Both the position numbers and the translations under genes were made by a program. A model generated the notes under the pieces. That model was not told the origin of the DNA and did no database searches. It saw nothing but the letters and a program-made list of their open reading frames with translations. Shown piece after piece: positions 1 to 64,000 of a stretch of DNA of 64,000 nucleotides; position 1 is the stretch's first letter, and every line of letters begins with the position of its first letter. The DNA comes from Patescibacteria group bacterium (lineage in GTDB: Bacteria > Patescibacteriota > Microgenomatia > UBA8517). The stretch lies in contig DASZQR010000010.1 in the NCBI GenBank assembly GCA_035549555.1, forward strand, positions 496,001 to 560,000, in the 5' to 3' direction.

Positions 1-639
1 ATCTGGCAAATCAACTTCTTCAAATTCAGGTAATACCTCAACCAACGAAAAAGAAGTTTGTCTTAATTTATCTGCATTAAAAGGCGATTGTCTTACAAGT
101 CGGTGTGTCCCCGCTTCTCCTTTTAAATATCCATATGCATAATTTCCCATCACATTTATAACAATGCTTTTTATTCCCGCTTCTTCTCCATCAGTCTGGT
201 CAATCACATCAGCCCTCCATCCCTTTCTCTCAAAAAATCTTAAATACATGCGAGTAAGCATAGAAGTCCAGTCCATGGCCTCAGTTCCCCCCTGCCCGGC
301 ATGAATTGAAAGTGTGGCATTTTTCTTATCATTTGGCCCGCTTAAATATTTTTTCAAAACTAATTTATCAAATCTCACTCGCACCTTCTTTAGTTCTTCG
401 TTTACATCTTCTGAATTTGAAAGTTCATTTATAATTTTTATTTCTTCATCAAGATTTTTTACTTCATCAACTTCAGTTTTTAAATCAGAAATGTTTTGCA
501 TAAGAGTCTTAGCTTTACCCTGATCATTCCATAAATTTGGATCAAGTGATTCTTCAGTAAGTTTTTTTAAAGTTTCCTCTTTTTGAGAAAGATTATATGA
601 CTTCTTAAATTCATCAAATTCCTGTATTAATTCTTGCAT
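1..639 (-). CDS. prfB: Peptide chain release factor 2 (RF2), 3' part missing
   Basis: RF2 recognises UGA and UAA in the ribosomal A site and releases the finished peptide. The first 213 codons are here; the gene runs off the window before the GGQ catalytic loop. Visible are the N-terminal helical domain (about 1-100) and the start of the codon-recognition core with HAGQGGTEAMDW, a sequence typical of RF2. The reading frame is open from ATG without the in-frame UGA near codon 25 that drives programmed frameshifting in E. coli prfB, so autoregulation by frameshifting is not apparent. A TATACT hexamer ends exactly 6 nt before the ATG, so the mRNA is probably leaderless. Its presence shows that UGA is read as stop here. 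Confidence 0.95.
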   Translation of the reverse strand, partial: MQELIQEFDEFKKSYNLSQKEETLKKLTEESLDPNLWNDQGKAKTLMQNISDLKTEVDEVKNLDEEIKIINELSNSEDVNEELKKVRVRFDKLVLKKYLSGPNDKKNATLSIHAGQGGTEAMDWTSMLTRMYLRFFERKGWRADVIDQTDGEEAGIKSIVINVMGNYAYGYLKGEAGTHRLVRQSPFNADKLRQTSFSLVEVLPEFEEVDLPD

Positions 640-697
640 GATTGAAGTATATCAAAATATATTTGTAAATAATTAAATTAATGCTATTATTCAAAAA

Positions 698-1060
698 ATG
701 TCAGCAAATGAACTAGACAGATTATCTATGCAAGAAGAACAAATCAAAAAAGTTCTTACCCAATTGCAAAACCAAAAACCACTCTCTCAAGCAGATTTCA
801 TATCAACAATATCTATAGTAAATGAACTTTTTGAATCAAGACAATCATTCTGTTATAAAACAATAGGAGCTTTTTCAGCAGCATCACTACTTGGAATGAT
901 AAAACCGGAACCAGACATAGAATTAGCAAAAAAATTAATATGGATAAAATCAAAGGCTCAAGCTTATTATGAAACAACACCAGGAATTCAAAAAACAGAC
1001 CACTTATTAACAATGACAATGTGGAAATATTTAATTTCTGGAGCTTCACAACGACACTAA
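698..1060 (+). CDS. Hypothetical protein, 120 aa
   Basis: No family recognised. The protein is mostly helical by composition, without signal peptide or clear membrane segment. The first 40 residues are rich in Gln, Glu and Lys (LSMQEEQIKKVLTQLQ) and could form a coiled coil; one Cys (FCYKT) and a Trp-rich C-terminus (MWKYLISG) follow. The start at ATG 698 is supported by a TATTAT hexamer ending 7 nt upstream. It is divergent from prfB and convergent with the next gene with a 1-nt gap. Codon use matches the neighbours, so it is likely a real gene. Confidence 0.65.
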   Translation: MSANELDRLSMQEEQIKKVLTQLQNQKPLSQADFISTISIVNELFESRQSFCYKTIGAFSAASLLGMIKPEPDIELAKKLIWIKSKAQAYYETTPGIQKTDHLLTMTMWKYLISGASQRH

Positions 1061-1061
1061 T

Positions 1062-1376
1062 TTATTTAATCTTTGGCCAGCAAGCTTTTGGCACATTTAA
1101 CTCCTCAAGAAACTGTGTATGTTCATATTGAAGCATATTTTTTATAATCGAATTCTTAGTTGTAATTGTTTTTCCATTTACTAGTAAAAATCCATCAGTA
1201 ATTAAAATCATAATTAACCCAACAAAAAGTCCGCCTGCAAAAACAGGTATTGACCAGCTCAAAAAATTCCGAACAATGTAAGCAATAACCAGAATAAGTA
1301 CAAAAAATAAAATAATAATTGCTGCTGCTTGCCATACATCCGGAGCAACCTTAATACTCTCAAGGTGAAGCTTCAT
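1062..1376 (-). CDS. Small two-helix membrane protein, 104 aa
   Basis: No family recognised. Two hydrophobic segments (about 18-37 and 43-65) separated by a short loop indicate a two-pass inner membrane protein, with a mostly polar C-terminal tail (about 70-104) ending in KACWPKIK. A TATATT hexamer ends 6 nt before the ATG, matching the leaderless pattern of this genome. It sits just downstream of the LytR_C gene on the same strand (18-nt gap), so it could also be read from that transcript. Confidence 0.65.
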   Translation of the reverse strand: MKLHLESIKVAPDVWQAAAIIILFFVLILVIAYIVRNFLSWSIPVFAGGLFVGLIMILITDGFLLVNGKTITTKNSIIKNMLQYEHTQFLEELNVPKACWPKIK

Positions 1377-1394
1377 AGCTTCAATATATCACAA

Positions 1395-1991
1395 TTATGG
1401 AGTTGCAGTCGGTTCTGAAGTATCAGTTGGGCTTGCAGAAGCAGTATCGCCTTTTCGTGTTCCAGTTGTAATCTGAATATCAGTTCCTGATGGCAAGGCA
1501 GAACTATCAGTAGACACACTTGTATACATGTCATTTAATGTAGAATTAATTTCAGTAACAACATCCTGCGACACATTTGGCCCAAAGTCTACAGTTGTAG
1601 TTGTTGCATTTTGGCTATCTGCATTTCCAGTTGTCACGTTTGTATATCCAAGTGTTTTAAGTTTATCAGCTAAAATTCCTGCTTCCCCGGCAATTCCTGT
1701 TCCATTTAGTACTGAAACATTAAGAGCGGTTTTATCAGCTGGAGTTGGTGATGGCGTCGGTACTGGAGTACTAACTGTAGTTAAATCACTTGTTGGTTCT
1801 GGAGTTGGTTCGTCAGTCGAAGAACTTCTTGAGCTTTTGAAAACAAAAAATGTTACTCCACCAATAACAACTAAAAATAAAATTAAAATAACAAGCCATT
1901 TCCAATTTTTCTTATTTTCTTGTTGCTGAGGAACAGGAGTTGTTCCAGGAAAACCAACTGGTGGTGTTTGTGGATTATTCGTTTCTTCCAT
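1395..1991 (-). CDS. LytR C-terminal (LytR_C) domain membrane-anchored protein
   Basis: A 198-aa protein with a Pro/Gln-rich cytoplasmic start, one membrane helix (about 31-52), a Ser/Thr/Pro linker (53-88) and an extracytoplasmic domain (about 90-165) whose LNVSVLNGTGIAGEAG and LKTLGYTNV are typical of LytR_C. That domain is often found at the C-terminus of LytR-CpsA-Psr cell-wall ligases; here it stands alone, so a role at the envelope is inferred but no catalytic part is present. The tail is again Thr/Pro-rich and probably disordered. TATACT lies 10 nt before the ATG. Confidence 0.8.
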   Translation of the reverse strand: MEETNNPQTPPVGFPGTTPVPQQQENKKNWKWLVILILFLVVIGGVTFFVFKSSRSSSTDEPTPEPTSDLTTVSTPVPTPSPTPADKTALNVSVLNGTGIAGEAGILADKLKTLGYTNVTTGNADSQNATTTTVDFGPNVSQDVVTEINSTLNDMYTSVSTDSSALPSGTDIQITTGTRKGDTASASPTDTSEPTATP

Positions 1992-2131
1992 TTAAGAGCT
2001 AAGTATAAACATCTAATACAATAAATGTCAAATCTGATTAATGTCATTTTTTCTAGAACCACTTGATATTTTTGTTACTATATTTTACAGTGATTATAGA
2101 AAGATCTTTTCATCTTAAGGAGGTGATTTAA

Positions 2132-2230
2132 ATGCCAGTTAAAAAACGAAAAACAGCAAAGAGAAAAACAACCCACAAGGTAACTCATAAAAGGAAGAAA
2201 GGTGGAGTTCATCGAAAGCGACGAAAGTAA
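2132..2230 (+). CDS. Very small Lys/Arg-rich protein, 32 aa
   Basis: The ORF begins MPVKKRKTAKRK and ends HRKRRK; over half of its residues are Lys or Arg, with three His. It has a strong Shine-Dalgarno (AAGGAGGTGAT, 4 nt before ATG) and a dedicated terminator downstream, both signs of a real expressed gene. Such composition suggests nucleic-acid binding, such as a histone-tail-like or ribosome-associated peptide, but no family can be named from sequence alone. It belongs to the minority of genes here with an SD-bearing leader. Confidence 0.7.
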   Translation: MPVKKRKTAKRKTTHKVTHKRKKGGVHRKRRK

Positions 2231-2240
2231 GCCTGTCCTG

Positions 2241-2280
2241 CAAAAAACCTGTTACGATTTATTTCTTAGCAGGTTTTTTG
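2241..2280. terminator. Bidirectional intrinsic terminator
   Basis: An 11-nt perfect inverted repeat (CAAAAAACCTG, then CAGGTTTTTTG) with an 18-nt loop ends in T-rich arms on both strands. It lies between the converging 32-aa basic gene and the glycosyltransferase gene and includes the last codons of the latter. Confidence 0.75.
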
Positions 2281-3845
2281 TTGGTTAAAATAATTTGAGT
2301 TAAAATTCTTTTCTGGACATCAATTCCTCCAAACATTTTCTCTTCAATCAGTTTACTATTTTCATTTGCCCAATCAATCAAATTATTTTTATATTGCGGA
2401 GGAATTCTGTTTGTCGTATCCATTATTAAAAATAAAAATTTTTCGCTTCCGTTTGGTTTACTCAAAGTATTATACGGATAAAGTTGATCTCCCCCGGCAA
2501 AAGTTGGCAAATATTGATATTTATTTTTTCCATACCAATAATATTGATAACCCCAAACTGCATTTATATAAAGCGGGTTTGTTAGTGTATTAATTTCAAA
2601 ATGTGCGCCATTTGCAGATTTATAAGTATAATCAACAACTTGAATTTGGTAATTCATGATGCTTGATAAATCAGGATCAAGTAAAGTTTGACCTTGTCCT
2701 TGAACATTCTCAATTGCATTCAAATTCATAAAAATAACTGCAATTAAAACTCCAGCAACAATAAATTTTGGTCGCACTTTAATAAGTACATAAGTAAACG
2801 CAAAAATAATTGCGATAGGTCTTCCAATTAAAAACCAGGGTTCATTAGAAGTTCCAAGTAAAAACATCAAAGCAGGCGACAAAAAATAAATTACTACAAA
2901 TAAAATTTTGTCACGTTGTTTTTTTAATTTAAAATTTTTCACCAAATCAAAAATTAATACCAATAAAATTATTATTCCAATTATTTCTCCAATCTTTAAA
3001 TTATTTGGAGAAAAATTATCTGAAAAAGAATTCCAGCTAACTAAAAAATTTCCAAAAAGTTTTACAAAAGGTTGATGTGATGCAGTTCCTCCTAAATATT
3101 TATTTGCAAAAAAAATACTTTTTATTCCCATGAAATGATTTTTAAATTCTGTTGCAACAAGTGTTGATGTTGTAATTAAAAAAATAATTATCGAAAGTAA
3201 TAAATTCTTGGTTGTCGGCCATTTCATTTTTAAGAATAAAAATAATATTAAAAAAATTGGAATTAAATAAATAAAAAATAATTCAAACTCTATTGAAAAA
3301 CCTAAAAATAAGACTGTAATAAATAAATAATTTTTCTTGGATGTATTGTAATATTTCCAAAGTGCATAAAAAAATATTGGTACAGTAAAAATCGTCGGCG
3401 AAGGATTTGAAAGCCATCCTCCATATTGAATAATTTGATAAGAAACTGCCGTTAAAATACTTGCAATAATTCCTGCATACTTATTTCTAAAAAAATCTTT
3501 TGCAAAAAAATAAACGACAATTATAGTTGATGCATTCACAAAAACATTTACAAAGACAACGCCCATCGGATTTCCTTTTGTAAAAATTAAAGGTGAAACC
3601 ATGAAATACCACCAGGCGACACCATGATGCAGATAAGGATTATTTCCCGCAGTTGGTCCAATAATTGCCAAATGATGGTCGCGAAAAATCGAAGTTGCAG
3701 CAAAAAGGTCACGCGCCTGATCAAAACCAATTTCGGTATTATAAAAAGTTACCGACCATACTCTAATCAAAAATCCAAAAACAAAAATTACAAAAACTAT
3801 TAAATACTCTTTTTTAATAATTGATTTTATGCCTCTCTTTACCAT
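2259..3845 (-). CDS. GT39/ArnT-like polytopic glycosyltransferase
   Basis: A 528-aa integral membrane protein with roughly ten hydrophobic helices. After the first helix comes a loop with GFDQARDLFAA, the position of the catalytic acidic residue in PMT/ArnT-type (GT-C fold) transferases, followed by NPYLHHGVAWWYFMVSPL. Such enzymes move a sugar from a polyprenyl-phosphate donor onto protein or glycan on the outer face of the membrane. A soluble C-terminal part (about 390-528) ends the protein. Donor and acceptor cannot be told. The 5' end overlaps the preceding frame-broken gene by 32 nt, suggesting one transcript. A second paralogue-like gene is at 60339-61868. Confidence 0.75.
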   Translation of the reverse strand: MVKRGIKSIIKKEYLIVFVIFVFGFLIRVWSVTFYNTEIGFDQARDLFAATSIFRDHHLAIIGPTAGNNPYLHHGVAWWYFMVSPLIFTKGNPMGVVFVNVFVNASTIIVVYFFAKDFFRNKYAGIIASILTAVSYQIIQYGGWLSNPSPTIFTVPIFFYALWKYYNTSKKNYLFITVLFLGFSIEFELFFIYLIPIFLILFLFLKMKWPTTKNLLLSIIIFLITTSTLVATEFKNHFMGIKSIFFANKYLGGTASHQPFVKLFGNFLVSWNSFSDNFSPNNLKIGEIIGIIILLVLIFDLVKNFKLKKQRDKILFVVIYFLSPALMFLLGTSNEPWFLIGRPIAIIFAFTYVLIKVRPKFIVAGVLIAVIFMNLNAIENVQGQGQTLLDPDLSSIMNYQIQVVDYTYKSANGAHFEINTLTNPLYINAVWGYQYYWYGKNKYQYLPTFAGGDQLYPYNTLSKPNGSEKFLFLIMDTTNRIPPQYKNNLIDWANENSKLIEEKMFGGIDVQKRILTQIILTNKKPAKK

Positions 3846-4901
3846 CTCTAATTAATTCTACCAAAGCTTTATACTGATCAATACTTTTAATTACAACTTT
3901 TGGATTATTTAACAAAATTAAATGTTTTACCCGATATGGAAGCTCACGCGAATTCAAAAAGTTTTTAGAGGCAAGAAAATTTCTCTCGTATACATAATAG
4001 CTACATAAATTATTTCTACATCTGATATTGTATTGCTTTGGATTTGCCTCTAAGATACCTGCCACAAAAGAAATATCACCATTTGTCGGATCTAAAAACC
4101 ATTTGGGGAATGATTCTGATTTCTTGGTATCGCAAACTGTGAAGTTCTCCATGCTAAATCTTGGGCGTTTTCCGTTTGTCTAATTGATCCGCCTCTTCTT
4201 GCGTATTGGTAAGCTTTTTCGTTTGGAAAAGGATCAAGCCCATATATCCAATTAATATTATCTCGATCCCCAAAGATCCATATAGGGCCCTCACACAATA
4301 TTAATCAAATACAAAAAGGTACTCTCCAAATTATTATTAGCTTCTCTAGCTAAAAGATCAAAAAATCGTACATTACTTGGTCCATATATTCTCTTGTAGA
4401 GAAAAACATAGAATTGTCTAGTCCGTACTGCAAACTTGTCCCAGCAGGCCCCTGCATCACTATTTTGCGATATTCTCTCTTCACATCGGAAACTGTATCT
4501 GCAATTGTTTTAATACGTGTCGCTACAAGTTCAAATGATTGCAGAGGTACACCTTTTGGTGTAGCAATAACTGGACGCCTCCCAAGCCGCAAAAAAGCAG
4601 CTTTTTCATCGAATGCATTTCTTCTAGCCTTGCCTAAATATGGAATAATAACATTATCCATTAACCAATCTTTGCCACTATCTGGCAATCCAAAGATTCC
4701 AACAACTCTTTGGACCTTAAGTAAACTTTGTTCTTCAAAATCAGATATCTCTTTATCAAAACTAAGAAGATCTTGAACTAAATTTAACGAATTACCTAAA
4801 AGGTCAGTAGTATATGGAAAAATTTGTAAACTAGAAGCTTTTTGCAATGCTAATTCTCTATTTGATAAATTAAACTGATTGTGTTCAACTCCTCCTATCA
4901 T
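3814..4901 (-). pseudogene. P-loop (kinase-like) protein broken by frameshifts
   Basis: Three successive frames read as one protein. 4901-4350 begins MIGGVEHNQF and carries GIFGLPDSGKDW, a Walker A-like loop; it stops just after a run of six T (minus strand, about 4355). A +1 reading continues DLLAREANNN to about 4300, a further shift gives CEGPIWIFGDRDNINW and ENAQDLAW (to about 4140), and the last frame runs MENFTVCDTKKSESF to the stop at 3814. Three single-base changes within 220 bases mean either decay or consensus errors. A nucleoside or nucleotide kinase fold is the best guess. Its ATG overlaps the kinase stop (ATGA), so the two would be translationally coupled. Confidence 0.7.
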
Positions 4902-6034
4902 CTTTTTGGCAAAGTTATCACAACTGTAGTGCCTTTTCCAAGTTGAGATTTAACTTCAATCTCTCCTTTATGAGTTTTCATAATTTTTTTGGCCAGATAT
5001 AGACCAAGCCCCATTCCGGTTTTTTTAGACGTACCTTTATAAAATCTACCAAAAATATTAGTCAAATTATTTTTCGATATCCCTTCTCCGTGATCAGTAA
5101 CAGAAATATAAAATTTCCCATTTTTTTGTTTAGTCTCAATGTCTATTTCAGAAGCTTCTGGAGAAAACTTGATTGCATTATTTAGAACATTGATTAAAAC
5201 TTCCCTTATTTTTTCTTGATCAATAAAAGTTTCAAACTCACGATTTTCGTTTAAATTATAATTAATATTTGGAGATAGTTTATCGTTTTTATACCATAAC
5301 ACAACAGACTTAATCAAATCATACAAATTAGTTCTATTAAATTTATAATGGAGCTCTCCTTTGTTATATGAATCAACTTCAAGAAATTCATTTACCAAAT
5401 AATTAACTCTTTTTATTGCACTTTTTATCTTCTCAGCGTCTCTTTTTCCGCTTTCAGTTGAAACTTTCTTAGCCAAGCTGTCAGAGTACAAAGATATTAC
5501 AGTAAGCGGAGTTTTAAGTTCATGTGAAGCAAGCGACATAAAAAGATTACGCGATTCAATAGCTTTTTTAAGATCTTCATTTAGAGTCATATTTCTTATC
5601 GCAAGTGTTGCAAGAGGTGCAAAAATCATTAATTTATCAAGTTCTTCTTCTTTTAGATTTTGTTTTTTTGATAAAATAGACAAAACCCCAACCGTCATTC
5701 CCCCATATAAAAGAGGAACAATTATCTCAGAACGTACTCCAAGAATCCGAAGCTCTGAATGGTCAGATTCTTTTGGTGAAGAAATCAAAACCGGAGTTCC
5801 ATTTTTAAAGGCAGAATAGACTTTTCCTTTCGCTCTTGCTTCAACATTATATAAAGTCCTATACGAAGAAAAAACTCTTACAGGAACTTCTTTTTTTACC
5901 AGAAAAACAGATCCGTAATCTGCATCAACCAAATTAATTGCCTCTTTTACAACAAGATGATACATCTGTTCTTTGTCATGAATTGTTAAAAAATGAAGCG
6001 CCGAGTTATATATTCTCTCCCAAACACTATCCAT
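4898..6034 (-). CDS. Soluble GAF-domain sensor histidine kinase
   Basis: About 378 aa. A GAF-like sensor (about 10-150, including VDADYGSVFLV and GVRSEIIVPLL) is followed by HisKA with the phospho-acceptor His171 (SLASHELKTPL) and an HATPase_c domain with N box (NVLNNAIKFSP), G1 (DHGEGIS) and G2 (GMGLGLYLAKK). No membrane segment is present, so it senses a cytoplasmic or diffusible signal. A longer frame to 6118 would overlap the upstream gene; ATG 6034 (MDSVWERIY) is preferred, with TATACT 12 nt upstream. The OmpR-type regulator at 7379-8050 is the nearest possible partner. Confidence 0.88.
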   Translation of the reverse strand: MDSVWERIYNSALHFLTIHDKEQMYHLVVKEAINLVDADYGSVFLVKKEVPVRVFSSYRTLYNVEARAKGKVYSAFKNGTPVLISSPKESDHSELRILGVRSEIIVPLLYGGMTVGVLSILSKKQNLKEEELDKLMIFAPLATLAIRNMTLNEDLKKAIESRNLFMSLASHELKTPLTVISLYSDSLAKKVSTESGKRDAEKIKSAIKRVNYLVNEFLEVDSYNKGELHYKFNRTNLYDLIKSVVLWYKNDKLSPNINYNLNENREFETFIDQEKIREVLINVLNNAIKFSPEASEIDIETKQKNGKFYISVTDHGEGISKNNLTNIFGRFYKGTSKKTGMGLGLYLAKKIMKTHKGEIEVKSQLGKGTTVVITLPKR

Positions 6035-6056
6035 AAATGTATTGATAGTATATATC

Positions 6057-6491
6057 CTAACCCAATATTTTTCCCAAAAGACGTGTGGACTTCTTAAATG
6101 CTTTTTCGATGTTTTCAATATCCCGCTTTCCAGTTTTTATCTGAATATTGAAAATATACGGATTATCAACTGCCCAGTTTGTCACTCCCTCATAAATCGC
6201 CTGTTTACATCCTGAATTAAGCTTAGTAATACAAAGATACTCAAGCATAATATGTTCAAACAAGTGTCCAAGCTCAGTTTGTCCACTCTCTTCTTTAAAA
6301 TTTTTGTTTTCTTCATTAAAACATTCGCATTTAAAAATACTGGGTAAGTCAGAGCTTAAAACAGGAACAGTAGCAGGAATAGATTTGGTGTTAATGTACT
6401 TTTTATAATAAACCTCCATTATTAGATTCAATTTACCATATCTAATCTTGCCATCAATTGTGAATCTTCTATCCTGGAAGTTTAATAACAT
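6057..6491 (-). CDS. Protein resembling the N-terminal domain of cyanophycin synthetase
   Basis: About 144 aa. The core ELGHLFEHIMLEYLCITKL followed by AIYEGVTNW resembles the segment 'GTWxxHvxEHvaLELQxLAG' near the N-terminus of CphA-type ATP-grasp ligases; no ATP-grasp or Mur-ligase part follows, so this is at most a stand-alone version of that domain. Function unknown. The start at ATG 6491 (MLLNFQDRRF) is chosen because TACTAT lies 4 nt upstream and a tandem CTTACA operator lies directly upstream of that; a longer frame to 6527 would run into the repeats. The gene ends 22 nt before the histidine kinase, suggesting co-transcription. Confidence 0.55.
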   Translation of the reverse strand: MLLNFQDRRFTIDGKIRYGKLNLIMEVYYKKYINTKSIPATVPVLSSDLPSIFKCECFNEENKNFKEESGQTELGHLFEHIMLEYLCITKLNSGCKQAIYEGVTNWAVDNPYIFNIQIKTGKRDIENIEKAFKKSTRLLGKILG

Positions 6492-6505
6492 ACTTATAGT
6501 AAGGC

Positions 6506-6546
6506 TTCTTACAGAAGTCTTACACAAGGCTTACATTAATCTTAAT
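6506..6546. promoter_or_regulatory. Tandem CTTACA operator, 11-bp period
   Basis: CTTACA-like hexamers begin at 6508 (TCTTACA), 6519, 6530 and 6541 (CTTAAT): four copies spaced exactly 11 bp, one helical turn. Read on the minus strand they are TGTAAG repeats ending 6 nt before a TACTAT -10 of the gene starting at 6491. Direct repeats with this spacing are typical binding sites of OmpR/PhoB-family regulators, and such a regulator is encoded at 7379-8050. Confidence 0.65.
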
Positions 6547-6618
6547 GAGTAAAAAAGTCAAGCTGAAGAATTTGATTTAGTCTAAACTTCGGAATATTCT
6601 TGAGAGCATTTCAAAATC

Positions 6619-6747
6619 TTAAAATATACAAAAGAAGCCCAATAATAATAAGAACAGCTGAATTTCTCCAAACGGGCTTGGCAGGCTGGTTATAAGCCAA
6701 ACCACAATTACGAAAATAAGTAAATCCCCAAGAATTTTTATTCTCAT
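6619..6747 (-). CDS. Possible small membrane protein, 42 aa
   Basis: MRIKILGDLLIFVIVVWLI is a good start of a small two-helix membrane protein, with a second hydrophobic stretch FLLLLGFFCIF. A single-base shift near 6690 would give an alternative second half with NQPAKPVWRNSAVLIII, ending at 6611, which looks at least as natural, so the sequence may contain an indel. No Shine-Dalgarno or well-placed -10 was found. Without this ORF, 6492-6823 is non-coding. Confidence 0.35.
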   Translation of the reverse strand: MRIKILGDLLIFVIVVWLITSLPSPFGEIQLFLLLLGFFCIF

Positions 6748-6823
6748 AAAATTCTTACTATTTTTAATATAAGTTTCTGACTCATCTAGTAAAAAATAAC
6801 TTTAGACTGGAGGTGAAAACAAG

Positions 6824-7060
6824 GTGGGAATAATTTTATGGATTATTTTTGGAGGAATTGCTGGCTGGATTGCCTCAGTCATTATGAAAAGCAGCCACGG
6901 AATGATTGCAGACATTGTAATCGGAATAATCGGTGCTCTTGTTGGTGGATTTTTAATGAGCATTCTAGGTTCATCTGGAGTTACAGGACTTAATTTATAT
7001 AGCTTAATAGTAGCGGTAATCGGAGCTATCGTACTTATTTGGGTTTCAAGATTAATTTAA
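6824..7060 (+). CDS. GlsB/YeaQ/YmgE family small membrane protein
   Basis: A 78-aa protein with three hydrophobic segments and the Gly-rich motifs GGIAGWIAS and GIIGALVGGF of the transglycosylase-associated (GlsB/YeaQ) family, often induced by stress in other bacteria; the molecular role is unknown. The start is GTG, supported by GGAGGTGA 8 nt upstream. It belongs to the SD-led class of small genes and lies in a cluster with the KGG protein and the OmpR-type regulator. Confidence 0.85.
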   Translation: MGIILWIIFGGIAGWIASVIMKSSHGMIADIVIGIIGALVGGFLMSILGSSGVTGLNLYSLIVAVIGAIVLIWVSRLI

Positions 7061-7067
7061 GTTAATT

Positions 7068-7084
7068 CTTGTAAGACTCTTACG
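7068..7084. promoter_or_regulatory. Possible regulator site CTTGTA-N5-CTTACG
   Basis: Two CTTACA-like half-sites start at 7068 and 7079, again 11 bp apart, as in the four-copy array at 6506-6546; GTAAGACTCTTAC is also a perfect inverted repeat. It lies upstream of the KGG-protein gene, so the same regulator could act here. Two copies only, hence weak. Confidence 0.35.
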
Positions 7085-7152
7085 TGAATTTCATTTCTTT
7101 ATCACGAGAATAAATTAAAAAGAAATCATAAAAGAAAGGAGGTGAATAATTA

Positions 7153-7341
7153 ATGGGAGACGACAACGATCAAAACCAAAATAGTTCTGGAAACAGTAAT
7201 AAAGGTTTTGCTTCTATGGATCCTGACAAGCAAAGAAAAATTGCAAGTAAAGGTGGAAAGGCTGCCCATAAAAATGGCACAGCCCATGAATGGACGAGTG
7301 AAGAAGCAAAAGAAGCTGGCCGTGTAGGTGGCCAGAGGTAA
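7153..7341 (+). CDS. KGG-motif (YciG/con-10-like) stress protein
   Basis: A 62-aa hydrophilic protein with MDPDKQRKIASKGGKAAH and EEAKEAGRVGGQR, two copies of the KGG repeat of small stress-associated proteins such as YciG. It is predicted soluble and probably disordered; biochemical role unknown. The start is supported by AAAGGAGGTGAAT upstream of ATG. A strong terminator follows directly. Confidence 0.88.
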   Translation: MGDDNDQNQNSSGNSNKGFASMDPDKQRKIASKGGKAAHKNGTAHEWTSEEAKEAGRVGGQR

Positions 7342-7354
7342 CTAAAGTAAGAAG

Positions 7355-7383
7355 GGCGGCCCGAAAGGGTCGCCTGTTTTATT
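7355..7383 (+). terminator. Intrinsic terminator of the KGG gene
   Basis: GGCGGCCC and GGGTCGCC pair (8 bp with one G-T) around a GAAA tetraloop, followed by TGTTTTATT. It lies 13 nt after the KGG stop and reaches into the 3' end of the converging regulator gene. Confidence 0.88.
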
Positions 7384-8050
7384 GGTGCGCGGAATAGCCA
7401 AAACCGCGTACACTATGCAAAAGCTTTTTTGGATATTTATTATCAATTTTTTTGCGTAAATATCCAAAATATACATCAACCACTCGGCTTTCAACGTCAG
7501 CAGAATAACCCCAAATCCTATTCAAAATCATATCTCTGGAAAGAACAATTCCTTCATTATTCATCAAATATTCCAATAATTTAAATTCTTGTGGTGTAAG
7601 TTTAATTTCATTTCCGCCTCTTTTCACTTCAAACTTTTTAGGATCAAGTTCAAGGTCTCCAATTTTTAATTTATTTTCTCCAGGCACTTTTGCACGAAGC
7701 CTTGCCTTAATTCTCGCCAAAAGTTCCTCAACCTCAAAAGGCTTGGTAATATAATCATCAGCTCCAACATTGAAAAGTTTAACTTTATCCTGAGTATCTG
7801 TTTTTGCAGTAAGAACAATCACGGGAATATCTGGAAAAATTTTATACATTTCAGCACAAACACTTTCACCACTCATATCAGGAAGTCCTAAATCAAGAAG
7901 GACAAGGTCAGGTTCATGATTTTTAAAATACTCAAGTCCGGCAACTCCTTTGTCTGTTGTATATACATTAAAATCATTCTCTGTCAAAAAATCTTTAAGA
8001 TATTCGTTAATGTCCTTATCATCCTCAATAACAAGAATGCTTGGAATCAT
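7379..8050 (-). CDS. OmpR/PhoB-family response regulator
   Basis: A 223-aa DNA-binding regulator. The receiver domain (1-115) has acidic D10/D11, phospho-acceptor Asp53 (LLDLGLPD), Thr81 and Lys103 (ITKPFE). The winged-helix Trans_reg_C domain (about 128-221) has LTPQEFKLLEYL and RVVDVYFGYLRKKI with a C-terminal RGFGY. It lies 12 nt downstream of the flavin operon on the same strand, but a TATACT hexamer ends 6 nt before its ATG, giving it its own leaderless promoter. Partner kinase probably 4898-6034; target sites probably the 11-bp CTTACA repeats nearby (both inferred). Confidence 0.93.
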   Translation of the reverse strand: MIPSILVIEDDKDINEYLKDFLTENDFNVYTTDKGVAGLEYFKNHEPDLVLLDLGLPDMSGESVCAEMYKIFPDIPVIVLTAKTDTQDKVKLFNVGADDYITKPFEVEELLARIKARLRAKVPGENKLKIGDLELDPKKFEVKRGGNEIKLTPQEFKLLEYLMNNEGIVLSRDMILNRIWGYSADVESRVVDVYFGYLRKKIDNKYPKKLLHSVRGFGYSAHQ

Positions 8051-8062
8051 GAAAGAAGTATA

Positions 8063-9550
8063 TTAAAAACCTGGAAAATAATCCACTTTAACATTTTGTT
8101 TCGATAAACCAATGTTGTTTAGTTCTTTTTGAAAACCAGTAACCATTCCATGTGGGCCAGATAGATAAAAAATCCTATCTTTATAATCTGGAATCTCTTT
8201 TTTAATATCTGTTCCAATCATATGGCCCTGTTTTTCAGTTTCAAAATAAATTATCTTAAGCCCTATCTTTTTCTTTGCTTCTTTAAAAACATCTTTATAA
8301 ACCATTTCTCTTTTATTTTTTTCAAAGTACACCAAAACAACATCACATTTTTCTTTTTTGTCAATTAAATATTTAATAATGCTGCGATACGGCGTCACTC
8401 CAATTCCCCCAGCAACAAAAACAAGTTTCCTTTCTGCATTTTCTTTTAATGTAAAATCTCCAGCTAAATTTCCAGCGATTATCTTATCTCCATTTTTCAT
8501 TTCAAGAAGTTGTTTTTTATAACTGCTTAATACGCGTTTTGGAAATTTTATTCCAATCCTCAAATCATTTTCAGTAGGGCTGGAAGAAATTGTAAAATAC
8601 CTTCTATTTCCTCGAGAATCGGTATTTTTATGTCCAAAAGTCCATTCCAGATATTGCCCAGCAGTGAAATTTATTTTCTTGTTTGACACAAACACAAAAT
8701 CATAAATATCTGAAGTTAATTTTATCTTCTCTTTCAATTTAAGTGTCAATTTTTCTTTAGGACTTACCAAATAGGAGAAAACGTTTCCAATAGACAAAGC
8801 AATTTCAGGTGTAGTATAAAACCTTCCAAAGTAAAGTGGTGCAAATAAAAGTCCAACAAACACTCCATATAACGCCTGCAAGTTTGCAGTCGGCGGTGTT
8901 GTAAGTGGTTCTGTAAGCATCACAAATGCAAAAAATAATATTGGCGAATCCAAAAAAGTATTTTCAACTATCTTTAAGATTTCAAAATCTCCTCTACTAA
9001 AATAAACCATAAAAGTAGAAATCAATGCTCCTACAAAAAAATAAAATACTAGTGATTCTCTTCTTATTTTTCGCACAATCAAAAAACCAAGAAGCAAAAA
9101 CGGAAACATCCATCTGGTTGCAATCCACCATGACGCAAAACCATTTATCGTAAAAGCAGTAATCACCAAAGCAATTGCTGCCGGGTTAAAAATATGCTTT
9201 CCCTTAATATTTAAAATATATTTTGCAAGCATTGATAAGATTGATGCAAAAATTAAAAATTCAATTTTTGAAACGGCAAGACCAGGAGTAATAATCAAAA
9301 CAAGTATTAAAGCTGTAATCAAAAATGACTCATAATTCGTTTGTACTTTAAATAAATAGGCAAAAAATTTATTTGCCACATAACTAACTGCAACTAAAAT
9401 AAAAGTTGAAACAATAAGCTCATTAGGGCCAAAGGGCAATACGTGAAAGATACTATATATAAAGGCTATAAAAAGAAGCCCAATCAAATAATAAAGTACC
9501 AGACGGTACATTGTTATTGAATTCAACAAATCATCAATTTTAGTTAACAT
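8063..9550 (-). CDS. NqrB/RnfD-like membrane domain fused to ferredoxin-NAD(P)+ reductase
   Basis: A 495-aa fusion. Residues about 15-260 are polytopic and carry KHIFNPAAIAL and LTEPLTTPP, hallmarks of the NqrB/RnfD membrane subunit; no SGAT flavin-attachment motif is seen in this part. Residues about 265-495 form an FNR module: RRYFTISSSP (316-325, FAD), GGIGVTP (381-387, nicotinamide side), YLSGPHGMV (462-470). It should pass electrons from NAD(P)H through the membrane to an acceptor outside, plausibly the flavinylated protein at 10257-10688. The start ATG 9550 overlaps the apbE stop by 11 nt; a longer frame to 9595 is less likely. Confidence 0.85.
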   Translation of the reverse strand: MLTKIDDLLNSITMYRLVLYYLIGLLFIAFIYSIFHVLPFGPNELIVSTFILVAVSYVANKFFAYLFKVQTNYESFLITALILVLIITPGLAVSKIEFLIFASILSMLAKYILNIKGKHIFNPAAIALVITAFTINGFASWWIATRWMFPFLLLGFLIVRKIRRESLVFYFFVGALISTFMVYFSRGDFEILKIVENTFLDSPILFFAFVMLTEPLTTPPTANLQALYGVFVGLLFAPLYFGRFYTTPEIALSIGNVFSYLVSPKEKLTLKLKEKIKLTSDIYDFVFVSNKKINFTAGQYLEWTFGHKNTDSRGNRRYFTISSSPTENDLRIGIKFPKRVLSSYKKQLLEMKNGDKIIAGNLAGDFTLKENAERKLVFVAGGIGVTPYRSIIKYLIDKKEKCDVVLVYFEKNKREMVYKDVFKEAKKKIGLKIIYFETEKQGHMIGTDIKKEIPDYKDRIFYLSGPHGMVTGFQKELNNIGLSKQNVKVDYFPGF

Positions 9551-10250
9551 ATTTTTCAAACCCTTTTGTAAAAGTTGCAAATCCTTTCTTATCAATCATA
9601 TAACCTTCCAAATGGTTTTTCTTTTCCAAAAATTTTATTCCCTCAAACCCCATTGCAAATAAAGGTGTAGCAAATCTATCAGCTTCATAAACATTTTTCC
9701 CAATCACCGTCAAACTTACAATTTCACTGTTAGATTTCCCAAGTGGATTATATATATGATTTCCTTTTTCATAATTTCCGCTGGTTGCAATTCCTTCTCC
9801 AGAAAGTTGCACAATTTTTATAATCTGATTTCTATTAAAAGGATTTTTAACCCCCACTTTCCATTTTTCGTGAGCCTCATTTAATCCATGGGTTTGTATA
9901 TCCCCGCCTGCTTCAATATAAAAATCTTTATATTTCATTTCCTCAAGAATTTTAGATGCCTCCCAAATCGCCCAACCTTTTACTAATCCTGATGGGTCAA
10001 AAGTTCCCTCATAAAACACATCAAAATATCCATTTGTATCTTTTTTTGTTTGCGCGCATTGTTTTAAAATTTGTTTTAAATCTTTATCTTCAAAGTTAAG
10101 TTTGGTTACTTCACTATTTTGTTTGTAAGGGCTAAACTTCTCATCAACCCATCCAAAATACTCAAAAACTTTCTCAAAAGGTTTATTCTTTTTTTCACCA
10201 ACAATTTCAACTATTACAGGCATTCCCATAATAAATCGCATCTGCTTCAT
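9540..10250 (-). CDS. apbE: ApbE-type FAD:protein FMN transferase
   Basis: A 236-aa protein with the ApbE signatures FDPSGLVKGWA, EAGGDIQTHG, GIATSGNYEKG and DRFATPLFAMG. ApbE cleaves FAD and attaches FMN to a Thr in SGAT motifs of extracytoplasmic redox proteins. No signal peptide or lipobox is seen at the chosen ATG, unlike many secreted homologues. It lies between the FMN-binding protein (6-nt gap), which has an SGAT motif, and the NqrB-FNR fusion, so enzyme, target and electron donor are encoded together. Confidence 0.9.
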   Translation of the reverse strand: MKQMRFIMGMPVIVEIVGEKKNKPFEKVFEYFGWVDEKFSPYKQNSEVTKLNFEDKDLKQILKQCAQTKKDTNGYFDVFYEGTFDPSGLVKGWAIWEASKILEEMKYKDFYIEAGGDIQTHGLNEAHEKWKVGVKNPFNRNQIIKIVQLSGEGIATSGNYEKGNHIYNPLGKSNSEIVSLTVIGKNVYEADRFATPLFAMGFEGIKFLEKKNHLEGYMIDKKGFATFTKGFEKYVN

Positions 10251-10256
10251 AAGAAG

Positions 10257-10688
10257 TTAAATTTTTGCCTGATTAAGCGCATCCTGAAGAGATTGAATAA
10301 ATCCTTGTGTATCTTGTGTTGCGCCGCTTACTATATTTACATTTGCACTTTGTGCTGCAATTGCTTCTTGCTTTAAAGCTGGCTGTGCCATTGCGGTAAC
10401 TTCAGCTGTATGCCCTGGCCCGCTCGGAAAATCAACATACTGAATGTCAGTTATTTTTCCACCAGAAATAACAACTTTGACCTGTATATTTCCATATTGA
10501 GAAGCACTTCCAACTACTCCAGTATAAGTTCCGTCTTTATAACTTGCTGGCGTATTATTTGTTGTTTCTAAATTTGCAGAATTACTATTATCAGTTGTTG
10601 AAGGTTCATCTGATTTGTTCATTTTATAAAACAAAGCAAAACCTCCAATTACTGCCACGGCAACTAATGCAATAATTACTTTTTTCAT
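10257..10688 (-). CDS. Membrane-anchored FMN-binding domain protein (flavinylation target)
   Basis: A 143-aa protein with an N-terminal membrane anchor (3-20), a low-complexity Ser/Asn/Thr linker (25-50) and an FMN_bind domain (52-143). The motif NIVSGATQDT places Thr124 as the likely covalent FMN site. One FMN domain only, facing outward. It is the first gene of the flavin operon and has a TAGGAT-like -10 about 7 nt before ATG. It probably carries electrons from the NqrB-FNR fusion to an external acceptor; the acceptor is not evident. Confidence 0.88.
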   Translation of the reverse strand: MKKVIIALVAVAVIGGFALFYKMNKSDEPSTTDNSNSANLETTNNTPASYKDGTYTGVVGSASQYGNIQVKVVISGGKITDIQYVDFPSGPGHTAEVTAMAQPALKQEAIAAQSANVNIVSGATQDTQGFIQSLQDALNQAKI

Positions 10689-10744
10689 AAGATTTATCCT
10701 AACTGAAGAAATATTATCTCGTCAACTCTGAAAAAATCCTGAAG

Positions 10745-13462
10745 TTACTTATTAGCCATCAATCTCTGATGTTCTTCAGTATTAAGAAGTCCGCACTTTT
10801 TAAACTTTTTACCACTTCCGCATGGGCAAGGATCATTTCTCCCAATTCTTGTTGATTTGATTTTTACTTGATTGTCTTTACTTGGCTTTTGTATTGCACC
10901 AGTTAATCCCATCATATCTGTTGTATCTGTATTAGTCATAGGATTCTGGGGAATTTCATTTGGCATTCGCCCGACATCAATTCTAAAAATTCTTCTTGAG
11001 AGTTCTTCATCAATTCTATCAATCAAAGTTTCAAAAAGATCGTATGCTTCGTTTTTAAATTCAACTACAGGATCGCGTTGTCCATAAGCCCGAAGCTCAA
11101 TTCCCTGTCTAAGGTCTTCAATATGATCAATGTGATCTATCCAAAGATGGTCAATCGAAGATAAATATGCAAATCTTTCAATTTGCCTCATAATTTTTTC
11201 TCCAACTTGCTTTTCGCGTGCCGCGTGCGCTTGATGCACTGTATCTATCAAAAACTTCTGCATTTCTATCTTTTTGCTAATCCTTTTCGCCTGTGCTTCT
11301 ATATTTTTCAAAGAGTTGTCATCAAATGGAACTATTTCGGCAAGCCCAGCAACTAATTCTTCAAAAATTCTGTCATCAGAATTTGTTATTCTTTTTGTCC
11401 TTTTATCATCGGGGTATTCAAACATAATCTTTTCAACTTGATGATCAAGTTTTTCTAAAACTTCTCTCTTCAAGTCTTCTGCTTCCAATATTCTTTTTCG
11501 CAGTTTATAAATAATATCTCGCTGTTGGTTAGCTACATCGTCATATTCAACAACACGTTTACGTGCATCAAAATGAAATCCCTCAACTTTTACTTGTGCC
11601 GATTCTATTGCTTTTGAAATTAAACGGTTTTCAATTGGTTGTCCTTCAGGAATTTTAAGTGTTTCCATTAAAGATCCGATTCTATCTCCTCCAAAAATTC
11701 TCATTAAATCATCCTCTACTGACAAATAAAATCTTGAAGACCCAGGATCTCCTTGTCGTCCAGACCTCCCTCGAAGTTGATTATCAATTCTTCGTGATTC
11801 ATGTCGCTCTGTACCAACAACATGAAGTCCTCCCGATTTTACAACTTCTTCGTGATCTTTTTCCCATTTTTTAATTTCGCTTTTTTTCTCAGGCTTGCTT
11901 CCTCCCAAAATAATATCCACTCCTCTTCCTGCCATGTTTGTAGCAACGGTCACAGCTCCGCTTTTTCCAGCCTGTGCGATTATTTCAGCTTCCTTCTCGT
12001 GGTTTTTTGCATTCAAGAGTTGATGTGGAACTTTTCTTTTCTTTAAGAATTCAGAAATTATTTCATTTTTTTCAATTGACGTAGTTCCAATCAAAACTGG
12101 CTGTCCTTTTTTATGCATTTCAGCAACATCATCAGCGATTTGCTTATATTTTGCTTCAATTGTTTTATAGATTACATCAGCATGATCTTTTCGAATCATT
12201 GGCCTATGCGTTGGCACAACAACAACTTCAAGTTTATAAATTTTCTTAAATTCCCCAGCTTCTGTTGAAGCAGTTCCAGTCATTCCGGAAAGATGATCAT
12301 ACATTCTGAAATAATTTTGAAAGGAAATTGTGGCAAGAGTTTTGCTTTCTTGCTGAATCACAACTCCTTCTTTTGCCTCAACCGCCTGATGAAGTCCATC
12401 ACTCCATCGTCTTCCAACCATAAGTCTTCCAGTAAATTCATCAACAATAATTACTTCGCCGTCTTTTACAACATATTCTCGATCTCTTAAATAAAGAGCT
12501 CTTGCTCGAAGTGCATTTTCAATATGATGAATTGCCTCAAAATCTTGTTCATAAAGATTATTTAATCCCAAAATTTTCTCAACTTGCTCAATTCCTTTCT
12601 CAGTTAAAGTTGCACTCTTATATTTTTCATCTATTGTGTAATGTGTTTCAGGATCAAGGTCCTTTATAATCTCAGCAAATTTATAATATTTATCAGTCGG
12701 GTCATTATCTGGAGCTGAAATAATAAGAGGAGTACGGGCCTCATCAATCAAAACTGAGTCAACTTCGTCTACAATTGCAAAATAATGCCCGCGTTGAGCC
12801 ATTTCAGCAAGTGTTTGAACCATATTGTCCCTCAAATAATCAAATCCATATTCATTATTAGTTCCATAAGTAACATCAGCTTCATATGCGACTTTGCGTT
12901 CACATGGTTTAAGGTGATAAAGTCTTTCATCGCCGTGCGACTTATCAGTAAACTTTGGATCATAAATAAACGATTTGCTTTCTTGCACTATTACTCCCAC
13001 TTTCATTCCAAGTAATGCAAACACAGGCCCATTCCATCCAGCTCCCAAGCGAGCCAAGTAGTCGTTAACTGTTACAAGGTGTACACCTTTTCCTGCAAGT
13101 GCTCGCAAATATAAAGGTGCAACAGCCGATAATGTTTTCCCTTCTCCAGTTTTTTGTTCCGCAACCCGTCCTTTAAAAAGTGCAATTCCAGCAACAAGCT
13201 GTACGTCATAAGGTTTTTGTCCTAAAACTCGAAAAGATGCCTCACGGGAAAGTGCGAATGCCTCAGGAAGTATTTCGTTTAAAGTCTTCTCAATATCGCT
13301 TGATGCTTGGATTTTTTTCTTAAATTCAGCAGTTTTTTTTGCAAAATCTGCTTCTTTCAGTTTTGCCATTTTTGGCTCAAGCTCATTTATTTTCTTAACT
13401 ATTTTCTTAAACTCATCAAGCTCTCGTGCATTAACATCAAGTATCTTAGAAAATATATTCAT
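10745..13462 (-). CDS. secA: Preprotein translocase ATPase SecA
   Basis: 905 aa, full length for the family. SecA drives post-translational export through SecYEG. Seen are Walker A GEGKT (106-110), the DEVD box in IVDEVDSVLIDEARTPL, GRSGRQGDPGSSRF of motif VI, the helical scaffold with NQQRDIIYKLRKRIL, and a C-terminal zinc-binding SEC-C tail (DPCPCGSGKKFKKC). Exported proteins in this window (LTD, dockerin and DUF3048 proteins) are likely clients. A TACAAT hexamer lies 14 nt before ATG, so here a short leader is possible. Confidence 0.98.
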   Translation of the reverse strand: MNIFSKILDVNARELDEFKKIVKKINELEPKMAKLKEADFAKKTAEFKKKIQASSDIEKTLNEILPEAFALSREASFRVLGQKPYDVQLVAGIALFKGRVAEQKTGEGKTLSAVAPLYLRALAGKGVHLVTVNDYLARLGAGWNGPVFALLGMKVGVIVQESKSFIYDPKFTDKSHGDERLYHLKPCERKVAYEADVTYGTNNEYGFDYLRDNMVQTLAEMAQRGHYFAIVDEVDSVLIDEARTPLIISAPDNDPTDKYYKFAEIIKDLDPETHYTIDEKYKSATLTEKGIEQVEKILGLNNLYEQDFEAIHHIENALRARALYLRDREYVVKDGEVIIVDEFTGRLMVGRRWSDGLHQAVEAKEGVVIQQESKTLATISFQNYFRMYDHLSGMTGTASTEAGEFKKIYKLEVVVVPTHRPMIRKDHADVIYKTIEAKYKQIADDVAEMHKKGQPVLIGTTSIEKNEIISEFLKKRKVPHQLLNAKNHEKEAEIIAQAGKSGAVTVATNMAGRGVDIILGGSKPEKKSEIKKWEKDHEEVVKSGGLHVVGTERHESRRIDNQLRGRSGRQGDPGSSRFYLSVEDDLMRIFGGDRIGSLMETLKIPEGQPIENRLISKAIESAQVKVEGFHFDARKRVVEYDDVANQQRDIIYKLRKRILEAEDLKREVLEKLDHQVEKIMFEYPDDKRTKRITNSDDRIFEELVAGLAEIVPFDDNSLKNIEAQAKRISKKIEMQKFLIDTVHQAHAAREKQVGEKIMRQIERFAYLSSIDHLWIDHIDHIEDLRQGIELRAYGQRDPVVEFKNEAYDLFETLIDRIDEELSRRIFRIDVGRMPNEIPQNPMTNTDTTDMMGLTGAIQKPSKDNQVKIKSTRIGRNDPCPCGSGKKFKKCGLLNTEEHQRLMANK

Positions 13463-13473
13463 ATTAATTGAAC

Positions 13474-14100
13474 CTAATTGTAGCAGACAAAGTCGACGTT
13501 TGCCATTGGGATTATATAATCTACTTTTTTAAAATATTTTTCAAGTACTCTTCCAAATTTCATAGATTGTGTGCGTCGATCAGCTCCATAAAGTCTATTA
13601 AAAACAACAATTCCTCCTTTTGTAAGCTTACTTTTAACACTTTTTATAAATTTTTCGCTTTCAAATTCTTCTGGAAATTTATCTCCATTATATAAATCAA
13701 CCAAAATCAAATCATATTTTTTATCTGTGGTCAAAATAAATCCATATGCATCCTGAATTTGAATACCTATACTATTTTCATCAAGCTTCAAATATTTCTT
13801 CCCAAGCTCTACAATTTTTTTATTAATATCAACTCCAGTAATTTTTGAATTCACCCAGTATTGCGAAACAAGTTTTGCAGCACTTCCTCCTCCAAGTCCC
13901 AATATTAAAATATTTTCAGCTACAGGTTTAATATCAATTACTTTTTTCAAAGTTTCTTTCCAGATTTTAGTCACAATTCCTCCGCTTTGTGTAAGACCAC
14001 CAGATTGGATATAAGTTCCCCAGGCAAAGTCTTTAATAACTTTCCATTTTTTATCTTGATATAAAACCCGTGTTCCTGAAAGAAGTTCGTTTACTTTCAT
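13474..14100 (-). CDS. Spermidine synthase-like class I methyltransferase-fold protein
   Basis: 208 aa from ATG 14100 (MKVNELLSG). The Rossmann core has ILGLGGGSAAKLV (motif I), GVDINKKIVELGKKYL and DLILVDLYNG, the arrangement of spermidine synthase-like proteins. The N-terminal tetramerisation domain and the full aminopropyl-acceptor pocket are not obvious, so a methyltransferase or orphan activity is equally possible. TATAAT ends 7 nt before ATG within an 18-bp region shared with rarA. The gene ends 11 nt before secA starts. Confidence 0.7.
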   Translation of the reverse strand: MKVNELLSGTRVLYQDKKWKVIKDFAWGTYIQSGGLTQSGGIVTKIWKETLKKVIDIKPVAENILILGLGGGSAAKLVSQYWVNSKITGVDINKKIVELGKKYLKLDENSIGIQIQDAYGFILTTDKKYDLILVDLYNGDKFPEEFESEKFIKSVKSKLTKGGIVVFNRLYGADRRTQSMKFGRVLEKYFKKVDYIIPMANVDFVCYN

Positions 14101-14118
14101 AAATGATATTATACAATC
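14101..14118. promoter_or_regulatory. 18-bp bidirectional promoter of 13474-14100 and rarA
   Basis: The whole gap between two divergent start codons is 18 bp. The plus strand has TATTAT then ACAATC then ATG (6-nt spacing); the minus strand has TATAAT then 7 nt then ATG. Both transcripts would start at or next to the start codon. Confidence 0.7.
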
Positions 14119-15255
14119 ATGCAAATTCCACTTCCTGAAAAAATGCGGCCAACAACTTTAGATAATTATGTTGGCCAAGAAAACGTTATTGGAACAATTA
14201 AAAAATTATTACTAGCAAAAAATTTCTTTCCATCATTAATTTTTTGGGGCCCGCCAGGATCAGGAAAAACAACTCTTGCTCGCATTATTGCTAAAGAATT
14301 AAAACGCGAATTTTACGAATTCTCAGCTGTAAGTACAAAAATAAAAGATATTGAAATTATTTTAAAATCAGCGACCAATCAACCAATAATTTTTATTGAC
14401 GAAATTCATAGGTTTAATAAAGCTCAACAAGATAAATTGCTTCCGTATGTTGAAAAAGGATCAATCATTTTAATTGGAGCAACGACAGAAAATCCTTCAT
14501 TTGAAATCATTTCAGCTCTTTTATCTCGCTGTAGAGTAATAGTACTCAAGGGACACAGCGAAGAAAACCTGAATGAAATTCTTACTCGAGGACTTAAATT
14601 GCTCAAAAAAGATATTAATAAAGATGCCAAACAATTTTTACTCGATTCCAGTAATGGTGACGCCAGAGTCTTACTTAATGTTCTAGAAATTGCATCCAAT
14701 CTTTCAATAAACAAAACTTTAGATATAAAAGATATTGAAGAAGCACTTCAGCGAAAACAATTAACTTTCGACAAGCAAGGTGAAGAATTCTACAATGTTA
14801 TTTCAGCATTTATAAAAAGTATGCGCGCAAGTAATGTTGATGCTGCTTTATATTATTTAGCCAGAATGATTGCAGCGGGGCAAGATCCTCTTTATATCGC
14901 AAGGAGAATGGTAATCTTTGCCTCAGAAGATATTGGTATGGCGCAGCCAACTGCATTAGTCGTTGCAAATGAAGTTTTTAGAGCATGCGAAACAATTGGG
15001 CTTCCAGAATGCCAGGAAAATCTAGCTCACGGAGTTGTCTACTTGGCGTTAGCAAAGAAAGACAGAAGAGCATATGAAGGTTATATGGAAGCTCTCCATG
15101 ATGTAGAAAACTTTGGCAATCTTCCCGTGCCAATGATTATTAGAAACGCACCTACAAAATTAATGAAAAATTTAGGTTACGGTAAAAATTACGAAATGTA
15201 TTCAAAAGAAAGCTTATTACCTGAAAAATTAAAGAATAAAAAATATTACAAATAA
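14119..15255 (+). CDS. rarA: Replication-associated recombination protein A (RarA/MgsA)
   Basis: A 378-aa AAA+ ATPase of the clamp-loader-like RarA family, which acts at stalled replication forks. Walker A GPPGSGKTT (44-52), Walker B IIFIDEIHRF, sensor 1 GATTENPSFE and arginine finger region LLSRCRV are present, followed by the C-terminal tetramerisation domain with RRMVIFASEDIGMA and NLPVPMIIRNAPT. The length matches the family less a short N-terminal extension. Leaderless start: TATTAT ends 6 nt before ATG. Confidence 0.95.
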   Translation: MQIPLPEKMRPTTLDNYVGQENVIGTIKKLLLAKNFFPSLIFWGPPGSGKTTLARIIAKELKREFYEFSAVSTKIKDIEIILKSATNQPIIFIDEIHRFNKAQQDKLLPYVEKGSIILIGATTENPSFEIISALLSRCRVIVLKGHSEENLNEILTRGLKLLKKDINKDAKQFLLDSSNGDARVLLNVLEIASNLSINKTLDIKDIEEALQRKQLTFDKQGEEFYNVISAFIKSMRASNVDAALYYLARMIAAGQDPLYIARRMVIFASEDIGMAQPTALVVANEVFRACETIGLPECQENLAHGVVYLALAKKDRRAYEGYMEALHDVENFGNLPVPMIIRNAPTKLMKNLGYGKNYEMYSKESLLPEKLKNKKYYK

Positions 15256-15259
15256 CCAT

Positions 15260-15490
15260 TTATTTGCTTCCATTTACATTCACATCAATTTGTTTTGGAA
15301 CATTAATTTGAGCAGCAGGAGCTGGACTTGCAGCTCTTCTTAAAATTGGAACCAAAAAATATACAAAAAGAATAAAAAATAAAAGCATAAAGACAATTGC
15401 AACTAGTAAGTTCGCATTACTATTATTATCATTAGTTTGAGCAGGGACTTGGCTTGCCGTAGTTGGAGGGTTATTAATGATTGTTGCCAT
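15260..15490 (-). CDS. Single-pass membrane protein, 76 aa
   Basis: No family recognised. A polar Asn/Thr/Pro-rich N-terminus (1-27), one strong membrane helix (28-50, VAIVFMLLFFILFVYFL) and a short tail with PAPAAQINV. TAAATT ends 6 nt before ATG, the leaderless pattern. It converges on rarA with 4 bp between stops. Confidence 0.6.
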   Translation of the reverse strand: MATIINNPPTTASQVPAQTNDNNSNANLLVAIVFMLLFFILFVYFLVPILRRAASPAPAAQINVPKQIDVNVNGSK

Positions 15491-15551
15491 GATTGCAATT
15501 TAAACTCATGAGGTATGAACAATTTATGTTTCCTGTAAGAAAAATGCAAGA

Positions 15552-15572
15552 GCTTATCACAAAGTGACAAGC
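15552..15572 (-). terminator. Hairpin downstream of serS
   Basis: GCTTATCAC and GTGACAAGC pair (8 of 9) around an AAA loop; on the minus strand the stem is followed by TCTTGCATTTTTC. It begins just after the serS stop, so it is probably the terminator of the lysS-serS run. Confidence 0.55.
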
Positions 15573-15577
15573 ATTGC

Positions 15578-16813
15578 TTATTTGCTTATTTTATTTTTTC
15601 CCATCCACTTCTGAAGTACTTTAGGAATATCTACACTTCCATCCTCATTTTGATAATTTTCAAGTATTGCAACAGGAACTCGTGACGTCGCAATAGCAGT
15701 ACCATTTAACATATGAATGTACTCGTTTTTATTTTGTTTTGTTCTATATTTAATATTTAAATTACGAGCTTGGTAATCTGTACAATTTGAAGTTGACGTA
15801 ACTTCCCCATATTCTCCTCGTCCTGGCATCCACGCCTCAATATCATATTTGCGAGCTGCAATTGCGCCCAAATCTCCCGTACATTGTTTAAGAACTCGGT
15901 AGGGAATTCCTAAGCCCTGATAAATTTTTTCTTCCAACCCTAAAAGATAATCATGCATTTTATCTGAGTCTCCAGGCTTACAATATACAAACATCTCAGC
16001 CTTACTAAATTGATGTACTCGATAAAGCCCTCTGGAATATTTTCCATAAGCACCACCCTCCTGCCTAAAACAATGAGAATAACCAATATATTTAATTGGC
16101 AATTTATTCTCTGGAATAACTTCATCTGCATGACGCCCAGCAAGGGTTACCTCAGCAGTTGCAATTAATCCTAAATCTGAATCTTTTATTTCATAGGTCT
16201 GAGCTTCATCACCCTTTGGCAAATATCCAGTCCCCAAATAATATCTGGATTTCGCCAAATCTGGAGTAATTATTGGAGTAAACCCTTCTTTTGTTAAAAT
16301 TTCAAAAGCATAATGAATAAGAGCAAGTTCAAGTAATGCTCCGTCTCCAATCAAATAATAAAATTGCGAACCTGTCACTTTAGCGCCACTTTCAAAATCT
16401 AAAATTCCTAAATTTGTTCCAAGAGTCAGATGATCTTTTGCTTCAAAATCAAATTTTTTAATGTCTCCCCATTTTTTAATTTCTTCATTTTCATCTTCAC
16501 CTTTTCCAATTTTTACATCATCAGCTGGCAAATTTGGAACTTCATTTAGTTTTTGAGTAAATTCTTGATTTGCCTTTTCACTTTCTGGTTCTAATTTCTG
16601 AAGTTTTTCCTTTAAATCCTTACCTTTTTCAATATTCTTATTTTTTGCAGCATCATTTCGCTCAGCTCTTAGCTCTTCAATTTCAGTAAGAAGTTTTCTT
16701 CTATTTTCATCAAGTTTTAATACTTCATCAACAATCTTTGGATCAAAATTCTTGCTCGCAACTTTTTTCTTAACTTCTTCTGTATTTTCTCTAATATAAT
16801 TAATATCAAGCAT
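15578..16813 (-). CDS. serS: Seryl-tRNA synthetase
   Basis: A 411-aa class II synthetase that charges tRNA-Ser. The N-terminal antiparallel coiled coil (about 25-105, e.g. LLTEIEELRAERNDAAKN) binds the long variable arm. Motif 2 lies in CFRQEGGAYGKYSRGLYR, and motif 3 and the serine pocket in GRGEYGEVTSTSNCTDYQ. Length is normal. It follows the HD-hydrolase gene with no gap and probably shares the lysS transcript. Confidence 0.97.
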   Translation of the reverse strand: MLDINYIRENTEEVKKKVASKNFDPKIVDEVLKLDENRRKLLTEIEELRAERNDAAKNKNIEKGKDLKEKLQKLEPESEKANQEFTQKLNEVPNLPADDVKIGKGEDENEEIKKWGDIKKFDFEAKDHLTLGTNLGILDFESGAKVTGSQFYYLIGDGALLELALIHYAFEILTKEGFTPIITPDLAKSRYYLGTGYLPKGDEAQTYEIKDSDLGLIATAEVTLAGRHADEVIPENKLPIKYIGYSHCFRQEGGAYGKYSRGLYRVHQFSKAEMFVYCKPGDSDKMHDYLLGLEEKIYQGLGIPYRVLKQCTGDLGAIAARKYDIEAWMPGRGEYGEVTSTSNCTDYQARNLNIKYRTKQNKNEYIHMLNGTAIATSRVPVAILENYQNEDGSVDIPKVLQKWMGKNKISK

Positions 16814-17380
16814 TTATAATCCAAGCTCCTCACTAATCCCTTGCATTGCTTTAAGTGCAATATCCATAAATTCCTCCAAAGGAATATTAAGCTCGTCTTC
16901 GCAAGTTGCAACTTGTTCGCGACTAACTCCTCCAGCAAAACTTTTTTCTTTCCATTTTTTCTGCATTGATTCAACTGTTACTTCAGCAAGAGTTTTATTT
17001 GGTCGAGTAAGAGCTACAGCTACGATAAATCCTGTAAGTTCATCACAGCAATACAAAGACCATTCCATTTTGTTATTTGGTTTTAGGTTTCCTTCAACAA
17101 ATCCCCATCCATGAGCAAGTATTGCATTTTTAATATCATCCCCAGTATCATATTCTGCAAGCCATTCAATTACTTTTTTAGTATGGTCTTTCGTTGCAGT
17201 ATCTTTTACTTTTTCATAATCAGCATCATGAAGTAGTCCTGCAATTCCCCAGGATTCAACGTCAGCATCAAATCTTTTTGCAAGTGCTCTCATAACTGCT
17301 TCAACTGCAAGGCAGTGCCTTCGCAAATTAGGCGACTGCATGTTTTTATATAACAAATCTAAAGCTTCTTCTCTTGTCAT
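16814..17380 (-). CDS. HD-domain metal-dependent hydrolase
   Basis: 188 aa. The HD signature is visible in order: His in RRHCLAVEAV, the HD pair in GLLHDADYEK, His in AILAHGWGF and a final Asp in CCDELTGFIVA. Such proteins are small phosphohydrolases of unknown substrate. Its ATG overlaps the lysS stop (ATGA) and its stop abuts the serS start, so it is translationally coupled between two aminoacyl-tRNA synthetases; a nucleotide or tRNA-related role is only a guess. Confidence 0.85.
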   Translation of the reverse strand: MTREEALDLLYKNMQSPNLRRHCLAVEAVMRALAKRFDADVESWGIAGLLHDADYEKVKDTATKDHTKKVIEWLAEYDTGDDIKNAILAHGWGFVEGNLKPNNKMEWSLYCCDELTGFIVAVALTRPNKTLAEVTVESMQKKWKEKSFAGGVSREQVATCEDELNIPLEEFMDIALKAMQGISEELGL

Positions 17381-18831
17381 TTAATATTCTCCGGCCGTAG
17401 TAATGGAAATAAAACTGCTTCCCTTACTGGCAAATTTGCCAAAAAACTAAATAATCTTTCAGAAACTCCAAATCCAGTAACAGGAGGCATTCCATATTCA
17501 AGCGCTCGTACAAAGTCAGCATCCTGCATTTGTGCTTCTTCATCTCCTTTATCGCGCATTTCCTGTTGTTTAGCAAATCTTTCAGCTTGATCAATTGGAT
17601 CATTAAGTTCGCTATATCCATTTCCCATTTCGCTTCCAGCAAGTATTATTTGATAACGCTCAACAAAATTATTACGATCTTCCATTCTCTTTGCAAGCGG
17701 TGACACTTCAACTGGGTGCCCTACTAAAAATACCGGTCCACTAATCTCTTTTCGCACTTGTTTCCAAATTAAATCAATCAATCGCCCTCGCTCATCATTC
17801 TTTTCAAAAGCCACTCTAAGTTCTTTAAGCCTATTTCTCAAATCCTCATCGCTTGCACTATTTATATCAATATTAAATTTACTTTTTATACTTTCTGTAT
17901 AATCAATTCTCTTCCAAAACTTTCCCAAATCAACTTTATGTCCATTAATTTCAAATTTAAGTGTACCAAAAGCTTTCTCTGCAATGTATTTATAGAGTTC
18001 CTCAACAAGTTTCATAGAATCTTCATAGTTGTGATATGCCCAATAAAATTCCATCTGTGAATAATCCTGTAAATGTTCTCGGTCAATTCCTTCGTTTCTA
18101 AATTGCCTTCCAACTTCAAAAGTTTTATCAAATCCTGCTACCATAAGTCGCTTTTGCCAAAGCTCTCCCATAGAAATTCGAAGATATAAATCAATATCCA
18201 GAGCTTGATGATGTGTCACAAAAGGATTCGCATCAGCCCCTCCTGCAGTATTTTCAAGAGCTGGAGTTTCAACTTCAAGAAATCCTTTATCAATCATAAA
18301 ATTGCGCATCGATTGCCAAAAAATTGCTTTTTTTCTAAATATTTCTTTTAAATTTTCATTCAAAATCAAATCAACATATCTTTGTCTGTATCTATCTTCT
18401 TCATCTTTTAGTCCAAACCATTCGCTTGGAAGTGGCCTAATAGATTTACTAAGTAATTGAAAATCATTTACCTCAACAGTTATCTCTCCAGCTTGTGTTT
18501 TCATTATTTTTCCAACAACTGCCAAAAAATCTCCAGCATCAATCAATTTTAAAATTGGATATTTCTCACTTAAATTTTTCTCGCTTGCCAAAAATTGAAT
18601 TGTTCCCGTTTCGTCTCTAACATCTCCAAAAAGGATAGCTCCATGCCCGCGCATTCCCATAATTCGCCCAGCAACCATTACTTTTGACCCTTCTTTTTTA
18701 CGGGCTTCATCAATCTCAATATGTTTTCCCTTTAAACTTATTTTTGATGGATAAGGATTAATATGAAGTTTTTTTAATTCTTCAAGCTTTTTAACTCTCT
18801 CTTCGCGAATACTATCTAAGCGTGTAGCCAT
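17377..18831 (-). CDS. lysS: Lysyl-tRNA synthetase, class II
   Basis: 484 aa, normal length. The OB-fold anticodon-binding domain (about 50-150, GRIMGMRGHGAILFGDVRD) precedes the class II catalytic core with FRNEGIDREHLQDYSQMEFY (motif 2) and GFGVSERLFSFLA near the end (motif 3), closing with VLFPLLRPE. TATACT ends exactly 6 nt before ATG, so a leaderless start. First gene of a lysS-HD-serS run. Confidence 0.97.
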   Translation of the reverse strand: MATRLDSIREERVKKLEELKKLHINPYPSKISLKGKHIEIDEARKKEGSKVMVAGRIMGMRGHGAILFGDVRDETGTIQFLASEKNLSEKYPILKLIDAGDFLAVVGKIMKTQAGEITVEVNDFQLLSKSIRPLPSEWFGLKDEEDRYRQRYVDLILNENLKEIFRKKAIFWQSMRNFMIDKGFLEVETPALENTAGGADANPFVTHHQALDIDLYLRISMGELWQKRLMVAGFDKTFEVGRQFRNEGIDREHLQDYSQMEFYWAYHNYEDSMKLVEELYKYIAEKAFGTLKFEINGHKVDLGKFWKRIDYTESIKSKFNIDINSASDEDLRNRLKELRVAFEKNDERGRLIDLIWKQVRKEISGPVFLVGHPVEVSPLAKRMEDRNNFVERYQIILAGSEMGNGYSELNDPIDQAERFAKQQEMRDKGDEEAQMQDADFVRALEYGMPPVTGFGVSERLFSFLANLPVREAVLFPLLRPENIK

Positions 18832-18912
18832 AGTTGAAGTATAAACTCAGAATGAAAAATTAACAAGAAATTTCAAACATTCTTCATTGAAGATAATAAT
18901 TTAATCAATATT

Positions 18913-19161
18913 TTAAAAAAGTTTTTTACTAAAAGGTGGTGATGGCAATTTAGACCAATTACTCTGAGTTTCTTGTTGCGGACTGGCAATTATTTCCCGC
19001 CGATTTTTTTCTTGTTCCTCAGTTAATACAACAAAAATCTCATCTTCAGTTTTAATCCACCCACACTCAACCATATAATGAGCAAGTTCAAAACTAGTAG
19101 TCTTGCTTTTAGGAAGGCGGGTCCAAGTATTTCGATCTGAATCTATCTGTTCTCTTGGCAT
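18913..19161 (-). CDS. Hypothetical protein, 82 aa
   Basis: No family recognised. A hydrophilic protein with TWTRLPKSKTTSFELAHYMV, ECGWIKTEDEIFVVLTEEQ and a Pro/Ser-rich tail. No signal or membrane segment. It starts 3 nt after the greA stop on the same strand, so it is likely co-transcribed with greA. About 80 bp without features separate it from lysS. Confidence 0.6.
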   Translation of the reverse strand: MPREQIDSDRNTWTRLPKSKTTSFELAHYMVECGWIKTEDEIFVVLTEEQEKNRREIIASPQQETQSNWSKLPSPPFSKKLF

Positions 19162-19164
19162 AAT

Positions 19165-19632
19165 TTATTCAATCTCAACAATCTCGTACATTACTTTTCC
19201 AGCTGGTGCTTCAACTTCAATTTTTTCTCCCTTTGATTTATCCATAAGCATTTGTCCAAGAGGAGAGCTTGGAGAAATTTTCTTATTTGCAGCATCCGCT
19301 TCCCATTCTCCAACAATTGTAAAAGTCTGCTCTTTTCCCCCAATTTTCACTGTAACTCTTGTCCCCATTCCCACTTTTCCAGTTTGTTTTGCATTGTCAT
19401 TTGTTATTACAGCATTATTCACAACAACCGAAAGTTCATCAATACGCCCATCCAAAAACTCAAGTTCTTCTTTTGCATTATGATAGTCAGAATTCTCAGC
19501 AAGATCTCCCTCAGCCATAGCGTGAGACAATCTTTCAACCAATTTTGGTCTTTTTACATCTGTTAATTCTTTAAGCTCTTTTTGCAAATCTCCAAAAGCT
19601 TTTTCTGTTAATTGTACTGGTTTGTTTTGCAT
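19165..19632 (-). CDS. greA: Transcription elongation factor GreA
   Basis: 155 aa from ATG 19632 (MQNKPVQLTEKAF). GreA rescues backtracked RNA polymerase by stimulating cleavage of the transcript end. The N-terminal coiled coil carries the acidic tip in MAEGDLAENSDYHNAKEELE, and the C-terminal FKBP-like domain has SPLGQMLMDKSKGEKIEV. An in-frame start at 19644 is possible. It has a leader of about 60 nt with a hairpin plus T-tract just before the gene, described separately. Confidence 0.95.
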   Translation of the reverse strand: MQNKPVQLTEKAFGDLQKELKELTDVKRPKLVERLSHAMAEGDLAENSDYHNAKEELEFLDGRIDELSVVVNNAVITNDNAKQTGKVGMGTRVTVKIGGKEQTFTIVGEWEADAANKKISPSSPLGQMLMDKSKGEKIEVEAPAGKVMYEIVEIE

Positions 19633-19642
19633 AAAACCTTTC

Positions 19643-19727
19643 AAAAAAATACCCCCAGGTATCTAAGTAAAGTGGTTTACCTTTTTAAAACTTCAGGTAG
19701 TTTATGACTTCCCACAATCGTTGTCAA
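19643..19727 (-). promoter_or_regulatory. greA promoter and attenuator-like leader
   Basis: On the minus strand TTGACA (19727-19722), a 17-nt spacer and TAAACT (19704-19699) form a promoter. The leader then contains ATACC-TGGG-GGTAT followed by seven T (19662-19643), a small intrinsic terminator 11 nt before the greA ATG. An upstream AGGTA could pair with TACCT and block the terminator. The greA leader of E. coli also terminates early, which makes an attenuator plausible here. Confidence 0.5.
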
Positions 19728-19807
19728 GTGTACTAAATAAAATCAAACAACATCACTTTTGCCCCTTGACACGGGATAAAACATCCTTTTAATATAAATT
19801 ATATTCA

Positions 19808-20695
19808 ATGAAAAAAGCACTGCCTTGGCTTTTTGCAACATTTATTTTAACTGTTTTAATCTCATTCATTTCATCCCAAAATTCATCAGTTTTAGCTGAA
19901 ACAGATCATGTTGATATTTATCAAATCCAAATAGCCGGAGCAGGAACAGGTCATTCTACCAATGAATTCATAGAACTTGCTAACCCTACAAACTCAGCAG
20001 TCGATCTATCTAATTGGAAACTCACTAGAAAAACAAAGGGCGGAACAGAAGGAGATTTAGTCGCAACTATGTCAGGAACAGTTCCAGCTAATGGTTTCTT
20101 CCTCATTACAAGCGATACATATCCAGGTCCTACAACCGGAGATCTAACATACGATGATGGATCGCCAACAGTTTCAACAAATAGCACAGTTTTACTTTAT
20201 GGCAGCGACGGAACAACTGTTATCGACAAAGTTGGGATGGGAACAGCATCAGACTTCGAAGGAACTGCTACAGTCAATCCAGGCGACGGAAAAAGTATAG
20301 AAAGAATTAGCCCAAGTACGGATACAGATAATAACTCAAGTGATTTTGCTGTCCAAAACACTCCAGACCCAATGAATTCAACAGGGGGAACTTCAACGCC
20401 AACACCAACTGCCTCTCCAACTCCAACATCCACACCTACCGCAACTCCGACAGCTACAAGTACACCAACATCAACGCCTACCACGACACCAACACCCACT
20501 ATGACTCCAACTTCAACACCAACAACTACACCAACTGTAAGTCCTATTGAAACACCAACAATGTCTCCAACGCCAACAAATTTTCCATTTCCTTTCCATC
20601 CATTAGTATTTACGTGCAGAGTAAATTACATAACTATTAACACAGGTTGGTTTATCCTCAGCGTTCCCCAAATCTTCTGTGGATTTAATTTATAA
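19808..20695 (+). CDS. Secreted lamin-tail (LTD) domain protein with Thr/Pro repeat tail
   Basis: 295 aa. Signal peptide (1-31, ending SSVLAETDH), LTD immunoglobulin-like fold (about 33-185; NEFIELANPTNSAVDLSNW, PANGFFLITSD), then a (TP/TxTP)n tail (about 197-258) coded by ACA CCA ACT-type repeats, then a short C-terminal part with FTCRVNYITINTG and two Cys. It is likely a surface protein; the repeat would act as a stalk and glycosylation site. Promoter TTGACA at 19766 with TAATAT 18 bp downstream, leader only a few nt. No Shine-Dalgarno. Confidence 0.85.
   Translation: MKKALPWLFATFILTVLISFISSQNSSVLAETDHVDIYQIQIAGAGTGHSTNEFIELANPTNSAVDLSNWKLTRKTKGGTEGDLVATMSGTVPANGFFLITSDTYPGPTTGDLTYDDGSPTVSTNSTVLLYGSDGTTVIDKVGMGTASDFEGTATVNPGDGKSIERISPSTDTDNNSSDFAVQNTPDPMNSTGGTSTPTPTASPTPTSTPTATPTATSTPTSTPTTTPTPTMTPTSTPTTTPTVSPIETPTMSPTPTNFPFPFHPLVFTCRVNYITINTGWFILSVPQIFCGFNL
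20398..20578 (+). repeat. Thr/Pro codon repeat within the LTD gene
   Basis: Imperfect tandem ACN-CCN units (ACA CCA ACT and variants) coding a Thr/Pro/Ser linker. In-frame and degenerate, it is coding low complexity rather than a separate element. Confidence 0.85.
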
Positions 20696-20722
20696 CCGCA
20701 AATTTGGTAAAATATGATTATT

Positions 20723-20795
20723 GACCCCATCGTCTAGTGGCCTAGGACATCAGATTCTCATTCTGATAACTTGGATTCGAATTCCAATGGGGTCA
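20723..20795 (+). tRNA. tRNA-Glu (anticodon CTC)
   Basis: 73 nt with all arms. Acceptor GACCCCA pairs with TGGGGTC, discriminator A. Anticodon stem TCAGA/TCTGA with loop TTCTCAT gives CTC, reading GAG. T arm TTGGA-TTCGAAT-TCCAA. CCA is not encoded. TATGAT just upstream is a possible -10. Confidence 0.95.
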
Positions 20796-20798
20796 CAA

Positions 20799-21716
20799 TT
20801 ATTGGTAAGGTTTGATTACTTCAGTATCTGATAAAAGCGGAGTTAAACTTTCATATCTATTTCTTCCTGGAATTAAAATTGGAGGAAGGTTATCTTGAAT
20901 TTTGTGATAGAAAAAGCCTAATATGGCTCCTTCCCAATTGTGGTGTGTGTATAAGATTGCGTTTTGAGCTTCCTGAGACAACTTACTTGGATTGGCGCCA
21001 ATTTTAAACAGTGCATCTGATGTTAAAGGCATACGAGGTGATTTGTTGTCTATATGTAAATGTGAATTTTTTGCTTTATCTACATATTTACTGATAATGC
21101 CAACAGCTGGATCTGCAATACGCATCATTCTAATATGAACATTTATATCTTTTGCTCGGTCAAATAGTCTTCTTTCTGAATTCTTTCTAGCGTACCAGTC
21201 AAAAGCACCCAAGCAGCTTTCTAATTGTCTACCTGAATTGGCACTGTCATCACAAATAAAATAATGTATTCCATTTTTGCCTTGATTTTCTTTTGTATGA
21301 GTATTTATGTCAACACGTGTTGAAAGTAAACTTTCTACTCGATCTCTCAGATTTTCAGGTAATTTAGCTTTGATTTGATCGGATATGTATGGACCACTCC
21401 CACCCTCTTTGCCTAGACTTACGAAGTAAACTTTATCTTTTGTTTCTCTTTCTAATATAGATTGTATTTCTGAAGCTGTGTCTATGAAATATTTTTCTTC
21501 TTCTGATTTTGATACATAATCCATCGTTTGTAAAAGTTCGTTACCTAATCCTGGTATTCCAGATAGTTTATCTACGCCTGCCTTCCACTTTGGTATTTGT
21601 TCTTTAAGTTTTGCCGAAGAATTTGGATAATCTTCAGTAAGTTTGGTTAGAAAAGGGTAGTCTATTTTATCTGTTTTTTCTTCTTTAGCGATTAATATTT
21701 TGTCTGCTGGTTCCAT
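20799..21716 (-). CDS. Putative phosphoribosyltransferase-fold protein (PRTase-CE-like)
   Basis: 305 aa, no signal or membrane part. YFVSLGKEGGSG (98-108) and FICDDSANSGRQLES (153-167) sit where PRTase-fold proteins have the acidic strand and PRPP-loop (usual form hhhDDxxxSGxxh). The end FFYHKIQDNLPPIL resembles the C-terminal motif of the PRTase-CE group that Burroughs and Aravind linked to conflict systems. No partner gene typical of those systems is adjacent; neighbours are tRNA-Glu and lon. TATAAT ends 6 nt before ATG. The family call is moderate; substrate unknown. Confidence 0.5.
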   Translation of the reverse strand: MEPADKILIAKEEKTDKIDYPFLTKLTEDYPNSSAKLKEQIPKWKAGVDKLSGIPGLGNELLQTMDYVSKSEEEKYFIDTASEIQSILERETKDKVYFVSLGKEGGSGPYISDQIKAKLPENLRDRVESLLSTRVDINTHTKENQGKNGIHYFICDDSANSGRQLESCLGAFDWYARKNSERRLFDRAKDINVHIRMMRIADPAVGIISKYVDKAKNSHLHIDNKSPRMPLTSDALFKIGANPSKLSQEAQNAILYTHHNWEGAILGFFYHKIQDNLPPILIPGRNRYESLTPLLSDTEVIKPYQ

Positions 21717-21829
21717 ATTAATATTATAAAGTAAAATTGTTAGTTTTTAAGATATTTTTGCCAAAATTAGTATAGCATTGGATGAGTTCAGGAATGACTT
21801 GATTCCGAATCGTATACAATAGGTTCACA

Positions 21830-24235
21830 TTATACAGTAGCTACAGTTGGAGTTACAGTTTCCTTTTGTTTTATAGATTTCCATCCCTTTAGAGCAATTG
21901 GCGGAATTTCTTCATAATGATCTACAAAATAAAATTTTACATCGTCCTTGACGCTTTGCGGCACATCAACCATATCTTTTTCATTATCTTTCGGTGCAAT
22001 AATTGTTTTTATTCCAGCACGGTGTGCTGCAATAACTTTTTCTTTTAATCCGCCAATTTCAAGCACGCGTCCTCGAAGCGTAATCTCTCCCGTCATTGCA
22101 ACGTCTTTTCGAACAGGAATATGAGTCAATGCAGAAACCAAAGCTGTAGTCATAGAAACGCCAGCCGAAGGTCCATCTTTTGGAATTGCTCCTTCCGGAA
22201 CATGTACATGGATATCCATATCCCTTGCAAAATTTTCAGGAAGACCTAGTTGTCTCCAATGAGATCTAGTCCAGGTATACGCAGCTTTAACCGATTCTTT
22301 CATTACACTACCTAATTGTCCAGTTAAAATTAACTTTCCAGTCCCAGGCATCAAAGAAACTTCTATAAATAAAATTTCCCCTCCAAAAGTAGTTACCGAA
22401 AGCCCAGTAACTATTCCTACATCATCCTTTTTCTCAGCAATTTGAGAGCTAAATTTTCTTGGTCCCAAAAACTTTACAACATCTTTCAAAGTAATGACTT
22501 TAGGATATTTCCCTTTCTCAGCAATTTCTCTCGCAACTTTTCTGCAAATTGTCGCTAAGTTTCGCTCTAAATTACGTACTCCAGCTTCTCTTGTATAACT
22601 TTCAATTATTTCTTTAAGCGCGCGTTTTTCAATTTTTATTTTCCTGTCATCAATTCCATGTAATTTCAAAACTTTTGGCCACAAAAATTTATCTCCAATT
22701 TCAAATTTTTCATCAGTTGTGTATCCAGCAAAGCGAATAACTTCCATACGATCAAGTAGTGGTCCAGGAATTGTGTCAGTCACGTTTCCTGTCGCAATAA
22801 ATATTACTTTTGATAAATCAAATGGTACTTCTAAATAATGGTCAGAAAACTCTTTGTTTTGCTCAGGATCTAATATTTCAAGAAGCGCACTGCTTGGATC
22901 TCCTCTATAATCCATTCCCAATTTATCAATTTCATCAAGCATAAAAACAGGATTATTTGTACCAGCATTCTTCATTCCTTGAATAATGCGTCCAGGCATT
23001 GCTCCCACATAAGTTCTTCGGTGTCCTCTTATTTCAGCTTCATCGCGAATTCCTCCCAAAGAAACTCTGACAAATTTTCGCCCTAACGCTTTTGCAATAG
23101 ATTTTCCAATCGATGTTTTACCGACTCCTGGAGGCCCGACAAAGCAAAGTATTGTTGGTTGTGAATCTTCAGCTTTCTTTGCTTTTTCTTTCATTTTCAT
23201 GACAGAAAGATATTCCAAAATTCTCTCTTTAGTTTTATCAATTGCAAAATGTTCTTCATCAAGAATCTTGCCTGCCTTTTTGACTGAAACATTATTTGGA
23301 GAAGAATTGCTCCAAGGCATCTCAACAAGCCAGTCTAAATAATTTCTAACATATCCAGATTCTGGATTATTTGCAGACATCTGCTCAAGTCTTTTCAATT
23401 CCTTAAGAGCCTTGCTTTCAGTCTCCTTTGGCATTTTTGCTGCCTTAATTTTTTTCTTGTATTCTTTCAATTCGCTAAGATCGCTATCTTCATCTCCGCC
23501 TTCAAGCTCTTCTTCAATTACTCTTTTCTTCTCGCGAAGCATTGCTTTTTTCATCTGATCTTCCAATTTCTTTTGGGTTTTCATTGAAATTGTTTTTTCA
23601 AGATCAAGAACATTTACTTCATGCCCCATTAATTCAATAACTCTTTTAAATCGGTCTTTTACAGAGAGAATTTCTAATATTTTTTGTTTTTCAGCAGATT
23701 TCACATCAAGAAGAGATGAAACACTATCAACTAGTTCTATTGGCTCAATATTTCCAGAAAGAATCTTCATCACAGTTGTAATTTCTACTCCTTTTCCAAG
23801 ATTTACAGCTCTTTTGAAAATGTCATAAAGTTGATTTGAAAGTGCAGTTACCTCATCTGTTTTAATATCTGTTTCGCTTAATTCTGAAACTTTTGCAATA
23901 AAATAAGGTTCCTCTGCAAGCACTTCATCAAGGCGAACTCTTGCTTGCCCTTTAATCATCGCATGAATTTCATCATCAGTGCTCATCATTTGAGTAACTG
24001 TCGCAATAGTTCCAATTTCGTATAAATCTTCAGGGGTTGGGTCAGTTACATTTGGATCTTTCTGATTAAAAATTGCAATTATTTTGTCATCTTGAAACGC
24101 AGCATTGACTGCATCAATTGATTTTGCTCGCCCAAAAGAAAGTATGGAATCAGTATGAGGAAAAACCACGCTATCACGAATCGCAACTACAGGGACAGTT
24201 CTTTGAAAACGAAGTTTATTAGTATCGTTTGCCAT
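21830..24235 (-). CDS. lon: ATP-dependent protease Lon
   Basis: 801 aa, full length. N-terminal substrate-binding domain (about 10-210, [12 protein letters not shown]), AAA+ module with Walker [14 protein letters not shown] and Walker [14 protein letters not shown], and C-terminal protease domain with the Ser690-Lys733 dyad ([23 protein letters not shown]). Lon degrades misfolded and regulatory proteins in the cytoplasm. No clear -10 in the leaderless position, so it may have a real leader within 24236-24264. Confidence 0.97.
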
Positions 24236-24264
24236 AAGTTGTTAGCAGTCTAACATTGCGATTG

Positions 24265-24717
24265 CTACCTTGTCAAGTGAATCTTTTCTATGAGAAGTGC
24301 GACAATACTTCCAATAATTGCTCCGCCCATTATATCTATTGGATAATGCACATTTGCAGCAACTCTCGCCCATCCAACTAAAATTGCCAAAATTATAAAG
24401 ATCAAACCTACTTTATGATCATGCAACCAAATTGTAATCGAAAGCGCAAAAACGACCGTAGCATGTACCGACGGAAATCCAGGATCACTTGGAAGTGCAA
24501 CAACTTCAGTTGCCAAATGGTTAACATCATATGGCCTTGGTGTATTAAAAACTCTCTTTAATATTTCAGCAATTGTAAAAGCAATAAAACTTGCAAGAAG
24601 AGCGTGTACAACTTGTTCTTTTTTAATTTTTCCGTCTATAAACCAAAGAACAACAAGAAGAGCAAACATAATCCAAATCAAAAAACTGGCAAGAAATGTA
24701 ATCAATTCGTCCTGCAT
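24265..24717 (-). CDS. PAP2-family phosphatase (undecaprenyl/lipid phosphatase-like)
   Basis: About 150 aa with several hydrophobic helices and the three PAP2 motifs: KRVFNTPRPYD, PSDPGFPSVHATVV and ARVAANVHYPIDIMGG, the last two with the catalytic His residues. It probably dephosphorylates a lipid pyrophosphate such as undecaprenyl-PP on the outer membrane face. ATG 24717 (MQDELITF) is chosen from the promoter position; a longer frame to 24735 would overlap dgkA. It is divergent from the undecaprenol/diacylglycerol kinase gene, which does the opposite reaction. Confidence 0.85.
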   Translation of the reverse strand: MQDELITFLASFLIWIMFALLVVLWFIDGKIKKEQVVHALLASFIAFTIAEILKRVFNTPRPYDVNHLATEVVALPSDPGFPSVHATVVFALSITIWLHDHKVGLIFIILAILVGWARVAANVHYPIDIMGGAIIGSIVALLIEKIHLTR

Positions 24718-24733
24718 GATATATAATATTATC
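24718..24733. promoter_or_regulatory. 16-bp bidirectional promoter of PAP2 and dgkA genes
   Basis: The full gap between the two start codons is ATATATAATATTATC plus one base. Plus strand: TATAAT, six bases, ATG. Minus strand: TATTAT, five bases, ATG. Both messages would be leaderless. Confidence 0.7.
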
Positions 24734-25114
24734 ATGAGTGCCCGCCACAGTGGTTTAAAAAGTTTTGGTTATGCAGGAAATGGCATCAAAGAAGCTTTTC
24801 AAAACGAACCAAATTTCAGATTTCACACAATCGTTGGAATATTTGCTTTAATTTTAGGTTTTATTTTTAAGTTATCTGTTGAAAAATTCGCTTTGTTAAT
24901 CCTGACAATTTTTCTTGTAATTATTTTAGAATTATTAAATACCGCAATTGAAAAAGTTGTTGACAAAATTAGCCCCAATTATTCACATTTAGCTAAAGTT
25001 GCAAAGGATGTTAGTGCGGCAGCTGTTCTTTTGTCTGCATTTGCTGCAGTTCTTGTAGGCTTATTGCTTTTTGGGCCGAATATTGTCCAATTTGCGTCCT
25101 CCTTAATTCATTAA
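24734..25114 (+). CDS. dgkA: Diacylglycerol/undecaprenol kinase
   Basis: 126 aa from ATG 24734 (MSARHSGLKSF). Three membrane helices with NGIKEAFQNEPNFR at the start and the catalytic ELLNTAIEKVVD, followed by AKDVSAAAVLLSA. It phosphorylates diacylglycerol or undecaprenol with ATP at the inner membrane. Its last 104 bases overlap the 3' end of truB on the other strand while still encoding conserved residues in both. Paired with the divergent PAP2 gene it may balance the undecaprenyl-phosphate pool, together with uppP at 31778. Confidence 0.92.
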   Translation: MSARHSGLKSFGYAGNGIKEAFQNEPNFRFHTIVGIFALILGFIFKLSVEKFALLILTIFLVIILELLNTAIEKVVDKISPNYSHLAKVAKDVSAAAVLLSAFAAVLVGLLLFGPNIVQFASSLIH

Positions 25115-25682
25115 GATAAGCTCCAGTTTTAAGTTTTTCTCCTAAATCTCTTGCAATGCTTCGTATATATGTTCCAGCAGAAACTTCACAAGTAATTTTA
25201 AGTACGGGATATTTGTAATCCTGTAATTTAATACTATATATAGTAACCTTTCTTGGTTCTAATTTCACATCTCCGCCCTGCCTTGCAAGCTCATAAGCTT
25301 TCTTGCCATTTACTCGGATTGCAGAATATTTTGGCGGCATTTGCATTTGCTCTCCTTCAAAATTTTTAAGTATTTGTTTGACTTCCTGTTCTTGTGGCTC
25401 AACAATTTGCTGTGCGAATTGAGTTAATTCACCATCAACATCATCTGTAGAAGAAATTTTACCCAAAACTATTTCAGCTTCATAAGTTTTAGTTGTGTTT
25501 TTTGTAAGCTCTCCTATTTTTTTAGTATCAGCTCCCGTTGCAACTATCAAAAGTCCTGTAGCATTTGGATCAAGCGTCCCCGCATGTCCCACTTTTTTCT
25601 CATGAAGAATGCCACGAACTTTCGCAACAACATCAAAACTCGTCCACCCCTTTGGTTTATCAATCAGTAAGATCATAACCAT
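25011..25682 (-). CDS. truB: tRNA pseudouridine-55 synthase TruB, short form
   Basis: 223 aa. Makes pseudouridine 55 in the tRNA T loop. The N-terminal LIDKPKGWTSFDVVAKVR and catalytic HAGTLDPNATGLL are clear, then KKAYELARQGG and AGTYIRSIARDLG. The protein ends after YLNELRRTQIGQYS; the C-terminal domain of E. coli TruB (about 314 aa) is missing. Start at 25682 or the second ATG at 25676 (MILLIDKP). The 104-nt 3' overlap with dgkA is described in the findings. Confidence 0.93.
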   Translation of the reverse strand: MVMILLIDKPKGWTSFDVVAKVRGILHEKKVGHAGTLDPNATGLLIVATGADTKKIGELTKNTTKTYEAEIVLGKISSTDDVDGELTQFAQQIVEPQEQEVKQILKNFEGEQMQMPPKYSAIRVNGKKAYELARQGGDVKLEPRKVTIYSIKLQDYKYPVLKITCEVSAGTYIRSIARDLGEKLKTGAYLNELRRTQIGQYSAQKAISLQELQQMQTKEQLPH

Positions 25683-25697
25683 ATTGTATAATAAATA
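25683..25697. promoter_or_regulatory. 15-bp bidirectional promoter of truB and the GNAT gene
   Basis: The gap ATTGTATAATAAATA carries TATAAT, then 5 bases, then GTG on the plus strand; on the minus strand TATTAT, then ACAAT, then ATG. This is the third micro-promoter of this kind in the window. Confidence 0.65.
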
Positions 25698-26363
25698 GTG
25701 CCTAATGAACCAAAAAGAGAATCCAATTCTTCAACAACATCTTTCGAGACTATCGGTATAGAAAATAAATTTAATTTTATCCATAAAGATAGAAAGATAG
25801 AGTCTACGGACCTAATAGACTTAAATAATGAATTTTTAATCGGATGTATTAGAACTCCACAACGAGAAGGTTTTGGAAACTATTATTCAATAATTCTATT
25901 TGACCAAGAAGGGGTAGTTGGCCATGCGGATTTTCGTATTTTTTATGACGACCCAGCTGAAGCTCAAGCAACTTTTTCAATTTACTCAGGAATAGATCAA
26001 GATAATTTTGATAACTTACCCACACCAATTTCAAAAGGCATAAAAGAATTAAAATCAACAAATCCCATAAACGCATTTGAAATTTCAGACCAATATCAAG
26101 GCAAACATCTAGGAACACTATTGTGGGCAATTGGATGTGGTGTTATGGAAATGAATAATGTTAAAGAAATATACATAGGAGACACCACAAAACAAAAGAC
26201 CGGAACAAGTTTTTACGAACATCAAGGCGCAGTACAAAAAGATAAAAAAATAACAGAAATGAAAATCGGAGAACCACTTAGAGAAAAAACAATAAAAGGA
26301 TTATATCAACAAACCCATTTAACACTTCGCCAAGAAGACATAGTCAAAGCGGCTTTTGCTTAA
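25698..26363 (+). CDS. GNAT-like N-acetyltransferase
   Basis: 221 aa. The central segment AFEISDQYQGKHLGTLLW matches the acetyl-CoA-binding loop (motif A, Q/RxxGxG/A) and is followed by GTSFYEHQGA, the usual C-terminal strand-helix. Substrate unknown. The N-terminal 35 residues are polar and poorly conserved-looking. The start is GTG 25698, 5 nt after a TATAAT, hence a leaderless GTG. It converges on sodA with a 20-bp overlap. Confidence 0.6.
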   Translation: MPNEPKRESNSSTTSFETIGIENKFNFIHKDRKIESTDLIDLNNEFLIGCIRTPQREGFGNYYSIILFDQEGVVGHADFRIFYDDPAEAQATFSIYSGIDQDNFDNLPTPISKGIKELKSTNPINAFEISDQYQGKHLGTLLWAIGCGVMEMNNVKEIYIGDTTKQKTGTSFYEHQGAVQKDKKITEMKIGEPLREKTIKGLYQQTHLTLRQEDIVKAAFA

Positions 26364-26946
26364 AATATTCCGACACTTTTTCCCAATTCACAATATTCCA
26401 CCAAGCCTTTATATAATCAGCTCGAACATTTTTATATTTCAAATAATATGCATGTTCCCAAACATCCAAGCCTAAAATCGCTCTCTCACTTTCCATTAAT
26501 GGCGAATCCTGATTTGGAGTATCAACTATTGATAAATCAGTGAGTAGCCAAACCCAGCCGCTTCCAAACCTCCCAAGAGCCTTATTTGTAAATTCCTCCT
26601 GAAATTTTTCAAAACTTCCATACTTTTCATTAATTGCTTTTTTAAGTTCTCCATCAATATTCTTAAAATCTTTATTTGGGATTAATGTTTTCCAAAACAT
26701 CGTATGGTTTGCATGTCCTCCTGCGTTATTTCGCACTTTTGTCCGAATATCCTCAGGTACCAGATCAAGTTTTATTAATAATTCTTTTACATCCATATTT
26801 AAAAATTCATCTTTTCCTTCAAGCGCTTTATTCAAATTATCAACATATGCTTGGTGATGCTTATCATGATGCAAATGCATTGTTTCCTCGTCAATAAAAG
26901 GTTCTAAAGCGCTATAATCATATGGAAGTTCAGGAAGCTTAAACAT
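26344..26946 (-). CDS. sodA: Fe/Mn superoxide dismutase
   Basis: 200 aa from the second of two ATGs (26946, MFKLPELPYDY). Metal ligands: His26 (MHLHHDKHH), His in AGGHANHTMFW, Asp and His in LGLDVWEHAYYLKYKN. It converts superoxide to peroxide; metal preference cannot be decided by eye. Full length. TATAAT ends 5 nt before this ATG. Together with bcp (34560) it shows some oxidative-stress defence in an otherwise reduced genome. Confidence 0.95.
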   Translation of the reverse strand: MFKLPELPYDYSALEPFIDEETMHLHHDKHHQAYVDNLNKALEGKDEFLNMDVKELLIKLDLVPEDIRTKVRNNAGGHANHTMFWKTLIPNKDFKNIDGELKKAINEKYGSFEKFQEEFTNKALGRFGSGWVWLLTDLSIVDTPNQDSPLMESERAILGLDVWEHAYYLKYKNVRADYIKAWWNIVNWEKVSEYFKQKPL

Positions 26947-26967
26947 CATTTATTATAACACAAACTC

Positions 26968-27006
26968 TATTCAGCCTCTCTTCAGTATTCCATTTCATAC
27001 TATACT
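26968..27006 (+). promoter_or_regulatory. Efflux operon promoter with 11-bp direct repeat
   Basis: CTATTCAG at 26968 and CTCTTCAG at 26979 are 11 bp apart, at the -35 region. TATACT (27001-27006) follows and ends 6 nt before the ATG of the adaptor gene. The repeat suggests control by an OmpR-type regulator, with a different half-site from CTTACA. Confidence 0.45.
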
Positions 27007-27012
27007 TGAAAT

Positions 27013-28296
27013 ATGATAAATCGCATCAAAAACGTGATTCTTTCTCACAAGCGCATTGCTGTTGTTCTTGCTTTAATCATAATTGCAGTTTTCGTGTTCA
27101 CACGCTCGCGAAGCGGCGCAAATAAAGTTACTTATGAAACAGCAACAGCAACTCGAGGTACGCTAATCTCAAGCGTCACAGCTTCAGGAACAATTGTTGC
27201 AACCAATAATATCGATGTCACATCAACCGCAAACGGCCAGGTAAATAAAGTTTATGTAAAAGAAGGAGATCAGGTTACAAAAGGCCAAAAATTATTCAAT
27301 ATCACTTTAGATGCAACTGGCCAGCAAAGAGAAGCCCAAGCTTACTCATCTTATTTATCAGCTCAAAATAGTGTAACTTCAGCAAACGCAAGTTACTACA
27401 CACTACAAGCATCTGAATTTAGCGCAAATCAAAAATTTATAAACGATGCAGTCGCAAGAGGACTTGCAACAACTGATCCAACATATATTCAGGAAAATGA
27501 TGCATGGCTTGCCGCCCAAAGCAATTTTAATAACGCCCAAAATTCAATTAGTTCTGCCCAAGCAAATTTAACTAATGCAAGTATTGCTTATCAACAAGCA
27601 TCTTCCACAATTGTTGCTCCAGTCTCAGGAACTATTCAAAATATTACAGTTGTTCCGGGAATGGCAATTACCAATTCTACAACCACAAGTAGTTCAGGAA
27701 ATTCCACAAGTTCGGTAACTGTTGCATCAGTTGAAACTCCAGGAAATCCTGTCGCTACTGTCTCAATAGCAGAAGCTGACGTTGATAAAGTGAAGGCAGG
27801 CCAAAAAGTAACTTTAACTTTTGATTCAATTGCAAACCAGACTTTTACAGGAGTTGTTGCCGGCATTAATAAATTAGGAACAACAAGCTCTGGGGTTACA
27901 AATTATCCTGCAACTATCCAATTTGATAGCGGATCAGATTCAATCTTGCCAAACATGACAGTTGAGGCAAGTATTATCACAGATATTAAAGATAATGTAA
28001 TTACAGTTCCAACTTCTGCAATAACAACTCAAGGAGGAAATAAAGTTGTCAGGGAACTTAAAAACGGTCAACTCGACTTTGTACCAATAACAATTGGCGA
28101 AGCTTCCGACACTGATACTGAAATTGATAGCGGAGTAAACGAAGGCGACACAGTTGTCACAGCTATCATCAATCCATCTGCAAGTACAAGTACAGGAAAC
28201 ACAACTTCTCCATTTAGCGGCAACAGGGGTGGTGTAGGAGGATTTGGCGGAGCGGCTGGAGGCGGCAATGTCAGAGTCTTCACGAGAGGAGGTTAA
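27013..28296 (+). CDS. MacA/HlyD-type periplasmic adaptor of an ABC exporter
   Basis: 427 aa. Membrane anchor (about 12-29), lipoyl-like half (DVTSTANGQVNKVYVKEGDQV), long helical hairpin rich in Ala/Gln/Asn (about 104-195), second lipoyl half (TIVAPVSGTIQNITVV), beta-barrel and membrane-proximal domains, and a Gly-rich tail (GGVGGFGGAAGGG). It would link the MacB-like permease to a substrate outside. CPR cells are thought to lack an outer membrane, so it probably acts as an extracellular subunit. First gene of a four-gene operon; leaderless start. Confidence 0.9.
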   Translation: MINRIKNVILSHKRIAVVLALIIIAVFVFTRSRSGANKVTYETATATRGTLISSVTASGTIVATNNIDVTSTANGQVNKVYVKEGDQVTKGQKLFNITLDATGQQREAQAYSSYLSAQNSVTSANASYYTLQASEFSANQKFINDAVARGLATTDPTYIQENDAWLAAQSNFNNAQNSISSAQANLTNASIAYQQASSTIVAPVSGTIQNITVVPGMAITNSTTTSSSGNSTSSVTVASVETPGNPVATVSIAEADVDKVKAGQKVTLTFDSIANQTFTGVVAGINKLGTTSSGVTNYPATIQFDSGSDSILPNMTVEASIITDIKDNVITVPTSAITTQGGNKVVRELKNGQLDFVPITIGEASDTDTEIDSGVNEGDTVVTAIINPSASTSTGNTTSPFSGNRGGVGGFGGAAGGGNVRVFTRGG

Positions 28297-29031
28297 ATGG
28301 CAACATCTCCGATCATTCATCTCTCCAAAATTTCAAAAATCTACAACACAGGGGTAGTGGAAACTGTCGCTTTAGACAATATTTCCTTTGACATTCAAAA
28401 AGGAGAATTTGTCGCTATCATGGGTCCTTCAGGTTCTGGAAAATCAACATTAATGCATATTATTGGAGCGCTTGATACTCCGACATCAGGAAGCTATATC
28501 CTCGATGGCGAAGAAGTAAGTAAATTAACAGATGACGAATTGGCAAGCATTCGAAACCGCAAAATTGGTTTTATTTTCCAGGCCTTCAATTTACTTCCAA
28601 GGCGCACTACTTTACAAAATGTAATGTTGCCAATGTTTTATGCTGGCGTCGAAGATGAAAAAGCAAAAGAAATTGCAGCAAAATATCTTACTCTTGTTGG
28701 TCTTGGAAATAGGCTTAGTCATACAAGTAATCAATTATCGGGCGGTCAAATGCAGCGTGTCGCAATTGCTCGTTCTCTTGTAAATAATCCTGCAATTCTT
28801 CTTGCAGATGAGCCAACTGGAAACATTGCAAGTAATCAGGCAGAAGAAGTTATGGCAATTTTCCAAAAATTAAATAATGAAGGTCACACAGTCGTCATGA
28901 TTACTCACGAGCCCGATATTGCAGAACATGCCAAAAGGGTAATCATGATTAAAGACGGAAAATTAATTTCAGATAAGAAAAATGCAAAACAAAAAATAGC
29001 CAAATTAAAAGTAGAAAACGATAGCATATAA
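28297..29031 (+). CDS. MacB/LolD-type ABC transporter ATPase
   Basis: 244 aa with Walker A GPSGSGKST (43-51), Q-loop FIFQAFNLLPRRT, signature LSGGQMQR, Walker B ILLADEPTGN and H-loop MITHEPD. It powers the FtsX-like permease next to it (2-nt gap). The start ATG directly follows the adaptor stop, and GAGAGGAGG just upstream is a good Shine-Dalgarno, as expected inside an operon. Confidence 0.95.
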   Translation: MATSPIIHLSKISKIYNTGVVETVALDNISFDIQKGEFVAIMGPSGSGKSTLMHIIGALDTPTSGSYILDGEEVSKLTDDELASIRNRKIGFIFQAFNLLPRRTTLQNVMLPMFYAGVEDEKAKEIAAKYLTLVGLGNRLSHTSNQLSGGQMQRVAIARSLVNNPAILLADEPTGNIASNQAEEVMAIFQKLNNEGHTVVMITHEPDIAEHAKRVIMIKDGKLISDKKNAKQKIAKLKVENDSI

Positions 29032-29033
29032 AT

Positions 29034-30266
29034 ATGAAAAACAATTTCCAATTTAAACTTATAGAAGAAGCAATCGGCACACTATTTATAAATAAACTCC
29101 GAACAGGTCTTGCTATGCTTGGAATTGTTATTGGCATTGGTTCTGTTATTGCATTAGTTTCTTTGGGTCAGGCTTCTCAGGAAGCAATTCAGTCTCAAAT
29201 CCAATCTCTTGGAGCTAATTTGCTTACAGTCCAGCCAGGAGCAGCAACAACTGGTTTTGTCCGTGGAGCTGCAGGCGGAAGTACCACTCTAACAAACGAT
29301 GATGCAACTGCAATTGCAACAGATCCAACAGTCTTAGATGTACAGACAGTTTCTCCAGAATTATCAGGAAGGTCACAAGTTTCAACAGCTGGAAACAATA
29401 GCAACACTCAAATAATTGGAGTGACAGATACATATGCAGGAGTTCATAATATTCAAATTCAGGAAGGAAATTTTATTTCTTCAGACGAAGTTTCAAATCA
29501 AAGTAAAGATGCAGTTATCGGCCCAACTGCTGCAAGCAACATTTTTACAGATGGCAGCGATCCAGTTGGCCAAAAAATAAGAATCAAAGGCCAGATTTTT
29601 ACCATTACAGGTGAAACAGTAAGTAAAGGTGGAACAGGTTTTAATAATCAGGATGATGTAATTTATATTCCCCTTTCAGTTGCCCAAAAAGAAATTTTCG
29701 GCGAAAATTATTTAAGCGCCATTTCTCTTCAGGCAAAATCAAGCGATGTCATGACAGCTGCGGAAAATGAAGTTGGTTATTTATTGCTTACTCGCCATAA
29801 AATTGATGATCCAACAAAAGCAGATTTTACAATTTTGTCACAAGCAGATATTTTAGGAACAGCTACAGCAGCTACAAGTACATTCACCACTCTTCTTGCC
29901 GGTATCGCAGCAATTTCATTAATTGTTGGTGGAATTGGAATTATGAATATCATGTTAGTAACAGTAACTGAAAGAACTCGAGAAATTGGTTTAAGAAAAG
30001 CTCTCGGCGCCAAAAAATCTATTATTATCCAACAATTCCTAATTGAATCAATTATTTTAACTTTCACAGGCGGAAGTTTAGGAATAGTTCTTGGAGTAAT
30101 GGCATCTTTTCTCTATTCAAAAATAAACAATTCTGTCTTTTTCATTTCTCTTCCTTCGATTCTTATTGCTTTTGCAGTTTCAGCCTGCATTGGCGTTTTG
30201 TTTGGCTGGTATCCAGCGCGCCGTGCAGCGTCTCTGCAACCAATCGAAGCCTTAAGATACGAATAG
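29034..30266 (+). CDS. MacB-type ABC permease (MacB_PCD + FtsX)
   Basis: 410 aa. First membrane helix (about 20-45, LRTGLAMLGIVIGIGSVIAL), a large extracytoplasmic MacB_PCD domain (about 50-270) and three C-terminal helices of the FtsX fold, including GGIGIMNIMLVTVTERTREI and FGWYPARRAA. With the preceding ATPase and adaptor it forms a complete MacAB-like exporter. Substrate unknown; such pumps handle peptides, antibiotics or lipoproteins. Confidence 0.93.
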   Translation: MKNNFQFKLIEEAIGTLFINKLRTGLAMLGIVIGIGSVIALVSLGQASQEAIQSQIQSLGANLLTVQPGAATTGFVRGAAGGSTTLTNDDATAIATDPTVLDVQTVSPELSGRSQVSTAGNNSNTQIIGVTDTYAGVHNIQIQEGNFISSDEVSNQSKDAVIGPTAASNIFTDGSDPVGQKIRIKGQIFTITGETVSKGGTGFNNQDDVIYIPLSVAQKEIFGENYLSAISLQAKSSDVMTAAENEVGYLLLTRHKIDDPTKADFTILSQADILGTATAATSTFTTLLAGIAAISLIVGGIGIMNIMLVTVTERTREIGLRKALGAKKSIIIQQFLIESIILTFTGGSLGIVLGVMASFLYSKINNSVFFISLPSILIAFAVSACIGVLFGWYPARRAASLQPIEALRYE

Positions 30267-30273
30267 ACTACAG

Positions 30274-30296
30274 CCCTGAGCGTAGTCGAATGGGGG
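30274..30296 (+). promoter_or_regulatory. Leader CCCTGAGCGTAGTCGAATGGGGG with SD
   Basis: CCCTGAGCGTAGTCGAA resembles a short palindromic-type sequence found dispersed in many bacterial genomes; its end merges with GGGGGTGAT, the Shine-Dalgarno of the next gene. CCC and GGGG can pair across it. Similar leaders precede 38014 and 50741. Confidence 0.4.
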
Positions 30297-30304
30297 TGAT
30301 AATT

Positions 30305-30784
30305 ATGAAAAATAAAAATTTAATAATTGTTGGAGTAATAGCTTTAGTAATTGGAGGAGCAGCAGGTTTTTTCGGCGGTATGAAATATCAGGAAAGTAAA
30401 GCAACTACAGCAAGAAGTCAATTTGCAGCTAATTTCGGCGGCGGAGCCGAAGGAAACGGCGCAACCCGAAGGTTTGGAAGTGCAAATGGCGGAGCAAATG
30501 GTATGGCAGTACGCGGTCAAATCATAAGTGCAGATAATAATAGTATTACAGTCAAATTAAGCGACGGTAGTACAAAAATTATCATTCTTGGAAGTTCTGC
30601 AATGATTGCAAAAACAACAGCAGGAACTGCAGCTGACTTAACAACTGGCCAGGAAGTTACCATTTTTGGTACAACCAATTCAGACGGTTCAGTTACAGCA
30701 ACTAATGTTCAAATTGGAAACGCGGGAATGTTTGGCGGACCTCGTCCATCAGGCACACCAGCAGCAAGTCCAGCAGGATACTAA
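30305..30784 (+). CDS. Membrane-anchored DUF5666-like protein
   Basis: 159 aa from ATG 30305 (MKNKNLIIVG). N-terminal anchor (about 5-22), Gly/Ala/Asn-rich linker, then a small beta domain (about 68-145) with VRGQIISADNNSITVKLSDG and GQEVTIFGTTNSDGSVTA, typical of DUF5666, and a Pro/Ser/Ala tail. A longer frame from GTG 30290 is less likely because GGGGGTGAT sits 4 nt before ATG 30305. It is the last gene of the exporter operon and could be an accessory or substrate-like protein. Confidence 0.75.
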   Translation: MKNKNLIIVGVIALVIGGAAGFFGGMKYQESKATTARSQFAANFGGGAEGNGATRRFGSANGGANGMAVRGQIISADNNSITVKLSDGSTKIIILGSSAMIAKTTAGTAADLTTGQEVTIFGTTNSDGSVTATNVQIGNAGMFGGPRPSGTPAASPAGY

Positions 30785-30793
30785 ATTTTACAA

Positions 30794-30832
30794 GTGGAGA
30801 TTTGGAGGAGCTCTGCTCGCTCCAGTCTCCAC
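30794..30832 (+). terminator. Long three-part hairpin after the efflux operon
   Basis: GTGGAGA/TCTCCAC (7 bp), TGGAG/CTCCA (5 bp) and GAGC/GCTC (4 bp) are nested in 39 nt. The following bases AAAATTGAT are not a good T-tract on the plus strand, so termination efficiency is uncertain, but the position 10 nt after the last operon stop fits. Confidence 0.55.
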
Positions 30833-30853
30833 AAAATTGATATACTTCAATCT

Positions 30854-31186
30854 ATGTCTTTCAAATTTAAAAAGGATAGATATCAAAAAATCAGAGGAGG
30901 CAATTCAAAACTTTTAGATATTTACTGTTCCAGATGTAATAAACATATAGCTTATTATCAAAAAGACGGACCAGGAATTTTAAAAAGAATGTATTTAGAC
31001 AGAACTATCAATGATCAGAATATTAATTTAAATTTAAAAGAGTTAATTTGTCCAAGTTGCAAACAAATTTTAGGTGTTCAAATAATTTATGAAAAAGAAA
31101 ATAGACCAGCAATAAGACTATTTGCAGGCGCTGTTTCAAAAAAAATAGTTAAGAAAATTCCTACTTCTTTTTCTGAGGAAAAATAA
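30854..31186 (+). CDS. Zinc-ribbon protein, 110 aa
   Basis: Two CxxC pairs, YCSRCNK and CPSCKQI, about 45 residues apart, form a likely zinc ribbon; the rest is basic (MSFKFKKDRYQKIRGG, SKKIVKKIP). No family recognised. ATG 30854 is chosen since TATACT lies 7 nt upstream (TATACTTCAATCT-ATG), almost identical to the prfB start region; an upstream in-frame ATG would lie inside the hairpin of the previous operon. Confidence 0.7.
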   Translation: MSFKFKKDRYQKIRGGNSKLLDIYCSRCNKHIAYYQKDGPGILKRMYLDRTINDQNINLNLKELICPSCKQILGVQIIYEKENRPAIRLFAGAVSKKIVKKIPTSFSEEK

Positions 31187-31277
31187 ATTCCAAAGCAGTA
31201 ATTAAAATAAAAAGTCCAACTTCAGCAACTCAAAACTTTTGAAATTTTCACCCTTAAATTATACAATAGTTAAACAT

Positions 31278-31778
31278 ATGTCGGCAGAAAGAAACGAACC
31301 AGTTTTAGAGTTCACAAGTCTACAAGAAGCTACAAATCAGACATTAGACCATTTAGATAATATAGATGAATCAAGAATTAGAAAAATATTTAAAATAGAA
31401 AGTAAATATCAAAAAGCAAAAAGATTAATTGGCGATAATAATTGGACAGCTGCCCAAAATATTATTAAGCAGGAGTTAGAAAAATCAGCTAATGTTTTAG
31501 AATTAGCAAGAACATTCACAGCATTTCCTGATAAACATATTCCGATTGATACAAATTCATTTATTCTAAAAGAGGCAGCTTATTATGGAATTTTATCCTG
31601 GATGATAGACAAACATATAAAAACAAACAACTTACCAAGAAGACCTCAATTAATGGATAGTCTTTATCACTTATCAATACCAATTATTATACGAGAATAT
31701 GGCGATAGCTTTATTAATTGGCCGACCGAAAGGTCTTTAAAAGAATTATCATCTCTATATAATGATATCTTTAAATAA
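31278..31778 (+). CDS. Hypothetical helical protein, 166 aa
   Basis: No family recognised. Mostly alpha-helical and soluble: SLQEATNQTLDHLDNI, KYQKAKRLIGDNNWTAAQN, then a more hydrophobic part AAYYGILSWMIDKH. TATACAAT lies 10 nt before ATG 31278 (MSAERNEP). Its stop overlaps the uppP start by one base, so the two may be co-expressed. Confidence 0.6.
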   Translation: MSAERNEPVLEFTSLQEATNQTLDHLDNIDESRIRKIFKIESKYQKAKRLIGDNNWTAAQNIIKQELEKSANVLELARTFTAFPDKHIPIDTNSFILKEAAYYGILSWMIDKHIKTNNLPRRPQLMDSLYHLSIPIIIREYGDSFINWPTERSLKELSSLYNDIFK

Positions 31779-32593
31779 TGATAAATATTTTTCAAGCAAT
31801 TATTTTAGGAAGTTTGCAAGGAATCACAGAGCTTTTCCCCATTTCAAGTCTCGGTCATAGCGTTGTATTACCCAAACTTTTAGGATGGAATATTAACCAA
31901 AACGATTCATATTTTTTAACTTTTCTGGTCGCAATCCATACCGCAACAGCTATCGTTTTATTTTTATTTTTTTGGAAAGACTGGTTAAAAATAATTCAAG
32001 GGTTTTTAAGAAGTTTATCTCGCCGAGAGATTAGAGATGACGACAAAGACGCTAAAATGGCATGGCTTTTAATTGTTGCAACCGTTCCCGCAGGAATTTT
32101 AGGTATCTTATTTCAGGATACTTTAAAAAATTTATTTGCAGCTCCAGCAATAGTTTCAATAGTTTTAATTTTAAACGGTCTCATGCTTCTTCTTGGAGAT
32201 TATTTACAAAGAAAAGTTCATCAAATTCCTGCAAAACTAACCTGGGGAAAAGGTATTTTTGTCGGAGCTATGCAATGCCTTGCCTTAATTCCTGGTTTTT
32301 CAAGAACTGGCTCAACAATGACAGGAGGGCTTATAGCAGGTCTTGATCATGAAGACGCAGCTAGGTTTTCATTTTTACTTGCAACACCAATAATTGCAGG
32401 GGCAACTCTAGTAAAACTTCCAGACATCGCATCAATCAATTTGCCCATAAGCTTAGTTGGAGCATTTTTCGCAGGCCTTTGCGCATTCCTTTCAGTAAAA
32501 TTTCTAACCAAATATTTTGAGACACAAAAGCTTTGGCCGTTTGGAATTTATTGTGTTATCGTTGGAGTTATTTTGTCTTTGGTTTTCCACTAA
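31778..32593 (+). CDS. uppP: Undecaprenyl-diphosphatase UppP (BacA)
   Basis: 271 aa, polytopic, with the two active-site motifs GITELFPISSLGHSV and PGFSRTGSTMTGGL. It recycles undecaprenyl pyrophosphate to the phosphate for cell-wall synthesis and can give bacitracin resistance. Full length. The 3' end overlaps the converging small membrane gene by 26 bp. Confidence 0.95.
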   Translation: MINIFQAIILGSLQGITELFPISSLGHSVVLPKLLGWNINQNDSYFLTFLVAIHTATAIVLFLFFWKDWLKIIQGFLRSLSRREIRDDDKDAKMAWLLIVATVPAGILGILFQDTLKNLFAAPAIVSIVLILNGLMLLLGDYLQRKVHQIPAKLTWGKGIFVGAMQCLALIPGFSRTGSTMTGGLIAGLDHEDAARFSFLLATPIIAGATLVKLPDIASINLPISLVGAFFAGLCAFLSVKFLTKYFETQKLWPFGIYCVIVGVILSLVFH

Positions 32594-32789
32594 ACCAGGC
32601 AAATGCAAAACAAAGAAGCCCCAAAAACAAACTTCCAATTCCGTGAGTAAAATGATGTCTCGTTAATAAAGCCGAATATCCAGGAATAAAATGCGGCAAA
32701 TGATTCGCAGGAGTTATAAAATATAAAATCGAAATTAAAATAAACAAAACTCCCAAAACAATTCCCCCAAACATTAATAATTTGTTCAT
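32568..32789 (-). CDS. Small two-helix membrane protein, 73 aa
   Basis: No family recognised. Two or three hydrophobic stretches (4-25 and 48-66) with a His-rich loop between (NHLPHFIPGY, RHHFTHGIG). The His cluster could bind metal, but this is a guess. It lies 13 nt downstream of the hydrolase gene on the same strand. Confidence 0.6.
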   Translation of the reverse strand: MNKLLMFGGIVLGVLFILISILYFITPANHLPHFIPGYSALLTRHHFTHGIGSLFLGLLCFAFAWFSGKPKTK

Positions 32790-32802
32790 AAGATATAAAG
32801 TA

Positions 32803-33834
32803 TTATTTCAAATATTTATCAAAAAAGCTAATGGTTCTCGCCATTGCAGTTTCAAAGCTCGGAGATGAAATATCATGATTTGCTCCCGGATATGAATAAA
32901 ATTCCGTAGTTTTTCCCAAACTTTTTAAATCATTGTATAAATTCTCACCAAAGTCTGGAGGGACTTGATTATCGGCTGCTCCAACATGAATTTGTAAGGG
33001 GGTATTTATATAATTTAAATTCGTAGTTGGGTCAATTGAATTCCAAAAGCTTGGATTTTGTGTTGGAGTCCCATACATATTTACCAAATCCTCCGACCCT
33101 TGATTTCGAAGCCGTAAATCCTCCGCATCCGGTTGATAACTAACTCTATTTTGCCAGTTATACAAAATATCATTATAACTCCCCACAACTCCTCCCCAAA
33201 TAACAGCAGCCTTAATATTTTTAGCTATTTCTAAGTCCATAAGTGTAATGTGCCCTCCCATAGAATGCCCCCAAATTCCAATTTTTCCGGGATTGACTTC
33301 ATCAAACTTTTCTATACTCGCGATAGCATTAAGATCGTCAATATCATAATTCCTGGAAAAATACTCGCTGCCATAATCGCCTTGCGATTTTCCGTTTCCC
33401 CGATAATCCGGTTTAAAGACAACATATCCAGCTTTTGTTAAAGCATCAACATAAGCAACATAATTCCCGTCTGGTGTATAAAGTTGCGGAGTAATATATC
33501 CATGATTAAAAATAATTGCCGGAAATCCTCCGATTGGTTTTGTAGAATTTGGAACAGTTAAAAGTCCATAAATCTTTAAATTATCACTGTAATAATATGC
33601 AATATATCTTTTGTAATTACTTCCGGCTGATAAAGTTTGTGAAATAGTAATCGAGCTTCCTGGGTAATTTTGATCTCTCATATGTGCAATTTGTAATATG
33701 TTGCTTGGAGTGGGTTGTACTATATTATTAACAACTTCAGGAATTGTTTTCTGGTTTTTTGTAGCATATAAAAAAACAGCAAGCACTAAAAAAAGAACTA
33801 TCAAAACAATAAAACCAATTCGTTTAAGCATCAT
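32803..33834 (-). CDS. Membrane-anchored alpha/beta hydrolase (S9/dienelactone hydrolase-like)
   Basis: 343 aa. N-terminal anchor (5-23), then an alpha/beta hydrolase domain with oxyanion region IIFNHGYITPQ, nucleophile Ser191 in GHSMGG, acidic Asp in HVGAADNQVP and His in YPGANHDIS. Probably an exported esterase or peptidase anchored to the cell surface. Two consecutive ATGs (33834, 33831). A shared AT-rich region with TATAAT lies between it and the divergent next gene. Confidence 0.88.
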   Translation of the reverse strand: MMLKRIGFIVLIVLFLVLAVFLYATKNQKTIPEVVNNIVQPTPSNILQIAHMRDQNYPGSSITISQTLSAGSNYKRYIAYYYSDNLKIYGLLTVPNSTKPIGGFPAIIFNHGYITPQLYTPDGNYVAYVDALTKAGYVVFKPDYRGNGKSQGDYGSEYFSRNYDIDDLNAIASIEKFDEVNPGKIGIWGHSMGGHITLMDLEIAKNIKAAVIWGGVVGSYNDILYNWQNRVSYQPDAEDLRLRNQGSEDLVNMYGTPTQNPSFWNSIDPTTNLNYINTPLQIHVGAADNQVPPDFGENLYNDLKSLGKTTEFYSYPGANHDISSPSFETAMARTISFFDKYLK

Positions 33835-33874
33835 TTCAGACTGTTATTTTATTATACATATATAAAGAAAAGAG

Positions 33875-34321
33875 GTGATTAATACGAATAAAAAATTAAT
33901 ACTACCGATCGTTCTTGTCGGGGCAACTGGAATTGTTGGATTAACAGTTTTGGGGGTGCCAAATGTAAACGCACAAACCACTAATCCCTTTTCCGGTCTC
34001 GCCCAGGCAATTGCCCAAAAATTTAATTTAAATCAAACTGATGTACAAGATGAAATTAATTCTTATATGCAAACTCAAAAGCAAAACATGCTAAAGGGAA
34101 GATTAGATAAATTAGTTTCAGCTGGCAAAATTACCAGTAATGAGGAAACTGCAATTTTAAATGAATTAGCAAACAAACCAAAACCGTCTGATTTTCAAGC
34201 TTGGCTTAAAAGCCAAAACATTGATCCAAAAACAATTGGTTTTGGAGGATTCAGAATGTGGCGAGGGCATTTTAAAGGAACAAAACCGTTAGTAAGCCCA
34301 ACACCAACACCTACTCCATAA
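33875..34321 (+). CDS. Secreted small helical protein, start codon ambiguous
   Basis: About 148 aa: signal peptide (ILPIVLVGATGIVGLTVLG, cleavage near VNAQ), then helices with AQAIAQKFNLNQTDVQDEI and KGRLDKLVSAGKITSNEE, and a Thr/Pro tail. No named family. GTG 33875 gives the frame, but this GTG is part of AGAGGTGAT, which looks like a Shine-Dalgarno; at the usual 4-nt distance stands ACG (33884), not ATG. Either translation starts leaderlessly at GTG (TATAAA ends 8 nt upstream) or at a rare ACG. Confidence 0.65.
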   Translation: MINTNKKLILPIVLVGATGIVGLTVLGVPNVNAQTTNPFSGLAQAIAQKFNLNQTDVQDEINSYMQTQKQNMLKGRLDKLVSAGKITSNEETAILNELANKPKPSDFQAWLKSQNIDPKTIGFGGFRMWRGHFKGTKPLVSPTPTPTP

Positions 34322-34339
34322 ATGTTATAAAATGTTTTT

Positions 34340-34574
34340 ATGGAAAGTATCTGCCCAAAATGTCATGTGGCGGTACGCCCCACAGATTATTTTTGTTTCA
34401 ACTGTGGGGCGAGTATAAGACCAAAACCGCTTGAAACAACTTGGCAAAAACAACTCTTACTTTATTAAAGAAAAAACTAAAACTCATAAAATTATTGGAG
34501 TTATTTGTATTGTTTTAACAATTATTATTTTAAAAGATGTCGCAAGGCAGCTACAAACTTTAAACAATTACTGA
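34340..34574 (+). pseudogene. Zinc-ribbon/one-helix membrane protein split by a frameshift
   Basis: From ATG 34340, CPKCHVAVRPTDYFCFNCG forms a zinc ribbon and the frame stops at 34468. Right before the stop, a second frame reads IKEKTKTHKIIGVICIVL and a hydrophobic helix to a TGA at 34574. Zinc ribbon followed by one membrane helix is a common small-protein layout, so a single-base change near 34460 is likely. TATAAA lies 8 nt before ATG. The end overlaps the converging bcp gene by 15 bp. Confidence 0.5.
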
Positions 34575-35006
34575 TTTAAGATCGCGAATTATTTCACTTG
34601 CATGTGTCAAAGGATTTACTTTTTCATATTTCTTATAAATCTCTCCTTTTGGATTAATCAAATAAGTAATTCTAAAAATTCCTTCATAAGTTTTTCCCAA
34701 AAATTTCTTTTCTCCCCAGGCATCATATGCTTTAATAACACTTAAACTTTCATCACTCAAAATTGGAAAATTTAAATTATATTTTTCAGCAAATTTCTTA
34801 TGAGATTTTACGCTGTCTTTTGAAATTCCCAATATCTGTACTCCCATTTTCTGAATTTCACGAAAACTATCGCGAAAGCTACATGCTTCTTTAGTGCATC
34901 CAGGAGTATCATCTTTTGGATAAAAATAAAGAACAACCCATTTGCCTTTATAATCAGATAATTTATGGATTTCTCCATTTTGGTCGGCTAATTCAAAATC
35001 TTTCAT
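34560..35006 (-). CDS. bcp: Bcp/PrxQ-type thiol peroxidase
   Basis: 148 aa. Peroxiredoxin that reduces hydroperoxides. Peroxidatic Cys37 and resolving Cys42 stand in TPGCTKEAC, the atypical two-Cys PrxQ arrangement; FYPKDDTPGC and PILSDESLSVIKAYDAWG are conserved. Full length. Reductant (thioredoxin) not in the window. Confidence 0.95.
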   Translation of the reverse strand: MKDFELADQNGEIHKLSDYKGKWVVLYFYPKDDTPGCTKEACSFRDSFREIQKMGVQILGISKDSVKSHKKFAEKYNLNFPILSDESLSVIKAYDAWGEKKFLGKTYEGIFRITYLINPKGEIYKKYEKVNPLTHASEIIRDLKSVIV

Positions 35007-35123
35007 ATTACAATCTTACTCTATTTAAAAACGCAGCTAATTTTTCCGCTTCTCTCTCCATTTCTATACAAAATTAACCCTAAACCCTCTTTTCATAAAA
35101 TGGATTTAATTGTATCATTAATT

Positions 35124-35765
35124 ATGAAACTCCCTGCCAAATACCTTTTTCTCCTTTTAATCCCTTTACTCGCAATTTTTTACCTCTCAAAACCAGCTCC
35201 AGCAAATTCTTTTTGTGCTAATTCAGTAAGCTGCATTAAAAATTTAAACGTCAATGTAGAAAACAATGCTATTGGTACTTTCGATGGACAAAAAATTATT
35301 CCTCCAAAAATTGATTTAAGTACTGATAAAAAAGTCTTAGGTGATGAAACAGGCGTCGGCGAAAAACATATTTATGTCGATTTAACAACTCAAACTTTAT
35401 ATGCCTATCAAGGAAATAATCTTTTCATGCAAGCAGTTATTTCTTCAGGGAAATGGCATCCGACTCCAACAGGAGATTTTACAATTTGGGAAAAAGTTCG
35501 CGCGACTCGAATGACGGGCGGAGAAGGGGCAGATTATTATGATTTACCAAATGTTCCTTTCACTATGTTTTTTGCAGGCGGTGACGTCCCAGAAGGCGAT
35601 GGGTTTGCGCTGCATGGAGCTTACTGGCATGACAATTTCGGTCATCCAATGAGCCATGGTTGTATAAACATGCGAACCGTTGATGCAGAAAAATTATACA
35701 ATTGGGTGGAAGATCCGTCAGTTTCAAAAACGTTAGTGACTATTTATGGGCAAGCAAATATCTAA
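35124..35765 (+). CDS. L,D-transpeptidase (YkuD family)
   Basis: 213 aa from ATG 35124 (MKLPAKYLFLLL); an in-frame ATG at 35100 is also possible. Signal anchor (5-24), a spacer with conserved-looking VSCIKNLNVNV, and a YkuD catalytic domain (about 88-210) with HGAYWHDNFGHPMSHGCINM, where His and Cys are catalytic. It forms 3-3 cross-links in peptidoglycan or attaches proteins to it. TATCAT lies 5 nt before the chosen ATG. Overlaps the next gene by 20 bp. Confidence 0.93.
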   Translation: MKLPAKYLFLLLIPLLAIFYLSKPAPANSFCANSVSCIKNLNVNVENNAIGTFDGQKIIPPKIDLSTDKKVLGDETGVGEKHIYVDLTTQTLYAYQGNNLFMQAVISSGKWHPTPTGDFTIWEKVRATRMTGGEGADYYDLPNVPFTMFFAGGDVPEGDGFALHGAYWHDNFGHPMSHGCINMRTVDAEKLYNWVEDPSVSKTLVTIYGQANI

Positions 35766-36279
35766 AATTTTAATTCTAACAATTATGATTACTTCAATTG
35801 GAGCAATCGCTTTGTATATTAAAGATTTCCAAAGCAGCAAAGTATTAGCAGATGTTTCTCTTCCAAGTAGTCCAGCGCCAATTATCATAACAACTTCCAT
35901 GATTTCTCCAGACGGAAACGCAACACTAACAATGACTCAAAATAAAAATATATACATCTTTTCAAGTGACAAATTAAATTTCACAAAAGTAAGTTCCGGA
36001 AAATTTTCAATTCCTTTTAACACCTGGTCAATCGACGATAAACATGTTTTTATTAGAGAAGATACAGGAAGCATAATTAATTTTTATTTAGAACCGCAAG
36101 ATTTAAATATTACTCAAAAATTCTCTGAGAAATTTCCGACTTATACTTTACAAGACGTAACCGGTTGGGCATCAGCAATTTATTTAATTGTAAATGCAAA
36201 TACAGGAACCAAAGATGTTTCTTACTGGTTTGATATCACAACAAATAATTTTATTCCTTTAGCAACTCGTTTTAATTAG
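35746..36279 (+). CDS. Hypothetical secreted protein, 177 aa
   Basis: No family recognised. N-terminal anchor or signal (7-25), then a beta-rich domain with SPDGNATLTMTQNKNIYIFS and SIDDKHVFIREDTG, similar in feel to a beta-propeller blade repeat. Translation probably coupled to the L,D-transpeptidase gene it overlaps by 20 bp. The 3' end overlaps the converging broken glycosidase gene by 8 bp. Confidence 0.6.
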   Translation: MGKQISKILILTIMITSIGAIALYIKDFQSSKVLADVSLPSSPAPIIITTSMISPDGNATLTMTQNKNIYIFSSDKLNFTKVSSGKFSIPFNTWSIDDKHVFIREDTGSIINFYLEPQDLNITQKFSEKFPTYTLQDVTGWASAIYLIVNANTGTKDVSYWFDITTNNFIPLATRFN

Positions 36280-37769
36280 TTCGATTATTTAACCAAATAG
36301 TATAGTCTTCATTATCTACAATTCCGTCTCCGTTAAAATCACCAGTGTTTCTTCCAAGTGTTGTGTGTTGTCCGAAATGACTAAGCCAAATTACATAATC
36401 AGTTCCATCATAATTTTTTGCAAAAACAACTCCTTCTGCACTCCAAGGTGGAATATTTAATTAAAATTAGAATTTCCATTACTAAAATTTATATTTTGTG
36501 TAGAATTAACGCTTGCAGGATCATTATTTAAATTAGCAAGATAAATATTTGCAGTATAACTTCCGGAAAATCCTGTGTTATTCAAACTTATATTTAAGTT
36601 TTCATTATTCGCTGTACTATTTGAAAACATAAGCACTCTCTGACCACTATTATTGATGGCCGCAGTAGCATTTAAATTTGGAAAATTTGTCAAGGTTGTT
36701 TTATATACCTTACTGTTTCCATTTCCAAGCCCCAAATCTTTACTAAAAAGTTTAAAAATATGCGCTTCAGGCTCGCCAACCAAATCAATTCCAGTAAAAT
36801 ATCCTCCCGCAATCGCTCCCTGACTTTCTAAATCAATAAAATTTTTAGCATCCCAAGTAATTGATTCTTTCGTTCCAACGCTTCCGCTTCTGCCGCAACA
36901 TGTATAGTTATATTCAGAAAGCACTATTGGAATGTCTGTTCTTGCCATCTGTGTTAATAAGTTTTTAATTGGGACAATTGAAGATGTTCCAGTTGGAAGT
37001 CCAAAAAATTGTGAACTTTCAATAATATATTCATGTACCTGGTCATAAAAATGATATGAAAGAAAATCTATTTTCTGATTGATTTGGGAATCACTTACAT
37101 ATATGTGATATTTGTCACAGCAGAATCAGGCTGATAATCAGCAGGTCCTCCTATTTTTCCGTTTGTATCAACTGCTTTTATCGCATTCCATGAATGTAAA
37201 TAAAGCAAATCATATGCCTGATTTTTAGTCATTCCGCTATTTGTCACATCAAAAAATTGATCTTGGTAAGCGTCTCCTGGTTCATTCCAAATTTCATAAT
37301 AGTCAGGAAGTGCATTTTGAGATTTAAAATAAGTAAGTGTATTTTTTACAATACTTTCCCAGGTTGTCCAGTTATTTGGCACTCCATTTGTTTGCCCGTT
37401 AAAAGAAAGCCATATTGGCGTGTAATCAATAATCATCATAGTTTTCATGTTGTGTGCTTTTGCCTGCAAAAATTTATTAGCAATATAATTCTCGCTTCCT
37501 TTATCCCAAGTGTTTGGATCAGCGCTTGTTACAAAAGTATCAAGGGAAAGATCTTGCCGTACAAATGTCACTCCGTCATTTTGTAAAATGCTCATACTGT
37601 TTGCATCGTCAGGAGTTTGCGTCACGCCAAAAATAGAAGAATATCCAGTCGCAATTTGCTGAGAGAAATCAACATTTACAGTGTCATTTACAGTTTGTGC
37701 AAATACAGAAAAATTTTTACTTAAAATTAAAAATAGAAACAAAAAAAATACAGCAAATATTTTTTCCAC
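36272..37769 (-). pseudogene. Secreted GH39-like glycoside hydrolase with C-terminal dockerin, two frame breaks
   Basis: Reads as one protein in three frames. 37769-37095: signal peptide and first half of a TIM barrel with the acid/base EIWNEPG. After an extra TA in a TATATA tract (about 37100) the frame continues SDSQINQKIDFLSYHFYD and QMARTDIPIVLSEYNY (nucleophile Glu) to 36457. After a missing base in TTTTAATTAAA it continues IPPWSAEGVVF into a type I dockerin-like end (DFNGDGIVDNEDYTIWL), stopping at 36272. Catalytic Glu residues survive, so damage is recent or an assembly fault. Start GTG 37769, 5 nt after TATACT. Confidence 0.75.
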
Positions 37770-37788
37770 ACTTCAGTATAACATCTGC

Positions 37789-37859
37789 TGCGGAACCTGG
37801 ATTTGAACCAAGATACCATCCTCCAGAGGGATGTGTCCTACCATTAGACGATTCCGCAT
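37789..37859 (-). tRNA. tRNA-Gln (anticodon CTG)
   Basis: 71 nt. Acceptor TGCGGAA pairs with TTCCGCA, including the U1-A72 pair typical of tRNA-Gln, with discriminator G. Anticodon stem CATCC/GGATG, loop CTCTGGA, anticodon CTG reading CAG. T arm CTTGG/CCAGG with loop TTCAAAT. CCA is not encoded. Confidence 0.93.
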
Positions 37860-37864
37860 TATTC

Positions 37865-37912
37865 GGAATCGGATAATGTGCAAGCTTTGCTTACCATTAG
37901 ACGATTCCGCAA
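37865..37912 (-). repeat. Copy of the tRNA-Gln 5' end inside a long hairpin
   Basis: The first 20 nt of tRNA-Gln (37840-37859) recur exactly at 37893-37912, directly upstream of the tRNA on its strand. This copy pairs with a downstream inverted segment: CGGAATCG with CGATTCCG (8 bp), AATG with CATT, GCAA with TTGC, closing a loop AGC. It is not a complete tRNA. Confidence 0.8.
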
Positions 37913-37936
37913 TATCTGTATTATATCAAAACCCTC

Positions 37937-38010
37937 TTGACTTTAAGTTATCTTTAAGCAAATACTTAAAATGTAAGGGGTTATAGCCCCAAGCATAGTC
38001 GGGGGTGATT
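37937..38010 (+). promoter_or_regulatory. DUF378 promoter and switch-like leader
   Basis: TTGACT (37937) and AATACT (37961) form a promoter. CTTTAAG occurs at 37941 and 37952, 11 bp apart. In the leader, CCCC (37987-37990) can pair with GGGG (37977-37980) or with the Shine-Dalgarno GGGGG (38001-38005), two exclusive hairpins that would expose or hide the ribosome site. Confidence 0.45.
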
Positions 38011-38013
38011 TAG

Positions 38014-38253
38014 ATGGCAAAAAGAAATTCAAGTAGTTCAGTAAAAATGGGTATGAAAATGGACACCTTAATGATGGTCTCCTGGGTATTAGTTACAGTA
38101 GGAGCCTTAAATTGGGGATTAGTCGGCCTTGCAAATGTAGATCTTGTTCAAATGCTTTTTGGCGCTTGGCCAGCACTTGTACAAATCATTTACATTCTTG
38201 TAGGACTTTCAGGTGTATATTCTCTTTGGGGAATGTTCATGATGAAAAAATAA
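38014..38253 (+). CDS. DUF378 family small membrane protein
   Basis: 79 aa. Two membrane helices with the family motif GALNWGLVGLANVDLVQMLFG and YILVGLSGVYSLWG. Function unknown; homologues are common in reduced genomes. SD GGGGGTGAT, 8 nt before ATG. Stands alone between its own promoter and a perfect terminator palindrome. Confidence 0.9.
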   Translation: MAKRNSSSSVKMGMKMDTLMMVSWVLVTVGALNWGLVGLANVDLVQMLFGAWPALVQIIYILVGLSGVYSLWGMFMMKK

Positions 38254-38261
38254 AGTTTATT

Positions 38262-38277
38262 AACTCGGCGCCGAGTT
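38262..38277. terminator. Bidirectional terminator palindrome
   Basis: AACTCGGCGCCGAGTT, a perfect 8-bp inverted repeat with T-rich flanks on both strands (TTTAACTTTT on plus, AATAAACTTTATT on minus), between two converging genes. Confidence 0.8.
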
Positions 38278-38576
38278 TAACTTTTAATTTCACTTAATAT
38301 TTCTTCTTCAACTTCGCTTAGAGTTGATTTCATTTTGTCTGTAATTTCTAGTCCGCATTTTTCTTCCAAATAGCTTATAGCTTCGCTCTCAAAATATTTC
38401 TTTTCAAACTTTGTCAAAAATTCTTCATGATGTTCGTTTGGTAAATTATCAAGCACACATCCCATTATTCTGTGATGAATTATCTCATCAACAATTTTCC
38501 AAAGCTCTTCTTTTTCTTCTTGAGAAAGAGCTGAATTTTTAATCAGATTTTCAATTTTAGATAGATTTAATTGCAT
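38277..38576 (-). CDS. Small helical protein, 99 aa (DUF5663-like)
   Basis: Soluble and mostly helical, strongly acidic: ALSQEEKEELWKIVDEIIHH, LPNEHHEEFLTKFEKKY, SEVEEEILSEIKS. It is similar in layout to DUF5663-type proteins seen in Patescibacteria, but this is a weak match by eye. TATAAA ends 5 nt before ATG. It overlaps the preceding gene by 20 bp. Confidence 0.55.
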   Translation of the reverse strand: MQLNLSKIENLIKNSALSQEEKEELWKIVDEIIHHRIMGCVLDNLPNEHHEEFLTKFEKKYFESEAISYLEEKCGLEITDKMKSTLSEVEEEILSEIKS

Positions 38577-39453
38577 AATTATTTATAACATTATTGTAAT
38601 CTACTGGACCAAGAGGAATAGTGTTATCTGGATCATCAACAAAAAACAAAACTACAGGCCCCACTTTATATTTTGCACCGCCTAGTGAATTCATCACAGC
38701 AGGGCTTCCTCCAAAACTTTTCCCGGTCCAGCTTGCGGGCCCGCTATCTGCAATGTCCGCTACCACTGCATTTCCATTTAACGTATTAACAATTAAAACT
38801 TTTCGGTATTTATACCAATCCCTCAAATATACAGTTCTTTTATCCCAATCAGGCAAATAAAGTGTTTGTACGACTGCATACCATTTTTCATCTTCAACTA
38901 AGTCTGGTGTCAATTTATCTTTACTTGGCGCAAAATACCCCCAAGCTCCAAGTCCTGGCGCCATTCCTTCATCATACGGCCCAGTTGCATCAGCGTGCTG
39001 AGAAATTGTATCTCCAGGATAACGCCTCAAATGTTGTTCAGCTCCAATTAGTCCATATGTTGTATTCAAGTGTTCTCCTTCAAGATTCGCCTTTGCAGAA
39101 ATCCCGATTACACTTTTAAACAAAGTTGCCAATTTATTTTCTTGGTCTGCAGTAAGAGGAGAAACTTTAGCAGGAAGTATAGCTTTTAAAGTCGAAAGTA
39201 AAACTTGATTTCCGCTTTCTGAAACAGCGCCATCTGCATGGGCTATTGGAATATCTGCAGGCGGCAAACTGGCAAATTTTCCGGCAGTTAAAAACAAAGT
39301 CGAAGCAATTGCAGCAGTTCCTAAAAATTTTGTAGCTTGTGGATGGCGTTCAAAAAGTTTTGCTCTTTCATTAATGGCTTTAAGCTTTAATTTATTTCTT
39401 ACAAATTCAATATCAAGATCATGATATGTTTGTGAAGGCAGTTTCTTAGACAT
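38557..39453 (-). CDS. Secreted protein with possible double-psi beta-barrel domain
   Basis: 298 aa. A basic N-terminal cytoplasmic stretch (1-42) is followed by one membrane helix (about 43-60). The C-terminal VLIVNTLNGNAVVADIADSG and SFGGSPAVMNSLGG resemble the DPBB fold of RlpA/3D proteins, where such a strand carries the active Asp. The middle part (75-190) is not recognised. A role in peptidoglycan is possible. It follows gltX with a 1-nt gap on the same strand. Confidence 0.5.
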   Translation of the reverse strand: MSKKLPSQTYHDLDIEFVRNKLKLKAINERAKLFERHPQATKFLGTAAIASTLFLTAGKFASLPPADIPIAHADGAVSESGNQVLLSTLKAILPAKVSPLTADQENKLATLFKSVIGISAKANLEGEHLNTTYGLIGAEQHLRRYPGDTISQHADATGPYDEGMAPGLGAWGYFAPSKDKLTPDLVEDEKWYAVVQTLYLPDWDKRTVYLRDWYKYRKVLIVNTLNGNAVVADIADSGPASWTGKSFGGSPAVMNSLGGAKYKVGPVVLFFVDDPDNTIPLGPVDYNNVINNYAIKSI

Positions 39454-39454
39454 T

Positions 39455-40786
39455 TTATAAGGAAGATTTAAGTCTTTTTAAAGTTTCTTCTCTCCCTAAA
39501 ATTATTATAGAGTCATTAATTGGCGGTGTAAATTTCTGCCCTGTAATAGCAATTCTAAGTGTCATAAAGAAATCTCCAGTTTTAAAATTATTTGTCTTTA
39601 TTGCATCCATCAATTTATTATTAAGGTTTTCCAAATCAAAATCTTTAATATTTTCAATTACATTAATTGCCATTTTCAAATGCTCTTTGTAACTCTCTCC
39701 AAATAAATTTTTATCAATTTCAGGAGTCTCAAAAAAGAACTTTGCAAAATTATTTATATCTGTTAATTTCACAATTCTATCTTTAAGCAAACCAGTTATT
39801 GCTAATTGTTTATCTTCAGAAAGTTCTGCGAATTTTGAGTTTTGTATTTGCAGTTTTATTTTCAATTCATCATCTGAAAATTGACGAATATATTGTCCGT
39901 TAAACCAATCAAGTTTCTCACGATTAAAAACAGGATTAGATTTTTGCAATCCTTTTACGTCAAAAGCTTTAACAAATTCTTCAAGTGTAAATAATTCTTT
40001 ATTATCTTTTGGTGCCCATCCAAGAAGCATAATAAAATTAAGTATTGCCCCAGGCAAATATCCTTCGGCAATTAATCCTTCGACAGACGTACTTCCTTTT
40101 CTTTTTGAAAGTTTCCCTCCTTCTGGATCTAAAATATCAGTCAAATGCCCAAGTTCTGGCATTTGTCCGCCCAAATATTTATAAACCAATAAATGAATTG
40201 GAGTCGAAGGCATCCAGTCATGTCCGCGAAGTACATGTGTTATTTTCATTTCCAAATCATCAGTCATTGCAGCAAGGTGATATGTCGGATATCCATCTGA
40301 TTTCAAAAGTGTTGCATCCTGTACATCATTTGTATCCCAGGAAATATTTTTGTCCAAAACCAAATCGTGATAACTCACAGTTTCATTCTCAGGAACTTTT
40401 AATTTAATTGCTCCGCTTGTCTTATTTTTATCCCTGCATGGATCACGAAGTATTTTTGTAAATCCTTCAGTCTTTGCGTTTCGCGCTTTACAGTCACAAT
40501 AAAATGCATGCCCTTCTTTTATTAATTTTTCTGCAGCTTTTTTATAAATATCTAATCTTTCGCTTTGTACATAATATTCATCCCAACTTATTCCAAAAAG
40601 TTTTAAGTTTTCGCCAATTTTCTCTTTGCTGCCGAGAACCTCTCTTTTTTTATCTGTATCTTCGATTCTCAAAATAAAATCTCCGCCATTACGTTTCGCT
40701 AAAGCATACGGATAAAGAGCTGACCTAAGTCCGCCAATGTGTAAATTTCCAGTTGGGCTTGGCGCAAATCTAGTTCTGACTTTCAT
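39455..40786 (-). CDS. gltX: Glutamyl-tRNA synthetase
   Basis: 443 aa, class I. HIGH-type motif in PSPTGNLHIGGLRSALY and KMSKS-type LSKRKGS; the cysteine cluster YCDCKAR is retained. The C-terminal anticodon-binding domain (from about 330) is shorter than in E. coli (471 aa). It may also charge tRNA-Gln if GatCAB is present elsewhere; no GlnRS is in the window. TATAAT ends 6 nt before ATG, within the region shared with the divergent gene. Confidence 0.97.
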   Translation of the reverse strand: MKVRTRFAPSPTGNLHIGGLRSALYPYALAKRNGGDFILRIEDTDKKREVLGSKEKIGENLKLFGISWDEYYVQSERLDIYKKAAEKLIKEGHAFYCDCKARNAKTEGFTKILRDPCRDKNKTSGAIKLKVPENETVSYHDLVLDKNISWDTNDVQDATLLKSDGYPTYHLAAMTDDLEMKITHVLRGHDWMPSTPIHLLVYKYLGGQMPELGHLTDILDPEGGKLSKRKGSTSVEGLIAEGYLPGAILNFIMLLGWAPKDNKELFTLEEFVKAFDVKGLQKSNPVFNREKLDWFNGQYIRQFSDDELKIKLQIQNSKFAELSEDKQLAITGLLKDRIVKLTDINNFAKFFFETPEIDKNLFGESYKEHLKMAINVIENIKDFDLENLNNKLMDAIKTNNFKTGDFFMTLRIAITGQKFTPPINDSIIILGREETLKRLKSSL

Positions 40787-40809
40787 AGCACAATTATATT
40801 ATAATTAAG

Positions 40810-41877
40810 GTGAATATGGCATCTTTAACCCAAACTGCTATCCTCACAAGAAAAATTGTTCGTTACGGAATTTATTTAATTATTTTTCTTATTGTTGGCC
40901 GAGTTGTTCTCGGATTACTTATTGGTGTCGCTCAAAACCTTTTCCCAGCTCCTCCCCCTTCGCCCACAATTGCCTTTGGTAAATTGCCAAGTTTGCCTTT
41001 TCCAACCAATAAAGATATTCCATCATTAACCTATACGATTCAAACTCCAGACGGACAAATGCCATCAGTCGCAACCAAAGATTGGCTCAGTCAGGCAAAA
41101 GTTTATTACATGCCAAGTGAGCGTCCTGATTTATTAGATCTTGATAATACAAAATCTCTTGCTTCAAATATGGGCTTCTCAAGTAACCAGAATGAAATAA
41201 CCCCAACAATTTACCAGTTTACAAATCCTTCAAATCCAAGTTCCATACAAATAAATATCGTCAACCAAACTTTTTCTATAGGCTACAACTTAAATTCTGA
41301 TTCTTCTCCTCTTTCCGCCCGCCCGCCTGCAGCAGGAGACGCAGCTGGAACTGCAAAAAATTTCCTAAATTCATCTATTGGTCTTCCAGATGATCTTTCA
41401 GGCCCGGTTACACAGGAATATTTAAAAGTCCAAAATAAACAATTGGTAAGCGCCCTTTCGCTGTCGGATGCAAATTTAACAAAAATAAATTTATTCAGAA
41501 AAGATTACGACGACCTTCCTGCAGTAACACAGCAACCAGGAACTGCAAATGTCTGGTTTATAATAAGCGGCGATACTGATCAAGGTAAACAAATAATCGG
41601 AGCTCAATATTATTATTATCCAGTTGATACAACACAGTTCAGTACCTATCCGTTAATAACTTCTGATCAAGCTTTAAAAAATTTACAAAGCGGTCAGGGT
41701 TTCGTAGCCAATCTTGGTCAAAATCAAAACGGCAAAATTACAATCAGAAGAATTTATTTAGCCTACTTTGATCCGCAAAGTCCAACACAATTTTATCAGC
41801 CAGTTGCAGTTTTCGAAGGAGATAACGGTTTTGTAGCTTATGTCCCAGCAGTTACCTCAACATACTACGGACAATAG
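40810..41877 (+). CDS. Hypothetical membrane-anchored protein, 355 aa
   Basis: No family recognised. One N-terminal membrane helix (about 19-40), a Pro-rich linker (PAPPPSPT), then a large extracytoplasmic domain, beta-rich, with repeated Asn/Ser/Gln (SSIQINIVNQTFSIGYNL; GKQIIGAQYYYYPVD). The start is GTG 40810 (TATAAT 4 nt upstream) or ATG 40816, where AAGGTGA would serve as SD; not decided. Its 3' end overlaps the converging regulator gene by 26 bp. Confidence 0.65.
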   Translation: MNMASLTQTAILTRKIVRYGIYLIIFLIVGRVVLGLLIGVAQNLFPAPPPSPTIAFGKLPSLPFPTNKDIPSLTYTIQTPDGQMPSVATKDWLSQAKVYYMPSERPDLLDLDNTKSLASNMGFSSNQNEITPTIYQFTNPSNPSSIQINIVNQTFSIGYNLNSDSSPLSARPPAAGDAAGTAKNFLNSSIGLPDDLSGPVTQEYLKVQNKQLVSALSLSDANLTKINLFRKDYDDLPAVTQQPGTANVWFIISGDTDQGKQIIGAQYYYYPVDTTQFSTYPLITSDQALKNLQSGQGFVANLGQNQNGKITIRRIYLAYFDPQSPTQFYQPVAVFEGDNGFVAYVPAVTSTYYGQ

Positions 41878-42238
41878 CTGCTTCACTAGACCATGCATAG
41901 CCATTATTCCTTGCAACAATCTTATTAGATAAACCATCATTAATAATATCTAATTTCCTGCGCACGCAATTAACTGTACTACGTACCTTAATCTCATTCG
42001 TGTCATCACTCCACAAGCTCCAACAAATATCCTGATTGTTAACTTTTACATCTAATTCTGACATTAGAACGTCCAAAAACAAACTTTCTCTTCTACTTAA
42101 GCTAGTTACATATAATCCCGAACTATCATAAATTTTAGAGTTATTATCATCTCTAAAAATATAATAACACTCATTTTCACAAACTATAAATGGAGTATAA
42201 ATATTATTATTTAAATCTACTTTTCTATCTTTTGTCAT
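41852..42238 (-). CDS. Orphan OmpR-type winged-helix DNA-binding protein
   Basis: 128 aa from ATG 42238 (MTKDRKVDLNNN). The C-terminal half LSRRESLFLDVLMSELD, TVNCVRRKLDIIN and VARNNGYAW follows the Trans_reg_C pattern (alpha-loop-alpha wing, ending in a GY-turn). The N-terminal ~50 residues (FIVCENECYYIFRDDN) are not a receiver: too short and without the acidic pocket. The ATG overlaps the dacA stop (ATGA), so it is made with the cell-wall carboxypeptidase. Confidence 0.65.
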   Translation of the reverse strand: MTKDRKVDLNNNIYTPFIVCENECYYIFRDDNNSKIYDSSGLYVTSLSRRESLFLDVLMSELDVKVNNQDICWSLWSDDTNEIKVRSTVNCVRRKLDIINDGLSNKIVARNNGYAWSSEAAIVRSMLR

Positions 42239-43185
42239 TTTAATACCATCCCAATAGCTTTTTGCACATACCCTACATTCTGCCAGGAATAATTTCCATA
42301 AATCCAATTAATAAGTTCTGTTGTTTCCCCAAAACGGTCTTCGCTTCCAAGAAGTGCAATATAAACTCCATGCCCGTTTCTTTGCACTTCGCTAATTAAA
42401 TTTTCGCGCGCACCTTCGGTCCATCCGGTTTTTATTCCAATAACTCCGGGAACTGTCCCAAGAAGTTCATTTACATTTTTTACATCATATGAAAATTTGC
42501 CGCTCATATCAGTCACTATTTTTTCTTTAGTTCCAACAATTTGGGAAAATATTGGATTTGTCATTGCAATTTGAGAAACTCTAACCATATCCCGGGCAGT
42601 TGTAACTTGTGATGGATCATCAAGCCCCACAGGGTTTGCAAAATGAGAATTAGTCAAATGAAGTGCATTAGCTTTAGCATTCATCGCATTTACAAACGCA
42701 TCCCGTCCTCCAGGGTAATTGTCGGAAATTGTGACAGCTGCATCATTTGCACTATAAATCAAAAGTCCGTTTAACATATTTTGAAAAGTCATTTGTTCTC
42801 CAGCCATAAGTCCCATTTTTTGCCCATCAACTGTTGGATCAGCAGCTTGCACAGTCAAAACATCGTCCATTTTGTAGTAATCAAGCCCTACAAGTGCAGT
42901 AATTATTTTTGTAGTTGAAGCAGGATAAAGCGGTTCATCAGCATTTTTTTCAAAAAGGGTAACGTTTGACGAAGCATCTACCGCAATTATTCCTTCAGCA
43001 GAAAAGGTCGGAAAGTTAGCGCTTTGAGCCAACACTGGAAGCGAATTTGCTTCCCCTATATTATAAAGTTTCACATTTGTTTCCTCTGCAGAAACTTTCG
43101 CTCCCAGAAAAAAAGAGGCAATAAAAAAGGAGACAACAACTAAAACATAAAACACCTTAAAAGCAGTCGTTGTCAGGAGTTTCAT
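42235..43185 (-). CDS. dacA: D-alanyl-D-alanine carboxypeptidase (peptidase S11)
   Basis: 316 aa. Signal/anchor (about 8-30), serine active site S90-T-T-K93, S145-A-N147, and K252-T-G254. It trims the terminal D-Ala of peptidoglycan pentapeptides, limiting 4-3 cross-links and providing the tetrapeptide substrate for L,D-transpeptidases such as 35124. The C-terminal beta-sandwich domain of E. coli PBP5 is absent. It ends in TGA. Confidence 0.94.
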   Translation of the reverse strand: MKLLTTTAFKVFYVLVVVSFFIASFFLGAKVSAEETNVKLYNIGEANSLPVLAQSANFPTFSAEGIIAVDASSNVTLFEKNADEPLYPASTTKIITALVGLDYYKMDDVLTVQAADPTVDGQKMGLMAGEQMTFQNMLNGLLIYSANDAAVTISDNYPGGRDAFVNAMNAKANALHLTNSHFANPVGLDDPSQVTTARDMVRVSQIAMTNPIFSQIVGTKEKIVTDMSGKFSYDVKNVNELLGTVPGVIGIKTGWTEGARENLISEVQRNGHGVYIALLGSEDRFGETTELINWIYGNYSWQNVGYVQKAIGMVLK

Positions 43186-43188
43186 AAA

Positions 43189-44517
43189 TTATTTTTCTTT
43201 GGGTTGCAAAAGAGACAAGCGCATATCAACTCTTTCCATATCTCTTGGGAAAAGCGAAGCTTCGCGTACATTTGCAAGTTCCAAAAGTTTCATTGTAAGC
43301 CTCTCAAGTCCAAATGAAAATCCTCCTTCAGGCGGCATTCCATATTTAAATGCCATCAAATACATCTCAAAATCTGCTGGATTCATTCCTCGATTTTTAA
43401 TTTCATCTGAGAGTTGTTGATAATCATTAATACGCTGGCTTCCGCTTAATATCTCAACACCCCTAAAAAGCAAATCATAAGAAAGTGAAAATTCCGGATC
43501 TTTTGGATCGGGCATTGTATAAAAAGATCTTTTCTTTGTTGGATAATGGGTTATTGTCACCAAATCAGAATCATGTTCTTCAAGTGCCCATCTGCAAATT
43601 TCTCTTTCATCTTCTGGCTCCAAATCTCGCTCTTTTCTATGATCTACTCCAGTTCTCTTAAAAATAATTTCCTGCGCCTCTCGCATTTTTAATCTTGGTA
43701 TCTTTTTGGGAATCTTAAGAGCCGGAACTTTAAAAATTTTCATTTCTTTTGCACATTCTTTTTCTGCATATTTCAAAGCCGAACTTCCTACAAATTCAAG
43801 CGCATCCATGAGTTCCTCAAAAGTCACAAATGCCATTTCGCAGTCCATTTGTGTTGCCTCAGTTACATGTCTTGTTGTTATTGAAGGTTCAGCCCTGTAA
43901 GCTTTAGCAATTGTAAAAACTCTCTCAAAAACAGGGACAAGCATCTGTTTATAAAGTTGAGGGCTTTGAGTCATATATGCATTATAATCAAAATATTTAA
44001 CTCTAAAAACTTCAGCTCCGCCTTCAGTTGCGGAAGCTGAAATCGTTGGCACAAAAATCTCAGTACAACCAAGTTCCGAAGAGCTTTGCCTAAAGCCTTC
44101 TGCAATTTTTGCCTGCACTTTAAAAATCGCCTGAACTCTTTTGTGGCGAAGAGTCAAACTTCTTAAATCAAGTAATGTAGGAAGCTCCACATCAAGTTCA
44201 TCCTTACCCATATCAATTGGAAGTTCATGAGCTTTAGATAATATTTTTACTTCTTCAATCTGTAGTTCCACTTTTCCAGTTTCCAAATCCTTATTGATAA
44301 GTTTCTCAGGTCGTTCAACTACTTTTCCAAAAATCTCTACAACATCTTCACTGGAAAGTTTTGGTAAATTTGTCCCCACACATTGAATTAGTCCGGTGCG
44401 GTCGCGAAGATCAACAAAAGTAATTTTCCCATGGTCACGAACAATATTTACCCATCCTTGAAGCTCCACTTTCTCTCCTACTTTTTTCAGGGTCTCGTTC
44501 ACCAAAGTTCTCTGCAT
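43189..44517 (-). CDS. aspS: Aspartyl-tRNA synthetase, archaeal/eukaryal-size form
   Basis: 442 aa from ATG 44517 (MQRTLVNETL); TACAAT ends 6 nt upstream. The OB-fold (ELQGWVNIVRDHGKITFVDLRD) is followed directly by the class II core (YDYNA-type FDYNAYMTQSPQLYKQML; FSFGLERLTMKLLELANVRE). The large GAD insertion of bacterial AspRS (about 590 aa) is missing, so it is of the archaeal-type AspRS2 class, often non-discriminating and able to make Asp-tRNA-Asn. Confidence 0.92.
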   Translation of the reverse strand: MQRTLVNETLKKVGEKVELQGWVNIVRDHGKITFVDLRDRTGLIQCVGTNLPKLSSEDVVEIFGKVVERPEKLINKDLETGKVELQIEEVKILSKAHELPIDMGKDELDVELPTLLDLRSLTLRHKRVQAIFKVQAKIAEGFRQSSSELGCTEIFVPTISASATEGGAEVFRVKYFDYNAYMTQSPQLYKQMLVPVFERVFTIAKAYRAEPSITTRHVTEATQMDCEMAFVTFEELMDALEFVGSSALKYAEKECAKEMKIFKVPALKIPKKIPRLKMREAQEIIFKRTGVDHRKERDLEPEDEREICRWALEEHDSDLVTITHYPTKKRSFYTMPDPKDPEFSLSYDLLFRGVEILSGSQRINDYQQLSDEIKNRGMNPADFEMYLMAFKYGMPPEGGFSFGLERLTMKLLELANVREASLFPRDMERVDMRLSLLQPKEK

Positions 44518-44620
44518 GAGTGTATTGTACTTCATGTGTATTTTATTGACAAGAAAGCGCGTCAATTGCTAAAATACAGTCGAAATGTTAACAGTAAAAG
44601 TTTTCCCAACATTAATTAAT

Positions 44621-44681
44621 CACCTCGCTTAAAGCGGGAGGTTAAGCGTGAATTTTAACCTCCTGAAAAGGAGGTTTTTTA
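44621..44681 (+). promoter_or_regulatory. Attenuator-like leader with three competing hairpins
   Basis: Segment A: CCTCGCTT with AAGC..GGAGG (44623-44641). B: GGAGGTTAA (44637-44645) with TTAACCTCC (44655-44663). C: AACCTCC-TGAAAA-GGAGGTT (44657-44676) followed by TTTT, an intrinsic terminator that also includes a Shine-Dalgarno. B excludes both A and C, as in antitermination. Confidence 0.6.
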
Positions 44682-44689
44682 ATGGTTTT

Positions 44690-44893
44690 ATGCCAAAAGA
44701 GACAATATCACCAACAACTATTAACGAAATTGAATACTTGTTACAAGCAAGAAGAAGAGCGTGTGAAGAATCATCCCTAGAGATAAATATAGATGTTCAT
44801 CCTGACGGAACAAACACAATGGACATAAAAACAGAAACAAGTGGAATGAAAATTAGAAAAACAAAAGAAATCAAACCTGCTTCAAATCTCTAA
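44690..44893 (+). CDS. Hypothetical protein, 67 aa, behind an attenuator
   Basis: No family recognised. MPKETISPTTINEIEYLLQA then polar residues, basic at the end (KIRKTKEIKPASNL). Start ATG 44690. The SD GGAGG at 44670 is at 15 nt, but only 7 nt from another ATG (44682) in a different frame (31 codons), so an overlapping short leader ORF is possible. It overlaps the converging recJ by 23 bp. Confidence 0.45.
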   Translation: MPKETISPTTINEIEYLLQARRRACEESSLEINIDVHPDGTNTMDIKTETSGMKIRKTKEIKPASNL

Positions 44894-46529
44894 TTCTTAA
44901 TTGTAAACTTTTTACTCCATTCCATTCATTTTCTTCAATGTTATAGCAAACATCTACCAGATCTCCTTTTTCTAAATTTGAAAAATCTTTCGCAATTCCA
45001 AATCCAATTGCATCAAAAAATTTACTATCCTTTGATAGTTTTAATTTCAAATGTGTTTTATCCTTCCCAAGTAATCTTTTATCAATAATTTTTACAGTTT
45101 GCGTTACAAAGCTTGGAGTTGGATTTCCGTTTCCAGTCGGTTCAAATTGTTTTATTTTCTTTACAAGTTCCCAATTAATCAATTTAAAATCAAGTAGAGA
45201 ATCGATCTTTAATTTTCTCTGTAAAATTTCATCAGTTAAAAGTTTTTTGGCAGTTTTGTTTAATCTTTTTTGAAATTCCTCAATTTTCGAAGTTTTTATT
45301 GTAAATCCAGCAGCCATTGTGTGCCCTCCATGCGCTACAAGAATTTCAGCATGTTCCCGAATCATTTCAATAATATTTATCCCTTCAATGCTGCGGGCAC
45401 TTCCTTTACTAAATTCGCGCCCCCGAGAGACAACAATTGCAGGTAAATAAAACTCTTCAACAAGTCGCCCTGCTGCAAGCCCTATTACTCCCTCATGATA
45501 ATTTTTATCGCTTAAAAAAATTATCGAATCATTAAAGTTTTCCATCTTTCTTTGTGTACTTACTACTGTCTTTTCCACAATTTCTTGTCTTTGTGAATTT
45601 GTTTTAGAAATTAATTTTGCCAACTCTTTGGCACGCTTAGGATCCTTTACACAAAGAAGTCGTAGCGCTTCAATTGCATGTACAAGTCTTCCCATCGCAT
45701 TGATTCGCGGCGCAATAATATAATTTATTTCATAAGTCGAAATATTTTCCATTTCTACTTTTGCGTCGTGGAGTAGTTCAATAAGTCCTGCTCTTTTAGT
45801 TTTCTTTAATGCTTCTATTCCATATTTTGCAAAAGATCTATTTGCAGCGGTCAGTGGCATTTGATCCGCAATTGTCCCAATTCCTGCAAGTTCAAGTCCA
45901 GTTGTTACTCCAAGTTCTCGTGCAACTATCCATGAGATTGCACTTCCGCAAATTTTTTTTGTATGAATTATTGCAAACGCTTTATCAGGATGACAAACTT
46001 GTTTATTTTTCTTTTTTTCCGCTTCGTGATGGTCTGTAACAATAATATCTATCCCAAGTTTTTCGGCAGCATCTATCGCTTCGTAAGCTACTATTCCGTT
46101 ATCAACCGTGATTATAACTTTCAGGTTTTCGTTTTCCTGTTTTAACCGCGCAAGCGTTTTTTTATTAATTCCATATCCTTCAATAAATCTATCAGGAATA
46201 TAAGGCATTGCATCAACTTTTAATTTATGAAGTGCTTCCCACATAATTGCAGTCGCAGTCACTCCATCAGCATCATAATCTCCATAAACAAAAACTTTTT
46301 CATTATTTTTTTTTGCCAAATTTATTCTTTTGATTGCTTTTTTAATTTCGCTTACATCAATTTCTAAATCTTTTAACTTGATGTCTTCTGGTTTAATTGG
46401 ATCAAAAAAATCATCTTTCTCTTTTTTTGTTTTTAGATTACGGTTTTCAAGAAGTACATCAACAATATCTTTTTTTTCATCAGTGTTTAAAATCTGCCAG
46501 ACTTTTTTAGGGTATAATTGAGATGCCAT
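44871..46529 (-). CDS. recJ: Single-stranded-DNA exonuclease RecJ
   Basis: 552 aa from ATG 46529. The DHH phosphoesterase core has FVYGDYDADGVTATA (DYDADG about 84-89) and IIVTDHHEAEK, DHHA1 has AHGGHTMAAGF, and an OB domain ends the protein. RecJ digests 5' single strands in recombination and base excision repair. Its start codon abuts that of cca (CATATG), with the likely -10 TATATT inside the cca gene. Confidence 0.95.
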   Translation of the reverse strand: MASQLYPKKVWQILNTDEKKDIVDVLLENRNLKTKKEKDDFFDPIKPEDIKLKDLEIDVSEIKKAIKRINLAKKNNEKVFVYGDYDADGVTATAIMWEALHKLKVDAMPYIPDRFIEGYGINKKTLARLKQENENLKVIITVDNGIVAYEAIDAAEKLGIDIIVTDHHEAEKKKNKQVCHPDKAFAIIHTKKICGSAISWIVARELGVTTGLELAGIGTIADQMPLTAANRSFAKYGIEALKKTKRAGLIELLHDAKVEMENISTYEINYIIAPRINAMGRLVHAIEALRLLCVKDPKRAKELAKLISKTNSQRQEIVEKTVVSTQRKMENFNDSIIFLSDKNYHEGVIGLAAGRLVEEFYLPAIVVSRGREFSKGSARSIEGINIIEMIREHAEILVAHGGHTMAAGFTIKTSKIEEFQKRLNKTAKKLLTDEILQRKLKIDSLLDFKLINWELVKKIKQFEPTGNGNPTPSFVTQTVKIIDKRLLGKDKTHLKLKLSKDSKFFDAIGFGIAKDFSNLEKGDLVDVCYNIEENEWNGVKSLQLRIRDLKQV

Positions 46530-47879
46530 ATGAATTTCAATATACCACAAGAAGTAAAAAATATTTTATCAAAATTTGAAAATGAAAATTTCGAGATTTA
46601 TATTGTCGGCGGGGCAGTCCGTGATTTATTAACTGGAAAAATTCCCAACGATTGGGATTTCACAACCAATGCAACCCCTGATCAAATTTTAAAAACATTA
46701 GGGGAAGATGCATATTATGACAACAAATTTGGGACAGTTGGTTTCCCAAGTAATAGTAAAGATTTAGATCCTTTTGAAATTACAACTTTTCGTACAGAGT
46801 CTGGTTACAAAGATTCTCGCCACCCTGAAAAAGTTGAATGGGGAAAAACTTTGGAAGAAGATCTTGCAAGACGTGACTTTACAATTAACGCTCTCGCTTT
46901 AAAACAAAATAAAAACAATTACGAAGTAATTGATATTTATAATGGCCAAAAAGATTTAGATAGAAAAATAATAAAAGCAGTTGGTAATCCGGGAGATAGA
47001 TTTACAGAAGACGCTCTTCGCATGATACGAGCAATTCGCATCGCTTCTCAATTAAATTTCAAAATAGAAAATAAAACTCTCGATGCAATAAAATCAAATG
47101 CAAATTTGATCACCAAAATTTCCAAAGAAAGAATAAAAGAAGAACTCTTCAAAATTTTATCTTCAAATCATTCATATGAGGGAATAATTTTGTTAAAAGA
47201 TTCCATGTTACTTGAAATCATTTTGCCGGAAGTTTACAAAATGTTTGGCGTCGAACAAAAATCTCCTAATCGCCATCATATTTACGATGTTGGCACTCAT
47301 TCTCTAATGGCATTAAAATCAAGTACTTCAAAAGATCCAGTCACCAATTTTGCCATTTTAATTCACGATATTGGAAAGCCTCAAACTTTTAAAAAATTAG
47401 AAAACGGCACTATCACTTTTTATAATCACGAAGTTGCCGGCACAAAAATCGCTTTTCAAATTGCAGATCGTTTGCGATTTTCCAAAAAAGAAACCGATAA
47501 ATTAACAAAATTAGTAAGATGGCATCAATTTACTGTCAATGAATTTCAAACTGATTCTGCAATTAGAAGATTTATAAAAAATGTAACACCAGAGTATTTG
47601 GATGACATGTTAATTTTGCGCACTGCAGATCGAGTAGGAAGTGGAGCAAAGCTTACAAGTTGGCGAACAGAAGAATTTAAAAAGAGATTATTAGAAGTTC
47701 AAAAGCAGCCATTTTCAATTAAAGATTTAAAAATAAATGGTACTGATGTAATGAAAGAATTAAATCTAAAACCAAGCAAAAAAATCGGAGAGATTTTAGA
47801 AAGCTTGTTTAAAGAAGTTGAAGAAAAGAAATTAGAAAATACAAAAGAAGATTTATTAAAAAGAATTAAGACTCTCTAA
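46530..47879 (+). CDS. cca: CCA tRNA nucleotidyltransferase with HD domain
   Basis: 449 aa. Pol-beta-type head IYIVGGAVRDLLTGKIPNDWD, then RRDFTINALAL, RNA-binding neck GDRFTEDALRMIRAIR and an HD domain with AILIHDIGKPQTF. Adds CCA to tRNA 3' ends; none of the three tRNA genes in the window encodes CCA, so it is needed. TATAAT lies 11 nt upstream, inside recJ. Poly(A) polymerase activity is an alternative. Confidence 0.93.
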   Translation: MNFNIPQEVKNILSKFENENFEIYIVGGAVRDLLTGKIPNDWDFTTNATPDQILKTLGEDAYYDNKFGTVGFPSNSKDLDPFEITTFRTESGYKDSRHPEKVEWGKTLEEDLARRDFTINALALKQNKNNYEVIDIYNGQKDLDRKIIKAVGNPGDRFTEDALRMIRAIRIASQLNFKIENKTLDAIKSNANLITKISKERIKEELFKILSSNHSYEGIILLKDSMLLEIILPEVYKMFGVEQKSPNRHHIYDVGTHSLMALKSSTSKDPVTNFAILIHDIGKPQTFKKLENGTITFYNHEVAGTKIAFQIADRLRFSKKETDKLTKLVRWHQFTVNEFQTDSAIRRFIKNVTPEYLDDMLILRTADRVGSGAKLTSWRTEEFKKRLLEVQKQPFSIKDLKINGTDVMKELNLKPSKKIGEILESLFKEVEEKKLENTKEDLLKRIKTL

Positions 47880-48252
47880 GTTCAAAGAAAGGACAATTAA
47901 TCTTTGCACACCAAACACCTGACTGTATTCTTTCCATTCTATAATCTCCACCAGCAACCATCTCAACTGCTTCAAAAACAACTTTACCAGATTTATTAGA
48001 GTAAGAATCAATCTTACGCCCGCTTTCCCTAGCAAGTTTAACAATATTCGGATCATCACAACTATAATCAGAATTAAACCCCTCTCTTGGTCCTTCACTC
48101 TGTCTTGGTTCTGAAAGAACATCTACTTGCGGAATTGCTTTTTTACAGTGAAGCCACATATCAATACCACTTCTTGGAGAGCCACCACCAGCTCTTTCTC
48201 TTTCAAATCTTCCTCGATCTGAATATTCTGATCCTTTTTCAATTTCTGACAT
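47866..48252 (-). CDS. Hypothetical protein, 128 aa
   Basis: No family recognised. Hydrophilic: a charged N-terminal stretch (SEIEKGSEYSDRGRFERER) and two Cys-containing loops (WLHCKKA; VWCAKINCPFFE), the latter possibly metal-binding. No signal peptide. It overlaps cca by 14 bp at the 3' end and lies 9 nt after the next gene on the same strand. Confidence 0.5.
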   Translation of the reverse strand: MSEIEKGSEYSDRGRFERERAGGGSPRSGIDMWLHCKKAIPQVDVLSEPRQSEGPREGFNSDYSCDDPNIVKLARESGRKIDSYSNKSGKVVFEAVEMVAGGDYRMERIQSGVWCAKINCPFFELRES

Positions 48253-48261
48253 ATATTTTAT

Positions 48262-48846
48262 CTAGCTAACTAAATCATCCTCATCACCAATAACCATAAC
48301 TCTGCTCATTGAAAGTATTCCAGCAAGAAACGGATCACGTCGCTGTTTACGAAAAAGCAGTTCATCCCTTGTCATCACAGTATAATTAATTTCTCCTTTT
48401 CGCCTTGATTCTTCAGCTCTAATTAACGTTGCAAGCTCCGGAAGAGTAATATCTCCAACAACTAAAATATCAACATCATCATCTTTTTTGCGCTTCTTAT
48501 GCCTTGCAAAACGTCCGCTAAACATAATATAAAGAGGTCTTCCAATTTTGCCTTTATTTGCAATTAAGTCTCTACCCAATCCTTTAGTTTTAGCTACCAT
48601 AGAGATTAAATCTCCATACATTTCATAATCTTCTCTCAAAAAATAATAAACTCTATTTCCTCTCGCCTCTTTTTTAATAATTCCGGCGGATTCAAGTTTT
48701 GTAAGTTCTCGCCTTACTGCATTAATTTCTTCATTAATTTCGCGAACAATTCCTCGCACATGGTACATTTCTGTAGGATTGGAATAAAAAAGTTCCAAAA
48801 TTTCAATTCTAACTTTTGAAGTAATAATATTCGAAAGATCTGCCAT
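48262..48846 (-). CDS. Winged-helix regulator fused to a nucleotidyltransferase-like domain
   Basis: 194 aa. A wHTH of the ArsR/MarR sort (1-70: VRIEILELFYSNPTEMYHV, LTKLESAGIIKKEARGNRVYY) is followed by an MNT-type domain (about 105-190) with MFSGRFARHKKRK and the DxD pair DVDILVVGD. The usual GSxAR has become GRFAR, so catalysis is uncertain. Such fusions occur as orphan antitoxin-like or transcriptional proteins; no toxin partner is adjacent. Confidence 0.7.
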   Translation of the reverse strand: MADLSNIITSKVRIEILELFYSNPTEMYHVRGIVREINEEINAVRRELTKLESAGIIKKEARGNRVYYFLREDYEMYGDLISMVAKTKGLGRDLIANKGKIGRPLYIMFSGRFARHKKRKKDDDVDILVVGDITLPELATLIRAEESRRKGEINYTVMTRDELLFRKQRRDPFLAGILSMSRVMVIGDEDDLVS

Positions 48847-48892
48847 ATGATAATTTAATTTACTCGATCATAACACAAAAGGGCAGACTTTA

Positions 48893-50116
48893 CTAATTAT
48901 AATTTACACTATTTCCTGATGGAATTTCCTCAACCCAGGTAACTCCTCTTACAAATGAAATTTCTTTTCCATTGCCGTCAGTAAACTTTGTTCTGCTTGT
49001 CCTGTCATTTTTGGTCCAGGTAATATTTGTAACTGTTCCGTTTTGGAAAAGTAGTGCTTTACCAGTTCCTATATTTTGCTCAATCATATGCTCCTCACTA
49101 TCAACTGGCCCAGTTTCTTGTACTTGCATCACAATAATATTTTTTGCTGAAAGTTGTACATTATTATAATCTCCGTCAGTATGAGGCTGGCCTCCATCCC
49201 ATCGAAGATAATCATTATTTTTAGCATCATATTTCCATTCAACGCTGTAATCAGGCTGACTGCTCCAAAAATCAAACTTAATGTCAGTTGCAGTAGGGCT
49301 GCTTGCTTTATTATCATCAACAAAATTATAAGGAACAAATCCTTTAGTCCAAGGAGTTCCGTCTTTTGCAGTATAGGCAAGTCCTCGTTTCTCGGCATCC
49401 TGATAAAGTGCATCAGTTGAAATTTCCATTGTGTGTTCAATAGCAATCGGATGTCCTAATCGTTCAAGATTCCTAAAAAATATTGGGTATCCCGCATCAT
49501 AAGATGCATCATAATCATTTCCTCCAGGAATTCTCCAACCAATTTGTGTCAAAAGCCCAAGAGCATCAACTCTTGGATCAATTTCCCCGTTAGGCTTTGG
49601 CCCGCCATTTGCCCCGTAATCATTTGCCCCCCCTACGTGTACATAAAGCGGCCTATCTCCGTACTCAGAAGCGCTATTTATAAAGTAGACCCTGGAGCTA
49701 CGAACTGGTGCAACAGTCACGTCTCCTGCAGCAGTTCCGCAATAAAATACAGCTCCAAATCTTGTAATTCCCCCTTCTGCTACGGCCTCATATACCCAGT
49801 CAGCCTTTGAAAGCCCGTTTGGTGGCCTTGAATCAACATGATTTTCAACCATTACAAATGCAGGACGTCGTCCATTCCAGATAGATTTTTCCTCAGAAGT
49901 ATAAAGTTCACCATTAATAGGGCACGGTTCAGTTTTTGGAAGGCTTGCAATTTTGCTTCTTGCATCATTTACATTTGCACTGTTCACTCCAGGAGTATTT
50001 GCTTTAAATACAAATGAGAATAAAACCCATGAAAGTCCGACAGCAATCACAAAAAGAACAACAAAAAATCCAATCATTCCCCATTTTGTTTTCATTAATT
50101 TATTAAATTTCTGCAT
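48893..50116 (-). CDS. DUF3048 (YerB-like) membrane-anchored protein
   Basis: 407 aa. One N-terminal helix (about 15-36), then DUF3048 with PAFVMVENHVDSRPPNGLSKADWVYEAVAEGGITRF and SSRVYFINSASEYGD, and the C-terminal DUF3048_C with IVMQVQETGPVDS and TWTKND. Function unknown, likely at the cell surface. Its start shares one base with the stop of the DUF4446 gene. Confidence 0.88.
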   Translation of the reverse strand: MQKFNKLMKTKWGMIGFFVVLFVIAVGLSWVLFSFVFKANTPGVNSANVNDARSKIASLPKTEPCPINGELYTSEEKSIWNGRRPAFVMVENHVDSRPPNGLSKADWVYEAVAEGGITRFGAVFYCGTAAGDVTVAPVRSSRVYFINSASEYGDRPLYVHVGGANDYGANGGPKPNGEIDPRVDALGLLTQIGWRIPGGNDYDASYDAGYPIFFRNLERLGHPIAIEHTMEISTDALYQDAEKRGLAYTAKDGTPWTKGFVPYNFVDDNKASSPTATDIKFDFWSSQPDYSVEWKYDAKNNDYLRWDGGQPHTDGDYNNVQLSAKNIIVMQVQETGPVDSEEHMIEQNIGTGKALLFQNGTVTNITWTKNDRTSRTKFTDGNGKEISFVRGVTWVEEIPSGNSVNYN

Positions 50117-50547
50117 TATCTTTGTCTTATTCCTAAGCTTACCGCTGCTTGTTCTTCTTTAGATAGTTCAAATTTACTCTGTCCTTTTTCAATTTTTTTA
50201 GCATATATTCGAGTTTTATCTCTACTGTGGAGCCCTGTTATTACAATTCCGTTTGCTTCTCCATCAAGAAGTGAAATTGCAAAACTATTATCTCCTCCAG
50301 TTTCATTAAAGGGATTAAATCTTATCATACCAACTTTTTGAATATGAGTAAGTTCACGTCCTTCCAAATATCTTAATTTTTTATTAATATCAGAAACAAT
50401 ATCTTTATTTAAATCAAAATTAATTTGTTTTATTCCTTTATTAAACTCAGTTAACTGCTTAAAAATTTTGACTAAAAAAAACGTCAAACCGCCTAACCAT
50501 AATAGTGTGACAAGAAATAAAATTATTATCAAGGGGTTAGTTTCCAT
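50116..50547 (-). CDS. DUF4446 family protein
   Basis: 143 aa. One N-terminal helix (8-28), a short coil, and the family core RFNPFNETGGDNSFAISLLD followed by GIVITGLHSRDKTRIYAK and LSKEEQAA. Function unknown. TATAAT ends 6 nt before ATG: leaderless. Upstream, 50548-50740 has no gene; its right part holds the promoter of the next gene. Confidence 0.85.
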   Translation of the reverse strand: METNPLIIILFLVTLLWLGGLTFFLVKIFKQLTEFNKGIKQINFDLNKDIVSDINKKLRYLEGRELTHIQKVGMIRFNPFNETGGDNSFAISLLDGEANGIVITGLHSRDKTRIYAKKIEKGQSKFELSKEEQAAVSLGIRQR

Positions 50548-50691
50548 CTAATAATTATACGGCCTGTCAAGTAGCATTTCAAAAATAAAATTTCATAAAT
50601 TACAAATCGCGAATTTATTTGATCTTTCGGCAAATTTATTTTAATTGAAGCTGATAAAAACATATTTTTAAAAAAGTTAATTTCGTGCCTA

Positions 50692-50740
50692 TCTTACTTC
50701 AGTGTTATACTGGTCTCATTCGAATGGGGGTGATTCATAA
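50692..50740 (+). promoter_or_regulatory. Promoter and SD leader of the DUF5679 gene
   Basis: TGTTATACT is an extended -10. The leader contains CATTCGAATG, a small palindrome, merging with GGGGGTGAT 6 nt before ATG, as at 30305 and 38014. Nothing else recognisable in 50548-50740. Confidence 0.5.
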
Positions 50741-50884
50741 ATGTCAATGTATTGCGTAAAGTGCAGAACAAAAAGAGAAGGAAAAGATGCACAAGAAGTT
50801 ACCATGAAAAATGGTAAAAAGGCTACAAAAGCAGTTTGTGAAGTTTGTGGCACAACAATGTTTAAAATCGGAAGCAATAAATAA
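50741..50884 (+). CDS. DUF5679-type zinc-ribbon protein, 47 aa
   Basis: YCVKCRTKREGKDAQEVTM and CEVCGTTMFKI give two CxxC pairs, about 30 residues apart, on a small beta fold, as in DUF5679 proteins. It is probably zinc-binding and soluble; role unknown. SD GGGGGTGAT supports ATG 50741, and a terminator follows. This gene is typical of the SD-led small-gene class. Confidence 0.8.
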   Translation: MSMYCVKCRTKREGKDAQEVTMKNGKKATKAVCEVCGTTMFKIGSNK

Positions 50885-50900
50885 TCTTTCATTTTAAAAC

Positions 50901-50935
50901 ACAAAAGTACTCCCGTTTATTCGGGATACTTTTGT
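50901..50935 (+). terminator. Intrinsic terminator
   Basis: ACAAAAGTA-C-TCCCG and CGGGA-TACTTTTGT pair (9 + 5 bp, one bulge) around TTTATT. The 3' arm is T-rich. It lies between the DUF5679 gene and nth and ends 11 nt before the nth ATG. Confidence 0.7.
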
Positions 50936-50946
50936 TAGAGAAGGTT

Positions 50947-51531
50947 ATGAATAATTACAAAGAAGTCTTTAAAATATTCAAAAAACATTACGTTTTAGTT
51001 CCCCTTGAAATTTTTACAGATCCCTACACTGCTTTAATTTCAACCCTGATGTCAGCAAGAACTCGCGATAGCGTAACAGTAAACGTCGCCAAAGATTTAT
51101 TTAAAGTCGCCCCTGACTTAAAATCTTTAAAAAAATTAAGTCAAAATAAAATTGAAGAAATAATTAAACCAATTAGTTTCTATAAAACCAAAGCCAAACA
51201 CATTTACGAATTAGCTCACACAATCGATAAAATTCCAGACACTCGTGAAGAATTAATGGAACTGCCAGGTGTAGGAAGAAAAACTGCTAATTTAGTTATT
51301 AATCGCGCCTTTAATACTCCCGCAATTGCAGTTGATACACATGTCTTTAAAATAAGCAACATGCTCGGCTGGGTTCACACCAAAACTCCAGAAGAAACAG
51401 AAATAAAATTAATGGAAGTTCTTCCAAAAAAATATTGGAGTGAAACAAACAAATTATTTGTCAGTATTGGCCAGCAATACCGAAGTGAAAGACTGGTCAA
51501 AGAATTTTTAAAAGAGAACAGGCTTATTTAG
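50947..51531 (+). CDS. nth: Endonuclease III-like DNA glycosylase without Fe-S loop
   Basis: 194 aa. HhH-GPD fold with ELPGVGRKTANLVINRAF and IAVDTHVFKISN: catalytic Lys112 and Asp130 are present, so lyase and glycosylase chemistry on oxidised pyrimidines is expected. The C-terminus (GQQYRSERLVKEFLKENR) has no Cys, so the [4Fe-4S] cluster of E. coli Nth is absent. ATG 50947 is preferred over TTG 50932, which lies inside the terminator; GAAGG stands close upstream. Confidence 0.9.
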   Translation: MNNYKEVFKIFKKHYVLVPLEIFTDPYTALISTLMSARTRDSVTVNVAKDLFKVAPDLKSLKKLSQNKIEEIIKPISFYKTKAKHIYELAHTIDKIPDTREELMELPGVGRKTANLVINRAFNTPAIAVDTHVFKISNMLGWVHTKTPEETEIKLMEVLPKKYWSETNKLFVSIGQQYRSERLVKEFLKENRLI

Positions 51532-51985
51532 AAGCACTTTTCTTAACCGCATCTACTAACCACAAACCTTTGTGTTCTTCTTCCTGATCTCCAAAGAATA
51601 ATGCACGATGAAACATGTTGTCAATTCCCAAATTAAATCCACTTTTAAGAGTTTCAAGATCAAGAGTTGAACTGACTAAAATAACTGGAAGATCAGGTTT
51701 TCTGATTTTAATTACACTAGCCAATTGCATACCTTCATGTCCATTTAACCAGCTATCAGAAAGATTATCTCCTTCAAAAACTACTACATCATACCGATCA
51801 TCCGGCTTGGCAAGAAATTTTCTAAACTTCTTTGCGTTATACATTAATCTATCTGCTATATGAATATCACTATCGCGAACCAAAGAACGTCTAATCAAAA
51901 TATCTGGAGTCTTACCGGCAACAAGAAGAACATTTACTTGTCCCTGCCTAATACTTTCAGGTGTTAATCTCTCATCTCTTAACAT
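51524..51985 (-). CDS. Degenerate receiver-like protein, 153 aa
   Basis: The order VLLVAGKTPDILIRR, YDVVVFEGDNLSDSW and MQLASVIKIRKPDLPVILVSS resembles a REC fold, but the acidic pocket is altered and the conserved Lys-Pro is replaced (GIDNMFHRALFF). It is therefore probably a phosphorylation-independent pseudo-receiver. TATAAT ends 6 nt before ATG. No kinase next to it. Confidence 0.5.
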   Translation of the reverse strand: MLRDERLTPESIRQGQVNVLLVAGKTPDILIRRSLVRDSDIHIADRLMYNAKKFRKFLAKPDDRYDVVVFEGDNLSDSWLNGHEGMQLASVIKIRKPDLPVILVSSTLDLETLKSGFNLGIDNMFHRALFFGDQEEEHKGLWLVDAVKKSASK

Positions 51986-52011
51986 ACAACAATTATATCA
52001 TAATATATCAT

Positions 52012-52449
52012 TTAGTTTTCTAAAACAATAGTCACTGGTCCATCAAGTTCAGTATCAATTTTCATATAATTTCCAAAGCTTCCAATTTCGCAATCAATTC
52101 CTAAATTCTTTATTATTTTTACAAAGTGTTCATAAATAACTTTTGCCTTATCAGGAGTTTCCGCATCCAAAAAACTTGGCCTGTTTCCATCTTTTGTGTT
52201 TGCATAAAGCGTAAACTGTGACACAGCCAGAATTTTTCCTTTTGCATCAACTAGGTTCAAATTCATTTTTTCGTTTTCGTCAGACATAATTCGCAGTTTA
52301 ACAAGCTTATTTGCCAACTCTTCAGCTTGTTTTGTTGTATCTCCTTTTTTAACACCAACTAGTACAAATAGTCCTTTATCAATTTGTCCTGTCACCTCGG
52401 CAACTCTGATAACTTTGGCTCGATTTACTCGTTGAATAATTAATTTCAT
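52012..52449 (-). CDS. dtd: D-aminoacyl-tRNA deacylase
   Basis: 145 aa, normal length. MKLIIQRVNRAKV, catalytic SQFTLYA and the C-terminal GPVTIVLE loop are clear. It removes D-amino acids (and Gly) from mischarged tRNA. TGTAAT lies 8 nt before ATG. Divergent from the dockerin protein with 47 bp between. Confidence 0.95.
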   Translation of the reverse strand: MKLIIQRVNRAKVIRVAEVTGQIDKGLFVLVGVKKGDTTKQAEELANKLVKLRIMSDENEKMNLNLVDAKGKILAVSQFTLYANTKDGNRPSFLDAETPDKAKVIYEHFVKIIKNLGIDCEIGSFGNYMKIDTELDGPVTIVLEN

Positions 52450-52496
52450 ATAATTTGATTACAAATGATACCATATATCTGGTACTATCTTTATAA

Positions 52497-53747
52497 ATGA
52501 AGAAGCTATTAGCCGTTTTTCTGGCCATATCCTTAATATTAATTCTCAAAGGTTCAGTGGAAGCTCAAGCCATAAAAGCTGACGCTAATCACGATGGCAA
52601 AGTAGATAGTGCTGATTACTCCCTCTGGCTATCAAACTTCAATAAATCAAATCTCACCGCCGGTGACTTTAATTCTGATGCTAAAATTGATGGCATTGAC
52701 TACACTATCTGGTTAGCAGAATATGGTATGGTTGCACCAACTTCACCCCCATCACCCACTGCTGCACCAATTGGTACCTATATTCGTCCTTTTAATCCAA
52801 ACAGTATCTGGAATAAACCAATAAATGAATCCAATCAATCAATTGCCGCAAATTCATCTCAGATGATTGCACTCCTTGCAAGCGAATCAGATAATCAAAC
52901 AACTGCTCCTTTTGTCGTTTCGGGAACGGGCGAAAGCTGGTCAGTTCCTGTTTATTTTGCAGACTCCAATACTCCCAGGAAAAATGTTTGTGGATTACAA
53001 GACAATGGCTCTCTAATAAAATGTACTTTTGGGTTAATGCCCGTAGATAATAATTTTTATGCTTCATGGGATGGCGGAGGTGCTGGAGCAGATCACAAGA
53101 TAGCAATCATAGATACTACTAACAACCATGGCTGGAGCGCTTGGTCCTTTAAAACAGCTAATCTAACATACCAAGGTCAGCATGTCGACTATACGGCAAA
53201 CTATGCAGCTTACGGTTGGACAGATCTATCCCAAGTGGGAGATGGAATAACAATGCATGATGGCGGTGCCTGGGGCGGCCGTGCAAACGGTCTTTCTTAT
53301 TTTGGAGGTCTAATTTGGCCAGAAGAAATTGCCGCAGGCCAAATAAATCATGCTCTTGCACTTAGTATCTCAGGGAGTGCTGTATCAAAAAACACTTATT
53401 GGTGGCCTTCAAGATCAGGCGACGGTTATTCTTCCAATCCGAATGCACTTCCATATGGAGCCCGTTTACAATTAGACCCGACATTTGATATAACCACTCT
53501 CCCTACAGGACCAGCAAGAATAGTCGCTAAAGCCCTTCAAGATTACGGTGCATGGCTTGTCGACACAGGTGGATCAGTTGGATTTTATGCTCGTGAGTTC
53601 ATGGGAAGCGAAGGAACAAGTCTTGACACAACAGCATGGAAAAACGTTGGTGTATCTTCCTCTTACTTTTTGCGTAATTTAATTCCTTGGAGCAAATTCA
53701 GAATTCTCACTCAAGCAAGCTCTTCAAATTTCTATCTAAACCCTTAA
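52497..53747 (+). CDS. Secreted protein with N-terminal type I dockerin
   Basis: 416 aa. Signal peptide (1-24), a dockerin with two Ca-binding repeats (ADANHDGKVDSADYSLWL; GDFNSDAKIDGIDYTIWL, about 26-75), a Pro/Ser/Thr linker (80-92), and a domain of about 320 aa (FNPNSIWNKPINE; MHDGGAWGGRANG; LPYGARLQLDP) not recognised but with the look of a secreted polysaccharide-active or binding protein. No cohesin in the window. TACTAT lies 8 nt before ATG. Confidence 0.8.
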   Translation: MKKLLAVFLAISLILILKGSVEAQAIKADANHDGKVDSADYSLWLSNFNKSNLTAGDFNSDAKIDGIDYTIWLAEYGMVAPTSPPSPTAAPIGTYIRPFNPNSIWNKPINESNQSIAANSSQMIALLASESDNQTTAPFVVSGTGESWSVPVYFADSNTPRKNVCGLQDNGSLIKCTFGLMPVDNNFYASWDGGGAGADHKIAIIDTTNNHGWSAWSFKTANLTYQGQHVDYTANYAAYGWTDLSQVGDGITMHDGGAWGGRANGLSYFGGLIWPEEIAAGQINHALALSISGSAVSKNTYWWPSRSGDGYSSNPNALPYGARLQLDPTFDITTLPTGPARIVAKALQDYGAWLVDTGGSVGFYAREFMGSEGTSLDTTAWKNVGVSSSYFLRNLIPWSKFRILTQASSSNFYLNP

Positions 53748-53751
53748 AATT

Positions 53752-54064
53752 TGCTCTGAAGGCTAGTAAGCCAGGTTCTGTTTTAGGTAATCATCTGTCT
53801 ATGCCTGCATCTTCGGAAACCGGTAAAGGCACCTTAAGTTCCATTCGTCAGTTGCAGCGAGGAGGATTGCCCGTTTCACCCGTTTTCAAGCTTTAGACTT
53901 GAATTCGACTCGTCTCTGTTGCTCTAACTAGTACTTACTTAGCCTTACGGCTAAATTCGTATCCCAGTTTACGCTGGGTCCTCTTCCTTTAAGCTGCCTG
54001 GACTTTCCTCTCTGAGCGACCTCTTGCGAAGTCGAACTGAGCGATCACCCTTCCTCCAGAGCAT
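53752..54064 (-). ncRNA. rnpB: RNase P RNA (class A)
   Basis: Catalytic RNA for tRNA 5' maturation. Conserved blocks are present: GAGGAAAGTCC (CR-I), ACAGAGACGAGTC, GGGTGAAACGGGCAATCC and the final ACAGAACCTGGCTTAC (CR-V). P1 is formed by TGCTCTG and CAGAGCA at the two ends. TATAAT (54074-54069) ends 5 nt upstream of the 5' end. No protein gene lies in 53748-54081. Confidence 0.95.
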
Positions 54065-54081
54065 GACTATTATACCATTTA

Positions 54082-55053
54082 TCAAGCCAAAAACCTTCTT
54101 TTTACAAGAATTTGAAGTGTAATAACAAGCGGAATAGAAATTAAAACTCCAACTATTCCTGCAAGTTTAAGTCCAATTGCAAGCGATAAAAGGGTTACAA
54201 TCGGCGGAACTCCAACAGATTTCTGCATTATTTTTGGAGCAAGTATATAATTTTCAAGTTGTTGAATCAAAAACGCTAAAGCAGTAACAGCAACTCCCAT
54301 AACTGGAGTTATTCCAAAACCAATCACAATTGCAGGGACTGCGCCAATAATAGGCCCTGCATAAGGAACTATTTCCATTAATCCCGCAAAAATTCCAAGC
54401 GGAAGTGCATAAGGTATTCCCAAAATTGTAAGCCCTATATAATTTAATATTCCTACAGCAAACATTAAAAGCACCTGCCCTCGAGCCCACCCACCAAGTT
54501 TTAATTCAAGTTCCTGTATAAAAAGAGCTATATCTTTTGCATGTTTTTCGCCAATAAAGTTAGTAAGTTGCAAATCAAGCTTATCAAGCGCCATCAAAAG
54601 ATAAAAAGCGAAGGTTAAAATTGTAAGTATTGTAAATATATTTGACACAACACCAATTCCAATATTTAAAACACTGCTTGGGACATCCCCCAATCTCGCC
54701 AAAAATTGATTAGAAATCTGGGATGTAATTGCTGTAGAAATATGAAGATTCTCAATATAAGTAGGAAGTCCTGCAGCAAAATTTGTAGTTTGATCAATTA
54801 AGGCGGGAATAATTCCAGCAAGACAAACAATTAATATCCCAAAAAATGCAATATAAACTATAAAAACAGAAAGTGCTTTAGGAATTTTAAATTTAGATAA
54901 TCTGCGCACAATTGGGTTTAATGTAACTGTAATCAAAATCGCCACAAACAAAATTACGATTATATCTCGAATAGTCCAGAGAAAAAGTATCGCCCCAATT
55001 ACAAAAAAGGTAAATAAAATAGTTTTATGTGATATTTCAATTTTTCTAGGCAT
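54082..55053 (-). CDS. AI-2E family transporter (PerM/UPF0118)
   Basis: 323 aa with about eight helices. Conserved GQVLLMFAVGILNYIGL and LMEIVPYAGPIIGAVPA are typical of the family, as is the C-terminal VGVPPIVTLLSLAIG. Substrate unknown in this organism; family members export small molecules or act in Na+/H+ antiport. Overlaps miaA by 8 bp in the same operon. Confidence 0.9.
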   Translation of the reverse strand: MPRKIEISHKTILFTFFVIGAILFLWTIRDIIVILFVAILITVTLNPIVRRLSKFKIPKALSVFIVYIAFFGILIVCLAGIIPALIDQTTNFAAGLPTYIENLHISTAITSQISNQFLARLGDVPSSVLNIGIGVVSNIFTILTILTFAFYLLMALDKLDLQLTNFIGEKHAKDIALFIQELELKLGGWARGQVLLMFAVGILNYIGLTILGIPYALPLGIFAGLMEIVPYAGPIIGAVPAIVIGFGITPVMGVAVTALAFLIQQLENYILAPKIMQKSVGVPPIVTLLSLAIGLKLAGIVGVLISIPLVITLQILVKRRFLA

Positions 55054-55918
55054 ACCAGTTTCTTATCAAAATTTCTGCTTTATTTTGCCAGTTTTTATCC
55101 GAAATATCAAACCAGTTTATTCTTTCATCTTTTTTAAACCAAGTCACTTGTCGTTTTGCGTATTTTATTTCCTCAATTTCCCAGCGCTTTACATATGGCC
55201 AATCTTTGTACCCAATTGTTCGTGAAGGAGCATATCTCAAGTAATCCTTCTTTTTCAAAAACTCATATTCTTTCTCAAAACCATTTTTAATTCTCTCTTG
55301 GACTCTTTGTTTAATCCTTACTTCCAGTTTGTTTTTATCCAATTTCAAACCAATCCACAAAACACTGTCGAATTTTATTTTTTCAATATCTTTTCTAAGG
55401 TCTTTGTCTGCTTCTAAAACTTCAAGTAGTCTTATCAATCTTCGTGCGTTTTTTCTATCAGACTCATTCAGCTTTAAAGCTTCTTCAGGCTTAATCTTCA
55501 TAATTAATGCATAAAGATCGTCAGCGGTTAAATTTTCAAGTTTTTTTCTGAGCTCTAAATTCTTTGGCACATGAACTCTATCTAAATTATCAACAACTGC
55601 TTTAATATAAAATCCAGTTCCACCAACAATTATTGGTAACTTTTTTTGGTTCTTTATTTTTTTAACCTCATTATCGGCAAACTTCACATAATCCGATACT
55701 GAAAATTCCTCATCCGGACAAACAAGATCATATCCAAGAATTTCACCGTATTTTTCAATATCTTTTCCTGTTCCAATATTCATGTACTTATATACCATTC
55801 GCGAATCAGCAGATATTAAAACTCCGTTATATTTAGATGCCAAATATGAAGCAAATTTAGTTTTCCCGGTCGCAGTTGGTCCACAAATTACGAGAAGTTT
55901 TGTGATAGTTTTTCCCAT
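55046..55918 (-). CDS. miaA: tRNA dimethylallyltransferase MiaA
   Basis: 290 aa. P-loop GPTATGKT (13-20), ISADSRMVYKYMNIGTGK with the catalytic Asp, DLVCPDEEFSVSDYV, and IVGGTGFYIKAVVD. It adds a dimethylallyl group to A37 of tRNAs reading UNN codons. Length is near normal. The start overlaps the TPR gene by 31 bp. Confidence 0.96.
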   Translation of the reverse strand: MGKTITKLLVICGPTATGKTKFASYLASKYNGVLISADSRMVYKYMNIGTGKDIEKYGEILGYDLVCPDEEFSVSDYVKFADNEVKKIKNQKKLPIIVGGTGFYIKAVVDNLDRVHVPKNLELRKKLENLTADDLYALIMKIKPEEALKLNESDRKNARRLIRLLEVLEADKDLRKDIEKIKFDSVLWIGLKLDKNKLEVRIKQRVQERIKNGFEKEYEFLKKKDYLRYAPSRTIGYKDWPYVKRWEIEEIKYAKRQVTWFKKDERINWFDISDKNWQNKAEILIRNWYA

Positions 55919-56610
55919 TGTTCTTTACGTAGCTTTAGGTCTGCATTTCCATCAATAATTTTCTTCGCTTCATCCAAATGTTTTCTTGCAAGATCTTTGT
56001 CTTCGTCTTTCAAAGCTTCAGCAAGCTTTATATGTGCACCACTCAACCAAACATCATAATTATACTTAGACACAGTTTCTTCGCCAGATTTTTGTAATTC
56101 TTCAATTGCAGATAAAACTTTTGGTAAAGCACTTTTGTCTCCAGCTTTATATTGGCAGGTAAACGCATGTATTTTCATATCAGCCAATACTCCAGGCCGA
56201 TTATGATCCTGCGGTGGATTCTTCTGGAAAACTTCAAGTGCATCTTCATAAGTCTCAGCAGCTTCACCAACACTTCCCATTTCTTCTTGAACCTTTGCCA
56301 AATTATAAGTTGGTATAGCAACTGCATTTTCTAAGTTATTAAATTTAGCAATTTCTATTCCGCATTCTGCAGCGCTTTCTGCCAAAACCAAATAATTTTT
56401 ATCCCCGGTTTGATTAAATAAATGCCTGTAGGTGAGAGAAATTGATCCCTCTAAATCAGAAAGTGAAGAATAATTTTTCTCATTTATATAAGCTGCGATG
56501 GCGTCATATGAAATTTTCAAAGCCTTCCAAAAGTGTCCATTTTCTCGAAGTTTCTCAACTTCCTCATGAAGTTCTTTTCCAGTTTTTGGAGTTTCGCTTT
56601 TATTTGCCAT
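55888..56610 (-). CDS. TPR-like helical repeat protein
   Basis: 240 aa of repeated helical hairpins, e.g. GHFWKALKISYDAIAAYI, YNLAKVQEEMGSVGEAAETYEDAL and HIKLAEALKDEDKDLARKHL, the TPR pattern. Probably a soluble protein-binding scaffold; partner unknown. TATAAT ends 6 nt before ATG. Heads an operon with miaA and the AI-2E transporter. Confidence 0.75.
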   Translation of the reverse strand: MANKSETPKTGKELHEEVEKLRENGHFWKALKISYDAIAAYINEKNYSSLSDLEGSISLTYRHLFNQTGDKNYLVLAESAAECGIEIAKFNNLENAVAIPTYNLAKVQEEMGSVGEAAETYEDALEVFQKNPPQDHNRPGVLADMKIHAFTCQYKAGDKSALPKVLSAIEELQKSGEETVSKYNYDVWLSGAHIKLAEALKDEDKDLARKHLDEAKKIIDGNADLKLRKEQWEKLSQNFS

Positions 56611-56625
56611 AAGGCAATTATATCA

Positions 56626-56901
56626 TCACTTAGCTACTTGTCTTTTAAGTTTCTTCCCTGGAGTAAATCTTGGAGATCTATGAGATTTTATTGTTACAAA
56701 TTTGTCAGTCTTTGGAATCCTCACAGTTTTTCCTTTCATAGAAATAACTCTGAAAGTTCCAAATCCGCTAAGTACTACTTTTTCTCCTTTTGCAAGAACG
56801 CGTCCAAGTTCATCTAAAAATACATCAACTGCTTCTTCTGCTCCTTTTTTTGTTAAGTGTGCTTTTCGTGCAACTTGTTCAACTAATTCTTTCTTTGTCA
56901 T
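56626..56901 (-). CDS. hup: HU-family DNA-binding protein
   Basis: 91 aa. The HU/IHF pattern is clear: MTKKELVEQVARKAHLTKKGAEEAVD, GFGTFRVISMKGKTVRIPKT and RFTPGKKLKRQV. Bends and compacts DNA. HU and IHF cannot be separated by eye. The leader carries GTAAT 9 nt before ATG; about 75 bp without other features separate it from rny. Confidence 0.94.
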   Translation of the reverse strand: MTKKELVEQVARKAHLTKKGAEEAVDVFLDELGRVLAKGEKVVLSGFGTFRVISMKGKTVRIPKTDKFVTIKSHRSPRFTPGKKLKRQVAK

Positions 56902-56975
56902 AATTTTTTAATTACAAGCTTCGCTTATCTTTGTAAGTTAGAGAATAATAAAATAATCTCAAAAAGTCAAGCTCT

Positions 56976-58142
56976 TTAATGTGCAGCAGTTGTATCGCTT
57001 GCGCGAACTTCTCGAATCACAGTTACTTTAATTTGCCCTGCATAGCTTGCTTCTCTCTCAAGTGCTTTTGCAATGTCATGAGCTAAAACTGTCATCCTGT
57101 CATCATCAACTTCGTCAGGGTTAACAACAACTCTCACATCGCGTCCTGCTTGAAATGCTATCGCTGAGGCAACTCCTTCAAATCTCCCGGCAACTTCTTC
57201 AATTTTAGTCATACGTTTTACATATTCTTCATGAGGTTCATATCGTGCTCCAGGTCGGCTTCCTGAAATGGCGTCCGCTGTCCAAACAATTACAGATTCA
57301 ATTGAAGAAAATGGCTTATCTTCATGATGTTCTGCTACAGCATTCACTACTTCCTTTGGCATTCCAAATCTTTTCAAAGTTGCAACACCAGTTTGCACAT
57401 GTGTTCCTTCCTCTTCTGTTACAACTTTTCCAATATCATGGAAAAGGCATCCAAGCCTTACGGTTTCCACATTTGCTCCAAGCTCTTCAGCAATATGTAC
57501 CCCGATTTTTGTTTCTTCAATTGTATGAATTCCCAAGTTTTGTCCATAAGAAGTTCTAAATCTATATCTTCCAAGTAATTTAAGAAGCTCAACCGGTAAA
57601 TTAAACACACCACATTCACTAGCAATTTTCTTACCTTCTTCAAGTAACACTTCTTCCATTTGAGAGCGAACTTGTGCTACAACTTCTTCAATTCTTGAAG
57701 GCTGGATTCTTGCATCTTTAATTAAAATCTCAAGAGCCCTTTTAGCAACTTCACGTCGAAGCGAATCAAACGAAGAAAGTCTAATTACATTTCCTTCATC
57801 CATTTCCACTTCAACTCCAGTTGTTGATTCAAAGCTGCGAATATTTCTTCCTTCACGTCCAATAATTTTTCCTTTAACTTCCTCGCTTGGAAGCGTTACT
57901 GTAGAAATAGAATATTCAGCACTGTAGCTTGTTGCTCCATGCTTCATTGCATCAACTATTACCTCTCGAGCTTTTTCGTTTGCTTCAGTTTTTATGCGTT
58001 CTTCTGCTTGCTTAATTTTCTTTGCAATTTCAGCAGTCAAATCTTTCTGGACTTCGTTAAGAAGTTCTCGCTTTGCCTCGTCGCGTGTCATTCCCGACAC
58101 TTTTTCTAATTTTTCAATATATTCATCTTGTTTGTTTGCCAT
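56976..58142 (-). CDS. rny: RNase Y-like endoribonuclease without membrane anchor
   Basis: 388 aa. KH domain (VKGKIIGREGRNIRSFE) and HD domain (LGCLFHDIGKVVTEEEG, AVAEHHEDKPF) match RNase Y closely, and the C-terminal GQIKVTVIRE is intact. Typical RNase Y is about 520 aa with an N-terminal membrane helix and a long coiled coil; both are missing here, and the protein starts at SGMTRDEAKRELL. It should initiate mRNA decay from the cytoplasm. Confidence 0.92.
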   Translation of the reverse strand: MANKQDEYIEKLEKVSGMTRDEAKRELLNEVQKDLTAEIAKKIKQAEERIKTEANEKAREVIVDAMKHGATSYSAEYSISTVTLPSEEVKGKIIGREGRNIRSFESTTGVEVEMDEGNVIRLSSFDSLRREVAKRALEILIKDARIQPSRIEEVVAQVRSQMEEVLLEEGKKIASECGVFNLPVELLKLLGRYRFRTSYGQNLGIHTIEETKIGVHIAEELGANVETVRLGCLFHDIGKVVTEEEGTHVQTGVATLKRFGMPKEVVNAVAEHHEDKPFSSIESVIVWTADAISGSRPGARYEPHEEYVKRMTKIEEVAGRFEGVASAIAFQAGRDVRVVVNPDEVDDDRMTVLAHDIAKALEREASYAGQIKVTVIREVRASDTTAAH

Positions 58143-58207
58143 ATTTTAAATTTGAAGACAGCAGAAATTATTTAATTTCGGTACTGAAGTTAAAACTAAT
58201 CTTTAAC

Positions 58208-58837
58208 TCATTCATCTTCGCCACTATTATATCTTTCTATGGTCTTTTTAGCAAGCTCAAAGGCAAATCCTCGGCCGGCCAAATAAGCAATCATTTTCTG
58301 TTTTCGTTTAGTTTTTTCAATATTTTCGAAGTGTATTTTTCTTTTTTGAAGTAAATTTAATGCCATTTTTTCTTCATCAATTTGAGTATTTTCAAGCATT
58401 TTATTCATTATTTCGTCATTTATTCCTTTCATTTTTAATTCCATCCTTAAAACTTTTTTTGGTTTTGCATTAAAACTGTTTCGTGATTCTATCCAAAATC
58501 TTGCAAATTCTTCATCATTAACTACTCCAAATTGGCTTAATTTTTCAAATAGATCTTTATATAAAACGTTAGGTACTTTTTTGCGTTTCAAATAATCTTT
58601 TATTTCTTTTTCGCTATGAGGTCTTGAAGTACTCCATTTAAAAACTCTATCAAACGTTTTCTGAAACTCAGCTTTTTTAATAATTTCCTCAATTTCTTGT
58701 TCATTTAACTCCTGATTTAGTTTTAAATTTAATAAAACAAAATTATCCAAATCAATTCCAAATCCAAATTTATTGTCCAAATAAACATTGACTCTGTTTT
58801 TATCTTCTTGTTGTTTTAGTTGGGTAATTATTGCCAT
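58208..58837 (-). CDS. recX: Regulatory protein RecX
   Basis: 209 aa. Three helical repeats with RPHSEKEIKDYLKRKKV, FGVVNDEEFARFWIESR and KPKKVLRMELKMKGI are typical of RecX, which limits RecA filament growth. recA is one gene upstream on the same strand. TAGAAT ends 6 nt before ATG. Confidence 0.92.
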   Translation of the reverse strand: MAIITQLKQQEDKNRVNVYLDNKFGFGIDLDNFVLLNLKLNQELNEQEIEEIIKKAEFQKTFDRVFKWSTSRPHSEKEIKDYLKRKKVPNVLYKDLFEKLSQFGVVNDEEFARFWIESRNSFNAKPKKVLRMELKMKGINDEIMNKMLENTQIDEEKMALNLLQKRKIHFENIEKTKRKQKMIAYLAGRGFAFELAKKTIERYNSGEDE

Positions 58838-58875
58838 AATTGCATTCTAACATCACAAGATTTATAATTCTCAAA

Positions 58876-59082
58876 ATGATCACAGAAATTCGACCCACCA
58901 CACAAAACGAGGCAGGCTTCAAGTTTAATCCAAATAAAACTAACACCTGGATAACTAACAATGACAACGAAGCTTTAGCTTTAGGACTTAGTTTAGGAAA
59001 ATTACCAGGTGTAAAAATTGTAGAAGTAGTACGCGCTCAATTTCCTGAAACTGAAAGTAAAGTTATCTGCGAAACGAAATAG
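58876..59082 (+). CDS. Hypothetical protein, 68 aa
   Basis: No family recognised. MITEIRPTTQNEAGFKFNPN then LALGLSLGKLPGVKIVEVV. TATAAT ends 7 nt before ATG 58876, so the longer frame from 58840 is rejected. It lies antisense between recX and recA; the stop is 4 nt from the recA stop. Confidence 0.5.
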   Translation: MITEIRPTTQNEAGFKFNPNKTNTWITNNDNEALALGLSLGKLPGVKIVEVVRAQFPETESKVICETK

Positions 59083-59086
59083 TTAA

Positions 59087-60175
59087 CTATTCTTCCCCAT
59101 CCTCTTTTTTCTCTTCCCCAATTTCTCTTGGAGTTTTGCCTGTTGTAGCTTTTTCGCGTATTTTCTTGTCAATTTCATCAGCAATATTTTTATTTTCTTT
59201 CAAATACGCCTTTGCTCCTTCTCGTCCTTGTGCAATAACAGCGCCGTTATAACTAAAAAAACTTCCTTTCTTTTCAATTATTCCAAGGTCCACTGCAACA
59301 TCCATTAGTCCGCCTTCTCGACTTATTCCATCATTCATAATGTCAAACTCAGCAACACGAAGCGGCGGTGCTACTTTATTTTTAACAACTCTTACTCGTG
59401 TTCTGTTTCCAATTACATTATCTCCGTCTTTAATTGGCTCAATTCTTCTTACATCCAAACGAACAGATGCATAAAATTTCAAAGCCATTCCTCCAGTTGT
59501 TGTTTCTGGATTTCCAAACATCACTCCAATTTTTTGCCTTAATTGATTTGTAAAAATCAAAACTGTTTTAGATTTTGAAATTGCACCAGTAAGTTTTCGA
59601 AGTGCCTGCGACATTAAACGGGCTTGCATTCCCATCACAGCATCTCCCATAGCTCCTTCTATTTCGGCGCGGGGAACTAAAGCTGCAACAGAATCAACTA
59701 CAATCACGTCAAGCGCTCCGCTTCTCACCAATGTCTCTACAATTTCCAAAGCTTGCTCTCCAGTATCAGGTTGTGAAAGTAGTAAATCATCCAAATTCAC
59801 TCCAAGCTGTTCAGCGCGAACCGGGTCAAGTGCATGTTCTGCATCAACAAAAGCACATTGCCCGCCAAGTTTCTGTGCTTGTGCAATTGTAGAAAGAGCA
59901 AGTGTAGTTTTTCCAGAAGCTTCAGGCCCGTAAATTTCAATAATACGTCCTCGTGGAAATCCTCCGACTCCAAGTGCAAGGTCCAGTGCAATTACTCCAG
60001 TTGAAATAACTTCAATTTTCATTTTCCCGTCCATCTGCGCACCTAATCTCATAATCGAACCTTTGCCATATTGTTTTTCAATTTGGTCCATTGCAAGTTT
60101 AATAGCTTGTAATCTTTCGCTTGCACCCTCTTGTGGAACTGGAGCTTCTGTTAGGTCTTTCTTCGCCTTTGCCAT
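59087..60175 (-). CDS. recA: Recombinase RecA
   Basis: 362 aa. Walker A GPEASGKT (83-90), Walker B region [21 protein letters not shown]2 and the MAW-like [19 protein letters not shown]. Filament-forming ATPase for homologous recombination and repair. The C-terminal tail is acidic ([10 protein letters not shown]), as usual. TATTTT lies 5 nt before ATG. Followed by recX on the same strand, separated by the small plus-strand ORF. Confidence 0.98.
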
Positions 60176-60223
60176 ACATCAAAATAACAATACTTATAGG
60201 AAATTACAAGAGGGAAATGTTTG

Positions 60224-60295
60224 TCGGGGTACCCAGAATTGAACTGGGATCACGTACACCCCATGCACGCATACTAGCCGTTATACTATACCCCG
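60224..60295 (-). tRNA. tRNA-Pro (anticodon GGG)
   Basis: 72 nt. Acceptor CGGGGTA/TACCCCG, discriminator A. Anticodon stem CGTGC/GTACG with one G-T pair, loop ATGGGGT, anticodon GGG (CCC codon). T arm CCCAG-TTCAATT-CTGGG. The D stem GTAT/GTAT contains G-T pairs, so it is weak. CCA not encoded. Confidence 0.88.
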
Positions 60296-60338
60296 AGAAT
60301 GATATATTCTAACAGAAATATGCTATAGTCGCATTGGC

Positions 60339-61868
60339 ATGCAGTTCGTCAAAAAAAATAAATTCCTCTTCATAATATTTCTTCTTGCACTAATTATAAG
60401 GCTTTACAATTTAAACACTTTTCCTCTTGGCTTTCATGTTGACGAAGCAAAAGTTGCCTGGGAATCTTTATCAATTATAAAAACTCTAAAAGATGACCAC
60501 GGAAATTTATTTTCTCTTTATTACAATTCTTTTGGAGATTATCGTCCCACAGGAATTTTTTATGCAAGCATTCCTTTTATAATTCTTTTTGGTAGAAATG
60601 TTTTTGCAGTTCGTTTTGCATCAAGTCTTTTTGGAGCACTAACAATTTTTCCTCTATATTTTTTAAGTTACCAAATTACCAAAAACAAAAAAATTTCTTT
60701 GCTTTCTTGTTTTCTTCTTTCAATAATTCCCTGGCATGTCGCAACTTCTCGTGCAACTTCTGAGGTCGTAATCTCTGGATTTCTAATCTTATCTTCTCTT
60801 GCATTATTAATCAGAAAACCAGTTCTCTCTTTTTTACTATTAGGGTTAAGTTTTTTGTTTTACCACTCAGCTCGAGTCATGAGCCCAATATTGATTTTCT
60901 TTTGGGTTTATTATTTACTCGCAAGTGAGTATAGAAAATTTCTTTACTCAAAAAAAACTTTTATCGGCTTATTTTTAGTAACTTTATTCTCTTCTTTTTT
61001 GCTATTTAGCCCACAAGGAGAAGCAAGGTTAAGTCAGGTAGCTCTCCCTAATCCCAATTTAAGAAATATAATAATAAATTACACCACCTATCTTGATCCA
61101 AACTTTTTTATTGGTGACATTGCGAAACCTTTCAGATATACAACTGCAAATGTGGGCATCATCTCAATTCCGATATTCGTATTATTCCTTTTAGGAATAT
61201 ATATCATTTTAAAAACAAATAAAAATAAAATCTTACTTTTGTTTTTTGCATTGGGCCCAATCCCAGCAAGTCTTACTTTAGAAGATTCCCCCAATCTTCA
61301 CCGTGCTTTTTTTATGTTGCCATTTTTAATTATCATTGCAGCAATTGGCCTAAATTATTTTTACGAAAATCAAAAATTAATATTTAAAATTTTTCTCTTT
61401 TGTATCGCTTTCAGTTTTATAAGTTTTTGTATAAATTATTTTAATACTACAAATAATATTGCTTTTGAATATAGAGATCCCCAAACAAAATCTCTTTCAA
61501 ATTATATTTATCAAAATAAAAATAACTACGATTTAATTTATGTAACTAATGACCCTGATAGCCCTTATCCTTGGTTTTATTTTTTCCATGGCTATAATCC
61601 AAAAGATGTTAATAAAGCTTTAGAAGCTGGATATAATGGCAAGTGGCAATACGAAAATATTGTTTGGGACAACACAAGATGCCCTCGAGCTAATGCTTTT
61701 GATGAAGCTTTAAAAAATAAAAATATAAAAAAGATTTTAGTAATTGATAACGGCCAGTGTACAACTGATCCGATTAAAACTCACGAAGATGCAAAAATAA
61801 TTAAAGAGTTTAGTTATAATGGAACTGTTAATTACAGAGTCTGGGAATACAAACCAATAAGAATTTAA
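60339..61868 (+). CDS. GT39/ArnT-like polytopic glycosyltransferase
   Basis: 509 aa with about ten helices. The first loop GFHVDEAKVAWESLSII and YRPTGIFYASIPF follow the PMT_2 pattern with acidic Asp-Glu after the first helix, and SFGDYRPTG resembles a donor-site loop. A soluble tail (about 390-509) has DPDSPYPWFYFFHGYNP. Same class as 2259-3845 with a different tail. Donor unknown. TATAGT lies 9 nt before ATG. Confidence 0.78.
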   Translation: MQFVKKNKFLFIIFLLALIIRLYNLNTFPLGFHVDEAKVAWESLSIIKTLKDDHGNLFSLYYNSFGDYRPTGIFYASIPFIILFGRNVFAVRFASSLFGALTIFPLYFLSYQITKNKKISLLSCFLLSIIPWHVATSRATSEVVISGFLILSSLALLIRKPVLSFLLLGLSFLFYHSARVMSPILIFFWVYYLLASEYRKFLYSKKTFIGLFLVTLFSSFLLFSPQGEARLSQVALPNPNLRNIIINYTTYLDPNFFIGDIAKPFRYTTANVGIISIPIFVLFLLGIYIILKTNKNKILLLFFALGPIPASLTLEDSPNLHRAFFMLPFLIIIAAIGLNYFYENQKLIFKIFLFCIAFSFISFCINYFNTTNNIAFEYRDPQTKSLSNYIYQNKNNYDLIYVTNDPDSPYPWFYFFHGYNPKDVNKALEAGYNGKWQYENIVWDNTRCPRANAFDEALKNKNIKKILVIDNGQCTTDPIKTHEDAKIIKEFSYNGTVNYRVWEYKPIRI

Positions 61869-61880
61869 TATAATTAATAA

Positions 61881-62432
61881 ATGACAATCATAAATCCAAA
61901 ATGGTCACAAAATACAAATCCGGTTTTAATTAACAATTTAAATATATTAAAACCTGGAACAGTATTAGATATTGGTGGTTCTGACGGAGTTAATGATTTA
62001 TTCTTAGCAAAAAACAAATTTAAAGTTACAAACATTGATGTAGACAAAGAAGCGCTAGAAATTCTATCAAAAGAATCTAAGTTACAAAATTTAAAAATTG
62101 AAACAATAAACGCAGATCTAAATAATTTCCAAATAAATAATAATTACGACAACATTATCTGCTTTTATGTTTTACATTTTCTTGAAAAAGAAATTGCAAT
62201 TAATTTAATTAAAGACATTAAAAATCACACAAACAAAAACGGAATTAATATAATTATCACCTTTACAAATAAAGGTGAATTTGAAATCAATAAAAAAAGA
62301 TTTTATCCAACTTCAGAAGAATTTATCGAGTTTTACAAAGATTGGGAAATACTTTATAAAAATAATTTTATTGGTCAAACTAAATCAGGTAAAAACCAGC
62401 AAAGAATTATTTTAGTTGCAAAAAAGAATTAA
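61881..62432 (+). CDS. Class I SAM-dependent methyltransferase
   Basis: 183 aa. Motif I LDIGGSDGVNDLF, acidic strand KVTNIDVDKEAL, motif IV DNIICFYVLHFLEKE: a small Methyltransf_11/25-type Rossmann fold. Substrate unknown. TATAAT ends 6 nt before ATG. Overlaps the rpsI stop by 4 bp on the opposite strand. Confidence 0.85.
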   Translation: MTIINPKWSQNTNPVLINNLNILKPGTVLDIGGSDGVNDLFLAKNKFKVTNIDVDKEALEILSKESKLQNLKIETINADLNNFQINNNYDNIICFYVLHFLEKEIAINLIKDIKNHTNKNGINIIITFTNKGEFEINKKRFYPTSEEFIEFYKDWEILYKNNFIGQTKSGKNQQRIILVAKKN

Positions 62433-62857
62433 CGTTTTGGAGATTGCTTACGACGTCTCGCTTTTCCACCAGTGTTCATCTTTCTTCTTTCGCGTTCTCT
62501 TGAATCTCTTTTCAAGAGTCCTGCTTTTTTAAGAGGCTGACGGTGTTCTGTTTTTACTTTTGAAAGAGCTCTTGAAAGCCCATGAACTACTGCATCAAGT
62601 TGTCCTTCTTTTCCTCCTCCAGTAACTCTTGCTGTAAAGAAATATTTATCAGTTAACATCAGTAGTTCAAGCGGTTTGCTCCAGGAAACTCTTGCAGCAT
62701 CTCCTGGAAAATATTTTCCGACAACTTGTCCGTTTACTGTATTTTCCTCGCTTCCTTTACCGGCATCGCCGTGCAAGCTTTGCTTATAAAGTCGCACTCT
62801 TGCAGAAGCGTTTTTTCGCTTACCTACTCCATAAGTGTAATTCTTTTTAGTTGCCAT
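62429..62857 (-). CDS. rpsI: 30S ribosomal protein S9
   Basis: 142 aa. YTYGVGKRKNASARVRLY, VTGGGKEGQLDAVVHGLSR and the C-terminal KKAGLLKRDSRERERRKM...KQSPKR tail that reaches the decoding site. Shares one base with the rplM stop; last gene of the rpoA operon here. Confidence 0.97.
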   Translation of the reverse strand: MATKKNYTYGVGKRKNASARVRLYKQSLHGDAGKGSEENTVNGQVVGKYFPGDAARVSWSKPLELLMLTDKYFFTARVTGGGKEGQLDAVVHGLSRALSKVKTEHRQPLKKAGLLKRDSRERERRKMNTGGKARRRKQSPKR

Positions 62858-63285
62858 TATTTAAACATTTCCTTCTTTGGATTATTACTATCATTGCTTA
62901 TAAAAAGTCTTGCCATTCTTTTATCTCTCAAACGATTTTCAGGTAACATTCTTTTTACAGCTAATTCAATTATTCTTTCTGGATGAGTTGCCTTCATATG
63001 AGCATAAGATATATCTTTAAATCCTCCAGGATATCCTGAATGTCCGTAATATCTCTTTTGTTCAGCTTTTTTGCCTGTTACAGTAATTTCTGCTGCATTA
63101 ATTACAACCACATTATCTCCATTGTCCATATGTGGGCTGTAGGTAGCTTTAGTTTTACCCATAAGAGACATTGCTATTTGAGTTGCAAGTCTGCCAAGTA
63201 CTTGATCTTTTGCATCAAATAGCTTCCAGTCTCTTTTTACTTCTTTTGCTTTAGGTTGGTATGAAACAAACAAATTCTTCATCAT
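62857..63285 (-). CDS. rplM: 50S ribosomal protein L13
   Basis: 142 aa. LGRLATQIAMSLMGKTKATY, NGDNVVVINAAEITVTGKK and YYGHSGYPGGFK are conserved. ATG overlaps the rplQ stop (ATGA, 4 bp), so translation is coupled. Confidence 0.97.
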   Translation of the reverse strand: MMKNLFVSYQPKAKEVKRDWKLFDAKDQVLGRLATQIAMSLMGKTKATYSPHMDNGDNVVVINAAEITVTGKKAEQKRYYGHSGYPGGFKDISYAHMKATHPERIIELAVKRMLPENRLRDKRMARLFISNDSNNPKKEMFK

Positions 63286-63632
63286 ACAAATTCCATTCGC
63301 ACCATTGGTGCATTATCTCCTCTTCTATTAGGAAGTACAGTAATTCTGGTAAATCCAGATTTCCTTTCTTCCGTTTTCTTTTTCAAAGAAAAGATCTTTT
63401 CCATAGCGACACTATCATTAGCAAGCTTTGATAAAACGAGTCTTCGATTTGCAACATTGTCTTTAGCTACAAGTGTAAATAGTTTATCTACATCAGCCTG
63501 AATAGCTTTCGCTTTAGTCTTTGTTGTCTCAATTTTTCCATTAAGAATCAAAGAGACAATCAAAGACCGAAAAAGAGCTTGTCTTGTATCAGTATCGCGG
63601 GAAAGTTTTTTCCCGTAAACTTTTTTATACAT
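63282..63632 (-). CDS. rplQ: 50S ribosomal protein L17
   Basis: 116 aa. LSRDTDTRQALFRSLIVSLI and GFTRITVLPNRRGDNAPMV are diagnostic. Overlaps the 3' end of rpoA by 8 bp, the standard rpoA-rplQ order. Confidence 0.97.
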   Translation of the reverse strand: MYKKVYGKKLSRDTDTRQALFRSLIVSLILNGKIETTKTKAKAIQADVDKLFTLVAKDNVANRRLVLSKLANDSVAMEKIFSLKKKTEERKSGFTRITVLPNRRGDNAPMVRMEFV

Positions 63633-64000
63633 TAAACTCCACTCCTTTCTCCATTAATGCTGCGCGGATTATCTTCAAAGATTTCTCTCCAAGATTTCGT
63701 ACATGCATTAAATCTTCGCGTTTGGCATTAACAAGTTTTTCAACTGTTTCATAACCGGCTTTTGCAAGAGCATTAGCTACTCTTGTTGGAAGTCCGATTT
63801 CTTCAACTGAAAGTTTTCCAACTTGTCCAAGTCCGGAAACTGTCTTTACTTCAGCATCAACTTTTTTGCTAACTTCTTTAGGGTTAACGATTTGATTAAA
63901 GCAAGAAACTAAAATATTTGATGCAGCTTTTACTGCTTCATTTGGTTTAATTGTTCCATCAGTCCAGACTTCCATTGAAAGTTTATCGTAATTGGTAATT
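63625..64000 (-). CDS. rpoA: RNA polymerase alpha subunit, C-terminal part
   Basis: The last 124 codons; the gene continues past the window edge. TNYDKLSMEVWTDGTIKP is the end of the assembly domain, followed by a linker and the alpha-CTD (EEIGLPTRVANALAKAGYET, VRNLGEKSLKIIRAALMEKG), which binds UP elements and activators. An internal ATG (63975) is not the start. Confidence 0.96.
   Translation of the reverse strand, partial: ITNYDKLSMEVWTDGTIKPNEAVKAASNILVSCFNQIVNPKEVSKKVDAEVKTVSGLGQVGKLSVEEIGLPTRVANALAKAGYETVEKLVNAKREDLMHVRNLGEKSLKIIRAALMEKGVEFNV

Follow-up and report, generated by a model that had tools for sequence, protein, structure and literature searches.

The NQR/RNF-like flavinylation system has been described in two studies (Méheust et al. 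2021 eLife, PMC8238504; Huang et al. 2024 mSystems, PMC11334425), and the sections of these papers searched here already place candidate-phyla bacteria in the class and remark on the missing threonine of the membrane subunit. Actinobacteria and the candidate phyla radiation (CPR) are named in the searched parts of the original description (PMC8238504), and the example modelled in those of the later study (PMC11334425) is a Ktedonobacter. The usual picture of CPR bacteria is one of fermenters without respiration, and a reductase able to discard NAD(P)H electrons outside the cell would ease their redox balance.

The window analysed here is a stretch of 64,000 nucleotides from the genome of a Patescibacteria group bacterium (1.01 Mb, 96% complete). 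All three open reading frames of the flavin electron-transfer operon proposed in a preliminary description of this DNA were found on the minus strand, near-touching or overlapping, and Pfam searches recognized each of the expected domains (Table 1). The fusion protein adjoins ApbE and FMN_bind, and it thus falls inside the five-gene limit by which the NQR/RNF-like class is defined. The same description had a two-component regulator following directly; an OmpR-type response regulator is indeed the next gene on the strand and is likely co-transcribed with the trio, but the adjacency is rarely kept elsewhere. It was seen at two other independent loci (L036 and L193/L081), so a role for the regulator as a system component is unsupported. 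Promoter-like sites in the consensus scan were hardly more numerous than in shuffled sequences, and the candidate upstream of the FMN_bind start serves as a lead only. Beyond the regulator, small Transgly_assoc and KGG stress-type genes sit between it and a GAF-histidine kinase. A MacA-ABC-MacB-DUF5666 cassette lies 17 kb from the operon in the window; at L033, L034, L036, L065 and L110, the same cassette is separated from the fusion by about 5 kb at most.

Table 1. Positions of the operon genes, their neighbours and features compared at related loci (window coordinates unless a locus or genome is given).
Feature	Position	Strand	Remarks
FMN_bind protein, membrane-anchored, 143 aa	10257..10688	-	PF04205 3e-8; motif N118-I-V-S-G-A-T124
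ApbE FAD:protein FMN transferase, 236 aa	9540..10250	-	PF02424 1.5e-34; no signal peptide or membrane segment
NqrB/RnfD-like membrane domain (~residues 16-280) and FAD/NAD(P)H reductase (280-510), one protein	8063..9550	-	PF03116 (NQR2_RnfD_RnfE) 6.9e-8; PF00175 (NAD_binding_1) 7.6e-10
OmpR-type response regulator	7379..8050	-	PF00072 + PF00486; 13 nt downstream of fusion
Candidate promoter TTGACG-18-TAGGAT	10696..10725	-	Consensus scan; just upstream of FMN_bind start
Transgly_assoc and KGG stress-type genes	6824-7060 and 7153-7341	+	
GAF-histidine kinase	4898-6118		
MacA-ABC-MacB-DUF5666 cassette	27013-30784	+	
Stand-alone reductase domain	G000:C10:719811-720497		Outside the window
Anchored cupredoxin-fold protein	L038:6455-6862		Genome without FMN_bind/ApbE
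Anchored cupredoxin-fold protein	L040:5854-6267		Genome without FMN_bind/ApbE
Anchored cupredoxin-fold protein	L091:6026-6526		Genome without FMN_bind/ApbE
Anchored cupredoxin-fold protein	L105:5529-6008		Genome without FMN_bind/ApbE
Anchored cupredoxin-fold protein	L210:3444-3953		Genome without FMN_bind/ApbE
Anchored cupredoxin-fold protein	L211:3533-4045		Genome without FMN_bind/ApbE
Anchored cupredoxin-fold protein	L217:5523-5930		Genome without FMN_bind/ApbE
Anchored cupredoxin-fold protein	L220:3633-4058		Genome without FMN_bind/ApbE
Anchored cupredoxin-fold protein	L223:5721-6206		Genome without FMN_bind/ApbE
Carrier with Ser in motif	L178:5532-6047		Genome G412, without ApbE

The fusion was first read as a TTG-started frame of 510 residues (8063-9595), in which the ATG at 9550 is residue 16; the protein very probably starts at this ATG, since the fusions of relatives begin there. 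In the 510-residue frame, the N-terminal PF03116 and C-terminal PF00175 matches both exceed the curated cut-off, with PF03116 strong only across the second half of the membrane domain. The predicted structure (pLDDT 93, pTM 0.89) resembles the reductase domains of NqrF and flavohaemoproteins over residues 280-510 (Z 25-27; NqrF FAD domain Z 25.6), and RnfD (8rbq_D) was also matched at Z 23.4. Because the Foldseek and VIA structure-match lists consist mostly of reductase-domain matches, the membrane fold was assigned from 8rbq_D and from a profile search of the PDB, in which the membrane part matched only RnfD and NqrB (6e-6 and 3e-5). Both PF03116 and this profile uphold the NQR2/RnfD-like identity first suggested for the membrane part. 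In the profile alignment, the fusion has TEP (228-230) where RnfD and NqrB have TDP, and residues 212-274 of NqrB have no equivalent, their place being taken by a short loop of about 15 residues. The flavinylated residue of NqrB, Thr236, falls inside that stretch, in keeping with the earlier remark that the membrane part has no SGAT motif of its own.

The SGAT site pointed out at Thr124 of the FMN_bind carrier is the threonine of V-S-G-A-T, and the full motif fits D-x-x-[ST]-G-A-[ST] except for Asn in the place of Asp. Asn occupies this position in 16 of the 78 motif-bearing carriers of the set, and a D-to-A change there has been reported to have a minor effect only. The best match of its AlphaFold model (pLDDT 78) is 8p2a, a flavinylated FMN domain with 44% identity, and the PplA profile gave a weak match. 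An N-terminal helix (residues 2-23) forms a hydrophobic anchor, and such a segment was detected in 78/82 carriers; by charge difference, 74 carriers are oriented N-in/C-out versus 2 in the opposite sense (n = 84). Between anchor and domain runs a linker of which 77% is S, T, P, A, G, N and Q, and a lipobox is present in the two actinomycete carriers.

Fusion loci of relatives were gathered by an alignment-based scan of contigs, a single-sequence scan having given no matches. Among 56 relatives, 11 have a full-length fusion, 5 FMN_bind and 6 ApbE, and the genomes with FMN_bind or ApbE all lie within the 11 (chance 1e-4 and 1e-5, respectively). At the level of the phylum, about 60 of 380 genomes carry the core fusion, approximately one in six of the species sampled, and the 61 loci from these 380 genomes have FMN_bind and/or ApbE alongside in 45 cases, a cupredoxin in 5 and neither in 11. 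Both flavin genes are present at 37 of the 45 flavin-type loci, FMN_bind alone at 7 and ApbE alone at 1. By the preliminary description, related genomes lacking one of the three genes would speak against its reading, and this is partly the case: at least one flavin gene accompanies the fusion at 45/61 loci, but 16/61 lack both. Whole-genome searches covered thirty genomes, and those with a cupredoxin or no partner had neither ApbE nor FMN_bind elsewhere; together with these 16 loci, this indicates that the fusion forms the core, with the flavin pair as one output module. The trio also occurs in Chloroflexota (Dictyobacter, Ktedonospora, Ktedonobacter, Anaerolineaceae) and Actinomycetota (Kitasatospora, Williamsia), and the survey of gene order showed FMN_bind-ApbE-fusion to be kept across CPR, Chloroflexota and Actinomycetota, so the cluster is not due to chance. 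The comparison favours the early suggestion that the three genes form one system in which electrons leave through the flavin of the separate FMN protein, as PMC8238504 and PMC11334425 also proposed.

Some relatives depart from this arrangement. A second trio subfamily (L037, L208, L215, L118 and others), with several loci from Saccharibacteria or actinomycetes, has a longer ApbE (~285-310 aa) and a carrier motif of GSS/GAS type, not SGAT. At L190 and L095, a partnerless fusion is followed by genes for a DsbA-like thioredoxin protein and a VKOR-like protein, and a link to disulfide chemistry is possible. Free copies of the fusion-type reductase domain are common in the phylum, and a copy akin to the fusion's C-terminal part lies outside the window (Table 1).

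At nine loci in an 85-row tree, FMN_bind is missing and an anchored cupredoxin is encoded no more than 600 bp away from the fusion. Of these nine, seven belong to one 12-row clade (SH-aLRT 99) nested among flavin-type rows, the remaining five rows of which are partnerless, and L091 and L210 are placed elsewhere; by parsimony, three flavin/copper changes are needed on this tree. A cupredoxin stands beside the fusion in 8/21 non-flavin genomes; under a simple model of random placement, 0.6% would be expected per genome (6e-13). The cupredoxins of L210, L211 and L223 carry the Cys-His-Met type-1 copper motif, and those of L038, L040, L091, L105, L217 and L220 are His-only, with PHPxHT and YHNH-like motifs and no Cys; a redox role for the latter is doubtful. 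The membrane domain of the copper group is altered as well, with T228 replaced by I/V in 10/14 and P263 by L in 13/14. Copper nitrite reductase was considered as the acceptor in these relatives and was set aside, the NirK model having no match above cut-off. The searched parts of PMC8238504 and PMC11334425 make no mention of relatives with a cupredoxin partner. If functional, the swap would mean that the membrane domain rather than the flavin carrier defines the system.

We read the trio with good confidence as a one-way NAD(P)H:extracytosolic-flavin electron exporter of the NQR/RNF-like class, a reading supported by its agreement with the published model for the class. As to cofactors, electron direction and final acceptor, we infer that FAD in the cytosolic reductase domain would take electrons from NAD(P)H and that these would cross singly via one or more flavins bound non-covalently in the NqrB/RnfD-like membrane domain, which would act as an NQR/RNF return arm working in the outward direction. 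They would exit onto FMN attached by ApbE and held covalently at Thr124 of the carrier on the outer face, and the acceptor would be encoded elsewhere than nearby, with Fe(III), quinone, thiol and O2 as candidates. Haem-copper oxidase subunit I (COX1) is absent from the window genome. The RnfA/RnfE/NqrD/NqrE family (PF02508), whose paired members hold the intramembrane Fe-S cluster of NQR/RNF, gave no match above cut-off in the window genome or in 25 further genomes, one of which (G001) has a sub-threshold fragment, and consequently the two-way path of NQR/RNF cannot be assembled.

It is also conceivable, though somewhat unlikely, that the fusion serves as an assimilatory or protective metal reductase, reducing Fe(III) or Cu(II) outside the cell via the FMN protein or, in relatives, the cupredoxin, and not as an outlet for fermentation electrons. 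VIT1 iron transporters in six published clusters of the class, according to the consulted part of the original description (PMC8238504), would fit such a role, and a His-only cupredoxin resembles a metal binder more than a blue-copper electron carrier. However, no metal transporter is encoded among the scanned neighbouring genes, and Cupredoxin_1 has no match in the window genome.

The location of flavinylation is the second matter on which the comparison bears. In the catalytic and metal motifs of ApbE, H165, D191 and T195 do not vary among 55 relatives, and none of the 55 distinct partner sequences from three bacterial phyla has an N-terminal hydrophobic segment, signal or lipidation site. 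Loss of a signal through a miscalled start was ruled out, since frames read from stop to stop still gave 0/55; the starts mostly lie a few residues ahead of an MGMP-type core. Because ApbE has no export signal, we infer from the sequences that FMN would most likely be loaded in the cytosol, either ahead of Sec translocation or in the course of it. Cytosolic ApbEs have been described for substrates that remain inside the cell, and a seven-residue motif suffices for the enzyme (PMC12052999), so the substrate need not be folded and the enzyme could plausibly act on an unfolded chain. Export by Tat of a carrier already folded and loaded was rejected as a general route, as no twin-arginine motif was found in 90 carriers and TatC is missing from 15/19 flavin-type genomes, the window genome among them. 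We therefore put forward, tentatively, a joint proposal in which cytosolic ApbE would flavinylate the unfolded or nascent carrier and Sec would pass the loaded chain, making both FAD export and Tat unneeded, and in which the membrane-reductase core would be swappable, its carrier having been replaced by anchored cupredoxins about three times.

Against cytosolic loading it could be argued that ApbE is exported by a route that needs no signal and flavinylates outside as in other bacteria, given that classical ApbEs act there and that an ApbE knock-out was not complemented by a cytosolic version of the enzyme (PMC12052999). We consider this unlikely: the lack of a signal in 55/55 partners from three phyla is hard to reconcile with a need for export, and flavinylation outside would demand export of FAD too. 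Genome G412, rated 100% complete, has a carrier with Ser in the motif beside its fusion and no ApbE in the whole genome, and this carrier counts against the FMN-exporter explanation. The main texts of PMC8238504 and PMC11334425, as searched, do not mention a leaderless ApbE with an exported substrate. Such a pair raises a testable question on where flavin is covalently attached, also in culturable Chloroflexota and Actinomycetota.

Inward flow, with the FMN protein gathering electrons outside and the fusion making NAD(P)H, is very improbable, as reduction of NAD(P)+ by an ordinary-potential flavin is uphill, no RnfA/E or NqrD/E homologues are available that could charge the outer FMN and no enzyme that could serve as an external donor is encoded nearby, even though the NqrB/RnfD arm does carry electrons from outer FMN inwards in NQR/RNF (PMC12174285).

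The exporter proposed here can be set against several known systems. With the flavin-based extracellular electron transfer of Listeria (PplA, FmnB), the trio shares an anchored flavinylated carrier outside the cell. The membrane electron donor in Listeria is a different protein from the fusion. The ApbE-like FmnB works outside the Listeria cell and is supplied with exported flavin (PMC9973259). The cytosolic ApbE that serves the soluble fumarate reductase of Klebsiella resembles that of the window in having no signal peptide, but acts on a substrate that remains cytosolic (PMC12052999), whereas the window enzyme has an exported substrate. Na+-NQR and RNF have in common with the trio the NqrB/RnfD-like and NqrF-like domains, an anchored FMN carrier like NqrC/RnfG and ApbE. 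Unlike them, the window genome has no RnfA/E or NqrD/E homologues, joins the domains in one fused protein in place of separate subunits and encodes a membrane domain without a site for covalent FMN, which points to a single crossing of the membrane versus two in NQR/RNF. With the NQR/RNF-like system there is no difference of substance: both have the fusion of an NqrB/RnfD-like domain to PF00175, an FMN_bind partner and ApbE, and both lack the threonine for covalent flavin. The window trio belongs to this published class, and the new points are the leaderless transferase and the exchange of the flavin carrier for a cupredoxin.
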